Positions 1 through 64,000 of a stretch of 64,000 bases of DNA are shown here, piece by piece. Made by a program: the position numbers and the translations under genes. Location of the stretch: positions 395,216-459,215 of the forward strand of contig JAAUZD010000026.1 of assembly GCA_014804785.1 (NCBI GenBank), written 5' to 3'. Numbering within the stretch: position 1 is the first letter of the stretch; each line of letters starts with the position of its first letter. The DNA comes from Lachnospiraceae bacterium. Lineage in GTDB: Bacteria > Bacillota > Clostridia > Lachnospirales > Lachnospiraceae. Below the pieces are notes generated by a model. It was not told the DNA's origin. It saw nothing but the letters and a program-made list of their open reading frames with translations, and did no database searches.

Positions 1-59
1 TTATACACATGTTTATAATGCGGCATCGGTGTCGAAATGATGTGAAAAAGTTGAACGTA

Positions 60-143
60 GAACGAACAGCATAGGTAAAACCGTAGGTCGGGAATCTACG
101 AACAGGTTCCCGGCTCTTTTTTTGTCCTGTTCACAGCAGAAAG
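60..143 (+). repeat. Imperfect direct repeat copy 1: 3' end of an Rpn-type ORF remnant (..ERTA stop) plus terminator-like hairpin
   Basis: gaacgaacagcataggtaaaaccg(t)aggtcgggaatcta.gaacag..cccggct..ttt..ctgttcac.gcagaaag is shared with 1891-1969. Confidence 0.75.
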
Positions 144-250
144 ATTTATATGTGAAAAAGAAGGGCAAGCTATCCATGTGGTACTGAAAATGAGATGAAG
201 TTCCATGACGTATCTGATAAAATAATAAATGCCGGCAGAGAGGAGAAGGT

Positions 251-1114
251 ATGGAATGGAATGAAAAACTGCAGCTAATCATTGATTATGTTGAAAATCA
301 TCTGCAGCGAAAAGAGGAACCTGTTGATAATGAAGAAATCGCAAGAATGGCAGAATGCTCTTTTGGTTTTTTTCAAAAAGTATTTTCATATATGAATGGC
401 ATCAGTTTTGCCGAATATATTCGTTCGCGGAAATTGACGCTGGCAGGATATGATTTGAAAAGCACCAACCTGAAAGTGATTGAAATCAGCTATAAGTATG
501 GCTATGACTCGCCTACATCATTTACGAAGGCCTTTCAATCGTTTCATGGAGTATCACCTAAAGAAGCAAGAAATCCGAATGTTGCTTTAAAGGTCACTCC
601 GAAAATGCAGATAATGGAAAGTCAAAATTATTCATGGAAGCTTGAACAAAAAGATGGTTTTCGATTAGTAGGAAAAAGAATCACCGTATCTTGTAATGAC
701 AACATGCATTTCAAAAGAATACCTGAATTTTGGAACGAATGTCAGCGCAATGGTATATTTGCCAGGTTGGTTTCAATGGACTGCGGCAATCCCCAAGGTT
801 TATTCGGCGTATTTGGCGCTTATGATGAGGGATTAAATGAAATGGAGTATTCCATTATGGTTTTATCTGATCAAAATCTGCCGCAGGGATTTACTGAAAT
901 GCAGATTCCGAATACCACATGGGCGGTTTTTGATTGTAAAGGTTCTGTTCCGCAGGCAATTCAAAAAGGTTGGAAATATCTTAATGAGGAATGGCTTGTA
1001 AAATATCCATTTCAACATGCCGAGTGTCCCGAGATGGAGTGGTATAGCAGCGGAAATATATATGACGACGATTATCTGAGTCAAATCTGGATACCCATTA
1101 TAGAGGAGGAATGA
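251..1114 (+). CDS. AraC family transcriptional regulator with C-terminal GyrI-like effector-binding domain
   Basis: N-terminal double HTH (EEIARMAECSFGFFQKVFSYMNGISFAEYIRSRKLTLAGYDL...); C-terminal GyrI-like region. Confidence 0.9.
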   Translation: MEWNEKLQLIIDYVENHLQRKEEPVDNEEIARMAECSFGFFQKVFSYMNGISFAEYIRSRKLTLAGYDLKSTNLKVIEISYKYGYDSPTSFTKAFQSFHGVSPKEARNPNVALKVTPKMQIMESQNYSWKLEQKDGFRLVGKRITVSCNDNMHFKRIPEFWNECQRNGIFARLVSMDCGNPQGLFGVFGAYDEGLNEMEYSIMVLSDQNLPQGFTEMQIPNTTWAVFDCKGSVPQAIQKGWKYLNEEWLVKYPFQHAECPEMEWYSSGNIYDDDYLSQIWIPIIEEE

Positions 1115-1581
1115 AAGTGGTACATTTAGTTTACTGCGATAATGCAGGGAAAAAGGGCGAAAAAGTCCTTGATAAAATCATAGACGGTAAAAAGACGATG
1201 GTAGTCCGCGGCGCAGCGGGACGGAAAATTCCGCATAGCAGAGTTTTTGAAGAAGAGGAATTATACTTTATGGAAAAAGGAAGTTCAGAAATTACTGCAA
1301 AGGCAAAAGTAAAGCATGTGGATAACTATGTAAAGTTAGCGGATGAAGAAATTACAAAAATACTTAAAGAAAATCAGGAGAAATTAAACTTGACGGACAA
1401 ACAGAAAATCCGCTGGCACAAAAAATGTCTCTGTCTTGTGGAATTTCAGGATGTTGAAGCGATAGAACCTCTTGCATTTGAACATCAGGGAAATATGGAT
1501 GATTGGCTTATTCTGGAGAAAATTGAAGATGTGGTTGCAGGAACCAGCATCCCTTATAATTACGAGAAATCAAAATTTTGA
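1111..1581 (+). CDS. Conserved hypothetical protein, possibly ASCH/PUA-like fold
   Basis: Intact ORF overlapping the AraC stop by 4 nt (translational coupling); fold guess is weak. Confidence 0.55.
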   Translation: MKVVHLVYCDNAGKKGEKVLDKIIDGKKTMVVRGAAGRKIPHSRVFEEEELYFMEKGSSEITAKAKVKHVDNYVKLADEEITKILKENQEKLNLTDKQKIRWHKKCLCLVEFQDVEAIEPLAFEHQGNMDDWLILEKIEDVVAGTSIPYNYEKSKF

Positions 1582-1686
1582 GATGTAGTAAATACCGATG
1601 CCCCCGGCTCCTGGCTTGTAAGATCAAGAGGTTTATGCTAGTATAAAAAAACAGAAAGTAAAGACAATATTCCACTGGCTGAATTT

Positions 1687-1905
1687 GTGTTACGCATTAT
1701 TACGGATAAACCAGATTTGGAAGTCCAGGGGCAGGATAAGGGAGCAGACCCACACAGGGCAAGATACCATTCCAGTGTGATGGATATAGAGAATTTTCAT
1801 TCCGGACAGGAATTTAAAGAATTGCCGGACACCTATACGATTTTCATTATCGAAAAAGATTTTTATGGTCATAATTTTGAACTGATGGCAGAACGAACAG
1901 CATAG
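1687..1905 (+). pseudogene. Fragment of Rpn family / PD-(D/E)XK nuclease transposase-like protein
   Basis: LRIITDKPDLEVQGQDKGADPHRARYHSSVMDIENFHSGQEFKELPDTYTIFIIEKDFYG resembles the Rpn core; N- and C-termini missing. Confidence 0.7.
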
Positions 1906-1969
1906 GTAAAACCGCAGGTCGGGAATCTAAGAACAGAGTCCCGGCTTTTTTTCTGTTCACGGCAGAAAG
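1891..1969 (+). repeat. Imperfect direct repeat copy 2 (see 60-143)
   Basis: Near-identical to 60-143, including the ERTA-stop coding tail and the hairpin with T-tract. Confidence 0.75.
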
Positions 1970-2052
1970 TACCTGTTCTACAACATTCTGTTACTGTAAT
2001 CTGAATAAAATTCCGATATAATATTACTAATAGGTGTAAAGGAAGTGAAAAA

Positions 2053-2775
2053 GTGCAGATAGCAGTATGTGATGATGAAAAAGAAATCAGGGATATGTTT
2101 GCAGAAAAAATAAAGAGATTCTACCCGAAAGCAGATCTGCTGCTGTATGCCTCAGGTGAGGAACTGCTTCTATCAGGCAGCCAACCTGATATTCTATTGC
2201 TTGACATTCAGATGCCGGGTAAAAACGGGATGGAAACGGCAAAGGAACTGCGGAAAAATAACAAGAAGGCAATTATTATTTTTGTAACTGCCCTAGAGGA
2301 TTTTGTGTTTCAGTCATTTGACGTAGGCGCATTTCATTATCTGGTGAAACCTTTTGACAATCAGAAATTTGTGAAAGTACTGATGAAGGCGGTGGATGCG
2401 TTTGAAGAGAGAGAAAGGCTGGAAGCTGTCAATATGAAAAAGGAGGTTCCAAACCTCACAATTACGGCAGGAGGCAGTCATATCATCGTCAACCCGGAGG
2501 ATATTGTATATGCGGAGGTATTTGACCGAAAAGTGCTCATTCATACAATGGATTCGGATATAGAATACTACGGAAGGATGAAAGAATTGGAGAAAAAGGT
2601 TGGGGAGGAATTTTATCGTCCCCACAGAGCATATCTTGTGAATTTCAATTTTATCAGAAAATACGATGCCGCAACAATCTACCTGGAAAAAGGACAGGCT
2701 CTTATGGCAAAACAGAATTACAGGGAGTTTGTGAAGCGCTATTTAAGGTATAACCAGAGGAAAGGAACAGAATAA
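2053..2775 (+). CDS. LytTR family DNA-binding response regulator
   Basis: Receiver (AVCDDEKEIR...ILLLDIQMPGKNG...VTA...KPF) plus LytTR domain (YAEVFDRKVLIHT...FYRPHRAYLVNFNFI). Confidence 0.95.
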   Translation: MQIAVCDDEKEIRDMFAEKIKRFYPKADLLLYASGEELLLSGSQPDILLLDIQMPGKNGMETAKELRKNNKKAIIIFVTALEDFVFQSFDVGAFHYLVKPFDNQKFVKVLMKAVDAFEERERLEAVNMKKEVPNLTITAGGSHIIVNPEDIVYAEVFDRKVLIHTMDSDIEYYGRMKELEKKVGEEFYRPHRAYLVNFNFIRKYDAATIYLEKGQALMAKQNYREFVKRYLRYNQRKGTE

Positions 2776-2778
2776 AAA

Positions 2779-4143
2779 ATGATAGATAATGAAGCTGTTC
2801 AGGCTGTGGCGGATATACTGATGGTGGTAGAAATACTCATAACGGCATATTGCATTTACCGGTTTGCCAAGCCCTTTATGAATCGTAAAAAAGGAGCGTT
2901 CTTCAGCGGAGTGGCTTATGTCCTGATTATGCTTATACTTTATAGCATTCCTCTTCCCCTTTATGCTCTTTTGGTATATGGTATTAAAATCCTTGTGGTA
3001 TTGCTTATGATGTGTTTAATTGACAGGAGAAATTATGAGCAAAAAGTATTTCTCGTAGTGACCTTTTTTTCTCTGCGGAGGTTCGCGTTAGTGCTGGCGG
3101 AAATTCTGTATGACCATTTGTATAATTGGGCAACACAGACCCAATATATGATGGAGCACCCCAATATGTGGTTTGCTCTGTATGTGGGAGTTTCCGTACT
3201 TTATCAAGTTTTTGAATTTTCCTTTATGGCGATCGCCATATGTATGATTTTAAGAACGTACTTAAATAAGTATGCACAAATGACAAAAAAAGAGATGCTG
3301 ATGCTGATCCTTCCCTCTTTTGCGATGATAGCAGGCAGTGAGATCATGCACTATTACCGCAGCTTTTATATACTCAAAACGGGAGAGGCCTCCGGGGCTT
3401 ATGATTTACTTTCTTTCCTATACTATGCAATCTCTGTTGTTCCAACGATTCTACTTATTTTGTTGTACCAGAAAATCCGTGCAAAACAGGAGGAAAAGCT
3501 GCAAAGAGAACTGCTTGCCGCTCAGATGGACAACATCCGTCAGCACATCATGCAGGTGGAGACCCTTTACCAGAACATCCGCGGCATCCGCCACGACATG
3601 ACCAACCATATCCTTACCTTAGAAAGACTTTATGCCGGGAATCAACAAAAAGAAGCCAGAGCGTACAGCGCAGACCTAAAAGCCTCCCTCACTGCAGCGA
3701 CAGAAGAGCTCAAAAGCGGAAACCCCGTAACAGACGTAATCCTACAAGAACAAAAAAACGAAGCACAAAAAAAGAAAATACACTTCAACTCAGACTTCCA
3801 CTACCCATCAGACTCCGCCATCAATGCTTTCGACATCAGCGTAATACTAAACAACGCCCTGCAGAACGCCTTAGAAAACGCTAAGACAAGTGATATACCC
3901 TATGTATCCATCCGCTCCTACAGAAGGAATAATGCCTATATGATTGAGGTTAATAACAGCTTTAAAGGAAACCTGCAATGGAATCCAGAAACCGGACTCC
4001 CCCTTACTTCCAAAAGAGAAACAGACGGTCATGGATACGGCTTATCCAACATCCGCAAAGTAGCCGAAAAATACTCCGGCGACATAGCCATTGACATAAA
4101 AGAGAACCAGTTCCGTCTTACTATCATGCTGATGACAGAATAA
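2779..4143 (+). CDS. GHKL-domain sensor histidine kinase (AgrC-like)
   Basis: N-terminal multi-TM; IRGIRHDMTNHI H-box; NNALQNALENA N-box; GHGYGLSNIRKVAEKY G-box; directly follows the LytTR regulator. Confidence 0.93.
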   Translation: MIDNEAVQAVADILMVVEILITAYCIYRFAKPFMNRKKGAFFSGVAYVLIMLILYSIPLPLYALLVYGIKILVVLLMMCLIDRRNYEQKVFLVVTFFSLRRFALVLAEILYDHLYNWATQTQYMMEHPNMWFALYVGVSVLYQVFEFSFMAIAICMILRTYLNKYAQMTKKEMLMLILPSFAMIAGSEIMHYYRSFYILKTGEASGAYDLLSFLYYAISVVPTILLILLYQKIRAKQEEKLQRELLAAQMDNIRQHIMQVETLYQNIRGIRHDMTNHILTLERLYAGNQQKEARAYSADLKASLTAATEELKSGNPVTDVILQEQKNEAQKKKIHFNSDFHYPSDSAINAFDISVILNNALQNALENAKTSDIPYVSIRSYRRNNAYMIEVNNSFKGNLQWNPETGLPLTSKRETDGHGYGLSNIRKVAEKYSGDIAIDIKENQFRLTIMLMTE

Positions 4144-4293
4144 CAAAATATGATCACTTCACAGCAGAAAAAGAACCATCCACATCATATCACTTTATCC
4201 TGAAAATTAAATTCCGAAATACGAAATGAGAGGTAACAGGATAAGCTTACCTCGAAGTACAAGGATGTACGAATTGGAAAGGAGACCACAACT

Positions 4294-5082
4294 ATGATGA
4301 CAGTAGGCAGTGCAGGCGGAGCGATGCTCCAGGGAGTAAACAGCAGTATGCCGGCAGGAAGTATGCAGATGGATTCCGTCAGCAGAAATCTTCAGAATCA
4401 GATTGCAAATGAGCAGCAGAAATTAAAGGAACTTTCTTCTAACGACAATCTGACACCAGAAGAAAAAATGAAGAAAAGGCAGGAGATTCAGCAGGAAATT
4501 GCGAATCTGCAGCAACAGCTGAGGCAGCACCAGATAGAACAAAAAAGGGAGCAGAGGAAAGAACAGCAATCAAAGGACTCCTCTGTGGAAGAGCTGGTTG
4601 GTGGAAACAGGAAGGCAGCTTCATCAAAGAACGGAAAGCAGCAAGCAGGACTTTCAACGTCCAGTATGCAGGCGATGATTTCTGCGGATTCTTCCATGAA
4701 GCAGGCAAAGGTGCAGGGCAGCGTTGCCACGAGAATGGAAGGCAGAGCCGGTGTTCTTAAGGCAGAGATCAAGCAGGATGGGGCTACAGGAGGCAATACA
4801 CAAGCAAAGGAAGCGGAACTTGCAGAAGTAGAGCAGAAGGCTATAGAAGCTACTGCCGCACAGGCAGATACCCTTGCCAAAGCAAATAAGACAATGGAAG
4901 AGGCTGCAAAAGCGGAACAAGGAAACAAATCAGATGAGAAACTTTCAAAGACCGAGGACGGGAAAAGCAGGTCAGGCAAGACTGATGACAAGGAAGAATC
5001 CGCTGCGGAAAATAAAGCAGCAGATGCCGCCGAGGACAAAGCGCAGTCTGCTGCCTATACACATGTGGACGTCCGCCTGTAG
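4294..5082 (+). CDS. FlxA-like coiled-coil, Gln/Lys/Ala-rich hypothetical protein
   Basis: NLQNQIANEQQKLKELSSNDNLTPEEKMKKRQEIQQEIANLQQQLRQHQIEQKRE coiled coil; RBS aaaggag. Confidence 0.65.
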   Translation: MMTVGSAGGAMLQGVNSSMPAGSMQMDSVSRNLQNQIANEQQKLKELSSNDNLTPEEKMKKRQEIQQEIANLQQQLRQHQIEQKREQRKEQQSKDSSVEELVGGNRKAASSKNGKQQAGLSTSSMQAMISADSSMKQAKVQGSVATRMEGRAGVLKAEIKQDGATGGNTQAKEAELAEVEQKAIEATAAQADTLAKANKTMEEAAKAEQGNKSDEKLSKTEDGKSRSGKTDDKEESAAENKAADAAEDKAQSAAYTHVDVRL

Positions 5083-5133
5083 ATCCCACATTGTTTTTCC
5101 TTAGCTTAAAAAAGCATCGGTTTCGGACCGAAA

Positions 5134-5976
5134 TCAGGGTGACGTTTGAACGGCGGAGTTTAATTTATCCATTATGCCGGCAATAAAGATTCCTGCGGCA
5201 AGACAAAACACATTGATAAGACCGTTTCTGCTGGAAAGGGAAAGGCTTCCAAAGGGAACGGTCATAATTGTGGCAGCAATGATGATTCCCACGATTCCGT
5301 GAAATGCTTCCGAATAATGGGTATCAAACAAAGAATTGACAGCCTTTGACAGACAAATAACCGTAACGATTCCTCCGATTCCACCGGGAATCAGAACTTC
5401 TGGCACCATATGACCGATACCGTCAACAAAAGGAGTATAAAGCTCCAAAGGCATCAGCAGCGTGGAAAAACTCATTCCCGGCGCAATAATGCTGAGGGCA
5501 AGGCAAAAACCGCAGAAAAGATACCATACAAAACCGGGCGTAATTTTGACAGATGCTGCACACAGACCAAGCAGCAGAGCAAAGACGATCAGCATAGCTG
5601 CAAGCATGGAAATAAAAGCTTTGCGCGGTCTTCCATGGAGCCCTGCCTCTTTCCATAGGGAAGGCAACATACCGGCAATCAATCCTACAAAAAGACAGAT
5701 GGAAGGATCTGGGTATTTTTCCAAAAAAAATGCCAGCAGATTGGCAATTCCCATAAATCCGATCACATACCCCACAATATAAGGCAGCAGTCGAGGAACA
5801 TGACTCTTAAAACGCTGAGCCGGATTTGCCAGGAATTCCATGAGAGGTTTATACACTCCAAAGACAACGCTTAAGACCCCGCCGCTGATTCCCGGTAGAA
5901 CAGCTCCCAATCCAATCAAAGCACCTTGAAAAAGATGAAACGCAGCACGCACAAAAGAAACTGAAACATTTCTCAT
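5134..5976 (-). CDS. DUF368 family membrane protein (putative polyprenyl-phosphate transporter)
   Basis: GALIGLGAVLPGISGGVLSVVFGVYKPLMEFL and LSIIAPGMSFSTLLMPLELYTPFVDGI duplicated PG[IM]S motifs. Confidence 0.9.
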   Translation of the reverse strand: MRNVSVSFVRAAFHLFQGALIGLGAVLPGISGGVLSVVFGVYKPLMEFLANPAQRFKSHVPRLLPYIVGYVIGFMGIANLLAFFLEKYPDPSICLFVGLIAGMLPSLWKEAGLHGRPRKAFISMLAAMLIVFALLLGLCAASVKITPGFVWYLFCGFCLALSIIAPGMSFSTLLMPLELYTPFVDGIGHMVPEVLIPGGIGGIVTVICLSKAVNSLFDTHYSEAFHGIVGIIIAATIMTVPFGSLSLSSRNGLINVFCLAAGIFIAGIMDKLNSAVQTSP

Positions 5977-6256
5977 AATATTCTAATCCTTCATTTTATC
6001 CTTATAAGTAAAGATATGATACATCCCTCTTATTTATATCCTTTGGCAAAATTTCCATCTTTAGCTAAATTTATTTTTGCAGCGTCCGATAAATATATTG
6101 CAGGTATTTATGGCCAGAATACCCGCAAAATACCGTTAATTAAGTCGCCACGGATGGTATGCTTTAGGGAAACGGACAGCCCTTTTGTGTATCATTTTTG
6201 TTTTTTTCGAACAAGGAGGGGAGAATAAAAGCAAGGGACAAGAAGAAGGAGGAAGA

Positions 6257-7447
6257 ATGCGAGTAGATTCCAGTTCAATAGGAATGGATTCCGCCAGAAA
6301 ATACTCTTCGTTTACGACGAGAGTAACCAAGCTTACAATTACAAGCGGCAGGCAGGGATTGCAGGATGGAACCGGCAGCCTGCTTGGAAATGCACTACAT
6401 ACCGGCGTGGAAGGAGAAGCCTCACAAACCGGGAAGAAGAACCCTGAGGATGCGCTTAAATCCTCTTTTGAGGAGATGCGTTCTAAAATGAGGACCATTG
6501 CATCTGGAAATGTCAGCAGCGAGGAAGCAGCAAATGCGCAGCAGCAGTTTCGGGAAATCAGACAGCAGTGCCTTAATTTCCTAATGGCGATTCTTTTCCC
6601 AACAAGAAGGAGAGGAATCAGCCTGGACGAAGGAGCATTGAATCAGGGAGTAAATGGAACGGCTTCCACGCAGAGCGCACTGCTTTCCAGCGTGGGTACA
6701 GGTACAAAAACATTTACGTTCAGTAATCAGTATTATCACGAGGAGACAGAAACCACCGGCTTTTCCACCACAGGAACTGTCAGATGCGCGGACGGAAGAG
6801 AAATCAGCTTTAATCTTAATCTGGAGATGAGCCGCAGTTTTCAGGAATATTATGAAAACAGCGTAAGCTATACTCAGACATCCCTGTGCGATCCACTGGT
6901 GATCAACTTAAATGGAAACATAGCAGACCTGTCAGACCAGACATTCCTGTTTGACATCGACGGTGACGGTCAGGAGGATGAGATTAACCGCTTGGGAGCA
7001 GGCAGCGGTTTCCTTGCCCTTGACAAGAACGGTGATGGTATCATCAATGATGGATCAGAACTTTTTGGAACAAAGTCAGGCAACGGTTTTGCAGACCTTG
7101 CCGCGTATGACACAGATCACAACGGTTTTATAGATGAAGGTGACGAAATCTGGGATAAACTGAAGATATGGGTCATGGATGAAAACGGAAACCAGCAGCT
7201 TTATTCCCTGGCAGAAAAAGGAGTAGGCGCTATCTGTCTGCAGAATGTTTCCACAGATTATATGCTCACTGATGACCAGAACCAGGCAAAGGGAATGATT
7301 CGCAATACTGGTGTGTTCTTGTATGAAAACGGTGGTGTGGGAACCGTACAGCATGTGGATATGGTTCTCCATGACCAGCGAGAGCAGGAAAAAATAAGGC
7401 AGAGCCAAAGTAAATATGAGCAGTGGCTTTACGACATGGCAATGTAA
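6257..7447 (+). CDS. EF-hand-like calcium-binding repeat protein
   Basis: DIDGDGQEDE, DKNGDGIINDGSE, DTDHNGFIDEGDE loops; ATG at 6257 with RBS aaggagg (ORF track opens at 6185). Confidence 0.8.
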   Translation: MRVDSSSIGMDSARKYSSFTTRVTKLTITSGRQGLQDGTGSLLGNALHTGVEGEASQTGKKNPEDALKSSFEEMRSKMRTIASGNVSSEEAANAQQQFREIRQQCLNFLMAILFPTRRRGISLDEGALNQGVNGTASTQSALLSSVGTGTKTFTFSNQYYHEETETTGFSTTGTVRCADGREISFNLNLEMSRSFQEYYENSVSYTQTSLCDPLVINLNGNIADLSDQTFLFDIDGDGQEDEINRLGAGSGFLALDKNGDGIINDGSELFGTKSGNGFADLAAYDTDHNGFIDEGDEIWDKLKIWVMDENGNQQLYSLAEKGVGAICLQNVSTDYMLTDDQNQAKGMIRNTGVFLYENGGVGTVQHVDMVLHDQREQEKIRQSQSKYEQWLYDMAM

Positions 7448-7550
7448 CAAGCGCCGAAATGTGATTTTGGAGCATTTGGCGTACACAATTAAGTGATATA
7501 AATGGTATAAAAAAGATGCCTTTCCGCATAAAATAGGCTGGAGGTGTCTT

Positions 7551-8603
7551 ATGAAAAAACTTAGAGTCTTTCAACCTGTCAAAACAACGAATGCCCCGCT
7601 TTGCGGGTCATCCGTATGTTCAATAAAAAGAATCGTACCTGGATTTTTTATGAAAAGTCTTGGCACGGTTCTTTTGTTTTTGCTGATGATTCCGTATTTG
7701 ATAACCTTTTTGTTCGGCAACCTGAAGGAAGGTGGAGCGGAAACGACACCTTTGTCAAATCTGGAGGAGGAAGCCGGTGAAGGTGATTTTTATGTCACAA
7801 ATAAAACGGTGCTTGGTGTTGAGTCTATTCCTCTCGAATTATATGTGGCGGACAGACTCGCCAGAAGCATTGATGATGAATTTGAAATGGAAGCGCTGAA
7901 AGCGCAGGCAGTTCTGATACGTTCAGGTATTCTTTTTTCGGAAATGGAAGGCGGAATGCAGGGGAATGCAAGAAATATCAGTGTTGAGGATGGGGATTAT
8001 GGAAGCGTTCAGGTGACAGAGAGAATTTACGAAGCGGTGGCAGAGACAAAAGGAGTATATCTCACCTATGAAAATATGCCTGTAAATGGATCCTATTTTG
8101 CAGTGAGTAATGGTTCAACCCGGAATGGAGAAGAATTGTGCCTTACAGAATATCCTTATTTAAAAAGCGTATCCTGTAGCAGGGATTTCCTTTCTCCGGA
8201 TTATGCAAGCTCGGCTCTTTATGAGGAAAACGAGTTTGAAAGAATCTGGAATCAGATGCTGTCATTTCAGATTACAGGGAAAGAAATTTTGGAAAATGAA
8301 AAGATAACAATGGAAAAGAGTATAGATGATATGTATATTTACAGAGACAGTGCGGGATATGTGTTATATCTGGAACGGGAAGGAAAATATGTGTCCGGGG
8401 AACAGTTTAGAGAAGTGTTTTCCGTTTCATCAGCCAGCTTTCATATTTTAAAGGAGGAAACAAAGGTAATTATTACGGCAGAAGGAGTCGGTCATGGGCT
8501 GGGGATGAGCCAGTTTGCAGCAAATGAGATGGCAAAGGAAGGAGAAGATTATATCAAAATATTAGATTACTTTTTTCAGGGTGCAGCAGTGAAAAAATTG
8601 TAA
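7551..8603 (+). CDS. spoIID: Stage II sporulation protein D (SpoIID/LytB)
   Basis: EMEALKAQAVLIRS and GVGHGLGMSQFAANEMAKEG motifs; N-terminal TM; RBS ggaggtg. Confidence 0.92.
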   Translation: MKKLRVFQPVKTTNAPLCGSSVCSIKRIVPGFFMKSLGTVLLFLLMIPYLITFLFGNLKEGGAETTPLSNLEEEAGEGDFYVTNKTVLGVESIPLELYVADRLARSIDDEFEMEALKAQAVLIRSGILFSEMEGGMQGNARNISVEDGDYGSVQVTERIYEAVAETKGVYLTYENMPVNGSYFAVSNGSTRNGEELCLTEYPYLKSVSCSRDFLSPDYASSALYEENEFERIWNQMLSFQITGKEILENEKITMEKSIDDMYIYRDSAGYVLYLEREGKYVSGEQFREVFSVSSASFHILKEETKVIITAEGVGHGLGMSQFAANEMAKEGEDYIKILDYFFQGAAVKKL

Positions 8604-8702
8604 CAATTACAAAATCTGAATAAAGAAGGAAAAAAGGGCAAAACTAACCATAAGAACGATTCATGTGCATACATGGCAGAACAGGTTCTAGGAGGAATAA
8701 AG

Positions 8703-9563
8703 ATGAGAAGAAGTAGAAGAAGAGGTCTTGTAAAAGAAAGAATTCTTATGGTTGCCTCAGCGGTATTGGTTTTAGGCTCTCTAACTGCTACAGGATTGTG
8801 GCTGGGAAGAGACAATAGTAACCAGGATGAGGGATATGTGGTAGACTTAAGTGCTATTGAAAATAATGCGGCTGCAGGGCTTAATGATGAGAGCAGCGTA
8901 AATCTTGCGGAGAATGTGACGCAGGGAGCTTCTCCTGCAGATGACCTTGATTATGATCCTTATTTTCAAGAGACAAATTCACAGAAGGTAGAAAATCCGG
9001 ATGAATCCAAAAGTGACAGCATGTCAGAAGGCACCAGCCAGGAAAGCGCCAGCGATGATAAAAAGAATCAGGAAACAGACGAGCAGGAGGAAGTCAAAGA
9101 GGAGGAAAACACCACAGCACTTTCAACTGCAATGCAGCCGGCGCTTACCTTTAGCGATTCAGATACGATGATATGGCCGATTGTCGGAAATATACTGATA
9201 AATTATAGTATGGATAAAACGATTTATTTCCCTACACTTCAACAGTATAAATACAACCCTGCCATCATCATTCAGGCAAACGAAGGTGATTTGATTACAG
9301 CTGCAACAGCAGGAAAGGTCAGCTCTGTATTTACAGATCCGCAGATAGGAAATGGAATCACCATGGAACTGGGAGGAGGTTATGAAGCGACCTATGGACA
9401 GCTTACTAACATCCTGGTTTCAGAGGGCAGTTATGTGGCAGCCGGAGATGTGATTGCGGAGGTGGCAGCGCCTACCAAATATTATAGTGTGGAAGGCGCC
9501 AATGTCTATTTCAAGTTGACAAAAGATGGCGAGCCGGTCAATCCGCTGACCAAATTAAATTAG
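8703..9563 (+). CDS. LytM/M23-domain membrane protein, SpoIIQ-like
   Basis: N-terminal TM, acidic linker, C-terminal LytM-like fold (GDLITAATAGKVSSVF...GYEATYGQL...GEPVNPLTKLN); follows spoIID; ATG at 8703 after aggagga. Confidence 0.82.
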   Translation: MRRSRRRGLVKERILMVASAVLVLGSLTATGLWLGRDNSNQDEGYVVDLSAIENNAAAGLNDESSVNLAENVTQGASPADDLDYDPYFQETNSQKVENPDESKSDSMSEGTSQESASDDKKNQETDEQEEVKEEENTTALSTAMQPALTFSDSDTMIWPIVGNILINYSMDKTIYFPTLQQYKYNPAIIIQANEGDLITAATAGKVSSVFTDPQIGNGITMELGGGYEATYGQLTNILVSEGSYVAAGDVIAEVAAPTKYYSVEGANVYFKLTKDGEPVNPLTKLN

Positions 9564-9583
9564 AACTGGAAGGACTAAGAAGG

Positions 9584-10786
9584 ATGTTATATATTATTGG
9601 CGGCAAAATACTGACCATGACCGGAGATGTCTGGGAAAAAGGATATATATGCATTGAAAACGGGAGAATAAAGGATCTGGGGCCGATGATAGATGGAGCC
9701 CCTTTTCCTTTGCCGGAAGGTGCCGGGATCGATGTGATAAATGCCTTGGGATATCTGGTGATGCCTGGTCTGATTGAAGCTCATTGCCATATGGGAATCA
9801 CGGAGGAAAAGAAAGGAATGGAAGGAGATGACTGTAATGAGACAGTCAATCCCATAACACCTTATCTCCGCTCGATAGATGCCATCAACCCCATAGATGC
9901 TGCCTTTACAGATGCACTGCGGGCGGGGATCACATCTGCTATGATTGGACCGGGCAGTGCAAATGTGGTGGGAGGAACCTTCGCTTTTATCAAGACTTTT
10001 GGGAGAAGCATTGATGAAATGATTGTCTTATCTCCGGCGGCGATGAAAGTTGCATTTGGGGAAAATCCCAAGGTCAACTATTCCGGACAGGGAAAATCAC
10101 CTGCTACTAGAATGGCAATTGCGGCCATGTTGCGGGAAGAACTTTTTAAGGCCCAGCGCTATTATGAGAAAAAATCTGAAGGGATGAAGCGGGAGGAAGA
10201 AGACTTCCGTTATGAATGCTGGATACCGGTATTTGAAAAGAAAATTCCCTTAAAGGCCCACGTGCATCGGGCGGACGATATCCAGACTGCCATCCGTATT
10301 GCCAAGGAATTTCATCTGGATATGACGCTGGATCACTGCAGTGAAGGACATTTGATTGCTGAACAGGTAAAAAAATCCGGTTTTCCGGCAATTGTAGGTC
10401 CGGACTTATCAAGCAGAAGTAAGATAGAAGTCCAGAATATGGCGTTCAAGACAGTGGGCATATTGAACAAGGAAGGCGTGAAAACTGCAATTACGACAGA
10501 TCACCCTGTATCCCTGATTGGATCCCTTCCAATCTGTGCCGGCATGGCAATCAAGTCAGGACTGGATGAGATGGAGGCGCTAAAATCTATCACCATTTAT
10601 CCAGCAGAGATATGCCGGGTAGATCATAGAGTAGGTTCCCTTGAAATCGGAAAGGACGCGGATATTGCAATTTATGATGATCTTCCGATAAAAGTATCTG
10701 CAAAAACAATGTGCACTATAATCGAGGGCAAAATTGTCTATGCGGATGAAACCTTTTCTTTACCTGCCTGTGAAAAAAATGTATAA
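9584..10786 (+). CDS. Amidohydrolase family protein (imidazolonepropionase-like)
   Basis: VMPGLIEAHCHMGI metal site; KAHVHRADDI; DHCSEGHLI; TTDHPV; KDADIAIYDDLP. Confidence 0.9.
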   Translation: MLYIIGGKILTMTGDVWEKGYICIENGRIKDLGPMIDGAPFPLPEGAGIDVINALGYLVMPGLIEAHCHMGITEEKKGMEGDDCNETVNPITPYLRSIDAINPIDAAFTDALRAGITSAMIGPGSANVVGGTFAFIKTFGRSIDEMIVLSPAAMKVAFGENPKVNYSGQGKSPATRMAIAAMLREELFKAQRYYEKKSEGMKREEEDFRYECWIPVFEKKIPLKAHVHRADDIQTAIRIAKEFHLDMTLDHCSEGHLIAEQVKKSGFPAIVGPDLSSRSKIEVQNMAFKTVGILNKEGVKTAITTDHPVSLIGSLPICAGMAIKSGLDEMEALKSITIYPAEICRVDHRVGSLEIGKDADIAIYDDLPIKVSAKTMCTIIEGKIVYADETFSLPACEKNV

Positions 10787-10792
10787 TATACG

Positions 10793-10920
10793 CTAGGGAA
10801 ACGCTGATTAATGCGTTTTCTGCACCGGATTTGCACCGCAAAGCGGCATATTCCTTTGCAAATCCGTGTGCATCCGCCGAAGGCTCTGATGAAGTGATGA
10901 TTTAATCAGCACTTCGTTAG
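10793..10920. repeat. MITE-like intergenic element, long copy, with inverted termini
   Basis: ctagggaaacgctgattaa ... tttaatcagcacttcgttag; related copies at 18673 and 26799. Confidence 0.65.
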
Positions 10921-10922
10921 AA

Positions 10923-12497
10923 ATGTTGGGAGGTATGGAATTGCATAAGATAAAAAAAGCGTTGATCTTCTTTTTGATCTTATTGCTGACAGGCTGCGCT
11001 GCTATCCTGCCGGGAGAGGGCGCACAAAATGCAGAAAATATATTTACCAGTATGGAGGAGGAACCGGACCTTTCTTATGAGGTCCCGGTCAGCTCTCCTA
11101 ACATTTATGTAAATCAATTAGGATACATACCGGAGGGTACGAAAGTAGCAGTTTTTTCCGGAAAGGAATTGCCGGAAAAATTCCATGTAGTTAGGAAAGA
11201 TACGGAGGAAGTTGTTTATACAGGATATCTTAAGAATGTTGAATATGATGATTATACACAAGAATATATTAGTTACGGGGATTTTACTGATTTCTGTGAG
11301 CCTGGTACCTATTATATTGAAGCGCCGGTTATCGGCAGGTCATATTCTTTTATGATAGAACAGGATATATATTATGATGTGTTCAAGGAAGCCTGTAAGC
11401 AATATTATTACAACCGATGCGGCATGACGCTGACCAGACAGTATGCAGGCGAAATGGGGCATAACGCGTGTCATACGGGAAGGGCGCTCCTTAGGGAAGA
11501 TATATCCATCAGTATAGATGTGAGTGGCGGCTGGCATCAGGATGAAAGCGGATCGAAGGCAGTAGAACCGGCCGCAAAAAGCATTGCTATCATACTGCTT
11601 GCCTATGAGTTATATGGAGATACATTTACAGATGATATAGGAATTCCTGAGAGTGGGAATGATATTCCTGATATTCTGGATGAAGTCCGGTATGAGGTAG
11701 AATGGCTCCTTAAGATGCAGGATGATGCAACAGGCGCTGTTTATTCTGGAGTAACCGTTTATGAACAGGGCGCAGGGAGGGGAGCGGTTTCCTATGTGGA
11801 ACCGGCAGATTTAGAAGCTGCCAGAGCGTATGCCATGGTACTTGCCAAATTCAGTTACCTTTATCAATACTATGACACAGATTATGCCACAAAATGCCTG
11901 AAAGCAGCAGACCGTGCATGGAGATATGCGCAGCTGAATGAAAAGGAAGAAGAAAAAACAGATGCGTGGAAGTTCGCAGCGGCAGCAGAACTTTATAAAG
12001 CTTCCGGAAAGCAGGAATATAATCGATGTATTTCAGAATATTTATCGGAAGAAGGGTATGAGGAAAATATGGATGAAGTGATTTTCTTAGGCTGTGTTTC
12101 ATATATTTCCACAAAACAGCCTGTAAATCTTCCGCTATGTGAAGACATCATTGGTATCCTGATGACGAAAGCGGAGGATATTTCAGAGACGGCGAGAAAT
12201 TCTGATTTCCTGACGGGCGGAAGTGCCGACCAGGATAATAATCAGGAACTGCTTCTGGACATGATGTATATGACTTTGGTCAACCACATCATAAGCAACC
12301 ATGAATATGAAAATATCATCGAAAATCATCTGCATTATTTTCTGGGGAGAAATAAAAAGGCAATCAGCTATATTGATGATGTGGGGGAAAACAATTACAG
12401 GCTGACTGATGAAAATCTGGGGATTATGAAACAGTTTGATGCAAACAGCAAGTTCATATTTATGCTCAGTGAGATTGCCAGCTCTGAGGGGAAATAA
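10923..12497 (+). CDS. GH9-like lipoprotein with N-terminal cellulase Ig-like domain
   Basis: Lipobox LLLTGC; NIYVNQLGYIPEGTKVAVFSG...CEPGTYYIEA...Y.DVFKEACKQYYYNRCG; DVSGGWH; catalytic motifs altered (see findings). Confidence 0.82.
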   Translation: MLGGMELHKIKKALIFFLILLLTGCAAILPGEGAQNAENIFTSMEEEPDLSYEVPVSSPNIYVNQLGYIPEGTKVAVFSGKELPEKFHVVRKDTEEVVYTGYLKNVEYDDYTQEYISYGDFTDFCEPGTYYIEAPVIGRSYSFMIEQDIYYDVFKEACKQYYYNRCGMTLTRQYAGEMGHNACHTGRALLREDISISIDVSGGWHQDESGSKAVEPAAKSIAIILLAYELYGDTFTDDIGIPESGNDIPDILDEVRYEVEWLLKMQDDATGAVYSGVTVYEQGAGRGAVSYVEPADLEAARAYAMVLAKFSYLYQYYDTDYATKCLKAADRAWRYAQLNEKEEEKTDAWKFAAAAELYKASGKQEYNRCISEYLSEEGYEENMDEVIFLGCVSYISTKQPVNLPLCEDIIGILMTKAEDISETARNSDFLTGGSADQDNNQELLLDMMYMTLVNHIISNHEYENIIENHLHYFLGRNKKAISYIDDVGENNYRLTDENLGIMKQFDANSKFIFMLSEIASSEGK

Positions 12498-12590
12498 AAG
12501 CATTTTTTGCAAGATGGGCGGCATGATATTCTCTTTTTATTAAGAGGGCAGGGCGGTAAAATATATGAAAATCAGCAAATGGAGGAAATT

Positions 12591-13640
12591 ATGAAGATTG
12601 TTGTATTAGCAGGAGGCATCAGTACAGAAAGAGATGTCTCCTTAAGTTCGGGAACTATGATATACCGCGCACTGAAGGAGCGGGGGCATAAGGTGGTCCT
12701 TCTGGATGTGTATCTGGGATATGAATGGGAAGAGCAGAAAGATGTAGTTAAGATAGAAGAAATTTTCAATAAGGATAAAGACTGGGCGGGAGAAATGGGA
12801 ACCATAACGGAGAAAAATCCTGATATTGCTCAGATTAAAGCCATGCGTGCAGACGGCGGTAAGAATTTCTTTGGTCCTAATGTGCTTTCCATCTGCCAGG
12901 CGGCGGATGTGGTGTTTATGGCATTGCATGGAGAAAATGGAGAAAATGGGAAAATACAGGCATGCTTTGATTTGACAGGTATTACTTATACAGGAACAGA
13001 CTACGTAAGCTCAGCCCTTTCCATGGACAAAGGGCTTTCCAAAGAATTGTTTACATATTGTGGCATTCCCACTCCTTTCGGTATTCGTCTTACCAAAGAC
13101 AGAAAGTGGGAGGGAAAGGTTCCTTTTCCCTGTATCGTAAAGGCATGCCGCGGGGGATCCAGCGTGGGAGTCAGCATTGCGTTGTCAGAACAGGAATATG
13201 AAAGCGCACTTGAGGAAGCTTTCCAATATGATGACGAAGTGATTGTGGAACAGTATATTGATGGAAGGGAATTTTCAGTGGGAGTGATGGATGGAAAAGC
13301 GCTTCCGGTGATTGAAATAGCTCCGCTTTCCGGATTTTATGATTATAAAAATAAATATCAGCCGGGCTCTACGATTGAAACCTGCCCTGCTGACCTTTCC
13401 TTAGAAAAAACCAGAGAAATACAGGATTATGCAGAGAAAGCGTTTGCAGCGCTTAGGCTGAAGAGTTATGCCAGAATGGACTTTATGATGAACCGGCAGG
13501 GAGATCTCTTCTGCCTGGAAGCCAATACCCTTCCCGGCATGACGCCCACGTCTCTTCTTCCACAGGAGGCAGCCGCCATGGGAATGAGCTTTGGGGAACT
13601 TTGTGAGAAGATATTGGCATATGCGGTAAAGGAAGCATGA
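12591..13640 (+). CDS. ddl: D-alanine--D-alanine ligase
   Basis: VLAGGISTERDVSLSSG, ALHGENGENGKIQ, GGSSVGVS, LEANTLPGMTPTSLLP; ATG at 12591 after tggagg. Confidence 0.95.
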   Translation: MKIVVLAGGISTERDVSLSSGTMIYRALKERGHKVVLLDVYLGYEWEEQKDVVKIEEIFNKDKDWAGEMGTITEKNPDIAQIKAMRADGGKNFFGPNVLSICQAADVVFMALHGENGENGKIQACFDLTGITYTGTDYVSSALSMDKGLSKELFTYCGIPTPFGIRLTKDRKWEGKVPFPCIVKACRGGSSVGVSIALSEQEYESALEEAFQYDDEVIVEQYIDGREFSVGVMDGKALPVIEIAPLSGFYDYKNKYQPGSTIETCPADLSLEKTREIQDYAEKAFAALRLKSYARMDFMMNRQGDLFCLEANTLPGMTPTSLLPQEAAAMGMSFGELCEKILAYAVKEA

Positions 13641-13661
13641 GGTGCGTCTGCCGGCACAGAA

Positions 13662-15062
13662 ATGGGGGAAAACATGGATGTAAATATGAAGAATATGACG
13701 CTGGTCAATATGGCAAAGGCATGTGAGGGCATCCTGTATGAGCCGAAGCAGAAGACGGCGGAGACAGAGTTGAAGGAAGCGTCTTGTGTGGTCATTGACT
13801 CCCGCAAAATAGAGCCGGGAGGAGTTTTTATTGCCACAAAGGGGGAAAAGGTAGACGGGCATACATTCATACCGGATGTCATAGCAAAGGGAGCGCTTGG
13901 CATTGTATGTGAACGGAAAATAGAGAACTGCGCGGTACCTTACATCCTGGTAGAGGACTCTTTCAAGGCGCTTAAGGATCTTGCAGAATTTTATAGAAAA
14001 CAGCTTTCAGTCAAGGTAGTGGGAATCACCGGAAGCGTAGGAAAGACCAGCACCAAGGAATTTATAGCAGCAGTGCTTTCAATAAAATATAGGGTATTGA
14101 AAACCCAGGGTAATTTCAATAACGAGGTGGGACTTCCGCTTACGGTGCTTTCCATCCGGGCAGAACATGAAATTGCTGTTCTTGAAATGGGAATCAGTGA
14201 TTTTGGAGAAATGCACCGGCTGAGCAAAATTGCAAGACCGGATATCTGTGTAATGACGAACATCGGACAATGTCATCTGGAGAATCTGGGCACAAGAGAG
14301 GGGATTTTGAAAGCGAAATCCGAAATTTTTGACTTTATGAACCCAGAGGGATATGTATTTGTAAATGGTGATGATGACCTCCTTAGCAAAATGAAAAAAA
14401 GGGGCATTCACAGCCCGGTTCGGTTTGGACTAGATCCTGCTAACGAGATTTATGCTTCTGATGTGATGAGTAAAGGGCTGTTCGGTTCTGAAGCAGTTAT
14501 TCACGCAAATCTGTCGGTATTTCCTGTGAAGATTCCGCTGCCAGGCGCTCACATGATCCTGAATGCGTTGGCGGCAGCTGGGGTGGGAATGCAGTTTGGT
14601 CTTACCACTCAGGAAATCAAGCAGGGAATTGCTGGTGTGGAAAGCGTCAGCGGAAGAAGCAATGTACTATCCCTGCCCGATTATACACTGATAGATGACT
14701 GTTACAATGCCAATCCAGCTTCCATGAGGGCAGCAATCGACCTGCTTTCCACGGCCCTTGGCAGGAAAGTTGTCATTCTGGGGGATATGTTTGAACTCGG
14801 AGAACGAGCAGAACAGCTTCACGGGGAAATAGGCGCCTATGCAGCGGGAAGAAAAATTGATGTTATAATCTGCACCGGAACGCTTTCCAAGAAGATGTAT
14901 CAGCAGGCGTTAGAAACAAAAGAAACAGGGATTTATTACTTTGCGACCAGAGATGATATGCTGGAAGAACTTCCCCATATACTTAAGAAAGGGGATACGA
15001 TACTGGTAAAGGCATCTCATGGTATGCAGTTCGAGAAAGTAGTCGCACAGTTAAAAAAATAA
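13662..15062 (+). CDS. murF: UDP-N-acetylmuramoyl-tripeptide--D-alanyl-D-alanine ligase
   Basis: VVGITGSVGKTSTKEF, NFNNEVGLPLTVL, DDCYNANPASMRAAI. Confidence 0.95.
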   Translation: MGENMDVNMKNMTLVNMAKACEGILYEPKQKTAETELKEASCVVIDSRKIEPGGVFIATKGEKVDGHTFIPDVIAKGALGIVCERKIENCAVPYILVEDSFKALKDLAEFYRKQLSVKVVGITGSVGKTSTKEFIAAVLSIKYRVLKTQGNFNNEVGLPLTVLSIRAEHEIAVLEMGISDFGEMHRLSKIARPDICVMTNIGQCHLENLGTREGILKAKSEIFDFMNPEGYVFVNGDDDLLSKMKKRGIHSPVRFGLDPANEIYASDVMSKGLFGSEAVIHANLSVFPVKIPLPGAHMILNALAAAGVGMQFGLTTQEIKQGIAGVESVSGRSNVLSLPDYTLIDDCYNANPASMRAAIDLLSTALGRKVVILGDMFELGERAEQLHGEIGAYAAGRKIDVIICTGTLSKKMYQQALETKETGIYYFATRDDMLEELPHILKKGDTILVKASHGMQFEKVVAQLKK

Positions 15063-15063
15063 A

Positions 15064-15096
15064 GAAGGGGCAGGTCAAAAACCTGCTTCTTCTTTT
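15064..15096. terminator. Bidirectional terminator between convergent murF and plsC-like gene
   Basis: gaaggggcaggt caaaa acctgcttcttctttt. Confidence 0.85.
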
Positions 15097-15815
15097 ATCT
15101 TAAAGTAGGTATCCATAATGATGTTCTTTGTATAAGCGCCTACTTTTTTTTGCTCCTCTTTTGGCAAATCTTTAATATAAATCGGTTTTCCATATTCGAG
15201 GATGACCTGCGTCTTTTTAATCTTAGGGAGATGATCTTCAAAGATATCAGCTGAATTATAAATCGTCATGGGAATAATGGGACATCCCGTCTTGGCAGCA
15301 ATTTTAAAGCTTCCCTCGTGGAATTCCATGAAGGTGTGATTGACTTTGTTTCTGGTGCCTTCCGGAAAGATGCAGATGGAAACACCGGATTTTACATCTT
15401 CAATAGCTTCTAAGATAATCTTCAGCCCTTGTTTGACATCGTTTCTGTCTAAAAACAGACAATGAAGATTCCGCATCCAGTTTGTCAAGAGAGGCCATTT
15501 GAGCATTTCCCTTTTGGCAATATAACCGGTGGGTCTGGGAACGCGTACATAGGTGATGAGAATATCAAAATAGCTCCGGTGATTTCCGATATACAGGACA
15601 GGTTCGTCTTTAGGAACATTTTCTTCCCCTCTCACGGTGACGCTGGCACCTGCAAGAAAAAGGCAGACCCGAAAAGCCCAGTTTACGATGGCAAGGGAAC
15701 TTTTATCTTTAAGAGGCACATTGAATTTTCCGATGATCCACTCGATAATCAAAAGCGGAATACTGAAAACCAGAAACAAAACAACAAAGGCGGCAACTAA
15801 AATCAATCGAACCAT
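15075..15815 (-). CDS. plsC: 1-acyl-sn-glycerol-3-phosphate acyltransferase
   Basis: NHRSYFDI (HX4D), FPEGTRNK, PIIPMTIYNS; start taken at MVRLILVAAF. Confidence 0.92.
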   Translation of the reverse strand: MVRLILVAAFVVLFLVFSIPLLIIEWIIGKFNVPLKDKSSLAIVNWAFRVCLFLAGASVTVRGEENVPKDEPVLYIGNHRSYFDILITYVRVPRPTGYIAKREMLKWPLLTNWMRNLHCLFLDRNDVKQGLKIILEAIEDVKSGVSICIFPEGTRNKVNHTFMEFHEGSFKIAAKTGCPIIPMTIYNSADIFEDHLPKIKKTQVILEYGKPIYIKDLPKEEQKKVGAYTKNIIMDTYFKIKEEAGF

Positions 15816-15967
15816 TTTTTCTTCTCCTAGTTTGAAATAATAACTTTTACTAGTATAGCTCACAGAATTTGTTTTGGCAACATGTATATCTGGACTTCCC
15901 ATGGTAACTCTGATAAAATAAGAACGTAAGTATGCTTATGGCAGTTAAACGGAAGGAAACAATCAGG

Positions 15968-16927
15968 ATGGATAAAATAGCAGTTTTGATTCCATGTTAT
16001 AATGAAGAAAAGACCATAGCCAAGGTTATCCGGGATGCCAGAAATGCGCTGCCGGAGGCAGTAATTTATATTTATGATAATAATTCCACTGACCGCACGG
16101 CTGAAATTGCAAAGGCCCATGGGGCAGTGGTACGCTATGAGTATATGCAGGGAAAAGGAAACGTAATCAGGCGGATGTTCCGTGAGATAGAAGCACGGTG
16201 CTATATTATGGTGGATGGGGATGATACCTATCCCATGGAGTATGCACCGGAAATGGTGGACAAGGTGCTTTATCATAATGCAGATATGGTGGTAGGCGAC
16301 CGGCTTTCTTCTACTTATTTTGAAGAAAATAAGCGACCTTTTCATAATATGGGAAATTCTCTGGTGCGGGCAAGTATCAATCAGTTGTTTGGCTGTGATA
16401 TTAAAGATATTATGACAGGGTTTCGTGCTTTCAGCTATGGGTTCGTGAAGACCTTTCCGGTTCTCTCTAAAGGGTTTGAGATAGAAACGGAAATGACTAT
16501 ACATGCAGTTTATAATCATATGCAGATAGACAATGTAATTGTGGAGTACAGGGACAGACCGGAAGGAAGCGTATCCAAACTGAATACCTATTCTGATGGG
16601 TTCAAAGTGCTGGGCACGATTTTCCGTCTCTACCGTGATTATAAGCCTTTTGGCTTTTTCAGTCTTCTGGCGCTGTTCTTTGCAGTAGTTGCCATCGTTT
16701 TCTTTATACCGGTTCTCTTGGAATATATGAAGACTGGTCTGGTATTGAAGTTCCCGACGCTTATTGTCTGCGGTTTTGTGATGATGGCAGCAATCCAGTC
16801 TTTCTTTGCAGGGTTGATTCTCTCCAATATGGCGCTTAAGAACAGAAGGGATTTTGAATACCGTTTTACGCTGGTCTGTGAGAAGGAAAGACGGAAACAG
16901 AGAGAAGACGAGGGGGAAAAAAGTTGA
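15968..16927 (+). CDS. GT2 family glycosyltransferase (polyprenyl-phosphate sugar transferase-like)
   Basis: AVLIPCYNEEKTIAKVI...DNNSTDRTAEIA...VDGDDTYP; C-terminal TM helices. Confidence 0.92.
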   Translation: MDKIAVLIPCYNEEKTIAKVIRDARNALPEAVIYIYDNNSTDRTAEIAKAHGAVVRYEYMQGKGNVIRRMFREIEARCYIMVDGDDTYPMEYAPEMVDKVLYHNADMVVGDRLSSTYFEENKRPFHNMGNSLVRASINQLFGCDIKDIMTGFRAFSYGFVKTFPVLSKGFEIETEMTIHAVYNHMQIDNVIVEYRDRPEGSVSKLNTYSDGFKVLGTIFRLYRDYKPFGFFSLLALFFAVVAIVFFIPVLLEYMKTGLVLKFPTLIVCGFVMMAAIQSFFAGLILSNMALKNRRDFEYRFTLVCEKERRKQREDEGEKS

Positions 16928-18654
16928 AAAAACTGATTTCAAAATGGTATTTTTTTATTGTAGCGGGTTTCCTTCTGTTTGCGACACTGATCTTTGCTCT
17001 CAGTGGCGAGGACAGTATTATCGCAGTTCACGACAACCTGGATTTATTTATTCCGCAATTTCAGATGATGAAGGATACAAAGACTTTCTTAAGGCACGGC
17101 GTGGACGTGCCATTTTTAGGAGGAATCACCAGAGACAGCCTTCCGGCGGAGTTTTCTCTTTACACGATGCTTTATATGATTCTTCCGGCATATCCCGCTT
17201 ATATCGTGGGGTACCTGCTGAAGATCGTGATTGCGTTATTCTCCTGTATGCTCCTTGCCAAAGATATGTATGGTGAAAAGTATGAGGATTACAGACCTCT
17301 GGTTTGGCTTCTGGGGCTTGCTTACGGCGTGCTCAATGTATTTCCTGCTTTTGGGATACCTTTTGCGTCTATTCCCCTGGTGATTTATCTGATTCGAAAA
17401 ATATATGCACAGCCTTCTGTAAAGTGGTATGGGGCGCTGTTCTTTTATCCCCTTCTTTCTTATTTTTCCTATTTTGGTTTGTTTATATTGGGATATATGC
17501 TGATTGCGCTGATCTGGCTGTGGATCAAGGACAAAAAATTTCCAGGAAGGATCCTGCTTTCCATTTTTATTTTAGCGGCCGGTTGCATTGCCTGTGAATA
17601 CAGGTTGTTTGAGATGATGCTTCTGGGTGATGAGGTGACGATACGTGCAACTATGGAGGCGGGGAGCTATACGGCAGGGGAAATCCTAAAGACCATAGGT
17701 GAAGTGCTTACCGGCGGAATGTTCCATGCGGAAAGTGTCCATTTTTACCTGGTGCTTCCGGTGTGCACAGTTTATTTTATCATATTGAATGTCTTTTATA
17801 TTATAAAAAAGAATGTGAGGGGCATCTTTCACGATTTATATAATTTGTTAATGCTTGTCTTGATCTTTAACAGCATTGTTTATGGAATATATTATTGGGA
17901 AGGATTCCGGAATGTGGTGGAAACTATTTGTCCCCCGCTTACCGGCTGGCAGTTTAACAGGACGGTGTTTTTCAGTCCCTTTATCTGGTATGCTGCCTTT
18001 TTCCTTGTGCTGAAACGTCTGTATGACAGCGGCAGAAAGAATCTAAGGGGAGCCGCCAATCTGCTGGCGGTGGCATCCGTACTGATTATTGTGCTTTCGG
18101 GGACTCGATACAACGATTTGTATCATACCTGCTTTAGTCAGGCATATCGCCTGATTAAGGGAGAAAAAACACAGCAGTTAAGCTTTGGGGAATTTTATTC
18201 TAAGGAACTATTTGAGCAGGCAAAGGAGGATATGGGCTATCAAGGAGAGTGGTCCGCTGCCTATGGCTTTTATCCGGCAAGCCTGGAGTACAACGGAATT
18301 GCCACGCTGGATGGTTATCTGGGATTTTATGCTCAGAGCTATAAGGAAGATTTCCGGAAAATCATTGCCCCAGCGCTTGAACGAGTGGAAGAGAGCAGAG
18401 CCTATTTTGACAGTTGGGGCGCCAGGGCTTATTTATACTCGGGGACGGACTTATCCATTGTAAATGCCCAGCGCAGCTTAATAGTGACAGATCAGAATAT
18501 CTATATTGATGTTGATGCTTTCAAGGCACTTGGGGGAAAATATATTTTTTCCAGAATAGAACTGACAAATGAGACGGAAGCAGGACTTGAACGGATTGGC
18601 ACTTATACAAATGAACAATCCCCCTATGTCCTATATGTATATCAGGTTTCTTAG
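16924..18654 (+). CDS. Large polytopic membrane protein, DUF6044/YfhO-like
   Basis: About 12 hydrophobic segments; HDNLDLFIPQFQMMKDT N-terminal extracytoplasmic motif; overlaps GT2 stop by 4 nt. Confidence 0.65.
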   Translation: MKKLISKWYFFIVAGFLLFATLIFALSGEDSIIAVHDNLDLFIPQFQMMKDTKTFLRHGVDVPFLGGITRDSLPAEFSLYTMLYMILPAYPAYIVGYLLKIVIALFSCMLLAKDMYGEKYEDYRPLVWLLGLAYGVLNVFPAFGIPFASIPLVIYLIRKIYAQPSVKWYGALFFYPLLSYFSYFGLFILGYMLIALIWLWIKDKKFPGRILLSIFILAAGCIACEYRLFEMMLLGDEVTIRATMEAGSYTAGEILKTIGEVLTGGMFHAESVHFYLVLPVCTVYFIILNVFYIIKKNVRGIFHDLYNLLMLVLIFNSIVYGIYYWEGFRNVVETICPPLTGWQFNRTVFFSPFIWYAAFFLVLKRLYDSGRKNLRGAANLLAVASVLIIVLSGTRYNDLYHTCFSQAYRLIKGEKTQQLSFGEFYSKELFEQAKEDMGYQGEWSAAYGFYPASLEYNGIATLDGYLGFYAQSYKEDFRKIIAPALERVEESRAYFDSWGARAYLYSGTDLSIVNAQRSLIVTDQNIYIDVDAFKALGGKYIFSRIELTNETEAGLERIGTYTNEQSPYVLYVYQVS

Positions 18655-18672
18655 GACCAGGGGAATCAAAAT

Positions 18673-18707
18673 CTAGGGAAGCGCTGATTAAATCACCGCT
18701 TCCTTAG
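18673..18707. repeat. MITE-like intergenic element, short hairpin copy
   Basis: ctagggaagcgctgattaaatcaccgcttccttag; inverted termini ctagggaagcg / cgcttccttag. Confidence 0.65.
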
Positions 18708-18724
18708 AGTTTCTGGCGGATACA

Positions 18725-19915
18725 CTAATCGATTGCTTCGCCTGCCTTGTATCTGGCAACTGCATTTTGAATACGCTGATTGGGATCAAGGAGATCGCTG
18801 ATGGAAGCGTCGTGGTTTAAAGTGTCTATCAGATATGCAATATATTTGCTCATATCACAGTCGATGTACCATTCACGCTGAAGCAGTTCGGGTGCCTGGT
18901 AGATCAAGTTGGTGGTCAGCACTTTATCAATGATTCCGTTTTCATAAGCTTTGTCAAAGCGATCGAGCCCATTGGTGAACAAGCCGAAGGTGGTGCAGAT
19001 GAATATCTTTCGTGCCTTCCGCTCTTTCAGGGCGGTGGCAACTTCTAATACACTTTCACCGGAAGAAATCATATCATCAATGATGACCATGTCTTTTCCT
19101 TCCACGGATGATCCCAGAAATTCATGTGCAACAATGGGGTTGCGTCCGTTCACTACGCGGGTGTAATCTCTTCTCTTATAAAACATACCCATATCCAGCC
19201 CAAGCACATTGGCCATGTAAATGGCGCGGTTCATGCCGCCTTCATCGGGGCTGATTACCATCATATGATTAGAATTAATCTGCAGATCCTTCACATGTTT
19301 CAATAATCCTTTTATAAATTGATAAGTAGGCTGTACCGTTTCAAAGCCGTGCAGGGGAATTGCATTCTGCACTCTGGGATCATGCGCATCAAAGGTAATG
19401 ATGTTGTCAACACCCATACGGACCATTTCCTGAAGCGCAAGCGCACAATCAAGGGATTCTCTGGCAGTTCTTTTGTGCTGTCGGCTCTCATAGAGGAAAG
19501 GCATGATGACGGTGATGCGTCTTGCTTTCCCGCCTACAGCAGCGATGATCCGCTTTAAATCTTGATAATGATCGTCAGGAGACATATGATTTTCGTGTCC
19601 GCACAGGGAGTAAGTCAGGCTGTAGTTGGCAACGTCAACCAGAAGATACAAATCCGTTCCGCGGACAGATTCTAAAATCATTCCTTTGGCTTCACCGGAT
19701 CCAAAACGCGGCACTTTTGCTTTTAAAATATAAGAATCTCTTTGATAACCGGCAAAAGCAAGGCTGTCTTTGTGTTCGCTTTCACGGACGGTACGCCATT
19801 TTACCAGATAATCGTCTACTTTTTCTCCGAGGGAACGGCATCCTTCTAAGGGGATGATTCCGAGAGAACCTACGGGGATTGTTTCCAAGTTTCTTGTTTC
19901 CTCACGATGTGCCAT
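18725..19915 (-). CDS. prs: Ribose-phosphate pyrophosphokinase
   Basis: PFLYESRQHKRTARESLDCALALQEMVRMGVDNIITFDAHDPRVQNAI; DMVIIDDMISSGESVLEVA PRPP motif. Confidence 0.92.
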   Translation of the reverse strand: MAHREETRNLETIPVGSLGIIPLEGCRSLGEKVDDYLVKWRTVRESEHKDSLAFAGYQRDSYILKAKVPRFGSGEAKGMILESVRGTDLYLLVDVANYSLTYSLCGHENHMSPDDHYQDLKRIIAAVGGKARRITVIMPFLYESRQHKRTARESLDCALALQEMVRMGVDNIITFDAHDPRVQNAIPLHGFETVQPTYQFIKGLLKHVKDLQINSNHMMVISPDEGGMNRAIYMANVLGLDMGMFYKRRDYTRVVNGRNPIVAHEFLGSSVEGKDMVIIDDMISSGESVLEVATALKERKARKIFICTTFGLFTNGLDRFDKAYENGIIDKVLTTNLIYQAPELLQREWYIDCDMSKYIAYLIDTLNHDASISDLLDPNQRIQNAVARYKAGEAID

Positions 19916-19924
19916 GAAGGTACC

Positions 19925-20896
19925 TCACTTTCTGTTTTGAAGTCTTTTTTTGAGCATCCGGATATCAGGTCCGGTGAATTTACATATGGTGTAATGATTG
20001 GTTATCCGGGAAAAAATCCGGTCCGAATATCGGTTCCGCAAATCCTCTAAGGAAAGATTCGTTGAAATGATAGTGGACTTTTTCCCAAGGTGACGCTGGT
20101 TTAGTAAGGAGAAGAATACAGAAACAGTAACGTTGCTGGTGTATTCCGTCCCCAGATCATCAATAATGAGCAAATCACAACCGTATAAATCTTCATGAAA
20201 ACTGAGAATGTCGTCTTTGTTCTTGTAGTCAAACATATTTCTGGATAAAGTTTCAAAGAGTCCGGCAGAACTAAAATAAATAACAGAATGACCGCTTTCT
20301 ATCAGTTCCTTGGCAATACAGCCGGATAGAAAAGATTTGCCCGTACCCACTGTACCATAAAAGAATAAATTTTGATAGTCTGAATTGAAAGTTTTTATAA
20401 AGTTTCTGCAGGCGTGAACAGAATTCTTAAACCGTTCAAGATCCTCGCCTTGATAATAATCATAAGTGAGAACATCAAAGTTTTCTTTTTCTAACATACT
20501 GCGGATGCCGGACTGCTCGTATAGCAGGTCTATGACGGCCTGCTTAAAGCAATGGCATTTGGTTCCCTCGATATATCCGGTATCTTTACAGTCGGGGCAG
20601 TCGTAAACAGGTTCAAGATAATTAAGAGAATAGCCGGCACTGATAAGAAGCTGCTCTTTCATATTGGAAAGATCACGAATGGATTTTTTTAAATCTTCCA
20701 GTGCATGTTCATCACCCTCCAGCAGTTTTTTGCCATGGGATACAGAGGTGGCGGCAATCGCCTCGGAAAGCTCACGGTATCCGGGTACATTTTGATATAC
20801 TTCTGCTGTGCGTTCCTCTACAAGGTGCCTGTTCCTTGTCTGTTTATCTTCGTATTCACGCATGATTGCTTCATACTGAGAGTTTGTTAATGCCAC
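19925..20896 (-). CDS. DnaC/DnaI-like replicative helicase loader ATPase
   Basis: CPDCKDTGY zinc-binding region; FYGTVGTGKSFLSGCIA Walker A; LLIIDDLGTE Walker B. Confidence 0.92.
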   Translation of the reverse strand: MALTNSQYEAIMREYEDKQTRNRHLVEERTAEVYQNVPGYRELSEAIAATSVSHGKKLLEGDEHALEDLKKSIRDLSNMKEQLLISAGYSLNYLEPVYDCPDCKDTGYIEGTKCHCFKQAVIDLLYEQSGIRSMLEKENFDVLTYDYYQGEDLERFKNSVHACRNFIKTFNSDYQNLFFYGTVGTGKSFLSGCIAKELIESGHSVIYFSSAGLFETLSRNMFDYKNKDDILSFHEDLYGCDLLIIDDLGTEYTSNVTVSVFFSLLNQRHLGKKSTIISTNLSLEDLRNRYSDRIFSRITNHYTICKFTGPDIRMLKKRLQNRK

Positions 20897-20920
20897 GGTT
20901 ATTCTCCTTATGTTTTAGTT

Positions 20921-21964
20921 CTAATTGCTTAAGATTTCCTTCTCAAGCGCATCAAAATCATAATCACTGTGCATAAACTGATTGAACTGCCCTGCACTGG
21001 TGTTTTGGGATTTTGATGGAAGGGACCTGCTCTTTGTGTAGGCTTCGTCCAGAGCTTTTATATCAGATTTATGATGTACCTGTTTCTGATACCAGCTGGT
21101 CAGGATACTATCTGCGTACTCAAAGCGATGCTTATCCGTTGCCATGACCGTGCGGCGGCAGGCTTCAAGGATGATATCTTTTGAAAAGCCGTAGGTCTTT
21201 ACCCATTTGATGGCAAAATCAGCCTCCGCTTTTGTGGGAGTACCGGATTTACCAAGAGCTTTCATAGTATCATAAACAGTCTTATCATATTTGACCGCAA
21301 ATTTGGCTGCCTGTTTTGGCGTAGTAATACCTTCCTCAGCCCAGCTGATGGCAACTTTTTCTATGTATCTGAAGTCTTTTTTTCCTTTATCTACGCAATA
21401 CTGAATCAGGTAATCGATTAAGTCTTCCGAAAATTTAAGCTTGTCTGTGAAGAAAAGGATGGTCCTTATTTCAGAAGGGCTTAAAGGCTTTCCGATATAC
21501 TGCTCCGCTACAAAAAGGATTTGGGATGTTTCCTCATTGTTCTTGAATTCCTTTAATTCATCTACGCTGTAAGCAGGTTTGGAGAATTCGGTTTTCTCCA
21601 AAGGAGCTTCCGGCTTGGAAGGAAGCGGGACGACAGGGGCAAGTGATACCGCATCATTGCCGGGGCGTCTGGAAATATCCATAAGCTGGATTCCGGAAAG
21701 ATTTTTGGTATTGTCATATTCCAGGACAAGGAGGTGATTTTTTTCCCAGTACCGGAGGGCCCTGACCACATCTTTTTCTGTATGATTAAATTGATCTGCT
21801 ATGTCAGAGACACTGGTAGTGTGTCCGGCGCTCATAACGCGGAGCAGATACAAGTATATTTTGAGTTGGGCATCGTTGGCATCTCTCATATATTCATCGA
21901 TGAACAGATTGGGCACAACGGTCACATCAGAACAGTTTTCCTGATAAATTTTAAAGCGACTCAT
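20921..21964 (-). CDS. DnaD domain protein
   Basis: Repeated DnaD/DnaB2 domains (LSPSEIRTILFFTDKLKFSEDLIDYLIQYCVDKGKKDFRYIEKVAISWAEEGI; YGFSKDIILEACRRTVMATDKHRFEYADSILTSWYQK); start at MSRFKIYQEN. Confidence 0.9.
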   Translation of the reverse strand: MSRFKIYQENCSDVTVVPNLFIDEYMRDANDAQLKIYLYLLRVMSAGHTTSVSDIADQFNHTEKDVVRALRYWEKNHLLVLEYDNTKNLSGIQLMDISRRPGNDAVSLAPVVPLPSKPEAPLEKTEFSKPAYSVDELKEFKNNEETSQILFVAEQYIGKPLSPSEIRTILFFTDKLKFSEDLIDYLIQYCVDKGKKDFRYIEKVAISWAEEGITTPKQAAKFAVKYDKTVYDTMKALGKSGTPTKAEADFAIKWVKTYGFSKDIILEACRRTVMATDKHRFEYADSILTSWYQKQVHHKSDIKALDEAYTKSRSLPSKSQNTSAGQFNQFMHSDYDFDALEKEILSN

Positions 21965-22089
21965 GGGATCATCACCTGACCTTATATTATTTACACGAAT
22001 GAAAGCAAATTGAATTATAGCACAAGCATTTTGAAATTGAAATAGGAAAAAAATATAAAAGTTCAGTATTTTCAAGGGGTTACGGATTT

Positions 22090-22247
22090 TGTGGAAAGTG
22101 TGGACAATGTGGATATAAGAAAAAATATCGCATGTGCATGTCCTTAAAAGTGTGTAAAATATCGGAAAAAATAAAATTAAAATTAAAAAAATATCCACAT
22201 ATTTGACATGCATTTTCGGCATCCAAATATGTGGATAATGTGGATAA
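22090..22247. promoter_or_regulatory. DnaA-box cluster upstream of dnaD
   Basis: TGTGGAAAG-TGTGGACAA-TGTGGATAT (22090-22116), ATATCCACA (22191-22199), TGTGGATAA-TGTGGATAA (22230-22247); TGTGGATAA is the reverse complement of TTATCCACA. Confidence 0.7.
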
Positions 22248-23627
22248 TCAGCGCTTTAATAAATCTTCTCCAATATTTACAACGTCTCCGGCTCCCATAG
22301 TTATCAACAAATCTCCGGGAGAACAATTTTCTGAAAGAAAATTTTCAATCTCTGCAAAAGAAGGAAAATAGTAACAGCTTTTTCCCAAAGCTTCAATTTC
22401 CTTCTGAAGCGTTTTTGAACTGATTCCAAGGTCATCTGTCTCGCGAGCAGGATATATATCAGAAAGAATCACATGGTCAGCAAAGGTCAGCGCCCTTGCG
22501 AATTCTTTCATAAAGGTCTTGGTGCGGGTAAAGGTATGAGGCTGGAACACGCACCAAAGGGTTTTGTGCGGATAATTTAATGCCGCATTTAAAGTTGCAG
22601 TAATTTCTGTGGGATGATGTGCATAATCATCTATTATAACAGTTCCGTTCATGGTGCCCTTGTATTCAAAACGCCGGTCGGTGCCATGGAAATTGGACAA
22701 AGCTTTTTTGATTGTAGCGTAATCGATGGAAAGCAGGTCGGCAAGAGCGATGGCTGCCATGGCATTGTAAATATTATGTTGCCCCGGGACATCAAGGGAA
22801 ATCGTTTCTTTTGAACCGTCTTTTCTTATTAAAATGAAACTTGCGCATCCGGTTTCGTTGTAACGGATATCTTCCGGATGATAATCATAAGAATCCGTAC
22901 CGCCATAGGTGATAATGCGGCAGTCGAGATCATGCAGAATGGTATCTATTTCAGGGATTTCACCGTTAATGATTAAAGTACCGTCCTTGGGAAGAAGAGC
23001 GGCAAATTGATGGAAGGAATGACGGATCTGATTGATATCTTTAAAAAAGTCCAGATGATCTGCTTCCACGTTAAGAATAATACCTATTTTGGGGAAAAAG
23101 CTTAAAAAGCTATTGGTATACTCGCAGGCTTCCGTAACAAAGCATTTGCCGTGGCCAATGCGGATATTACCGTCGATTGTCTTAAGGATGCCGCCAATGG
23201 AAAGGGTAGGATCGACTCCTGCCTCCAAAAGGATTTCTGAGACCATGGAAGTGGTAGTGGTCTTTCCGTGAGTACCGCTGATTGCAATCGGAATCTCATA
23301 ATTTTTCATCAGCTGTCCTAAAAGCTGTGCCCTGCTCAAAGAAGGGATTTGCAGTTTCTGCATGGCGACATATTCCGGATTGTCGGGATGAATGGCGCTG
23401 GTATATACTACTAAATCAATGTCGCTGCTTAGATTTTCTGCTTTTTGTCCATAATAGATAGTGGCGCCTTTTCTGGAAAGAAGTTCTGTCAAAGAAGATG
23501 CCTTGGCATCGGAGCCGGAAACTGTGAAGCCCTTATCTATCAAAATCTCGGCAAGACCGCTCATACTGATGCCTCCGATTCCGATAAAATGTATGTGAAT
23601 AGGGTGATTAAAGTCTAAGTGATACAT
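22248..23627 (-). CDS. murC: UDP-N-acetylmuramate--L-alanine ligase
   Basis: HFIGIGGISMSGLAEIL, AISGTHGKTTTTSM, DDYAHHPTEITATL. Confidence 0.96.
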   Translation of the reverse strand: MYHLDFNHPIHIHFIGIGGISMSGLAEILIDKGFTVSGSDAKASSLTELLSRKGATIYYGQKAENLSSDIDLVVYTSAIHPDNPEYVAMQKLQIPSLSRAQLLGQLMKNYEIPIAISGTHGKTTTTSMVSEILLEAGVDPTLSIGGILKTIDGNIRIGHGKCFVTEACEYTNSFLSFFPKIGIILNVEADHLDFFKDINQIRHSFHQFAALLPKDGTLIINGEIPEIDTILHDLDCRIITYGGTDSYDYHPEDIRYNETGCASFILIRKDGSKETISLDVPGQHNIYNAMAAIALADLLSIDYATIKKALSNFHGTDRRFEYKGTMNGTVIIDDYAHHPTEITATLNAALNYPHKTLWCVFQPHTFTRTKTFMKEFARALTFADHVILSDIYPARETDDLGISSKTLQKEIEALGKSCYYFPSFAEIENFLSENCSPGDLLITMGAGDVVNIGEDLLKR

Positions 23628-23928
23628 GTAAAACCCTCCGTCTATACAATATTTTAACCTAATTATATATAATTACACAAAAAAAGCCAATGGCATTTTT
23701 GACAAAATATGCGATAGTAGTGGATTTGATATACAAAATATTGTAAAAAAAATAGAGAATGCTGTTACTTTGTATGTAAAAAATTGACATAAAAATCGCA
23801 GACTCTTGGAATAAATTTGTAAAAAATATTCACTTTTACCGCAACCTATGATATACTATTCATAAATTCCACGATTGCTACTTAGTATCAAAAATGTAGT
23901 AAAAAAATTACTTGTAAGAGGTGATGAC

Positions 23929-25200
23929 ATGATTAAAAAAGAGATGATTGCCATGTTATTAGCAGGTGGTCAGGGAAGCAGGCTGGGCGTGCTTACATCT
24001 AAGGTGGCCAAGCCGGCGGTATCTTTTGGGGGGAAATACCGTATTATTGACTTCCCATTAAGCAACTGTATTAATTCTGGTGTGGATACAGTTGGAGTTC
24101 TGACGCAATACCAGCCCTTACGATTGAATACCCATATAGGAATTGGTATTCCATGGGATCTGGATAGGAATATAGGCGGCGTAACAGTCCTCCCGCCCTA
24201 TGAGAAGAGTACAAACAGCGAATGGTATACCGGTACCGCAAATGCAATTTATCAGAATTTAGATTACATGGACAGCTTCAATCCGGAATACGTTCTGATA
24301 CTTTCCGGAGATCACATATATAAGATGGATTACGAAGTCATGCTGGATTTTCATAAGGAAAAGGGGGCAGATGTAACGATTGCAGTTATGCCGGTTCCTA
24401 TGGAAGAGGCAAAACGGTTTGGAATCATGATTACAGATGAAAACAGAAAAATCACGGATTTCGAGGAAAAACCGGCAAATCCCAGAAGCAATCTGGCATC
24501 CATGGGAATTTACATCTTTAATTGGAAAACCTTGAAGGAAGCGCTGCTTGCCAATGCAGAACAGCCAGGATTGGATTTCGGCAAACATGTCATTCCTTAT
24601 TGTCATGGTAAGGGTGATCCTCTTTACGCATATGAATTTAATGGCTATTGGAAAGATGTGGGAACCTTGAATTCTTATTGGGAAGCAAATATGGAGCTGA
24701 TCGACCTGGTTCCGGAATTCAATTTATATGAAGAATATTGGAAAATATACACAAAGAGCGAGAGCCTTCCTCCGCAATACATCGCCAACGATTCCGTGGT
24801 GGAGAGAAGTATAGTAGGAGAAGGAACAGATATTTACGGCAAGGTCTATAACTCAGTTATCGGCTGCGGCGTTACAATAGGGAAAAATACCATCATCCGG
24901 GATTCCATCATTATGAATAACACTGTGATTGGAGATGGGTGCGAACTTTATAAGGCAATCGTGGCAGAGGGCGCAGAGATTAAAGATGGTGTCAGGTTAG
25001 GTTATGGTGAAGAAGTTCCCAATGAGACAGATCCTCATATTTATAATAACGGTATTGTTACAATAGGAGAAAAGAGCGTAATACCGGCTGGAATTACGGT
25101 AGGCAAGAACTCCTGCATATTCGGAATTACTTCAAAAGAAGATTACCCGGATAATAGTCTTGGAAGTGGAAAAACATTAATTAAGGCGGGTGAGGAATAG
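23929..25200 (+). CDS. glgC: Glucose-1-phosphate adenylyltransferase, catalytic subunit
   Basis: [44 protein letters not shown]; LbH C-terminus. Confidence 0.95.
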
Positions 25201-26318
25201 TGAGAGCAATTGGTATAGTATTAGCAGGCGGAAACAGTTATAGGATGAGAGAACTCTCACAGAAGAGAGCGGTGTGCGCCATGCCTATCGCAGGCAGTTA
25301 TAGGAGCATTGATTTTGCGCTGAGCAATATGACAAACTCCCATATTCAGAAGGTTGCTGTATTTACCCAGTATAACGCAAGAAGTCTGAATGAACATTTA
25401 AATTCATCTAAATGGTGGGACTTTGGACGCAAGCAGGGCGGTTTATATGTATTTACACCGGCGACTACGGCTGAGAGTAACTTCTGGTACAGGGGAACAG
25501 CGGATGCAATTGCACAGAATTTATCATTCTTAAAGACCAGTCATGAACCATATGTGGTGATTGCGTCCGGCGACTGTGTATACAAGCTGGATTACAATAA
25601 AGTACTTGAATATCATATAGCAAAGAAAGCAGACATTACAGTGGTATGCAAAGACATGCCTTCCAACGTAAATGTTGACAGATTCGGTACGATTAAGATG
25701 AACGAAGAAAGTCGTATTGAAGAGTTTGAAGAAAAACCGGTGGTGGCTAAATCCAACACGGTTTCCTGTGGTATCTATGTAGTCAGAAGACGTCAGCTCA
25801 TAGAGATGATTGAGAAATGCGCGGAAGAAGACCGATATGACTTTGTAAAGGATATTTTAATTCGGTATAAAAACATGAAGAGAATCTACGGATATAAGAT
25901 TCAGGACTACTGGAGAAATATTGCAACTGTGGATGATTATTTCAGTACCAATATGGACTTCCTGAAGCCTGAAATAAGAGATTATTTCTTTAAGCAGTAT
26001 CCGGATATTTATTCAAAGGTGGATGATTTGCCGCCTGCCAAATACAACGTGGGTTCGCAGGTCAGAAACAGTCTTATTTCCAGTGGATGTATCATCAATG
26101 GTACAGTAGAAGATTCTGTAATCTTTAAGCAGGCATACATTGGAAATAACTGTTACATTAAGAATTCCATTATTTTAAATGATGTTTATATCGGCGATAA
26201 CACACATATTGAGAATTGCATTGTGGAAAGCCGTGATACAATCAGAGCCAATTCCTACCATACAGGTAATGATGGTATTAAGATTGTGCTGGAACGGAAC
26301 GACAGATACGTTATGTAG
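25200..26318 (+). CDS. glgD: GlgD: glucose-1-phosphate adenylyltransferase-like subunit
   Basis: GIVLAGGNSYRMRELSQKRAVCAMPIAGSYRSIDFALSNMTNSHI; follows glgC. Confidence 0.94.
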   Translation: MRAIGIVLAGGNSYRMRELSQKRAVCAMPIAGSYRSIDFALSNMTNSHIQKVAVFTQYNARSLNEHLNSSKWWDFGRKQGGLYVFTPATTAESNFWYRGTADAIAQNLSFLKTSHEPYVVIASGDCVYKLDYNKVLEYHIAKKADITVVCKDMPSNVNVDRFGTIKMNEESRIEEFEEKPVVAKSNTVSCGIYVVRRRQLIEMIEKCAEEDRYDFVKDILIRYKNMKRIYGYKIQDYWRNIATVDDYFSTNMDFLKPEIRDYFFKQYPDIYSKVDDLPPAKYNVGSQVRNSLISSGCIINGTVEDSVIFKQAYIGNNCYIKNSIILNDVYIGDNTHIENCIVESRDTIRANSYHTGNDGIKIVLERNDRYVM

Positions 26319-26420
26319 TGCACTCAAACATGAGCAACATGTTTCGCATTCGACGGGAGGCCAAACGTTAATCATAGGTGGGGTTCAGATATTAAATGAC
26401 TGACTAAGGGGGACAAGAAA

Positions 26421-26693
26421 ATGCAAATTACAGATGTAAGAGTGAGAAAGATTACAAAAGAGGGCAAGATGCGCGCCATTGTTTCTATTACCATCGACGA
26501 GGAGTTTGTGATCCATGATATCAAGGTAATAGAAGGCGATAAAGGATTGTTTATAGCAATGCCCAGTAAAAAGACCACGGATGGTGAATACAGGGATATC
26601 GCCCATCCCATTAATTCTGCTACGAGGGAAAAGATACAGGCGATTATTGTGGAACGGTATCAGAAAGCGCTGTTAGAACCGGATGAGGAATAG
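26421..26693 (+). CDS. spoVG: Septation/sporulation regulator SpoVG
   Basis: [52 protein letters not shown]. Confidence 0.97.
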
Positions 26694-26703
26694 GAAAGAC
26701 GAG

Positions 26704-26733
26704 AAGGGGGTCATCGGAAGATGATCCCTTTTT
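26704..26733 (+). terminator. Rho-independent terminator after spoVG
   Basis: aagggggtcatcggaagatgatcccttttt. Confidence 0.85.
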
Positions 26734-26798
26734 ATGTCCAAAAGATACCCCCGCAGGACGCCGGCAAACATTTTGCCTGATTATTTAAAATACAATGT

Positions 26799-26833
26799 CT
26801 AGGGAAACGCTGATTAAAGCACTTTCCTATAAG
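26799..26833. repeat. MITE-like intergenic element, short copy
   Basis: ctagggaaacgctgattaaagcactttcctataag; same left terminus as 10793 and 18673. Confidence 0.6.
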
Positions 26834-27002
26834 ATTCCATACGGATAGAAAATTTGATTGTTAGAGCAAACCTATTTACTTAAAAGAAAAAGATATGCTA
26901 TTATGGCAGAGTAGCATTTTAGAGTAAAGCATTCATCATGCGTACCACATACCACACCCCTCCTTTCACATTTCACCTCAAAAAACAAGAAAGGACTAAG
27001 CC

Positions 27003-27578
27003 ATGTTCATTATAGCAGGACTCGGAAACCCAACAAAAGAATATGATAATACAAGACACAACATCGGCTTTGCCGCAATCGATGCCTTGGCGGACAAGTA
27101 CAATATCTCCGTCATGGATGTCCGAAACAAAGCCCTGACTGGAAAAGGTATCATAAATGGGCAGAAAGTGATTCTGGTAAAGCCTCTCACCTTTATGAAC
27201 CTAAGCGGTGAAAGTATCCGTCCTCTGGCGGATTACTATAAAATTGATGTGGAAACACAGCTGCTCGTGATTTCTGATGATATCACCCTGCCGCCGGGAC
27301 AGATACGGGTGAGAAAAAAAGGAAGCGCCGGTGGGCATAACGGGCTTAAAAATATTATCAAGAATTTGGGCAGTGAAGGTTTTCAGCGGATTCGTATAGG
27401 AGTCGGTGAAAAACCGAAAGGATATGATCTGGCAGATTATGTGCTGGGGCATTTTTCCAAAGAGGAAAAGCCGCTTATGGAAGAAGGCGTGCAGAAAGCA
27501 GTAAAAGCGGCAGAAATCATGCTGACAGGTGACACGAATCAGGCAATGAATGAATTTAACCGCAAGGTCTCAATGTGA
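27003..27578 (+). CDS. pth: Peptidyl-tRNA hydrolase
   Basis: FIIAGLGNPTKEYDNTRHNIGF; VKPLTFMNLSG; KGSAGGHNGLKNI. Confidence 0.97.
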   Translation: MFIIAGLGNPTKEYDNTRHNIGFAAIDALADKYNISVMDVRNKALTGKGIINGQKVILVKPLTFMNLSGESIRPLADYYKIDVETQLLVISDDITLPPGQIRVRKKGSAGGHNGLKNIIKNLGSEGFQRIRIGVGEKPKGYDLADYVLGHFSKEEKPLMEEGVQKAVKAAEIMLTGDTNQAMNEFNRKVSM

Positions 27579-27600
27579 GAGTTGAAAGGAAAAGGTATAC

Positions 27601-30600
27601 ATGAGAGCATTAACAGCGCCTTTAGAGGAACTGGGAGAATTCCTTGAGATAAAGGAGAAACTGGAAAAGGGTATGGTTTCGGCAGCACTGACCGGCTGTG
27701 TGGAATCCCAGAAACTTCATATGATATATGGTATTGGCGATGGGTTTAAACATAAGCTTATCGTTACTTTCAGCGACCTCAAAGTGAAGGAGCTGGTGGA
27801 GGACTATCGCCTTTATGACAGAAATGTGACATCGTATCCTGCCAAGGATTTAATTTTTTATCAGGCGGACATCCATGGAAATCAGTTGGTGACAGAGCGC
27901 ATTAAGTGCCTTAGGCGTATGCTTGAGGGAAAGCCGGTTACAGTGGTCACTACCTTCAGCAGTCTGATGGCACCTCAGATTCCCCTTTCTGCTTGGAAGG
28001 AGCATCTTCTTACCATTGATGGAAAAAGTCAGTTGGATGAAAGAAAATTAGCGGAACGTCTGATAGAAATGGGATATGAAAAGAATTATCAGGTGGAAGC
28101 GCCGGGGCAGTTCAGTATCCGGGGCGGCATTGTGGACATTTTTGATTTGACGGAAGAAAATCCCTATCGTATTGAATTGTGGGGAGACGAAATTGAATCT
28201 ATCCGCAGCTTTGATGTACTGAGCCAGCGTTCCATCGAAAAGCTTTCCTGCATTACGATCTATCCTGCCGGCGAAATGCTGCTTTCCCCTGAACGACTGA
28301 AAAAGGGTATGGATAAGATTGAAAAGGAAGGAAAATCTTTCAGTGAAAAACTGAGGAAAGAGTTTCATACGGAAGAGGCGCACAGGGTGGAAACTCAGAT
28401 TAAGGAAATGAAGGAACAGGTCTATGAATTTCAGAATCTGGTTAATCTGGATTCCTATGTGCATTATTTTTATGAGGATACGGTTTCTTTTCTGGAGTTA
28501 TTCGACAAAAACACTACCTGCGTTTTTGTGGATGAACCTGCAAGGGTTAGGGAACATGCAGATGCAGTGGAGTTAGAGTTTAGAGAAAGCATGATGCACC
28601 GTGTGGAAAAAGGCTATATTCTTCCAGGGCAGATGAAACTTTTATATTCAGTGGAAGAAACGGCGGCGAAGATGCAGCAGGGGAGAATCGTGACCTTGGC
28701 GTCGCTGGAACTGAAAAATACGCTGTTTAAAGTTGACAAAAAGGCAGATATTTCCGTTAAGAGCATTTCTTCCTATAACAATAGTTTTGAAGCGCTGGTG
28801 CAGGATTTAAAGCGCTATAAAAAGAATGGATATAAGATGCTGCTCTTATCCGGTTCCAGAACCAGGGCGGCGAGGCTTGCACAGGATCTGCGGGATGAAG
28901 GGCTGACCGCCTTTTACACCGAGGATCCGGACAGGGAAGTGCAGCCTGGGGAAATCATGACATTTTATGGCAGAGTGATGAAGGGATTTGAATATCCGCT
29001 GCTTAAGTTTGTGATTATCTCGGAAAGTGATATTTTTGGCGCTGATAAAAAGAAAAAGAAAAAAAAGAAAACCTATGAGGGACGCAAAATCAATGACTTT
29101 AATGAATTGAAAGTGGGAGATTATGTGGTTCATGAGAACCATGGGCTTGGCATTTATAAAGGCATTGAGAAGGTGGAAATAGAAAAGGTCGTAAAGGATT
29201 ATATCAAGATTGAATACCGGGACGGCGGCAATCTGTATGTGCTGGCAACAGGTCTGGATGTAATACAGAAGTACGCGTCGGCTGACGCAAAACGTCCTAA
29301 ACTGAATAAGCTTGGAACCCAGGAGTGGAACCGCACGAAGAGTAAAGTGAAGGAAGCTGCTGGAGAGGTGGCAAGAGATCTGGTGGAATTGTATGCGGCG
29401 CGTCAGCAGAAAAACGGATTTCAATATGGGAAAGATACGGTCTGGCAGAAAGAGTTTGAGGAGATGTTTCCCTTTGAGGAGACGGAAGATCAGATTGCAG
29501 CAATTATGGCGACCAAAAAAGACATGGAAAGCAGTAAGATAATGGATCGCCTGATCTGCGGGGATGTGGGCTACGGTAAGACGGAAATTGCCATCCGTGC
29601 CGCATTTAAAGCAGTTCAGGAGGGGAAGCAGGTGGTTTATCTGGTTCCCACTACCATTCTGGCGCAGCAGCACTACAATACCTTTGTCCAGCGAATGAAA
29701 GATTTCCCGGTGCGCGTGGATATGCTGTCCCGGTTCAGGACAAATGCGGAGCAGAAAAAGACGGTGGAGGACCTGAAAAAGGGATTTGTGGATATTGTAA
29801 TCGGCACTCACAGAGTCTTATCTGCGGATGTGATCTATAAGGATCTGGGGCTTCTGATTATTGATGAGGAACAGCGATTTGGTGTTTCCCATAAAGAGAA
29901 GATTAAAAAGATGAAGGAAAATATAGATGTGCTGACGTTGACGGCAACGCCCATCCCCAGAACGCTTCACATGAGTCTTGTGGGGATCCGGGACATGAGT
30001 GTGCTGGAGGAAGCGCCGGGTGACAGAATGCCGATTCAGACTTATGTACTGGAGTATAATGAAGAGATGGTCAGGGAAGCGATTGTGCGCGAACTGTCCA
30101 GAAATGGTCAGGTGTACTATGTTTACAACAGAGTGAACAACATTGCAGATGTGGCAGCCACGATTCAGAGCCTGGTGCCGGAGGCAGTCGTTGCATTTGC
30201 TCATGGGCAGATGCAGGAGCGTGAACTGGAACGCATTATGTATGAATTTATCAATGGGGAGATCGATGTACTGGTTTCCACGACGATTATTGAGACGGGA
30301 CTTGATATTTCCAATGTAAATACGATGATCATCCATGATTCTGATAATATGGGTCTTTCCCAGTTGTATCAGCTGCGGGGGAGAGTGGGCAGAAGCAATC
30401 GGACTGCCTATGCCTTCCTGATGTACAAGCGGGATAAAATGTTAAAGGAAGTGGCGGAAAAGAGACTTGCTGCCATCAAAGAATTTACCGACTTGGGGAG
30501 CGGATTTAAGATTGCCATGCGCGATCTGGAAATCCGCGGCGCTGGGAATCTGCTGGGAGCAAAGCAACATGGACATATGCAGGCGGTTGGATATGATCTG

Positions 30601-31119
30601 TACTGCAAGATGTTAAATGAGGCAGTAAAGAGCCTGAAGGGAATCAGCACGGTGGAAGATTTCAATACTTCTGTGGATCTTGATGTGGATGCGTTCATAC
30701 CGCCCGCTTATATCGTGAATGAGATCCAGAAGCTGGATATTTATAAGCGGATCGCCGGAATTGAGAACCAATCAGAGTGCGACGATATGAAGGAAGAACT
30801 TCTAGACCGGTTTGGGGAGATGCCTGTTGCAGTGGAAAGTCTGTTCCGCATATCTATGATACGCGTCAATGCGCACAAACTTTATATTACGGATATAAAA
30901 GGGAAAAACGGGGAGATTCAGTTTACTCTGAAAGCGGATGCAAAGATATATGCAGAAAGGATCCCTCAGTTCCTTAAGGGGAATGAAAAGTTGTCCTTTA
31001 ACTATAAAATGGCAAGCTTCTTGCTTCGATACAAAAAATGCGGCATGGTGGAAAAGGATGCGCAGATTCTATTAGAGCTGACGGAAAATCTTCTGAGAGA
31101 CATGGAGGTTCTTTGTTAA
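27601..31119 (+). CDS. mfd: Transcription-repair coupling factor
   Basis: 1172 aa; UvrB-like N-terminus, RID domain, CGDVGYGKTEIA, DEEQRFGVSHKEKIK, QLRGRVGRS. Confidence 0.97.
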   Translation: MRALTAPLEELGEFLEIKEKLEKGMVSAALTGCVESQKLHMIYGIGDGFKHKLIVTFSDLKVKELVEDYRLYDRNVTSYPAKDLIFYQADIHGNQLVTERIKCLRRMLEGKPVTVVTTFSSLMAPQIPLSAWKEHLLTIDGKSQLDERKLAERLIEMGYEKNYQVEAPGQFSIRGGIVDIFDLTEENPYRIELWGDEIESIRSFDVLSQRSIEKLSCITIYPAGEMLLSPERLKKGMDKIEKEGKSFSEKLRKEFHTEEAHRVETQIKEMKEQVYEFQNLVNLDSYVHYFYEDTVSFLELFDKNTTCVFVDEPARVREHADAVELEFRESMMHRVEKGYILPGQMKLLYSVEETAAKMQQGRIVTLASLELKNTLFKVDKKADISVKSISSYNNSFEALVQDLKRYKKNGYKMLLLSGSRTRAARLAQDLRDEGLTAFYTEDPDREVQPGEIMTFYGRVMKGFEYPLLKFVIISESDIFGADKKKKKKKKTYEGRKINDFNELKVGDYVVHENHGLGIYKGIEKVEIEKVVKDYIKIEYRDGGNLYVLATGLDVIQKYASADAKRPKLNKLGTQEWNRTKSKVKEAAGEVARDLVELYAARQQKNGFQYGKDTVWQKEFEEMFPFEETEDQIAAIMATKKDMESSKIMDRLICGDVGYGKTEIAIRAAFKAVQEGKQVVYLVPTTILAQQHYNTFVQRMKDFPVRVDMLSRFRTNAEQKKTVEDLKKGFVDIVIGTHRVLSADVIYKDLGLLIIDEEQRFGVSHKEKIKKMKENIDVLTLTATPIPRTLHMSLVGIRDMSVLEEAPGDRMPIQTYVLEYNEEMVREAIVRELSRNGQVYYVYNRVNNIADVAATIQSLVPEAVVAFAHGQMQERELERIMYEFINGEIDVLVSTTIIETGLDISNVNTMIIHDSDNMGLSQLYQLRGRVGRSNRTAYAFLMYKRDKMLKEVAEKRLAAIKEFTDLGSGFKIAMRDLEIRGAGNLLGAKQHGHMQAVGYDLYCKMLNEAVKSLKGISTVEDFNTSVDLDVDAFIPPAYIVNEIQKLDIYKRIAGIENQSECDDMKEELLDRFGEMPVAVESLFRISMIRVNAHKLYITDIKGKNGEIQFTLKADAKIYAERIPQFLKGNEKLSFNYKMASFLLRYKKCGMVEKDAQILLELTENLLRDMEVLC

Positions 31120-31200
31120 AATGCCTATATCCAAAAAAAATGAAATAGTGTAAAATAAGAAACAGAGTAGCTTTTTTACGGACATCCGGAGGGATAGGAT

Positions 31201-32976
31201 ATGGATATTTTTAGTGTACTGACGATGATTGGCGGACTGGCTTTGTTTTTGTATGGTATGAAGGTTTTGGGAGAGGGACTTAAAAAAGCGTCTGGCGGAA
31301 AACTGGAAATTATTTTGGAAAAGCTCACTTCCAATAAGCTGATGGCGATTCTTTTAGGGGCTGGCGTAACGGCAATCATCCAGTCTTCCTCGGCAACGAC
31401 TGTTATGGTGGTAGGTTTTGTCAATTCAGGTATTATGAAGCTTTCCCAGGCAATAGGCGTTATTTTGGGCGCAAATGTTGGTACTACAGTGACATCATGG
31501 CTACTCAGTCTGACTGGAGTAGAGGGGGGATCAAGCTTTCTTCTCCAATTTCTCAAACCGTCTTCCTTTTCTCCGATTCTGGCAATGATAGGCGTAGCCA
31601 TGCTGAGTACGGGCAAAAAAGAGAGGCATAAGGCTGCTGCTACCATTCTGATTGGATTTGGAGTTCTTATGATTGGAATGGATACCATGTCGAATGCGGT
31701 AAAGCCTTTGGCAGAAAATGCTGAATTTACCAATATGCTTCTTATGTTCTCAAACCCGGTGCTAGGTATGCTGATTGGTCTTGTGCTCACAGCAGTGATT
31801 CAGTCATCCTCTGCATCCATCGGTATCTTGCAGGCACTGTGCGTTTCGGGTGCAGTCAGTTATTCAACAGCGATTCCTATTATTATGGGGCAGAATGTGG
31901 GAGACTGCATAGCCGCGCTCCTTTCCAGTGCAGGTGCAGGAAAGCAGGCAAAGAGGGCGGCGCTGATTGGTCTTTACTATAAATTGATAAAAGCAGTAGG
32001 CTTCATGGCTATTTTTTATACATTAGATGCAGTGTTTCATTTTGCATTTTTAAACAGCCCGGCAAGCGCCCTTGGGGTTGCCGTGATACATACAGCATTT
32101 AATGTGATATCAGTCATTCTCATGTATCCGTTTACATGGGTGCTGGAGAAGCTGGCATATTTGACAATTCCTGAAAGCGCTGAGGAAACACAGATATTAG
32201 AAGCGACAAAGAAAGAAATTCAGATCCTGGATCCCAGATTTCTGGACACACCCAGAATTGCGCTTGAGCAGTGTAAGAATGCGGCTGTTGATATGGCGAA
32301 CTATGCGAAGGATGCGCTGTTTATGGCAATTGGTCTGATGGACAAGTTTGACAAAAAAACATCTGAAAAGGTGATAGATCTTGAGGAACTAGTGGATTAT
32401 TATGAAGATGAGCTGGGTTCCTATCTGGTAAAGTTAAGCAGCAAGCATCTTACAGCCAAAGACAGTCAGGAACTGTCCATTCTGCTTCATTGTATCGGTG
32501 ATTTTGAGAGGATTTCGGATCACGCAATCAATATCATGGAATCTGCCAAGGAAATGTATGAAAAAGATTTATACTTTTCAAAGAAGGCCGAGGAAGAACT
32601 GGAAGTCTTTACAAAGGCAATTAAAGAGATCATTAACACATCCATCACTGTCTTCCAAGAAGAGGATTTGAATCTGGCACGTATGGTTGAACCATTGGAG
32701 GAGGTGATTGACCATCTCAACTCCGAAATCAAGAAACGTCATATTAAGAGACTGCGCAAAGGAAAATGTACGATTGAGATGGGATTTGTCCTTTCAGACA
32801 TTACAACGAATTACGAAAGGGTGTCTGATCATTGTTCCAATATAGCGCTCTGTCTTCTTCAGTTGAATGAAGAAAATTTTGACACTCATGAATATCAGAT
32901 CAACTTATCAAGTAAAGATAATGTGGCATTTATGGAGAAAGTAAAGCAGCTGCGTGAATGTTATGCTTTGCCATAA
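31201..32976 (+). CDS. Na/Pi cotransporter family protein with C-terminal PhoU-like domain
   Basis: GAGVTAIIQSSSATTVMVVGFVNSG and TAVIQSSSASIGILQAL repeats; PhoU-like helices at C-terminus. Confidence 0.94.
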   Translation: MDIFSVLTMIGGLALFLYGMKVLGEGLKKASGGKLEIILEKLTSNKLMAILLGAGVTAIIQSSSATTVMVVGFVNSGIMKLSQAIGVILGANVGTTVTSWLLSLTGVEGGSSFLLQFLKPSSFSPILAMIGVAMLSTGKKERHKAAATILIGFGVLMIGMDTMSNAVKPLAENAEFTNMLLMFSNPVLGMLIGLVLTAVIQSSSASIGILQALCVSGAVSYSTAIPIIMGQNVGDCIAALLSSAGAGKQAKRAALIGLYYKLIKAVGFMAIFYTLDAVFHFAFLNSPASALGVAVIHTAFNVISVILMYPFTWVLEKLAYLTIPESAEETQILEATKKEIQILDPRFLDTPRIALEQCKNAAVDMANYAKDALFMAIGLMDKFDKKTSEKVIDLEELVDYYEDELGSYLVKLSSKHLTAKDSQELSILLHCIGDFERISDHAINIMESAKEMYEKDLYFSKKAEEELEVFTKAIKEIINTSITVFQEEDLNLARMVEPLEEVIDHLNSEIKKRHIKRLRKGKCTIEMGFVLSDITTNYERVSDHCSNIALCLLQLNEENFDTHEYQINLSSKDNVAFMEKVKQLRECYALP

Positions 32977-33070
32977 GATATTAAATTAATATTTATAGTC
33001 CGGTTTATTGGACTGCTGTAATGTTATTCTGAATATAACAAGGAAATTACTCAGAATGACAGGAGGCAGT

Positions 33071-33175
33071 ATGATGAAGGGATATGTGGTAAACAATGGT
33101 TATATGGGATTTGTAAATGGAAGTTATATGCTGTTTGCCAGTGAGGAGGATTATCTGGACTATCTGGAAAACTAG
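33071..33175 (+). CDS. 34-aa small protein MMKGYVVNNGYMGFVNGSYMLFASEEDYLDYLEN
   Basis: ATG preceded by gacaggaggcagt RBS; clean ORF absent from the track because of its length cutoff. Confidence 0.6.
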   Translation: MMKGYVVNNGYMGFVNGSYMLFASEEDYLDYLEN

Positions 33176-33230
33176 CGTGTTGTGTCATTTGATTTCAATA
33201 AAATGACGCAGAACATAGGAGGAATTTGAA

Positions 33231-33764
33231 ATGACAAGGCGCCTTAAAAGGGATGTGCTTGAACAGCCTGCAACCCAGCTCGCGCCGGAACTACTGGGTA
33301 TGCTTTTATGCAGAAGAACAGCGCAGGGGGTCCTCAAATACAGAATCATGGAGACGGAGTGTTACTTCGGAGAGGAGGATACTGCCTGTCATGCCAGTAA
33401 AGGAAAGACAGACAGGACGAAGGTTCTGTACGAAAAGGGCGGAACGGCTTATATCTATCTCTGCTATGGCATTCATTCATTGTTTAACGTTGTCAGCGGC
33501 AAAGAGGGACATCCTGAGGCTGTGCTGATACGCGGTGTCACAGAATATAACGGACCTGGGAAGCTTACCCGTGCCATGGAGATAGACAGAGATTTAAATT
33601 ATGAAGATATGGCAGTATCGGATCGATTGTGGTTGGAGGACGACGGCTGCAGACCGGAATACGTGACTGCTAAAAGAGTTGGAATTGATTATGCTACAGA
33701 AGAGTACAGGGATATCTTGTGGCGGTTTATTGTGAATGACGGAAAATACAAGCCGGCTAAATAA
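33231..33764 (+). CDS. DNA-3-methyladenine glycosylase (AAG/MPG family)
   Basis: ELLGMLLCRRT...ETECYFGEEDTACHASKGKTDRT...YIYLCYGIHSLFNVV. Confidence 0.94.
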   Translation: MTRRLKRDVLEQPATQLAPELLGMLLCRRTAQGVLKYRIMETECYFGEEDTACHASKGKTDRTKVLYEKGGTAYIYLCYGIHSLFNVVSGKEGHPEAVLIRGVTEYNGPGKLTRAMEIDRDLNYEDMAVSDRLWLEDDGCRPEYVTAKRVGIDYATEEYRDILWRFIVNDGKYKPAK

Positions 33765-33786
33765 AGCGCCTAAAGAGGGGAAAGCC

Positions 33787-33942
33787 ATGTTGGAAGTTAT
33801 TTACGAACAGGGAACATCGCGAAAATCGCATACATGAAAAGAGTTATATGATTTGGAGGGAAATTCGCAGGATGAAGATGTTTTTGATGACGGATTTGCT
33901 TCTTTTTTTAGTAATTTCCTGAAAAAAAACAGAATTTTATGA
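33787..33942 (+). pseudogene. Short degenerate ORF with an in-frame TGA
   Basis: MLEVIYEQGTSRKSHT*KELYDLEGNSQDEDVFDDGFASFFSNFLKKNRIL*. Confidence 0.3.
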
Positions 33943-34027
33943 CAGAAAGCTGTTATTGCGCGATGAATTACAACTTCTCACACGTATCAATGTATTTTAT
34001 ACTTAAACTAGCAGTAAAATATACGAG

Positions 34028-34426
34028 GTGGGAGTGACCGTTATGGAAAAAGTCGAAGATAAGATAGCAGAGCAAATGGTTTCTCATATGATGCTGGACA
34101 TGGGTGTTCCGGCGCATCTGAAGGGATATCGTTATGTAAGATCAGCTGTTCTTATGGCAGAAGAAGATATGAAGGTAGTGGGAAGTGTTACAAAGCTGCT
34201 TTACCCAGAGATAGCAAAGCAGTATAATACTACTGACGGTAAAGTCGAGAGAGCGATTCGCAATGCCATTGAGATTTCATGGGAAAGGGGCAATAAGGAA
34301 ACTTTTGAAGGTCTGTTCGGATATTGTAGCGAAAGCGGACAGGGCAGACCGACCAATAGTGAATACATAGCAGTAATCGCCGATGAGGTCAGAATACAGA
34401 TTAATACGAGATGCGGGGAAAATTAA
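34028..34426 (+). CDS. Standalone Spo0A C-terminal-domain protein (no receiver)
   Basis: HLKGYRYVRSAVLMAEEDMKVVGSVTKLLYPEIAKQYNTTDGKVERAIRNAIEISWERGN matches the Spo0A effector domain pattern; only about 130 aa. Confidence 0.85.
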   Translation: MGVTVMEKVEDKIAEQMVSHMMLDMGVPAHLKGYRYVRSAVLMAEEDMKVVGSVTKLLYPEIAKQYNTTDGKVERAIRNAIEISWERGNKETFEGLFGYCSESGQGRPTNSEYIAVIADEVRIQINTRCGEN

Positions 34427-34465
34427 AGCAGTTTTCCCGGCTTTCGGGAAAGTAGAGGATAGCTT

Positions 34466-35662
34466 ATGGATAAACCTGCAATTTGTGGAGGAACTCCTAT
34501 TCGTGATACGAAGCTATTTTATGGTCATCAGTATATTGATGAAGCAGACATACAGGCTGTAGTGGATGTGCTGAAAAGCGATTTTTTGACCTGCGGACCG
34601 AAAATTGATGAACTGGAGAATAAGCTTTGTCAAATCACAGGAGCGAAATATGCGGTTGTCTGCAGTAACGGGACTGCCGCACTGCATATAGCCTGTCAGG
34701 CAGCCGGGATCGGCGCGGGGGATGAGGTCATTACTACGCCGATTACCTTTGCCGCATCGGCGAACTGCGCTCTGTACTGCGGTGCAAGGCCAGTGTTTGC
34801 AGATATCAACGAAGAGACTTATAATATTGATCCCGATCAGGTGAAGAATCTGACGAATGAGCGGACGAAGGCTGTGGTGGCGGTGGATTTTACAGGGCAG
34901 TCTGTAGAACTTGATGCGTTGCTTGCTCATTGCCGCGAAAATCATCTGGTATTGATAGAGGATGGAGCTCATGTCATCGGAACACGTTATAATGGAAAAT
35001 ATAATGGATCCATAGCAGATATGACTACTTTAAGCTTTCATCCAGTTAAAACGGTGACCGGTGGCGAGGGTGGTGCGGTTTTGACCAATAGTGAAGAATA
35101 CTACCAGAAATTACTTTTATACCGCACTCACGGTATCACTAAGGATCCTCAGCAGATGGAGCATGAGCCGGATGGTCCATGGTACTATGAACAGACAGCC
35201 CTTGGGATGAATTACCGTATGACGGACATGCAGGCGGCGCTGGTAATTACTCAGCTGGACAAGCTGCCGATGTTCTCGAAGAGACGGAAAGAAATTGTAA
35301 AAGCTTATAATGAGGCGTTTTCAAAGCTGCCCCAGATTATTGTACAGAAGGAAATACCAGAGTCAGATACCACGAGGCACTTGTATATTTTAAGACTGGA
35401 TCTGTCACAGCTTAAAATAGACAGGAAGCAGTTTTTTGAGGCGCTGTATGCAGAAAATATCTGTTGTAATGTGCATTATATTCCGACCTATTATTTCCCG
35501 TACTACGAAAAGCTGGGATATAAGAGGGGTATTTGTCCTAAGGCGGAAAAATTATACGAAGAAATCATCAGTCTTCCGCTATACTATGCCATGACAGATG
35601 AGGATGTACAGGATGTGATTGATGCGGTGACGAGAATTGCTGAATACTATCGGGCAGATTGA
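34466..35662 (+). CDS. pseC: UDP-4-amino-4,6-dideoxy-N-acetyl-beta-L-altrosamine transaminase
   Basis: DegT/DnrJ/EryC1 aminotransferase (SFHPVKTVTGGEGGAV); GGTPIRDTKLFYGHQYIDEADIQAVVDVLKSDFLTCGP; pse context. Confidence 0.88.
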   Translation: MDKPAICGGTPIRDTKLFYGHQYIDEADIQAVVDVLKSDFLTCGPKIDELENKLCQITGAKYAVVCSNGTAALHIACQAAGIGAGDEVITTPITFAASANCALYCGARPVFADINEETYNIDPDQVKNLTNERTKAVVAVDFTGQSVELDALLAHCRENHLVLIEDGAHVIGTRYNGKYNGSIADMTTLSFHPVKTVTGGEGGAVLTNSEEYYQKLLLYRTHGITKDPQQMEHEPDGPWYYEQTALGMNYRMTDMQAALVITQLDKLPMFSKRRKEIVKAYNEAFSKLPQIIVQKEIPESDTTRHLYILRLDLSQLKIDRKQFFEALYAENICCNVHYIPTYYFPYYEKLGYKRGICPKAEKLYEEIISLPLYYAMTDEDVQDVIDAVTRIAEYYRAD

Positions 35663-35733
35663 GATTGTAACTGGGAAGATACTGAACAGTTACAATGCAA
35701 GATACATAACAGCCATGAAATGGAGAACATGAG

Positions 35734-36762
35734 ATGAAGCTGAGCGTGATTGTACCCGTTTATAATATGGCGGCGCAGGGCAAGCTTGCTTGGTGCCTTG
35801 ATTCGCTGGTAAATCAGACGATATCAGATTATGAGATTATTGCGGTGGATGACTGTTCAACAGATGACTCACTGGAAATATTGCGCAATTATGAACAAAA
35901 ATATCCGGATAAAGTTCGTGTAATTGCCTCACCTGTCAATAAAAAACAGGGCGGCGCCAAAAATCTGGGACTGGAAGAGGCTAAGGGCGACTGGATTGGG
36001 TTCATTGACAGCGATGACTGGGTGACTCCTGACTTCTATGAAAAACTGCTCACCCGCGGGGAGGAGACCGGAGCGGATATCGTGGGGTGCGACTATCATC
36101 TGACTCATGAACATAGTATGGAGATTGGTCAAGTAGTACACAATAATACCCAGTCTCAGGCAGGAATCCTCACAAAAGAAAAGTACAGGTCACTGATTCT
36201 GGATAGTGGAAGCCTGGTGGTAAAGATCTATAGACGTCATATCATTTTTGACTTTCCAAACCGTTTCCCAGAACAGATTTTTTACGAAGACAATGCAATC
36301 AGCAATTCATGGATGCTGCGGGCGAAGCACTTTGAGTATTTGGAGGAGCCTCTTTATTACTATTATCAGCATGACACCTCTACCGTGCACACAATTACCA
36401 AAAAGCGCTGTGAGGACCGGATGGAGGCAGCCAGAGTCATGGTCAGGGAGGCGGAGCAGTTCGGCTATCTTGATGAGTATTATCCTGAAATAGAAAGCAG
36501 CTTTACGACGCTGTTCTATGTCAATACCCTGTTCTCCTACATGGTAGGCGTAAAGAAAAAGGAATATAGTTTTTTGAAGACCCTTGGCAGGGAGATGCAG
36601 GAAACCTTTCCCAGATTCATGGAAAACCCCTATTATCAGGAGCGGGTTCATGAGGAGGAGCGCAGGCTGATTAAAATGCATATGAAGTCTACTCTGTATT
36701 TCATGCTCTATTATAAGGTGTTGTGGGCATACCGGAATTTCAGGAAAAGGCTTCAAAGATAG
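35734..36762 (+). CDS. GT2 family glycosyltransferase
   Basis: SVIVPVYNMAAQGKLAWCLDSLVNQTISDYEIIAVDDCSTDDSLEIL; GFIDSDDWV. Confidence 0.93.
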   Translation: MKLSVIVPVYNMAAQGKLAWCLDSLVNQTISDYEIIAVDDCSTDDSLEILRNYEQKYPDKVRVIASPVNKKQGGAKNLGLEEAKGDWIGFIDSDDWVTPDFYEKLLTRGEETGADIVGCDYHLTHEHSMEIGQVVHNNTQSQAGILTKEKYRSLILDSGSLVVKIYRRHIIFDFPNRFPEQIFYEDNAISNSWMLRAKHFEYLEEPLYYYYQHDTSTVHTITKKRCEDRMEAARVMVREAEQFGYLDEYYPEIESSFTTLFYVNTLFSYMVGVKKKEYSFLKTLGREMQETFPRFMENPYYQERVHEEERRLIKMHMKSTLYFMLYYKVLWAYRNFRKRLQR

Positions 36763-36866
36763 GACTTTGAGTAAAACTGTAGGCAGAAGATTTTTAAGTA
36801 TAAGGCAGGGAAGACCCACTGTTGCAGGCGGGGGGTTGGCGCGTCGGAATAAGGATAGGAATCATA

Positions 36867-38066
36867 ATGAAAGCAGCAATCATAGGTGCCAGCGGGGAAG
36901 CTGTCCATACAATTGAAAAGGCTCATGAGTATGGACTTGAGGTGGTGGCATTGGATGGAAATCCCGGGGCAGAGGGACTGAAAAGTGCAGATAAACCGTT
37001 GATTATAGACATCTCAGATGAGGCGGCAACGATAGAGACGCTTCGGCAGGAAAAGCCGGATTTTGTGCTGACGGTGCCGATTGGAAGGTATTTAACTACT
37101 GTAGGAGCTGTCAATGATGCGCTGGGACTTCCAGGAATCAGCAGGGAGATAGCCGTTCTATGTACGGACAAATTTCAATTTCATCAAAGGTTGAGTACAC
37201 AGGGGCTGCGGAACTGTCGGTGTTATGCCATTGAAGGGAAGAACATCTTAAATGCAGATCAAAGCATTTCGCAGAAACAAAAGATTGCTCCTGGTCAGCT
37301 TCAGCTTACTTATCCGGCAATCTTGAAACCAAGGTATGGTTCAGGGAGCAGAGGAATTTTTATGCTCACACGTACGGAAGAACTGGAAGAGGCATTGCAG
37401 GCGATAGGGGAAGAATCTTATGTGCTGGAAGAATGCATTGCAGGTGAGGAATACGGTGTGGATGGGGCTGTGACAGAGGATGGATTTTGTATGATTCTGC
37501 TTCGCAGGAAAGAAAATACACCCCCTCCTGCCAGACAGGCAGTGGGATATACTTCTATTTTGCCGTCGGAGGGATTCTGGCAGCAGGTACAGGATCATAT
37601 GAAGAAAGTCATTGCGGGTCTGGGGATGAAGGAGTGCCTTCTGCATGCAGATCTCATACAAGGAGAGGAGGGACCCTTTGTCATAGAGCTTTCTGCAAGG
37701 CCCTCCGGACATAATCTGCACAATCTGTTCACACCTTTGGCTGTGGGAGTGGATATGGCGGAGCAATATATCAGATATCGGATGGGGCTTTCTTACAGCT
37801 TTGTACCGGAAGAAACGAAGTCTATGATGATTCACTACTTTGATATGCAGGGAAAAGTTACAAATATTCCCGCCAGAAGGCAGGTGGAAGAGGTCTTGGA
37901 TGCGCAGCTTGCAGCATGGAGTTGTAATATAAGAAAAGGAGAGGAATTATCTCCTGTGTCGGACGGACATTCTGTTATGGGGCGCGGATATTTTGTGCTG
38001 AAGGGCAGGGACACGCCTTTCCTGCGCAGCCAGGTTGAAGTCGTCAGAAAATTATTTTTTAGGTAA
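36867..38066 (+). CDS. ATP-grasp domain protein (carboxylate-amine ligase-like)
   Basis: PAILKPRYGSGSRGIFMLTR...YVLEECIAGEEYGVDGAV...LHADLIQGEEGPFVIELSARPSGHNL; ATG at 36867. Confidence 0.88.
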   Translation: MKAAIIGASGEAVHTIEKAHEYGLEVVALDGNPGAEGLKSADKPLIIDISDEAATIETLRQEKPDFVLTVPIGRYLTTVGAVNDALGLPGISREIAVLCTDKFQFHQRLSTQGLRNCRCYAIEGKNILNADQSISQKQKIAPGQLQLTYPAILKPRYGSGSRGIFMLTRTEELEEALQAIGEESYVLEECIAGEEYGVDGAVTEDGFCMILLRRKENTPPPARQAVGYTSILPSEGFWQQVQDHMKKVIAGLGMKECLLHADLIQGEEGPFVIELSARPSGHNLHNLFTPLAVGVDMAEQYIRYRMGLSYSFVPEETKSMMIHYFDMQGKVTNIPARRQVEEVLDAQLAAWSCNIRKGEELSPVSDGHSVMGRGYFVLKGRDTPFLRSQVEVVRKLFFR

Positions 38067-38069
38067 GGA

Positions 38070-39206
38070 TTAGAGATTTTGTAAGGCATGGGCAATGCGC
38101 AGGGCGCCGTTGCCATCGACTAAGCTGCTCATACGATCATGGGCAGCTTTTCTTTTGCTGTAAGAAGCATCGGAAGAACCGGAGTTTTCAGCTATAAAAT
38201 GAAAGATTTCCTGAAATATTTGGTGGGAAGATGTACGTATATCACCGGCACAGGGAATTGCGCCCGCCGCATCAAATGCACTGGCGCTGTCAACCTGGTT
38301 ATCTGCCATGGTGAAGCTGATGGAGGGAATGCCAAGGGCGCAGAGTTCATATAAAGTGGTGCCGGCAGCAGACACTGCTAAGTCACATTTGCTCATAAGA
38401 GATGCCATGTCACTCACATTTTCGTAGAGTTCTAAAAAAGAAAATTTATTGGCAAGCAGTTGGAGTTCTTTTTTATCCAGACTCATCCTTCCAACCACAA
38501 TATGAAATTTCAAATCTCTGTCCTTTACAGGGGATGGGAGAATAAATGTATCAGTAAACAATTTGATGATGTTTAGGCAAAAATGACAGGGATCGCTTCC
38601 TCCTGTAGTAATCAGGATATCAGATGCACTTTTCCGCACAGAGATTCGGCGATTTTGAAACTGATTCCGAAGAGGGGTATAAGAGGCGCCCAAAAGGAGT
38701 TGCCCTGCATTTTGATAAGTGGATTGGTAGGAAGATATCTTGTCATCAGGAATCACATCATAATTGATGAGCAGATCTACAGGATAATCAAAGAGCTGCA
38801 GATCGTCCATGTATGCTGTTTTTACCAGTGGCCTTAAAGCGGACAAATACTTCTCAGTGACATAATAGGAGTCAAGAAGGTAAAGCGGTTTCACGAAGGC
38901 GGAATGCGGACCGTAGGAAGTGCCGGAAAGCCTGGAAGTATGGGTGGAAAGCAAGGCGGTCACTTCGGGAAGTTCCTGATCGAGATGATCAAAGGCGGCA
39001 GTTTTTAATTGGATAAATGTAAATCCCGTATGCATATCTGAAATTTCCTTCAGCAGACGGCAGCTTTCCCCGTCAGAAACAAGAAAGCATATTTTCATAC
39101 CTAGGCTCTGACAGGCAAGGGCAACAGAAAAACAGCGTACCAGATGTCCGGATGCTATTTTGGCGTTGCCGTCCGTTCGGATATAAATCAGTCGAGAAGT
39201 TTCCAT
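38070..39206 (-). CDS. pseG: UDP-2,4-diacetamido-2,4,6-trideoxy-beta-L-altropyranose hydrolase
   Basis: IYIRTDGNAKIASGHLVRCFSVA; DILITTGGSDPCHFCLNII; AVSAAGTTLYELCALGIPS. Confidence 0.9.
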   Translation of the reverse strand: METSRLIYIRTDGNAKIASGHLVRCFSVALACQSLGMKICFLVSDGESCRLLKEISDMHTGFTFIQLKTAAFDHLDQELPEVTALLSTHTSRLSGTSYGPHSAFVKPLYLLDSYYVTEKYLSALRPLVKTAYMDDLQLFDYPVDLLINYDVIPDDKISSYQSTYQNAGQLLLGASYTPLRNQFQNRRISVRKSASDILITTGGSDPCHFCLNIIKLFTDTFILPSPVKDRDLKFHIVVGRMSLDKKELQLLANKFSFLELYENVSDMASLMSKCDLAVSAAGTTLYELCALGIPSISFTMADNQVDSASAFDAAGAIPCAGDIRTSSHQIFQEIFHFIAENSGSSDASYSKRKAAHDRMSSLVDGNGALRIAHALQNL

Positions 39207-40240
39207 TGAAGCGGCGTTCCTTTCTTTAAAAATGTTTTTGCCTTTTTCCCAAGCACTTCCTCATAATACATGGTATGAAGTCCGTTGCCTGGGCGGATAG
39301 AACGTATATTGTCACATGTCAGTTCTTCGCCTTTGGAAATATCCTTTACCACGAACAGGGAACGGGAACCGCCATGTTCCAGTTCCTGCGTGGGGGTAAG
39401 ACGGTATTCCCGGCTTCCCAGCGCTTTTTCCATAATTCTGATGTCCTTTACCATCTGTGAAAATTCTTCCGGCTCCATGGAAAAAGCGCCATCCGGTCCG
39501 CCGTCGGACCGGCGCAGGGTAAGATGCTTTTCGACCATTTTTACGCCCAGGGCGACAGAGCCGGCAGAGACAATGCTCCCCAATGTATGATCGGAGATAC
39601 CCACCAGACAATCATAGGTTTTGGCTAAAGTTGGAATGACGTTTAAATTTACATCCTCGTAGGGTGTAGGGTAAGAAGATACACATTTTAAGAGGAGAAT
39701 GTCTTCGTTTCCTTCTTCTCTGCAGACCGAAAGCGCCCGTTCAATATCTTCCGGATAGGCGATGCCGGTGGCAAAAATCATGGGTTTATGCAGTTTCGCA
39801 ATTTCCCTAATCAGGGGAATATCGTTGATTTCGTAAGAAGCAATTTTGTAAGCAGGTACATTCATTTTTTCTAGGAAATCCACGGAAGTAAAGTCAAAAG
39901 GGGAAGAAAAGCATTCCATCCCCAGTTTCTCTGCCTCTTCCTTCAGTCTCGGCTGCCATTCCCATGGGGTATAGGCCTGCTCATAGAGTTTATAAAGAGT
40001 GGTTCCGTCCCAGATGGTTCCTTCCTTGATCTGAAAGCAGGAATCCTCACAATCGATGGTAATCGTATCTGCCGTATAGGTCTGCAGCTTTACTGCATCT
40101 GCGCCGGCTTCTTTGGCAGCATGAAGAATCTCCACAGCCCGTCCGTAATCTTGATTATGATTAGCAGATAACTCCGCCACGATGAACACTGGGGAATGTT
40201 CATTGATAACATGTGAACCGATTTTAATTTCTTTATTCAT
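39188..40240 (-). CDS. pseI: Pseudaminic acid synthase
   Basis: NeuB-type (PVFIVAELSANHNQDYGRAVEILHAAKEAGADAVKLQTYTADTITID) with C-terminal SAF domain; start taken at MNKEIKIGS. Confidence 0.93.
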   Translation of the reverse strand: MNKEIKIGSHVINEHSPVFIVAELSANHNQDYGRAVEILHAAKEAGADAVKLQTYTADTITIDCEDSCFQIKEGTIWDGTTLYKLYEQAYTPWEWQPRLKEEAEKLGMECFSSPFDFTSVDFLEKMNVPAYKIASYEINDIPLIREIAKLHKPMIFATGIAYPEDIERALSVCREEGNEDILLLKCVSSYPTPYEDVNLNVIPTLAKTYDCLVGISDHTLGSIVSAGSVALGVKMVEKHLTLRRSDGGPDGAFSMEPEEFSQMVKDIRIMEKALGSREYRLTPTQELEHGGSRSLFVVKDISKGEELTCDNIRSIRPGNGLHTMYYEEVLGKKAKTFLKKGTPLQWKLLD

Positions 40241-40321
40241 ACAAATCCTCCATGTCAGAGCCTTATGCTGCCCTGAGGGTGTTGCCGCCTGTCTAAATGA
40301 CATTGATGGCTGAATTGTTAC

Positions 40322-41524
40322 TTAGTGTTCTATATAATTTTTCTGCATATATTCGTCGTTGGTCCATGCATCCCTTGCAGTGAAAATAGAGCCATCCTCA
40401 TGTTCCACATAAACGGCAGGAAAATAATTAATGAACAGCGGATTGAGGCACATGGTGTATCCGCCTGCCGTGTCGTAAATAATTTTATCACCGGGTTTCA
40501 GAGAAATATCATCTGTTATTTTAAATAATCTGTCATATTCCATGCAGGTGGCGCCGCAGACCCATTGATGGGATTCGATGCTTCGGACGGAAGTGTCGGA
40601 ACTATATTCAATGTGATGCGGGTAAACATGCCTTGTCACCAGCGGGTTCAAGTTGGTGCGGCTTCCGTCTGTCACCACAAATTTCCGGTTTCGGATATCC
40701 TTTACATCAATTACGGAGGTGACGAAGGTGGATGCCCTTGAAATCAAAGAGACACCGGGCTCTGCGATCAAAATAGTCTTTTGAGGATCAAAGCGGACCG
40801 AAAGTTCTTTGCAGATTTCGGCAAAGTAATCGCGGTAATCCGGCTTGTCATCCCTGCCGCCAAAATAACCGCCGCCCATGTCCACATAGTCCAGAGAAAG
40901 GTCATACTCCTCTGCGATGGTGACAGCCATTTTTGCCAACGCCCCAAATACCTGTACGGTACGGGATTTGGTGGAGGAATGGAGATGGAGACCTGATACC
41001 CATACATTTGGCAGGGCAGAGAGCCTGTCAATGGCAGATTTTAGGACGCCGTTTTCGTAGCAGTAACCAAATCTGCCGCCCTCTTCTTCCGCAAGTATTT
41101 CTCCGGGACAGATAGCAGCAAGATCACAGTTGACGCGGAGGCCAATTTTGAAACGTCTGTTAGGATAAAGTACACTTAGTTCTTCCATCCAGTCAAGTTC
41201 ATAATTGGAATCCAGATTGATATAGCCGCCTGCAAGCAGCACCATTTCAAAAACTTTCTTGTCTTTGATGGGACCATTGTAAATAATCTGTTTTCCCGAA
41301 TATCCCAATCTGGTTACCAAATCGTATTCTGTTTTCGACACCACTTCTGCATAGAATCCTTGCTCTTTCAGATAAGTGAGAAGCCAGGGCAGGGAATTTG
41401 TCTTTACGGAGTAGCCAATAATATAATTGCCCCAGTTTTCACTAAGGGATTCCTTTAAAAGTGTGATGTCATAAAGTAAATCTTTTTCCTTTATTCTGAA
41501 AAAGGGTGTTTGGAGCTGTTTCAT
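40322..41524 (-). CDS. PLP-dependent DapDC/carboxynorspermidine-decarboxylase-like (fold type III) enzyme
   Basis: YSVKTNSLPWLL (PLP Lys), HLHSSTKS, DMGGGYFGG, EPGVSLIS, CGATCMEYD; start MKQLQTPFF overlaps pseF. Confidence 0.85.
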   Translation of the reverse strand: MKQLQTPFFRIKEKDLLYDITLLKESLSENWGNYIIGYSVKTNSLPWLLTYLKEQGFYAEVVSKTEYDLVTRLGYSGKQIIYNGPIKDKKVFEMVLLAGGYINLDSNYELDWMEELSVLYPNRRFKIGLRVNCDLAAICPGEILAEEEGGRFGYCYENGVLKSAIDRLSALPNVWVSGLHLHSSTKSRTVQVFGALAKMAVTIAEEYDLSLDYVDMGGGYFGGRDDKPDYRDYFAEICKELSVRFDPQKTILIAEPGVSLISRASTFVTSVIDVKDIRNRKFVVTDGSRTNLNPLVTRHVYPHHIEYSSDTSVRSIESHQWVCGATCMEYDRLFKITDDISLKPGDKIIYDTAGGYTMCLNPLFINYFPAVYVEHEDGSIFTARDAWTNDEYMQKNYIEH

Positions 41525-42225
41525 TGCATGACCTCCCGGTTCTTCAGTAAATTGTATTTTATCTCCGCTAATTCCCAATCCTCCGGTGTATCGATATCCT
41601 GTACTTCAAGTTCGGAAAGGACAAGAGGGAGAAGATTTTCCACATCGGTGGTTCCGGCTTTTAAAAATGCCTTTGTCCGGCAGGCATAAAACTGACCGCA
41701 GTCATGGTAAATTTTCTGAAGGTCCTGACTACGTGCTGTGGCATATTCCGGGAACTGTCTTTCTATCCATCCATTCTGGGTGATGATAAGACCGCGCTGG
41801 GGGGGATAAGAAAAGGGGACAACGGGCATGACGGAGTCTGCTGTGTCCAAAAGTTCCATGGCGCTTTTCAGCCGGGTGCCGCTTAAGAATGGCGCAGTAG
41901 GGTAAATACAGCAGAAGGTGTCAAATTCCTGTCCGGTTTCCTTATATGCTTTTAGAACTTCCATTATAACATCATCGGTGGAAGCATAATCTCCGGCAGT
42001 TTCTTTGGAGCGGAAAAAGGGGACGCTGGCTCCAGCTGATTTTGCAATTTCTGCGATTTCCTTATCGTCAGTGGAGACCATGATTTCATCAAAAACAGCC
42101 GATTGTTTTGCTGCTTCTATGGAATAGCAGAGGATGGGTTTTCCGCAAAAATTCTTGATGTTTTTTCGGGGAATCCGTTTACTGCCTCCCCTGGCAGTGA
42201 TGATAGCCAGACTTTTGCCCTTCAT
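41521..42225 (-). CDS. pseF: Pseudaminic acid cytidylyltransferase
   Basis: SLAIITARGGSKRIPRKNIKNFCGKPILCYSI; FCCIYPTAPFL. Confidence 0.92.
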   Translation of the reverse strand: MKGKSLAIITARGGSKRIPRKNIKNFCGKPILCYSIEAAKQSAVFDEIMVSTDDKEIAEIAKSAGASVPFFRSKETAGDYASTDDVIMEVLKAYKETGQEFDTFCCIYPTAPFLSGTRLKSAMELLDTADSVMPVVPFSYPPQRGLIITQNGWIERQFPEYATARSQDLQKIYHDCGQFYACRTKAFLKAGTTDVENLLPLVLSELEVQDIDTPEDWELAEIKYNLLKNREVMQ

Positions 42226-42348
42226 ATTGTTCTCCTAGAATTTTAGATTTATTAATACTTCCGATTATACACCAATATCCGTTGCAATCAAGCAAAAATC
42301 TATGATAATATTGTTTCGGAAGAAGGGACTAAGGGGTCTGGTTTCACA

Positions 42349-43446
42349 TTGAAAGGTGAGAAAAAGTTGAAAAAACGTATTTATATTTGTCATACCTATT
42401 ATCATGTGTATATTTCGTGTTTGAAGGAGTTGAATCTGCCGGTGGACGGCAGGGGGCAGGCTGATCTTATGCTTAGTTCTATGTCCACCGATTTTGGAAA
42501 TTTGAAGGAGCGGGCAGAAAGGCAGGGGCTGTTTGGACAGGTGATAACTTATGATGAAAAGGAGGAAGGATTTTTCCCGGAGCTTTTAAAGTATCATAAA
42601 AACAGAGGGAATATTGTGATCAATATGCTTTCCAGAATCAAATATACCAAGATGATGGGGAAGCTACAGGAGCCTTTTGTTCCGGTGGACTTGCGGGCAT
42701 ATGAGGATATTTATGTGTTCTGCGATTCGGATCCGATTGGGTATTATTTGAATACACACAAAATTTATTATCATGCTCTTGAGGACGGGCTTGACTGCAT
42801 CCGCTACTATGATACGGCGAGGTATGATAATCGTGGACATTTTAAGCTGAAAACATGGATGGCGTCCAAAAATCTTATTTTTATTCAAAATGGTTATTCT
42901 AAATATTGTCTGGATATGGAAGTCAACGATATTTCCGTATTGCCCTACCCCTGCCCTAAGTATATCGAAAAATCCCGCAAGGAACTTGCAGCGAATCTTG
43001 GTGAGGCAGAGAGAGAAATACTAGTATCCATTTTCATAGAAAACAGGCAGGAACTGGAAAGAATACTTTCCACGGGCACAGGACATGAGCACAAAGTGCT
43101 GGTACTTTCAGAACCCCTCTGCGACCTTGAAACAAGAAAACAGATTTTCCGGGACATCATTGAAGAGTACGGTTCCATCGAGGGGCACAAAGCACAGATT
43201 TTAATCAAACCTCACCCCAGAGATGCACTTGATTACAAAGCGCATTTCCCGGAGCATATCGTTTTAGACGGAAAATTTCCAATGGAGGTCCTGAATGAAA
43301 TTAAAGGACTGATTTTTGACCGTGTAGTCACTGTATTTACCGTCCCGGAAGCCATCGCCTTTGTCAAGGAAAAAATCTTCCTAGGCGAAGATTTCATGGA
43401 CAAGTACGAGTCTCCGGAAATCCACCGCCAAAACGAGCAAATATAA
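42349..43446 (+). CDS. GT52-like glycosyltransferase (sialyl/pseudaminyl-transferase candidate)
   Basis: RIYICHTYYHVYISCLKE; ILIKPHPRDALDYKAHFPEHIVLDGKFPMEVLNEI; adjacent to the CMP-Pse synthetase. Confidence 0.75.
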   Translation: MKGEKKLKKRIYICHTYYHVYISCLKELNLPVDGRGQADLMLSSMSTDFGNLKERAERQGLFGQVITYDEKEEGFFPELLKYHKNRGNIVINMLSRIKYTKMMGKLQEPFVPVDLRAYEDIYVFCDSDPIGYYLNTHKIYYHALEDGLDCIRYYDTARYDNRGHFKLKTWMASKNLIFIQNGYSKYCLDMEVNDISVLPYPCPKYIEKSRKELAANLGEAEREILVSIFIENRQELERILSTGTGHEHKVLVLSEPLCDLETRKQIFRDIIEEYGSIEGHKAQILIKPHPRDALDYKAHFPEHIVLDGKFPMEVLNEIKGLIFDRVVTVFTVPEAIAFVKEKIFLGEDFMDKYESPEIHRQNEQI

Positions 43447-43603
43447 TCTTCCCATTACAAGCCGCCAGAATAGCACCTTCCTTCTGGCTGGTTTTAAACC
43501 AACATGTAACACAAGTGCATTGTATCCCATTTGCTTTGTCCCCCCACCTATGGTAAAATAAAATGATATTTTTAAAAATCATACAAAATCTGGAAGAAGA
43601 TCA

Positions 43604-45361
43604 ATGAACAAAATTTTAAAAAAATTAATGGTGCTGCTTGACCAGCGGCAGAAAAGAATTATGATAATTCTGGTTATAATGATGCTCATAGGAGCCGTAC
43701 TGGAAACCGCAGGTGTGGGAATGGTCATACCAGTGATGCAGATGGTGTTGGATGAGAATGCGGTAGCCAAAAATGAGTATCTGCAGATGCTCTGCGATAT
43801 TTTACACATTGCCCATGATGACAGCAGAACTTTGATTATTATCACAATGCTGGCGCTCATCATGGTTTTTGTAGTGAAAAATATCTTTTTGTTCTTTCAG
43901 CAGAAGGCGCAGCTTAAGTTTGTCTACACAAACCAGTTCGCCACATCCAGAAGAATGATGATTAATTTTATGCAGCGTCCCTATGAATATTATTTGAATG
44001 CAGATACCTCGGTGATTCAAAGAAGCATTACTTCCGATGTGAATAATATGTATGGGCTGATTTTGTCACTTTTGCAGCTCTTTAGTGAGGCAATTGTATT
44101 CATATGCCTTGTAGGGGTCAGCTTTGTGACAGATATATGGATGACCATTACGGTGACAGTGGTATTGGTTGCGGCACTTGCAGTCATTAAGTGTTTCTTG
44201 AAACCCATTATGAAAAAGGCGGGAGAGGAAAACCAGGATTATTATAGCGGATTGTACAAGTGGATCGATCAGTCTGTTATGGGAATCAAGGAAATCAAGA
44301 TTGCCAATAAAGAAAATTATTTTATCAATGAATATGCCAAATGCGGAGCCGGATATGTAAGTGCGGTGCAGAGATATAATCTTTACAATGCAACCCCCAG
44401 ACTTTTGATTGAAACCCTTGCCATAGCCGGTATGATTTTTTATATGATGTTTCAACTGTTAAGGGGAACTGCGGTGACGGATATCATGCCCCAAGTGATG
44501 GCGTTGGGAGTGGCGGCGATGCGTCTAATTCCGTGCGCCAACAGAATCAACAATCACCTGACCTCTATCTCTTACTTCGAGCCTTTTTTTATGGGGGTAA
44601 GCGATAACCTTCAAGAGGAAATCAGGGATGAATCAATTGATTATGATGAAAACACCTATCAGAAGAAAGTGGAAGTTGAAAAGCTGAACATTGAAAAGAA
44701 GATTGAGCTTAAGGATATTGTTTTCAAGTATCCCAATACAGAGGTGTTTATTTTCAATCATGCCAATATGGAGATACCAATTGGACAGGCGGTAGGAATC
44801 GTGGGAACTTCCGGTGCGGGTAAGACGACGGTGGTGGATATTCTGCTTGGACTTTTAAAAGTGCAGGAGGGGCAGATTCTGGCTGACGGTTTGGAGGTCC
44901 GGGAACATTATCAGTCATGGCTCAAGAACATTGGTTATATTCCTCAGACGATTTTCATGATAGATTCCACCATACGCAAAAATGTGGCTTTCGGCGTTGC
45001 AGATGAAGATATTGATGATGAAAAGGTGTGGCGGGCGCTTAAGGAAGCCCAGTTGGATGAGTTTGTAAAAGGACTTCCGGAAGGACTCGACACCAGCATT
45101 GGGGAGAGAGGCATCCGCATCTCCGGCGGACAGAGGCAGAGAATCGGCATTGCCAGAGCATTGTTTGAAGATCCGGAAGTGCTTGTCTTAGATGAGGCGA
45201 CTTCTGCGCTTGACAATGAAACGGAGGCAGCAATCATGGATTCCATTAACCGGCTCCATGGAAAGAAAACGCTTGTTATTATTGCTCATCGTCTGCAGAC
45301 CATTGAAAAATGTGATATGGTCTATCGGGTAGAGAATGGAAAAGTAACTAGAGAACGATAA
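43604..45361 (+). CDS. ABC transporter ATP-binding/permease (PglK/MsbA-like)
   Basis: 6-TM exporter; GTSGAGKTTVVD; ISGGQRQRIGIARAL; VLDEATSALD. Confidence 0.93.
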   Translation: MNKILKKLMVLLDQRQKRIMIILVIMMLIGAVLETAGVGMVIPVMQMVLDENAVAKNEYLQMLCDILHIAHDDSRTLIIITMLALIMVFVVKNIFLFFQQKAQLKFVYTNQFATSRRMMINFMQRPYEYYLNADTSVIQRSITSDVNNMYGLILSLLQLFSEAIVFICLVGVSFVTDIWMTITVTVVLVAALAVIKCFLKPIMKKAGEENQDYYSGLYKWIDQSVMGIKEIKIANKENYFINEYAKCGAGYVSAVQRYNLYNATPRLLIETLAIAGMIFYMMFQLLRGTAVTDIMPQVMALGVAAMRLIPCANRINNHLTSISYFEPFFMGVSDNLQEEIRDESIDYDENTYQKKVEVEKLNIEKKIELKDIVFKYPNTEVFIFNHANMEIPIGQAVGIVGTSGAGKTTVVDILLGLLKVQEGQILADGLEVREHYQSWLKNIGYIPQTIFMIDSTIRKNVAFGVADEDIDDEKVWRALKEAQLDEFVKGLPEGLDTSIGERGIRISGGQRQRIGIARALFEDPEVLVLDEATSALDNETEAAIMDSINRLHGKKTLVIIAHRLQTIEKCDMVYRVENGKVTRER

Positions 45362-45381
45362 AAGATGGCGTAAGGTTAGAT

Positions 45382-46536
45382 TTGACCGAAAATAAGTGGA
45401 AGGGAGATGGAAAAGTGGTACGAAGCAAGCGCATGGCGAACTACGAATTACTGAGGATTCTGGCCATGGTCATGGTGGTTGTCATGCATTTTTTGGCGCA
45501 TGCAGACGATCTCCCTGTACTTGATGTACCTCTCGATGCGGTCAGGATCATTGGCGCGTTGCTGGAGGCTTTCTGCCTGGTAGCTGTGAATACTTATGTG
45601 TTCATCAGCGGATATTTTGGTGTGAAAAGTAACTTTAAGCCAGGGAAGGCAGTGAATCTTTTGTGCCAGATTTGGTTTTATGCGCTGCTTATTCCGTTAG
45701 TTTTTTTCTTTGCAGGTGTTCCGACGGTGGCACAGGAGCAGGGAATATATGGGCTGGTCCAATATCTTTTTCCCATCGAAACAGAGCACTATTGGTTTGC
45801 AACTTCCTATTTTATGCTGTATCTTCTGTCGCCGATACTGAATGTGGCAGTAAAGAATATGTCCAAAAAACAGCTTCAGATTGCTATAGGCAGTCTTTTG
45901 ATTTTGTTCAGCGGAATAAAGAGCATCAGCCCGATTGTATTTGCTTTTGACAGATATGGGTACGACCTTCCATGGTTTATCTGTGTGTATCTGACTGCGG
46001 CATATTTTAGCTTGTACGGATCGAATTTTTTTGAAAAAAAAGGTTGGTTTGTCTATATAGGGAGTTGTCTGCTTGGCTTTACTATCAATCTTGCCATGTG
46101 GGTGTTAAGTCAGAAATGGGATAGTTTTAGCTACTATTTTACAGTTCCCTTTCATTATAACTTTATTTTCTGCCTGACGGGAGCGATTGGATTATTCTAC
46201 GGGTTTTCTAACATTTCCATAAAGGAAGGATGGATAGCGGAGAGGATACGGAAGATAGGAAGTTTATGCTTTGGGGTCTATCTGCTTCATGAACATATCG
46301 ATCTTCGTTTTTTGTGGTACGGATGGATCAGACAGATGATCAATCCGGGAGGAAAGGATGGACTTGGATTTTTCTTTTGGGAATTGATTTGCTGTGTTGT
46401 GATTCTTTTTGTTATGGGAATTATCATAGACTGGTTAAGGAGCAGATTGTTTTCAATTTCAATTACATTCATGATAGGTAAGACGAAACTCTATCAATGG
46501 GTGAAAGAACTGGATCAGGCATTTCAGACGAAATGA
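45382..46536 (+). CDS. Acyltransferase family 3 membrane protein (TTG start)
   Basis: NYELLRILAMVMVVVMHFLAH; multi-TM. Confidence 0.85.
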   Translation: MTENKWKGDGKVVRSKRMANYELLRILAMVMVVVMHFLAHADDLPVLDVPLDAVRIIGALLEAFCLVAVNTYVFISGYFGVKSNFKPGKAVNLLCQIWFYALLIPLVFFFAGVPTVAQEQGIYGLVQYLFPIETEHYWFATSYFMLYLLSPILNVAVKNMSKKQLQIAIGSLLILFSGIKSISPIVFAFDRYGYDLPWFICVYLTAAYFSLYGSNFFEKKGWFVYIGSCLLGFTINLAMWVLSQKWDSFSYYFTVPFHYNFIFCLTGAIGLFYGFSNISIKEGWIAERIRKIGSLCFGVYLLHEHIDLRFLWYGWIRQMINPGGKDGLGFFFWELICCVVILFVMGIIIDWLRSRLFSISITFMIGKTKLYQWVKELDQAFQTK

Positions 46537-46552
46537 CAGAAAGGAAAGGCGG

Positions 46553-48406
46553 ATGAACAATAGGATAACAGGTGTGTCTATTGGGGAGAAGCTGATGAAA
46601 GTTTCTGAAAAAAAAGAATTTCAAAGGATACAGCATATTTTACAGGCGGTTGTTTTCCCGTTGATTTTATTGTTGTTTCCGCTGATAAAGATCAGTCAGG
46701 GGATTGATTTGACGGATACGGGTTACAGTCTTGGGAACTATCGGTTCTTTGGGCAGATAGGCGGGGTTTGGGTGCTCCTCACCTTTCTTTCTAATGCGGC
46801 GGGAGCACTGCTTACAAAACTGCCCATGGGCGGAACAATGATGGGAATGAAGCTTTACACATCTCTTATCGTCAGCCTCATGGCACTTTTAGGGTATCGT
46901 TTCTTTAAGACGAAAATGCCGGCATGGCTGGCTTTTGTGGGTGAGATTGCGGCAATCGGCTTTTGCTGGTGCCCTGCGGTAATTTTATACAATTATCTCA
47001 CTTATCTGTTGTTTATTTCAGGGGCGATTCTGTTATTCAGGGGGCTGGCAGGGAAACGACCTGTCTGCCTGGTATTGGCAGGAGGGATTCTGGGATTAAA
47101 TGTGTGGGTGCGTTTCCCTAATAATATTCTGGAAGCCTCCTTGATTGTGGCAGTCTGGTATTATGGAGTATTGAAAAAGAAATCCCTTAAGCAGATTTTG
47201 GGGGAGAGCGGACTGTGCATAGCCGGTTATCTGTTTTCTTTTGCCGCGATGTTGGTAGTGATTTCTGCACTTTATGGATCCGGCGTTCTGACAGATATGA
47301 TAACAGGTGTTCTTGACATGGCAGGAAGCGCTTCGGACTATACATTGGGGGAAATGCTGATTGCGATTTTGGATGCTTATCTGCATGGCTTTAAGTGGAT
47401 GCTTTATATGATCTTATGCATTCTTCCTGGAATTCCGTTCCTTGTAATCAAAGAAGAGCGGTTCCTTGGAATAAGGAAGATAATTTACTGTATCTGCATT
47501 CCGTTTTTGTTTGTTGTATTGGGGAAATGGGGAATGTTTAATTTCAAATATTATCAAAAAGAAGCAGCGCTGCAGTGGGGAGCAGTCTTTCTGCTTGTTG
47601 CATTTGTTGTTCTTCTCTGGATGCTTTATACAAGAATGCTGGATGCAAATTGGCGCCTGATTGGATGTATTGCCCTATTGATGATTCTTGTTACACCCCT
47701 CGGAAGTAATAATCATATCTGGCCGGTGCTGAACAACTTGTTTTTTGTTGTGCCAATTATCTTTTGGATGGTTTATCGCTTCGTCAGATGGGGAAGGATT
47801 TATCTGGATGCTTCTGAAAAAGTGCCGCTTTTTCCTGTGAAGGCTATGACGGCAGGAATCCTGCTGGCTTTCTTTATACAAAGTGTTGGAATTGGCTGTG
47901 CTTATGTTTTCCTTGACGGAGAGGGCGGTGAGAGGAGAATGTATAAGGTGTCCGATAATCCGGTGCTGCATGGGATGTATACAAATGAGATGAATGCCGA
48001 GACCTTGGAAGAAATCAATGCCTATATGGTGGAAAATAAATCCCTATATGAGGATAAAAAGATGATTCTCTATGGAAATATTCCGGGGCTTGCCTATTAT
48101 CTTGATAAAGCACCGGCAGTCTATACCACCTGGCCGGATTTGAATACCAGTTCCTTATCTCAGCTTGTGGATGAACTTCAAGGGATATCTGATGGAATCA
48201 GGGCAGGGGATGCGCAGCGCCCGCTGGTTATTATGACACCTGCCATCGATGCATATTTATCTGGTAACTCCGATGCTATTGCATTCTGGGGAGCGGATAA
48301 GGAAAATTATGACCAGGATGAAAAATTAGGTGCTATCCGTTATTTTATGGAGGAGAATGGCTATAGCCAGGTTTTTTCAAATGAGGCATTTGTGATATAT
48401 GAGTAA
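46553..48406 (+). CDS. Large polytopic membrane protein (GT-C-like topology), unknown function
   Basis: About 12 TM segments and a C-terminal extracytoplasmic domain; glycan-locus context. Confidence 0.6.
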   Translation: MNNRITGVSIGEKLMKVSEKKEFQRIQHILQAVVFPLILLLFPLIKISQGIDLTDTGYSLGNYRFFGQIGGVWVLLTFLSNAAGALLTKLPMGGTMMGMKLYTSLIVSLMALLGYRFFKTKMPAWLAFVGEIAAIGFCWCPAVILYNYLTYLLFISGAILLFRGLAGKRPVCLVLAGGILGLNVWVRFPNNILEASLIVAVWYYGVLKKKSLKQILGESGLCIAGYLFSFAAMLVVISALYGSGVLTDMITGVLDMAGSASDYTLGEMLIAILDAYLHGFKWMLYMILCILPGIPFLVIKEERFLGIRKIIYCICIPFLFVVLGKWGMFNFKYYQKEAALQWGAVFLLVAFVVLLWMLYTRMLDANWRLIGCIALLMILVTPLGSNNHIWPVLNNLFFVVPIIFWMVYRFVRWGRIYLDASEKVPLFPVKAMTAGILLAFFIQSVGIGCAYVFLDGEGGERRMYKVSDNPVLHGMYTNEMNAETLEEINAYMVENKSLYEDKKMILYGNIPGLAYYLDKAPAVYTTWPDLNTSSLSQLVDELQGISDGIRAGDAQRPLVIMTPAIDAYLSGNSDAIAFWGADKENYDQDEKLGAIRYFMEENGYSQVFSNEAFVIYE

Positions 48407-48487
48407 TGGTATGAGGGAAGCTAAGTAGCCGATTATTTTGAAAAAACATATTAAACAACGGGTGAAATTTAAAATGGAGGAGCGATT

Positions 48488-49618
48488 ATGATTCGGTTCA
48501 ATGTACCGCCCTACACGGGAAGAGAAATAGAGAATATACAGAAGGCAATAGAGAATATGCACATTTGCGGCGACGGAATATTTACCAGCAAATGCAGTGA
48601 ATATTTGGAGAAGACTACCGGGACTGCAAGATGCCTTCTGACTACTTCCTGCACCCATGCGCTTGAGATGGCAGCACTTTTGTGCGATATTAAGGAAGGG
48701 GATGAGGTGATCCTCCCCTCTTATACCTTTGTCTCTACAGCAGATGCTTTTGTACTGCGTGGGGCAAAGGTGGTGTTCGTGGATATCAGACCGGACACCA
48801 TGAATATAGATGAAACACTGATTGAAGATGCGATTACGGAAAAGACCAAAGCGATAGCCCTGGTTCACTATGCAGGGATAGCCTGTGAAATGGACGTCAT
48901 TATGGACATTGCCAGAAGGCATCACCTTATGGTAGTGGAAGACGCTGCCCAGGCAATCATGTGTACTTATAAGGGACAACCCCTTGGCACAATTGGGGAT
49001 TTTGGCTGTTACAGCTTCCATGAGACAAAGAATTTCAGCATGGGAGAAGGAGGCGCACTTTTAATCCGCGATGCGAGATATATTGAGGATGCAGAAATCC
49101 TGCGGGAGAAAGGGACGGACAGAAGCAAATATTTCAGAGGACAGGTGGATAAGTACCGGTGGCAAAATTTTGGCTCTTCTTATCTTCCCAGCGACATGAA
49201 TGCAGCATATCTCTATACCCAGCTTGAGATTGCTGATGAAATCAACGATGCCCGTCTTGCAAGATGGAATCAGTATTATGAATTATTATCCCCGCTTGCG
49301 GAGACGGGGAAAATAGAACTTCCGGTGGTGCCAGAGGGATGTGTGCACAATGGACACATGTTCTATATTAAGACGAAAGATATGGAGGAACGCACCCGAT
49401 TGATTGCATTTTTAAAGGAAAATGATATTTTTTCTGTATTCCATTATGTACCGCTTCATTCGGCGCCTGCCGGAATCAAATTCGGCAGATTTCACGGAGA
49501 AGACAGGTATACCACTAAAGAGAGCGAGAGATTGCTGCGGCTTCCCATGTTCTATCAGCTGACTGGGGAGCAGAGCGATTATATTGCAGGAAAAGTAAAG
49601 GAATTTTATGGATATTAG
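48488..49618 (+). CDS. DegT/DnrJ/EryC1 sugar aminotransferase, RffA/WecE-like
   Basis: IRFNVPPYTGREIENIQKAIEN; EVILPSYTFVSTADAFVLRGAKVVFVDI; SFHETKNFSMGEGGALL. Confidence 0.9.
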   Translation: MIRFNVPPYTGREIENIQKAIENMHICGDGIFTSKCSEYLEKTTGTARCLLTTSCTHALEMAALLCDIKEGDEVILPSYTFVSTADAFVLRGAKVVFVDIRPDTMNIDETLIEDAITEKTKAIALVHYAGIACEMDVIMDIARRHHLMVVEDAAQAIMCTYKGQPLGTIGDFGCYSFHETKNFSMGEGGALLIRDARYIEDAEILREKGTDRSKYFRGQVDKYRWQNFGSSYLPSDMNAAYLYTQLEIADEINDARLARWNQYYELLSPLAETGKIELPVVPEGCVHNGHMFYIKTKDMEERTRLIAFLKENDIFSVFHYVPLHSAPAGIKFGRFHGEDRYTTKESERLLRLPMFYQLTGEQSDYIAGKVKEFYGY

Positions 49619-51434
49619 GAATCAGCTAAAGAAGAAAGAAAACTGGATGATTGCGGTTGCGGCGATTGTGGTCCTTTGCCTGCTTGTAGGAATACGGTTT
49701 GATTATTTCTATGATTTAAATGATGATGTACTGATGAAGGACATTCTTGCAGGGATCTATACAGGCACGCCGGAGGGGCACAATATACAGATGTTGTGGC
49801 TCGTCAGTGCCTTTATCAGCTTGTTTTACAGGGCGGTAAGGTTTCTTCCTTGGTATGGGATTTTTCTGTGTGTTTGTCATTTTGGAAGCTTTTTCTTGAT
49901 TCTAAAGCGAAGCCTTGATTTTTCCAGAACAGTCGTTGGAAAACTGGCGGTGGCTTTGGCGGAGACGCTGTTATTCGGGGGATTGTTCCTTGAACATCTG
50001 GTGTTTGCTCAGTATACAGTGACCTGCACTTTCCTTGCTGCGGCGGCAGCTTTCTTATTTTATACTACGGATATAGAACTTGCCTGTAAAGCATTCGTCA
50101 AAAAGAATGTGCCGGTGGCTTTGCTTGTTTCGATAGCTTATTTAATCCGTTCAGAGATGCTGCTTTTGGTGCTTCCGATGATCTGCGTGGCAGGAGTGGC
50201 AAAATGGGGAAGTGAGAGCCGGATTTTTACCAAGGAGCATGTCGTCAAATATTTTGCTGTTATCGGAATGATTCTGGCAGGCATTGGAATTGGACAGCTT
50301 ACCCACATGGCTGCTTATGGTTCGGCACAGTGGCGTACTTTTACGGAGTTTTTTGATAACAGGACGGAGTTATATGATTTTCAGGAAATTCCTTCTTATG
50401 CGGAAAATCAGGCATTTTATGAAAGCATTGGGCTGAGCGAGAGTGAAAAGATTCTCCTTGACAACTACAATTTTGGTATGGACGAAGAGATTGACGAGCT
50501 TATGGTCGGTCAAATTGCAGAGTATGCGGGAACGAACAGGAGTGTCCAAAAGCCGTTTTTAGAAAAACTGCCTGAAAAGTTGAAAGACTATGTGTATCGT
50601 TTTACCAGCGGCAAGGGAAGAACGGGAAGTGATTATCCATGGAATGTTATGGTGATACTTGGATATATGGCGGTGTTCCTTACAGCAATTCCCAGAAAAT
50701 ATTCAAAAGAGCGGATTCAGGACGCAGGGCACAGGACTTATGTGAAAAACATTCTGGGGGTATCCTGGAAGCTGATTTTTCTTTTTGCGGTGCGTACCGT
50801 ATTATGGATGTTCATTTTGATGCGGGAGCGTGCGCCGGAGAGAATTACTCATTCCCTGTATTTGATGGAGTTCTGCATCCTGACAGCCATGGTATTTGCG
50901 CAGTATGGCGGCATCTGCTATGTCAGAACGAGAAAGATGATGGGAGCAGTTCTTACTGTGGCGGCTGGTATTATGGCAGTGATGATGCTTCCTGACAGCA
51001 TTGAGACGGTCTCCGAAAGCCAAATCCGTAGGGAAGAGGTGAATGGGCTCTACAGAGAGCTTTACGATCAGCTTTCAAGTGGTGAGAACAAAGAAAATTT
51101 TTATCTGATAGACGTTTACTCTTCGGTTTCTTATTCCGGAGTACCTTATTCGGAAAAAATGTTTGCGGATGTGGACAATTCATTGGACAATTATGATATT
51201 ATGGGAGGGTGGGCATGTAAAAGCCCTCTCCAGAGAAAAAAGTTGGCATGTTTTGAAATCGAAAGTATGGAGCAGGCTTTAAAGGATAGGGAAGATGTAT
51301 ATTTTGTCCGCATGAAGAGCGAGGATATGCAGTGGCTCTTTGATTATTATGAGAATCATGGAACTCCCATAGAGGTAAATTTATTAGATACAATAGCAGA
51401 TGTTTTTGAAATATATGCGGTATCAGCCAGATGA
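49608..51434 (+). CDS. Polytopic membrane protein, unknown function
   Basis: Multiple TM segments; overlaps the aminotransferase stop (coupled). Confidence 0.6.
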   Translation: MDIRNQLKKKENWMIAVAAIVVLCLLVGIRFDYFYDLNDDVLMKDILAGIYTGTPEGHNIQMLWLVSAFISLFYRAVRFLPWYGIFLCVCHFGSFFLILKRSLDFSRTVVGKLAVALAETLLFGGLFLEHLVFAQYTVTCTFLAAAAAFLFYTTDIELACKAFVKKNVPVALLVSIAYLIRSEMLLLVLPMICVAGVAKWGSESRIFTKEHVVKYFAVIGMILAGIGIGQLTHMAAYGSAQWRTFTEFFDNRTELYDFQEIPSYAENQAFYESIGLSESEKILLDNYNFGMDEEIDELMVGQIAEYAGTNRSVQKPFLEKLPEKLKDYVYRFTSGKGRTGSDYPWNVMVILGYMAVFLTAIPRKYSKERIQDAGHRTYVKNILGVSWKLIFLFAVRTVLWMFILMRERAPERITHSLYLMEFCILTAMVFAQYGGICYVRTRKMMGAVLTVAAGIMAVMMLPDSIETVSESQIRREEVNGLYRELYDQLSSGENKENFYLIDVYSSVSYSGVPYSEKMFADVDNSLDNYDIMGGWACKSPLQRKKLACFEIESMEQALKDREDVYFVRMKSEDMQWLFDYYENHGTPIEVNLLDTIADVFEIYAVSAR

Positions 51435-51495
51435 GGGAGACGATTGAAAGGCTCATTCATGCAGCAGTGTAGAGGCGGTGCATAGGGGTATAGAT

Positions 51496-52062
51496 ATGGA
51501 AATAAGAGACAAAGATAAGAAAACGCGTGTTATAAATGGGGCGGATATTGTACTGCGTCTGATGAAGGAAGAAGATACAGACTTGATTATTAAATGGCGC
51601 AACACAGAGTTTGTCCGCCGGAACTTTATCTATCAGGAACTTTTTACCAGACAGGGACATGAAAACTGGGTAAAAACCATGATTGATACCGGAAGGGTGG
51701 TACAGTTCATTATATTAAGAAAAATGGATGACAAACCAGTAGGAAGTGTTTATTTAAGGGATATTGACAGAACTCACAGCAAAGCAGAATATGGTATCTT
51801 TATAGGGGAAAAAGAGGCTCTTGGGAAAGGATACGGCACTCAGGCAGCCCGAATGATGATAGAATATGCTTTCCACGAAGAGGGACTTCATAAATTGATG
51901 CTGCGGGTGCTTGCAGAGAATGTGCGTGCAAGAAGAAGCTATGAAAAGGCAGGATTTGTCAGGGAAGCCCATTTAAAGGATGAGGTTTTTCTGGATGGAC
52001 GTTATCAGGATGTAATTTATATGGCGGTCATAAATGATAAGGGACAGGAGGCTTTTGCGTGA
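51496..52062 (+). CDS. GNAT acetyltransferase (RimJ/RimL type), PseH candidate
   Basis: IVLRLMKEEDTDLIIKWRN; GYGTQAARMMIEYAFHEEGLHKLMLRVLAENVRARRSYEKAGF; ATG at 51496 (MEIRDKDK), ORF track opens at 51478. Confidence 0.85.
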   Translation: MEIRDKDKKTRVINGADIVLRLMKEEDTDLIIKWRNTEFVRRNFIYQELFTRQGHENWVKTMIDTGRVVQFIILRKMDDKPVGSVYLRDIDRTHSKAEYGIFIGEKEALGKGYGTQAARMMIEYAFHEEGLHKLMLRVLAENVRARRSYEKAGFVREAHLKDEVFLDGRYQDVIYMAVINDKGQEAFA

Positions 52063-53018
52063 AAAAACTGGTCAGCTTCGTGATTCCCTGTTACCGTTCC
52101 GAGGCAACATTGCCCGGTGTGGTGAAGGAAATCCGGGAAACAATGGAAAAACTGGATAATTATGCATATGAGGTAGTGCTGGTGAATGATTGTTCTCCCG
52201 ACAATACTTTTAAATGTATCAGAAAATTGTGTCAGGAAAATGATGAGATCACAGGCATTGATTTGGCAAAGAATTTTGGTCAGCACAATGCGCTGATGGC
52301 AGGATTTCACTATATTAAAGGGGACATTATCGTCTGTCTGGATGATGACGGACAAACACCTGCAAATGAGGTGGACAAGCTGCTTCGGGGAATTGAGGAA
52401 GGGGCGGATGTGGTATATGCAAAATACAATCACAAGCACCATTCTGGCTTTCGCAACTGGGGAAGCCGTGTTAATGAATTGATGACACGTGTTATGCTTG
52501 GAAAACCCAAGCATTTGTATCTTTCCAGCTATTTTGCAGCGCGGCGATTTGTAGTGAATGAAATGATTCGTTATGAATATGCCTATCCCTATGTGATTGG
52601 GCTGGTTCTGCGCGCCACAAAGAATATTATAAATGTGGAGGTGGAACACCGGGACAGGCAGGCAGGAACTTCAGGTTATACTTTGGGGAAACTGCTGAAC
52701 CTGTGGTTCAACGGTTTCACGGCTTTTAGTGTAAAGCCCTTGAGGATTGCCACTGTAAGCGGTGCGGTCTGTGCTTTTGTAGGGTTCTTATATGGAATTT
52801 ATACAATAATTAAGAAGATCTTTATCAATCCTCCCGGTCTGGTGACGGGTTTCAGCGGCTTAATGTCTGTGCTGGTATTTATGGGGGGGATGTTGATGCT
52901 CATGATGGGGCTGGTAGGTGAATATATGGGGAGAATGTATATTTCCATGAACAATTCTCCGCAGTTCGTGATACGGGAGATGACGGGGGAGAGAAAAAAA
53001 GAGGATGAAGGGAAATGA
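52059..53018 (+). CDS. GT2 family bactoprenol glycosyltransferase (GtrB/ArnC-like)
   Basis: SFVIPCYRSEATLPGVVKEI; DLAKNFGQHNALMAGFHYIKGDIIVCLDDDGQTP; two C-terminal TMs. Confidence 0.93.
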   Translation: MKKLVSFVIPCYRSEATLPGVVKEIRETMEKLDNYAYEVVLVNDCSPDNTFKCIRKLCQENDEITGIDLAKNFGQHNALMAGFHYIKGDIIVCLDDDGQTPANEVDKLLRGIEEGADVVYAKYNHKHHSGFRNWGSRVNELMTRVMLGKPKHLYLSSYFAARRFVVNEMIRYEYAYPYVIGLVLRATKNIINVEVEHRDRQAGTSGYTLGKLLNLWFNGFTAFSVKPLRIATVSGAVCAFVGFLYGIYTIIKKIFINPPGLVTGFSGLMSVLVFMGGMLMLMMGLVGEYMGRMYISMNNSPQFVIREMTGERKKEDEGK

Positions 53019-54837
53019 GAATGCTCTAACTGCATATTTGAAATCATCAGGTCCTGTGCGGATAATGGCATCGGCGTTGTTATCCTTTGCATCAGCATAC
53101 GCATTTCCATGGATGCTTTCTTTGAGCGGCGACGGATTGGAATATACCAACAGCATTGTTTCGGTATTTTTGTTTCTGACGCTTTTCTGTTTTGTAAACC
53201 GGATTTTCAGGACAGGATTTGAAGGAAAACGCTCCAGATGGAGAGTTCCCCTTCTGTTTGGGGCAGCTTTCAGCGTCTGCATGGTCTTCGGCGCACAGCT
53301 GGATCTGGAAGAAAGGATTCCCTTTAAGCAGGGAGGAATGTGGGTCAGGATCCTAATCCTGGCTGTTTTATTTACGCTGTTTTGCCGGTATTTCTGGGAC
53401 AGGCTGTTGGAGTGGAAGCTTGGCAAAGGGCAGCGAAAGATTCATAGGGTGAATGAGAAGGAAGAAACGGTGAATCAAAGGAGCCGCCGCAGCTTCTGGA
53501 TTACCGCCGGGGTGATATTGCTGTTATACCTTCCTGCTTTTCTGGCGGTTTATCCGGGATTTTTCGTATATGATGCCCAGGATGAATACTTACAGGTAGT
53601 GACCCGGAACTTTTCCACACATCACCCGCTTTTGCATGTGCTCTTTTTGGGAGGCGTCATACAGGCGGTCTATAAACTGACAGGTTCCTATAATCTGGGA
53701 ATCGGCTGTTATACAGCGATACAGATGACTGTGATGGCTGGAATTTTTGCCTTGTTTATAGAAAAAATGAGGGTAAGAGGAATGGCAAGGTGGTGCAGGA
53801 TTCTTCTTACTTTGTATTTTGGGCTCTGCCCTGTACTTGTCATGTTTTCTCTATGTTCGGCAAAAGATGGACTTTTTACGGGAATGCTGCTTATGATGGT
53901 AGTTTTTTTGCAGGAATTATGCGCAGATCCCGAAGAATTTTTCAAAAAAAGGGCCAGCGTCCTTCTATTTGCAGTGTCCTCCTTAGGGATGATGCTGTTA
54001 AGGCATAATGGATTCTATGCTTTTCTTGTCTTTACACTGGTCATGATTCTTTATTTGAAAGGTTTTCGGAGCAAAATAGTTGTCTGTTTTGCAGGGATCA
54101 TCGCCGCATATATGGTAATCAATGCCGGGCTTGCCGCGTTGCTTCATGCGGATGATTCGGAGAATCAGGAAATGCTCACCGTGCCTATTTCCCAGATGGC
54201 AAGGGTGTATGCGGACGAGAAGGAAACCTTGCCTTCGGAAGATAAGGAAATTCTATATCGTTATCTTCCCGAGGAAGCCCTTGCAAGATACACGCCGAAA
54301 GTATCTGACGGCGTAAAAATCAGCTTTAACAACGAAGCTTTTTCCGCAGATGCGTCTGGGTTTTTCAGGCTATGGGCAAAATGGGGAGCAAATCATCCTT
54401 TCACATACTTAAATGCATGGTTCATGACCTCTTACGGTTTCTGGTATCCCGATACGGTAATTGACGTATACCGGGGGAATGCTGTGTTTACCTTTACCTA
54501 TGAGGATAGTTCTTACTTTGGTTACGAGGTGGAACAGCCGGGTGTGAGGGAGAGCAAAATCCCATGGCTTGACGAGTGCTACCGGAGAATGTCGCTGGAG
54601 ATCACCCAGCAGAAGATCCCGGTCTTGTCAATGTTGTTCTCACCGGGATTCCTGTTCTGGGTAACGGCATTTGGGATAGGTTTTTTGTGCTATTGCAAAT
54701 GCTGGAGAAAAGTGATGCCTTTTGTGCTGCCGGGACTGGTGTGGCTGACGGTGATCTTGGGACCCACTTATCTGGTGAGATATGTGGTGTTCCTGTGGGT
54801 GTTATTTCCATTGATTCTATGGGAAGTTGTGGATTAG
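53005..54837 (+). CDS. Polytopic membrane protein, DUF6020-like
   Basis: Multi-TM; YPGFFVYDAQDEYLQVVTRNFSTHHPLLHVLFLGG. Confidence 0.65.
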   Translation: MKGNENALTAYLKSSGPVRIMASALLSFASAYAFPWMLSLSGDGLEYTNSIVSVFLFLTLFCFVNRIFRTGFEGKRSRWRVPLLFGAAFSVCMVFGAQLDLEERIPFKQGGMWVRILILAVLFTLFCRYFWDRLLEWKLGKGQRKIHRVNEKEETVNQRSRRSFWITAGVILLLYLPAFLAVYPGFFVYDAQDEYLQVVTRNFSTHHPLLHVLFLGGVIQAVYKLTGSYNLGIGCYTAIQMTVMAGIFALFIEKMRVRGMARWCRILLTLYFGLCPVLVMFSLCSAKDGLFTGMLLMMVVFLQELCADPEEFFKKRASVLLFAVSSLGMMLLRHNGFYAFLVFTLVMILYLKGFRSKIVVCFAGIIAAYMVINAGLAALLHADDSENQEMLTVPISQMARVYADEKETLPSEDKEILYRYLPEEALARYTPKVSDGVKISFNNEAFSADASGFFRLWAKWGANHPFTYLNAWFMTSYGFWYPDTVIDVYRGNAVFTFTYEDSSYFGYEVEQPGVRESKIPWLDECYRRMSLEITQQKIPVLSMLFSPGFLFWVTAFGIGFLCYCKCWRKVMPFVLPGLVWLTVILGPTYLVRYVVFLWVLFPLILWEVVD

Positions 54838-54857
54838 ATGGGAGACATGATATAGGG

Positions 54858-56639
54858 ATGAAAAATTTCTTATGTAAAAAAATTTCATTGTGGATGCTGA
54901 TGATTACTGTTTTAGCGGAAGCTTCGCTTGCTGTGGTCGTTGCGTGGCAGTTTACGGGTAGAGAAAGCGCTGTGCAGGATGGTAGTGGTGCGATAGTGTC
55001 TGATGCGGTATCAGAGAAGGCAGCAGGTGGGCGTAGCACGGATAAAATTATGATTTTGTATACGAATGATATTCACTGCAGCATAGAAGCTGGAGAAAAT
55101 GCATTTGGGCTTTCCCAGCTGAAAGAGCTAAAGGGCTGGATGAAGAATGTCAGTGAATATGTGACTCTGGTGGATTGTGGGGACGCCGTTCAAGGAGAGG
55201 TAATCGGAACTCTTTCAGAGGGTGAATACATGGTGGAACTCATGAATGAGGCAGGCTATGACATCTGTACTTTTGGCAATCATGAGTTTGATTATGGCAT
55301 GGAGCAGGGACTTCGGATTGCAGAACAGCTTTCTGATGCGCAGTATGTATCCTGCAACTTTGTGGATCTTGTGTCGGGGAAGACGGTTGTATCTCCCTAT
55401 GTTTTGGTGGACTATGACGGCATATCGGTGGCTTATGTGGGAATCTGTACACCGGAGACCATTACAGCCTCTGCCCCCGGCAGCTTTATGGACGAAAACG
55501 GTAATTTTATTTACGGGTTTCGCCAGGGGAAGGACGGAACAGAGCTCTACGATGCTGTGCAGTCTGCTGTAAATGATGCAAGGGCTGAGGGCGCAGATTA
55601 TGTCATTGCAGTGGCACATTTAGGAATCAGTGAGAAGGCAGAGCCTTATCGTTCCACGGACGTGATTGCTCATACAACGGGAATTGATGTAATGCTTGAC
55701 GGGCATTCCCATTCTGTGATACAGAGTGATGCGGTTAAAAATAAAGAGGGCGCCGAGGTGCTTTTAAGTTCGACTGGGAGCCGCCTTGCAAATGTGGGGT
55801 GTCTTGTGATCGATACAAAGGGGACGGAAGAACTTTTGGACGACTCCATTACTACCTCTTTAGTTTCTGCTGAATCAAGACAGAGCATGGATATGTCGAT
55901 TGAACAGATCATGTCAGAATATGGAGAGTTGCTTGATACGGTAGCAGCACATGCAGAGGTGGAACTATCTACTCTGAGTGAAAATGGAAACCGTATGGTG
56001 AGATGCAGGGAGACGAATATTGGCGATTTTTGTGCGGATGCTTACAGGGCAGTTTCCGGCGCGGATGTTGCAGTGATTAACGGAGGAGGCATTCGTTCTG
56101 ATATTCCGGCAGGCGATATCACTTATAATAATTTCCTTAGCGTTAATCCGTTTGGAAATACAGTGTGTGTGGTGGAAAGCTCCGGACAGGAAATTTTAGA
56201 TATGCTGGAAATGGCATATGCATATGTGGAAGCAGAATATGAAAATGCAGATGGTCCGGTGGGAGAATCGGCAGGGTTTATGCAGGTTTCAGGCTTGAAA
56301 CTAGTGATTGATACTAATATTACGTCCACAGTTCTTTTGGATGAAAATGGGATGTTCAAATCCGTTTCTGGTGAACGGCGTGTTGGTGAGGTGCAGGTTT
56401 TGAATAAATTGACGGGGAAATATGAAGAGATTGATCCGGAAAAGATTTATACACTGGCATCTAATAATTATATCCTTCACAGCGGCGGTGATGGCTTTGG
56501 TATGTTTATGGATAATAAATTTGTTCTGGATGAGTTCATCCTAGACAACCAGGCATTGATTGATTATGCGGAAAATGGAATGGGTGGTTCCGTTGGCATT
56601 GAATATCAAAGAGCACAGGGAAGAATAGAAATAAGGTAA
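54858..56639 (+). CDS. Secreted 5'-nucleotidase / 2',3'-cyclic phosphodiesterase (UshA family)
   Basis: ILYTNDIHCSIE; TFGNHEFDYG; DGHSHS; NGGGIRSDIPAGDITYNNFLSVNPFGN; N-terminal signal anchor; start chosen at 54858 (ORF track opens at 54576). Confidence 0.92.
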   Translation: MKNFLCKKISLWMLMITVLAEASLAVVVAWQFTGRESAVQDGSGAIVSDAVSEKAAGGRSTDKIMILYTNDIHCSIEAGENAFGLSQLKELKGWMKNVSEYVTLVDCGDAVQGEVIGTLSEGEYMVELMNEAGYDICTFGNHEFDYGMEQGLRIAEQLSDAQYVSCNFVDLVSGKTVVSPYVLVDYDGISVAYVGICTPETITASAPGSFMDENGNFIYGFRQGKDGTELYDAVQSAVNDARAEGADYVIAVAHLGISEKAEPYRSTDVIAHTTGIDVMLDGHSHSVIQSDAVKNKEGAEVLLSSTGSRLANVGCLVIDTKGTEELLDDSITTSLVSAESRQSMDMSIEQIMSEYGELLDTVAAHAEVELSTLSENGNRMVRCRETNIGDFCADAYRAVSGADVAVINGGGIRSDIPAGDITYNNFLSVNPFGNTVCVVESSGQEILDMLEMAYAYVEAEYENADGPVGESAGFMQVSGLKLVIDTNITSTVLLDENGMFKSVSGERRVGEVQVLNKLTGKYEEIDPEKIYTLASNNYILHSGGDGFGMFMDNKFVLDEFILDNQALIDYAENGMGGSVGIEYQRAQGRIEIR

Positions 56640-56649
56640 ATGTGCATCT

Positions 56650-56684
56650 AAAAAGCCCGCAAGCAGCAAAACCACTTGCGGGCT
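56650..56684 (-). terminator. Terminator of the tRNA-Ser gene
   Basis: Minus strand: agcccgcaag-tggttttgctg-cttgcgggctttttaga. Confidence 0.8.
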
Positions 56685-56692
56685 GAATTTTC

Positions 56693-56783
56693 TGGCGGAG
56701 AGTGTGGGATTCGAACCCACGTGCCCAGTAAAGGACAACTGCATTTCGAGTGCAGCTCGTTATGACCGCTTCGATAACTCTCC
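56693..56783 (-). tRNA. tRNA-Ser(CGA)
   Basis: Minus strand: GGAGAGTTATCGAAGCGGTCATAACGAGCTGCACTCGAAATGCAG...GTGGGTTCGAATCCCACACTCTCCGCCA; anticodon loop CTCGAAA; long variable arm; encoded CCA. Confidence 0.95.
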
Positions 56784-56984
56784 GTGTCATATCTGCAACC
56801 ACTATCAAAAGTGTTACATTCGTTGTTATTATACTGGTTTCAAAATTTTTAGTCAATCATTTCATGACTGATTTTAGGTGATTGGTGAAAATTTAATAAA
56901 TTGTTTTTGCGAATGCTCCGATAGAATTTTTGAAAAGGCTGATTTGTTCTGCCATATACTTGAAAATGAAAGAAGGGTGAAAAT

Positions 56985-57287
56985 ATGCTGATAGGAAATA
57001 TGACAGAGTTTAGGGAGCAACAGTTAGGGAAAGTGGAAAAGAGAAAAAAAGAAGACGAACGGATCAGAAAGGGTGTTTACCAGATGCATGCAATGATTGA
57101 AGCCCAGAGTACGGAAACCTTCTTTAAAGAGTGTGACAAGACAGAAAAGCAGAATGATACAGAAAAGGCGGAAAGCGAAAAAGCGGACGCAAAGAGAGAA
57201 GGAAGAAAGACAGACGTAAAGACAGAAATAGAAAAAATGCTGTCGGTAGGAAGCAAATTTCTAAATTTAAACACTCAGACAGTGTAA
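56985..57287 (+). CDS. Lys/Glu-rich hypothetical protein
   Basis: Intact ORF with RBS-like gaaagaagggtg, followed by a strong terminator. Confidence 0.55.
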   Translation: MLIGNMTEFREQQLGKVEKRKKEDERIRKGVYQMHAMIEAQSTETFFKECDKTEKQNDTEKAESEKADAKREGRKTDVKTEIEKMLSVGSKFLNLNTQTV

Positions 57288-57303
57288 GATCCTTTTTAAG
57301 GTT

Positions 57304-57345
57304 AAAAACCCCTGGGACTGCAGATATGCAGTTTTAGGGGTTTTT
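57304..57345 (+). terminator. Rho-independent terminator
   Basis: aaaaacccctgggactgcagatatgcagttttaggggttttt. Confidence 0.88.
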
Positions 57346-57527
57346 GTTCGATAAGCCGACTCACGGGTACATCGGAATTTGATAAAAAATGCGTTTGCTC
57401 AAGCCCATCACGCGATAAAAAGGTAAATTAGGCAGGCAAAAAGGTTGTTAAGAAGCCCTAAATTATGTATAATAATGAGTGCATAAACTATAAATATGTT
57501 TACATTAGGACAAGGAGGATGGGTTAA

Positions 57528-58601
57528 GTGAAGAGAATTGGTATGTTAACAAGCGGCGGCGATTGCCAGGCATTGAATGCTGCCATGAGAGGTGTAGTAA
57601 AGTGTCTTGTAAACAGTAAAGAGCAGGTTGAGATTTACGGTTTCATTGATGGCTATAGAGGACTCATCTATGGAAACTTCCGGATGCTCGAGGGACGAGA
57701 TTTTTCTGGTATACTTACAAAAGGCGGAACGATTCTGGGAAGTTCGCGTACTCCTTTTAAAACGATTAAGGATCCTGATGAAAATGGTCTGGATAAAATT
57801 GACGCAATGAAACAGAACTATTATAAACTGCGTCTGGACTGTATGGTTATCTTAGGAGGCAACGGTACACATAAGACAGCAAATCTTTTAAGGGAGGAAG
57901 GGCTGAATGTAATTACGCTTCCCAAGACGATTGATAATGATTTATGGGGAACAGATATGACCTTCGGCTTCCAGAGCGCAGTAAATATTGCAACTGATGC
58001 TATCGATTGCATCCACACCACTGCTGCATCCCACGGAAGAGTATTTATTGTGGAAGTAATGGGGCACAAAGTTGGATGGCTTACCCTGAATGCAGGTATG
58101 GCAGGCGGAGCAGACATCATCCTGATACCTGAGATTCCCTATGATATCAAGAAAGTAGTAAATAAAATCAAACAGCGTAATGAAAACGGAAGCAAATTTA
58201 CGATTCTGGCGGTAGCAGAAGGTGCGATTTCCAAGGAAGATGCTAAATTATCCAAAAAAGAATATAAAGAAAAGATGAAAAACTATAAATTCCCATCTGT
58301 TTCTTATGAACTGGCACAGCAGATTCAGGATATGACAGGACATGAAGTGAGAGTGACCGTACCCGGTCATACCCAGAGAGGCGGAAGCCCCTGTCCTTAT
58401 GACCGTGTCTTCGCAAGCCGTTTGGGAGCAGAAGCAGGTGAGCTTATTTTGAAAGGCGAGTATGGATTCATGGTTGGATATAAGAACCGAGAAGTTGTAA
58501 AAGTACCCCTTGAAGAGGTTGCCGGAAAGCTTAAAATGATTTCACCGGATGCATCTATCGTGAAAGAAGCGAAGCTTATGGGAATCAGCTTTGGCGATTA
58601 A
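57528..58601 (+). CDS. 6-phosphofructokinase
   Basis: GMLTSGGDCQALNAAMRG; ILGGNGTHKTA; PKTIDNDLWGTDMTFGF; VPGHTQRGGSPCPYDR. Confidence 0.95.
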   Translation: MKRIGMLTSGGDCQALNAAMRGVVKCLVNSKEQVEIYGFIDGYRGLIYGNFRMLEGRDFSGILTKGGTILGSSRTPFKTIKDPDENGLDKIDAMKQNYYKLRLDCMVILGGNGTHKTANLLREEGLNVITLPKTIDNDLWGTDMTFGFQSAVNIATDAIDCIHTTAASHGRVFIVEVMGHKVGWLTLNAGMAGGADIILIPEIPYDIKKVVNKIKQRNENGSKFTILAVAEGAISKEDAKLSKKEYKEKMKNYKFPSVSYELAQQIQDMTGHEVRVTVPGHTQRGGSPCPYDRVFASRLGAEAGELILKGEYGFMVGYKNREVVKVPLEEVAGKLKMISPDASIVKEAKLMGISFGD

Positions 58602-58639
58602 ACTGGTGCCTTCGGGCACCATGGAAGGAAAGAGAAGGT

Positions 58640-60244
58640 ATGTCATACACAGCCCTTTACAGAAAATTTCGTCCTGCGACCTTTGAAGATGTAAAGGGTC
58701 AGGATCATATTGTTACAACCTTGAAAAATCAAATCAAGGCAGAGCGTACCTCTCATGCATATTTGTTCTGCGGCACCAGAGGAACCGGTAAGACCACTAT
58801 TGCAAAAATATTTGCGAAAGCGGTAAACTGTGAAAACAGGACGGACGGAAGTCCCTGTGGGGAGTGTGCAATCTGCAAAGCCATTGCGGCAGGTGCCAGC
58901 ATGAATGTAATTGAAATTGATGCGGCATCCAACAATGGGGTAGACAGCATCCGTGAGATTGTGGATGAAGTGGCTTATTCACCAGCAGAAGGAAGATATA
59001 AGGTTTATATTATTGATGAAGTCCATATGCTTTCTATAGGAGCTTTTAATGCACTTCTTAAGACGCTGGAGGAACCGCCTTCCTATGTTATTTTCATATT
59101 GGCAACCACTGAGGTCCATAAGATACCAATTACGATTATGTCCCGTTGTCAGAGGTACGATTTTAAAAGAATTACCATTGACACCATTTCGGAACGCATC
59201 AGGGAACTGATGGAGCAGGAACAGGTTCAGATAGAAGATAAAGCCATCCGCTACATTGCCAAGGTAGCGGATGGTTCCATGCGTGACGCCTTAAGTCTTT
59301 TGGATCAGTGTATTGCTTTTCATTTTGGACAGGAACTGACCTATGATAAGGTGCTGGATGTGCTGGGAGCAGTGGACACAGAGGTATTCAGCAGGCTCCT
59401 TAGAATTGTTTTAAAGGGAGATGTGCCGGATGCAATTGTTCTGCTTGAAGAAATCGTTATGCAGGGTAGGGAACTGACACAATTCATTTCAGATTTCACA
59501 TGGTATCTGAGGAATCTGCTTTTGATAAAGACTGCGGACGGAATTGAGGATGTGATAGATGTTTCCACCGAGAATCTGGCTCGTCTGAAAGAAGAAGCCA
59601 AGATGGCGGAAAATGATGTCATCATGCGTTATATCCGTGTGCTTTCAGAACTTTCAGGGCAGATTCGCTATGCATCTCAGAAGAGAATTTTAGTAGAAAT
59701 GACTTTGATCAAGCTGTGCAGACCAAGTATGGAAACAGATCCCAGTTCACTGGTGGACAGAATCAGACAGTTGGAAGAAAAAATCGAAAATGGAATTCCG
59801 ACAGTAGTTTCTCCGGGAACAGGAGTAAGAAGCGATGGAGAAGGCACAGCGGCTTTGCAGCCTTTAGTCAGGGCGGAGCTTCCCAAGGCGATTCCGGCGG
59901 ATGTAAAGCAGACCGTAGAAAAGTGGTCTGCTATTGTAGGAGAGTCATCCATGCCCATGAAGGCGTATCTAAAGAGTGCATATCCGAGTCTGGCGGGTGA
60001 TGGAAGCTTGCTGGTAGTGGTGAGTGATGGTCTGCCCTCAGATTATTTCAGGGAAGCACAGCACCGGGAGGAACTGGAGCGCATTGTCTGTGATTTTGCC
60101 GGAAAAGAAATAAAAGTGACGGTGCAGAGCGCAGAGCAGGGAAGAAACCCCGAAGAACTTTTCCCAGATCTCACAAAGATGGTAAGTCAGGTGATTCATA
60201 TGGAGGTTGAAGAACTTGAGGAAGAGCCGGAAGAATTGATTTAG
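58640..60244 (+). CDS. dnaX: DNA polymerase III subunit gamma/tau
   Basis: YTALYRKFRPATFEDVKGQDHI; GTRGTGKTTIAKIFAKAVNC; IDEVHMLS. Confidence 0.96.
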   Translation: MSYTALYRKFRPATFEDVKGQDHIVTTLKNQIKAERTSHAYLFCGTRGTGKTTIAKIFAKAVNCENRTDGSPCGECAICKAIAAGASMNVIEIDAASNNGVDSIREIVDEVAYSPAEGRYKVYIIDEVHMLSIGAFNALLKTLEEPPSYVIFILATTEVHKIPITIMSRCQRYDFKRITIDTISERIRELMEQEQVQIEDKAIRYIAKVADGSMRDALSLLDQCIAFHFGQELTYDKVLDVLGAVDTEVFSRLLRIVLKGDVPDAIVLLEEIVMQGRELTQFISDFTWYLRNLLLIKTADGIEDVIDVSTENLARLKEEAKMAENDVIMRYIRVLSELSGQIRYASQKRILVEMTLIKLCRPSMETDPSSLVDRIRQLEEKIENGIPTVVSPGTGVRSDGEGTAALQPLVRAELPKAIPADVKQTVEKWSAIVGESSMPMKAYLKSAYPSLAGDGSLLVVVSDGLPSDYFREAQHREELERIVCDFAGKEIKVTVQSAEQGRNPEELFPDLTKMVSQVIHMEVEELEEEPEELI

Positions 60245-60329
60245 TTTGCTTTGTTAAGACTGCCTGCAAGCCGTTTGGCGGTTTCAGGCATATGGTATTA
60301 ATAGTAAAATATAAGAATGGAGGACGAAC

Positions 60330-60680
60330 ATGGCAAAACGTGGTGGATTTCCGGGCGGTATGCCCGGTAATATGAATAATCTGATGAAACAGGCGCAGAG
60401 AATGCAGCGTCAGATGGAGGAGAACCAGAAGGAACTGGAGACAAAGGAGTTTACGGCAAAGGCTGGCGGCGGTGCAGTGGAAGTGACTGTTACCGGAAAA
60501 AAGGAAATAACAAAAGTGAAGTTATCCCAGGAGGTTGTAGATCCTGAGGATATTGAAATGCTGGAGGATCTGGTGATGGCAGCAACCAACGAAGCCCTTC
60601 GTATGGCTGAGGAAGCGAATGCAGAGGCTATGAATAAGATGACGGGGGGACTTGGACTGGGAGGAGGCTTTCCTTTCTAA
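60330..60680 (+). CDS. YbaB/EbfC family nucleoid-associated protein
   Basis: [47 protein letters not shown]; between dnaX and recR. Confidence 0.95.
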
Positions 60681-61276
60681 TGGATTTGTATAGCGGACAT
60701 ATCAATAAATTAATAGATGAGTTGTCCGGATTGCCGGGAATTGGTTCTAAGTCAGCGCAAAGGCTGGCTTTTCACTTGATTAATATGCCGAAAAGCAGAG
60801 TGGAAAGACTTGCCAAAACCATTATTGAGGCAAAAGAGAATGTTCGCTACTGCAAGGAATGCTTTACATTGACTGACAATGAAATCTGCCCGGTCTGTGC
60901 CAATTCCAAACGGGATCATGGCACAATTATGGTGGTGGAAAATACAAGAGATCTGGCGGCATATGAAAAAACGGGTAAGTATGAGGGCGTTTATCATGTG
61001 CTCCATGGAGCAATATCCCCAATGCTGGGAATCGGTCCGGGCGATATTCGGTTAAAGGAACTGATTACGCGTCTGGAGGGGAATGTTTCAGAGGTAATCA
61101 TTGCAACCAATTCAAGTCTGGAGGGGGAAACCACAGCTATGTATATCAGCAAGCTGATTAAACCTACAGGCATTAAAGTGACGAGAATTGCCAGCGGCGT
61201 TCCGGTGGGAGGAGACCTTGAATACATTGACGAGGTGACCCTCTTAAGGGCGCTGGAGGGAAGAATCGAAATTTAA
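60680..61276 (+). CDS. recR: Recombination protein RecR
   Basis: [16 protein letters not shown]; zinc finger [16 protein letters not shown]; Toprim. Confidence 0.97.
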
Positions 61277-61407
61277 ATTATATTCCTTCTGTGGCGTTTA
61301 ATCTGGCAGAAATATAAAAGCGCTGCGATTTATCAATTTTGTTCATAAACAGACTGCGATGCATTACAATCCCATTTGGAGCAGCGGTATGCTAAACTGA
61401 GAGTATC

Positions 61408-62070
61408 ATGAAAGATTGCACGGAGAAATGGGGGATTGTGATGCAGCTGCCAACAATGGTGAAACAAATCGGCAGAGTAGATGGAAACGAAAGAGTTTAC
61501 ATAGAAGACTATGTTTATGCATATTTGAATGAACTGAAAGCAGAAAAGAAAAACCTTCCGTTGCGCGCGGCTCTTTTTGGACATGTTTACCATAGGGAAA
61601 ATCAGACCTTTCATCTGGTATATGGAGCTGTTAGTATTGTAGACGAACTGGCATATGGAAGAAACGAAGAGCAGGTCAGAAAAGAATATTTTGAAGAATA
61701 TGAGTTGATTGGATACGTCAACATATACGGTAATAAGCAAGAACTGCCTGGCAAAAAAGATGGATATTACATTTTTTATGATAAGAATGAGGCCATGCAG
61801 AACTATCTGCTTTTTTGTTATAGGCAGATGAAGAAAAAGGGAATGGGCAGAATGGAGACAAGTCGTACGGAAGGAGATGTTTCAAGATTTTCCCGGACAG
61901 CCTCCAGGGCGTCCATAAAAGAGATTATTAAAAGATTGATTTATGGCGGATGTATCGTTATACTGTCAATAGCAGTGACCGCCATTAATGATTATAAAAA
62001 AATGTATGGATTTGTGGAAGCAGCAGGCAGGGCTGCTGAATTGACCACAAGAGAAGAACAGTTGCCTTGA
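61408..62070 (+). CDS. Hypothetical protein with C-terminal TM helix
   Basis: Intact ORF; C-terminal hydrophobic LIYGGCIVILSIAVTAIN; later ATG at 61441 possible. Confidence 0.6.
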   Translation: MKDCTEKWGIVMQLPTMVKQIGRVDGNERVYIEDYVYAYLNELKAEKKNLPLRAALFGHVYHRENQTFHLVYGAVSIVDELAYGRNEEQVRKEYFEEYELIGYVNIYGNKQELPGKKDGYYIFYDKNEAMQNYLLFCYRQMKKKGMGRMETSRTEGDVSRFSRTASRASIKEIIKRLIYGGCIVILSIAVTAINDYKKMYGFVEAAGRAAELTTREEQLP

Positions 62071-62094
62071 TACGAAAGAGTTGGAGATGAGCGG

Positions 62095-63321
62095 ATGGCA
62101 AATGTACGTGATTATTTGAAGGAAAGAGAAAAGCGGCAGGGTGCCAAGCCGCAAGGTGCAGCAAGGAGCATTGATTATAAAGAAAAAATCCGCAGTCATA
62201 AGCTGAAAATATTTTACAGGGTTGTTCTTTCCATCTTGCTGGCGGCAGTGGTAATTATGTTTTTAATGATTCAATGGAAGAACAAGGTGTTTACAGACAG
62301 CGCGGTTACAGCCTCCTATCCGATAACGGTAGTGCAGGGCGCTACAGTGAAAAACCTGGGTGGAAATATTCTTTTGTACAGCAAAGATGGAGCAAGTTGT
62401 ATTGATGCTACGGGCAATACAGTGTGGAATCGTACTTATGAAATGCAGACACCACTTTTATCTGTCTGTGGCCAGGTGACGGCAATTGGAGATTACAACG
62501 GACGTTCTATTTATGTTATGGATAAATACGGTGAAAAGGGGACGGTGAATACGAACCTCCCTATCAGGGATTTTTGCGTATCTGCCAATTGCGTGGTGGC
62601 AGCAGTGCTTGACGATGTGAACATAACCAGAATCTACGTATATAATGGAAATGAAAACACGGAAACACCTATTATATATGCTAAAGCGACCATGGATAAA
62701 AGCGGTTACCCTGTCAGCATTTCCCTGACGCCTAACGGACATCTTATGATGGTTTCATATTTATACGTGGATAGTGGAAGCATGAAATCCTCCGTAGCAT
62801 TTTATAACTTTGGAGAAGTGGGAAAAAACGAATCAGATAATTATGTTAGTGGATATGATTATCAGGACACGATTATACCCTATGTACAGTTTATGGATAA
62901 TGATTCCGCATTTGCTGTTTCGGATGACCGGATTGTATTTTTTCAGGGTGCAGAAAAACCACAGAATATTGCATCTAATTTGCTGGAGGAAGAGGTGCAA
63001 AGCATCTATTACAATGAGGACTATGTGGGACTTGTCTTCATAAACCCAAGCGGGGAATCTGCGTATAGACTGGATGTCTATAATGAATCTGGAAGCAGGA
63101 TACATTCGCAGTTTTTTGACATAGAATATACGGATATTGTTTTTCATAAAGATCAGATCATCATTTATAATGATCTTGAGTGCCAGATTTGTAATATGAA
63201 GGGAGTAGATAAGTTTGTGGGCGATTTTGAAAAAAGCACCTCCCTCGTCATACCTACTTCATCTGTTTACAAATTTGTTACGGTAACATCTGATTCTATT
63301 GAGACAATGGAGCTAAAATAA
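62095..63321 (+). CDS. DUF5711-like membrane-anchored beta-propeller-like protein
   Basis: Single TM (VVLSILLAAVVIMFLMIQW) followed by repeated beta-rich blades. Confidence 0.6.
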   Translation: MANVRDYLKEREKRQGAKPQGAARSIDYKEKIRSHKLKIFYRVVLSILLAAVVIMFLMIQWKNKVFTDSAVTASYPITVVQGATVKNLGGNILLYSKDGASCIDATGNTVWNRTYEMQTPLLSVCGQVTAIGDYNGRSIYVMDKYGEKGTVNTNLPIRDFCVSANCVVAAVLDDVNITRIYVYNGNENTETPIIYAKATMDKSGYPVSISLTPNGHLMMVSYLYVDSGSMKSSVAFYNFGEVGKNESDNYVSGYDYQDTIIPYVQFMDNDSAFAVSDDRIVFFQGAEKPQNIASNLLEEEVQSIYYNEDYVGLVFINPSGESAYRLDVYNESGSRIHSQFFDIEYTDIVFHKDQIIIYNDLECQICNMKGVDKFVGDFEKSTSLVIPTSSVYKFVTVTSDSIETMELK

Positions 63322-63334
63322 CAGGAAGGTACAA

Positions 63335-63733
63335 ATGTATTACATTTCTTTAGCAGTAATTGCGATTATATTTATATGGAGAATGATAGCCGGTTTCCGT
63401 AAAGGTATGGTTCAGGAAATTATTTCGTTGATTGCCATGGTTGTTGCGGGGTTTTGTGTTGTCCTTATTTTAGGAGCGATAGGAAGTTATTTGGATCGTG
63501 AGATTGTAAGAGTGATTCAGATTGTTGCCGTCCTTTTCGCAGTATGTTTTGTCTACCGGTTAGTGCATACTCTTTTTACATCCCTTGAATTAATATCAAA
63601 ACTGCCTATTATTAAAGGGGTGGATAAACTCTTAGGTATTGTAATAGGGTTTGCAGAAGCGGTATTGATTGTAGGAATTATGGTATATTTTTTGAAAAAT
63701 TGGGGATTGTCAATTTTACAGAATGTAGCTTAA
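63335..63733 (+). CDS. CvpA family protein
   Basis: Four TM pattern; WRMIAGFRKGMVQEIISLIAMVVAGF. Confidence 0.8.
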   Translation: MYYISLAVIAIIFIWRMIAGFRKGMVQEIISLIAMVVAGFCVVLILGAIGSYLDREIVRVIQIVAVLFAVCFVYRLVHTLFTSLELISKLPIIKGVDKLLGIVIGFAEAVLIVGIMVYFLKNWGLSILQNVA

Positions 63734-63818
63734 AGGATTAAAAGAAGGGGGCGATTATATCGTGCGTGTTATCAGCTGCCAAGTGCAATAAAAAAATAAA
63801 AAAAATTTTAAAATCATG

Positions 63819-63847
63819 TTGACAATAATTACCTTATCTGATATTAT
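63819..63847 (+). promoter_or_regulatory. Strong sigma-A-type promoter, probable rRNA operon P
   Basis: TTGACA (63819-63824), 17-bp spacer, TATTAT (63842-63847), A/T-rich upstream tract, long untranslated leader. Confidence 0.7.
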
Positions 63848-64000
63848 ATGAAAGTCGCACGTTGAAAGATTTGCGACAGGAAACAGAACCTTGACAAATG
63901 AACAGCAATGCAACCCTGAAAATTCTATAAAAGAAAATTCAGAAACGAACGGAGCAGGTCGGAAGACCGGCTCGAACCAAGAACAGTAATAACGGTTAAA

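Follow-up and report, generated by a model that had tools for sequence, protein, structure and literature searches.

Genes and DnaA boxes between murC and dnaD

The window analysed here, a stretch of 64,000 nucleotides from a Lachnospiraceae genome, carries murC and dnaD side by side on its minus strand, with six DnaA boxes, a terminator hairpin and a predicted promoter between them. The features of the locus are as follows:

22248-23627, minus strand: murC (UDP-N-acetylmuramate--L-alanine ligase; TIGR01082, E = 9.6e-144; Mur_ligase domains), upstream of and co-oriented with dnaD
22239-22247, minus strand: DnaA box 1, TTATCCACA, abutting the murC stop codon and outside the hairpin
22230-22238, minus strand: DnaA box 2, TTATCCACA, abutting box 1 and forming the 5' arm of the murC terminator hairpin
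22179-22238, minus strand: murC intrinsic terminator, a hairpin spanning box 2 through the inverted box plus a downstream U tract, TTTTTTAATTTT
22191-22199, plus strand: inverted DnaA box, ATATCCACA on the plus strand and TGTGGATAT on the minus strand, forming the 3' arm of the terminator
22090-22116, minus strand: promoter-proximal array of three abutting same-orientation boxes, ATATCCACA TTGTCCACA CTTTCCACA
22037-22042, minus strand: weak -35-like hexamer, TTTCAA, with a 17-bp spacer
22014-22022, minus strand: extended -10 of the predicted dnaD promoter, TGCTATAAT, 67 bp from the array and conserved in homologues
20921-21964, minus strand: dnaD, replication initiation protein (TIGR01446, PF07261)
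19925-20896, minus strand: helicase-loader-like AAA+ ATPase of the DnaC/DnaI type (NF005304/PRK06835)
18725-19915, minus strand: PRPP synthetase-like gene, prs (NF005299)

Read along the minus strand in the direction of dnaD, the murC stop codon is followed by the box pair (22247-22230), the inverted box (22199-22191), the array (22116-22090), TGCTATAAT (22022-22014) and the dnaD ATG (21964). On the plus strand, the array reads TGTGGAAAG TGTGGACAA TGTGGATAT (22090-22116) and the distal pair is two copies of TGTGGATAA (22230-22247) directly adjoining the murC stop codon (22248-22250); the inverted box and box 2 are 39 bp apart. All six boxes named in a preliminary description of this DNA are present base for base, and the profile matches agree with its placement of dnaD and DnaC/DnaI-like genes downstream on the minus strand. 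Because only 24 bp separate dnaD from the loader gene and 9 bp the loader gene from the PRPP synthetase-like gene, these three genes probably form one operon. The closest relatives of this DnaD protein come from two genomes (90 and 87%), followed by Parablautia intestinalis (82%).

The dnaA gene and oriC lie on the same contig, 349 kb from the locus. Replication forks meet the murC-dnaD operon head-on in 9 of the 10 genomes in which oriC could be placed (the present genome, at window positions 18725-23627, and G035, G085, G102, G005, G145, G164, G157 and G141). Such an orientation is unusual for essential genes in Firmicutes.

The box cluster is far above chance expectation, with six boxes between positions 22260 and 21966, whereas 5000 simulations under a first-order Markov model of the region yield 0.30 on average and at most 3. 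The locus is the densest 158-bp stretch for boxes in the 64-kb window. A genome scan for the perfect box TTATCCACA, which the preliminary description had proposed, yields 76 copies, and two copies occur within 50 bp of each other only at the murC-dnaD locus, at oriC and at C26:72821/72866. By the pattern searches from which all genome-wide counts derive, exact abutting pairs occur only at the murC-dnaD locus in the 3.97-Mb genome, and abutting pairs with one mismatch occur at three other places. The absence of spacers between boxes was rightly regarded as unusual: the oriC box pair of this same genome has a 2-bp spacer, and E. coli DnaA prefers 2-3 bp (PMC11317965).

A murC terminator with DnaA-box arms

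The murC intrinsic terminator uses box 2 and the inverted box as its arms, a relationship that the preliminary description had overlooked. The hairpin of the window, taken with its U tract, has a predicted folding energy of -22.6 kcal/mol (z = -5.37). Among 132 unique homologues, the mean folding energy is -20.8 kcal/mol, compared with -12.2 kcal/mol when the loops are shuffled, and the eight inner stem positions are paired in 77% of cells, compared with 40% with shuffled loops and 43% with the halves swapped. The element thus has a stable hairpin, a U tract and a covarying stem, as is typical of an intrinsic terminator. A simple terminator scan, which has a loop limit of 8 and a different stem rule, gave no match for the hairpin.

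The arms of the hairpin behave differently from its inner stem. Among the 132 homologous hairpins, the 5' arm is TTATCCACA or ATATCCACA in 112 and the 3' arm is TGTGGATAT or TGTGGATTT in 120, such that the arm letters stay those of a DnaA box while the inner stem letters drift and pairing holds. Box 1, which lies outside the hairpin, is still a box in 119 of the 132 elements. The spacing between the arms is 37-40 bp in 121 of them and 29-30 bp in another 6 (127 of 132 together). Since the arms keep their box letters while the inner stem drifts, and since box 1 is kept outside the hairpin, the terminator sequence seems to be under a double constraint, to serve both as predicted DnaA sites and as a terminator.

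Conservation of the arrays and their phasing to the dnaD promoter

We sampled 120 genomes of the family, each from another genus. DnaD was found in 118 of these, and the upstream DNA was read for 110. The murC gene adjoins dnaD in 103 of these 110 genera, and abutting same-orientation arrays are present in 89 of the 99 genera whose murC-dnaD gap is at least 100 bp. The full three-part element (a pair at the murC stop codon, an inverted box and a proximal array) is present in 49 of the 99. None of the four genera with a murC-dnaD gap below 100 bp carries an abutting array, and none is seen in G010, where murC and dnaD overlap. In another genus (G030), murC and dnaD are separated by an unrelated co-oriented gene; here the array has kept its place at the murC end, ahead of the inserted gene. 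Compact genera that lack the terminator retain same-orientation boxes before the dnaD promoter. The preliminary description had staked its proposal on the cluster being conserved upstream of dnaD in relatives, and the arrays in 89 of 99 genera leave that proposal standing.

Sister families of the order also keep murC-dnaD with boxes. Among 22 dnaD genes from other orders of Clostridia, none was found beside murC, none carries an array, and just one has a perfect box within the final 300 bp upstream. When abutting pairs were sought genome-wide with the pattern TWWTCCACATWWTCCACA, matches were obtained in 79 of the 120 genera, compared with none for the reversed control, and in most of the 79 matching genomes a match lies at dnaD. 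Two genera (G116, locus L019, and G109) keep the layout with altered boxes (TTATCCACT, TTATCCACC and ATATCCACG), which possibly reflect a shift in DnaA specificity.

A second conserved element with abutting DnaA boxes follows an NlpC/P60-SH3 gene and in many genera precedes hpf, which encodes a ribosome hibernation factor (L258, at G000:C4:149633-149702; also L265-L284 and L285-L314). It consists of a single box, then 52-53 bp, then the motif TTATACAC located 12 bp before an abutting pair. Of 30 genera examined, 18 have abutting boxes upstream of hpf, this genome among them, and some genera retain the element at its site although hpf lies elsewhere. The distance from this element to the hpf -10 shows at best marginal phasing (best R of 0.57 compared with a 95% null of 0.51), on which we base no claim. 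In one genus, abutting pairs and a triplet are also found at oriC, upstream of dnaA, mixed with 2-bp spaced boxes (L276, G016).

The predicted dnaD promoter has a conserved extended -10 of the form TGnTATAAT, and a poor -35 is usual in homologues (a mean of 3.1 of 6 matches to TTGACA, compared with 2.6 for shuffled sequences). Between the last abutting box and the extended -10, distances cluster near 46, 56, 66 and 76 bp, in steps of approximately 10.5 bp. When each genus is represented by one genome (n = 64), the phasing statistic is R = 0.69 at 10.5 bp compared with 0.43 at 9 bp, and for arrays of at least three boxes it is R = 0.92 at 10.25 bp compared with 0.60 at 9 bp; uniform random distances reach, at their 99.9th percentile, 0.35 with n = 64 and 0.56 with n = 25. 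These values derive from boxes and -10 elements identified by pattern, in related genera and with many draft genomes. Distances from the -10 to the ATG and from the box to the ATG have no period. The gap class switches at least 24 times on a MurC tree that is itself weakly supported. The loss of one 9-bp box could explain part of the step between 67 and 76 bp, but the series 46, 56 and 66 bp is not produced by 9-bp steps.

Because the box-to--10 distance moves in steps of approximately one helical turn (10.5 bp), DnaA and RNA polymerase would keep the same relative face of the DNA. In our view, no other observation argues as strongly as this phasing that RNA polymerase at the promoter of dnaD is the target of whichever factor occupies the array. 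Clustered consensus boxes upstream of dnaD, held in a fixed geometry to its promoter, are the arrangement expected of a DnaA-regulated promoter, but phasing by itself does not fix the sign of regulation. Between the array and the -10 (22023-22089 in the window), genera with a 67-bp gap have in common a motif of approximately AACCCnnGTATTTACnGGnnTTTTCGG, at which a second factor may bind.

Probable DnaA control of the dnaD operon and alternative readings

We consider that the murC-dnaD gap is probably an order-wide DnaA-responsive control region for the dnaD and helicase-loader operon. The likely binder of the array is DnaA because the box letters are those of the DnaA consensus. Termination after murC would shield dnaD from readthrough, by way of a hairpin whose arms are themselves DnaA boxes. 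The abutting same-orientation boxes lie at about -83 to -109 from the putative start site. DnaA on these boxes would be held on one side of the helix and act on RNA polymerase; the promoter combines an extended -10 with a poor -35. In this way the supply of DnaD and of the helicase loader would be tied to DnaA. The boxes, their conservation, the covariation of the hairpin and the helical phasing are read from the sequences; DnaA binding, promoter use and the sign of regulation are points that we infer. The suggestion in the preliminary description that DnaA gates expression of its partner initiation genes from two arrays is, as an inference, well supported as regards gating, given the order-wide conservation, the association with a promoter-containing gap, the loss of arrays when murC and dnaD abut, and the phasing to the -10. 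Both arrays exist, but they are not equivalent, because box 2 of the distal pair, with the inverted box, makes up the murC terminator arms, and phasing to the dnaD promoter is confined to the promoter-proximal array.

DnaA is known both as an activator and as a repressor (PMC8203912). Activation of dnaD appears more likely here, with repression a clearly smaller chance, because the array lies upstream of the polymerase footprint, on a fixed face, at a promoter with a weak -35. Repression of the operon, through a DNA loop joining the distal to the proximal cluster or through a roadblock to RNA polymerase, is an unlikely reading that nonetheless draws on the A/T-rich stretch flanked by two clusters, on a phasing that would suit a loop as well, and on the repression of dnaA by DnaA in many bacteria (PMC8203912). 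Against it stand the position of the array upstream of the expected polymerase footprint, a distal-to-proximal spacing without clear phase (R = 0.23 at 10.5 bp and 0.49 at 11 bp), and the absence of the distal inverted box from many genera that retain the proximal array. Rather unlikely, too, is a role of the boxes as a DnaA-titration sink near oriC, comparable to the six box clusters in B. subtilis, with dnaD a mere neighbour. The cluster is the densest of the window, and B. subtilis clusters outside oriC set the timing of initiation (PMC5295017, PMC13220808). In keeping with a titration-type cluster, box density is high outside oriC, and of 10 genomes checked 9 have the locus within 14% of the chromosome from oriC (1.4-13.5%). 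The second abutting-box element keeps its site when hpf is elsewhere. However, the tenth genome has the locus 27% from oriC, the arrays disappear once the promoter gap closes, and the phasing is strong although a sink requires no fixed helical phase to a promoter. Titration and regulation are mutually compatible. The preliminary description had also raised a reactivation locus, and a DARS-like role finds no support.

It is very improbable that the boxes are only a terminator, with CCACA/TGTGG arms kept for RNA structure and DnaA playing no part. The covariation and the U tract of the hairpin built from box 2 and the inverted box speak for such a reading, but the arms match the DnaA consensus in most of the 132 hairpins while the inner stem is free, box 1 is kept outside the hairpin, the arm spacing is stricter than an RNA requires, and the proximal array is in no hairpin. 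We give hardly any credence to a second replication origin or a DnaA-driven unwinding or restart site, which box clusters with A/T-rich DNA would resemble: GC skew is positive throughout the window with no switch at the site, and oriC lies at dnaA, 349 kb away. Two repeats of the TAG/TAC trio occur in only 2 of 121 box-to--10 gaps, with no longer run, a weak test since the oriC2 control also gave just 2.

Comparison with known systems gives partial likenesses to the proposed control region. At B. subtilis sda/yqeG, a DnaA-box cluster likewise precedes a gene with feedback on replication, and DnaA activates sda (PMC4447404). The accessible part of that account describes no abutting array, helical phasing or terminator-arm layout. 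The genes and their order differ: dnaD, an essential initiation gene, contrasts with sda, which blocks sporulation. The B. subtilis clusters outside oriC (Okumura et al. 2012, as cited in reviews) are also dense, near oriC and potentially able to bind much DnaA, but none of the eight regions strongest in vitro lies at dnaD or dnaB-dnaI, and the boxes here are rigidly phased to a promoter. In the E. coli DnaA regulon, tandem pairs are the binding unit and replication genes are included, but the pairs have 2-3 bp spacers rather than 0 bp and the target genes are others (PMC11317965). E. coli datA and DARS1/2 are likewise DnaA-box clusters outside oriC, but they act on the DnaA nucleotide state with IHF/Fis, and no comparable layout is present at murC-dnaD; B. 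subtilis is reported to be without datA, DARS and IHF (PMC13220808). The Caulobacter regulon places DnaA boxes upstream of replication genes (dnaB helicase, dnaQ), but in a distant phylum, at the helicase gene rather than a loader operon, and with no abutting array described there (PMC8203912). No prior report of DnaA boxes at dnaD/murC, in Lachnospiraceae or at hpf was found in the searchable, open-access literature.

Some observations count against DnaA control of the operon. In vivo, E. coli DnaA favours a spacing of 2-3 bp, not the 0 bp seen here (PMC11317965). B. subtilis dnaD and dnaI are absent from the top 20 DnaA regions in vitro (PMC4447404), although the gene context there differs. 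The second abutting-box element persists without hpf, and such elements therefore need not all be gene-specific.

In B. subtilis, DnaD acts downstream of DnaA. The DnaD protein of that species inhibits cooperative DnaA binding (PMC5295017), which makes a feedback loop plausible: if DnaD limits DnaA cooperativity, the circuit could be self-limiting. We tentatively propose, as a possibility that we hold with some doubt, a direct circuit dating from the ancestor of the order, in which zero-spacer DnaA would touch RNA polymerase in a fixed register and activate dnaD, the other boxes would double as an insulating terminator, and DnaD would close the loop on DnaA.

How the levels of initiator and helicase loader are matched is poorly known in Firmicutes and, to our knowledge, regulation by DnaA nucleotide state is weak or unknown there. 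If true, a DnaA-DnaD promoter link in a dominant gut order would make the matching question directly testable. It would further provide a series of naturally occurring phase variants from which the contact between DnaA and RNA polymerase could be read, and a case of DNA sites acting both as protein-binding boxes and as RNA terminator arms.
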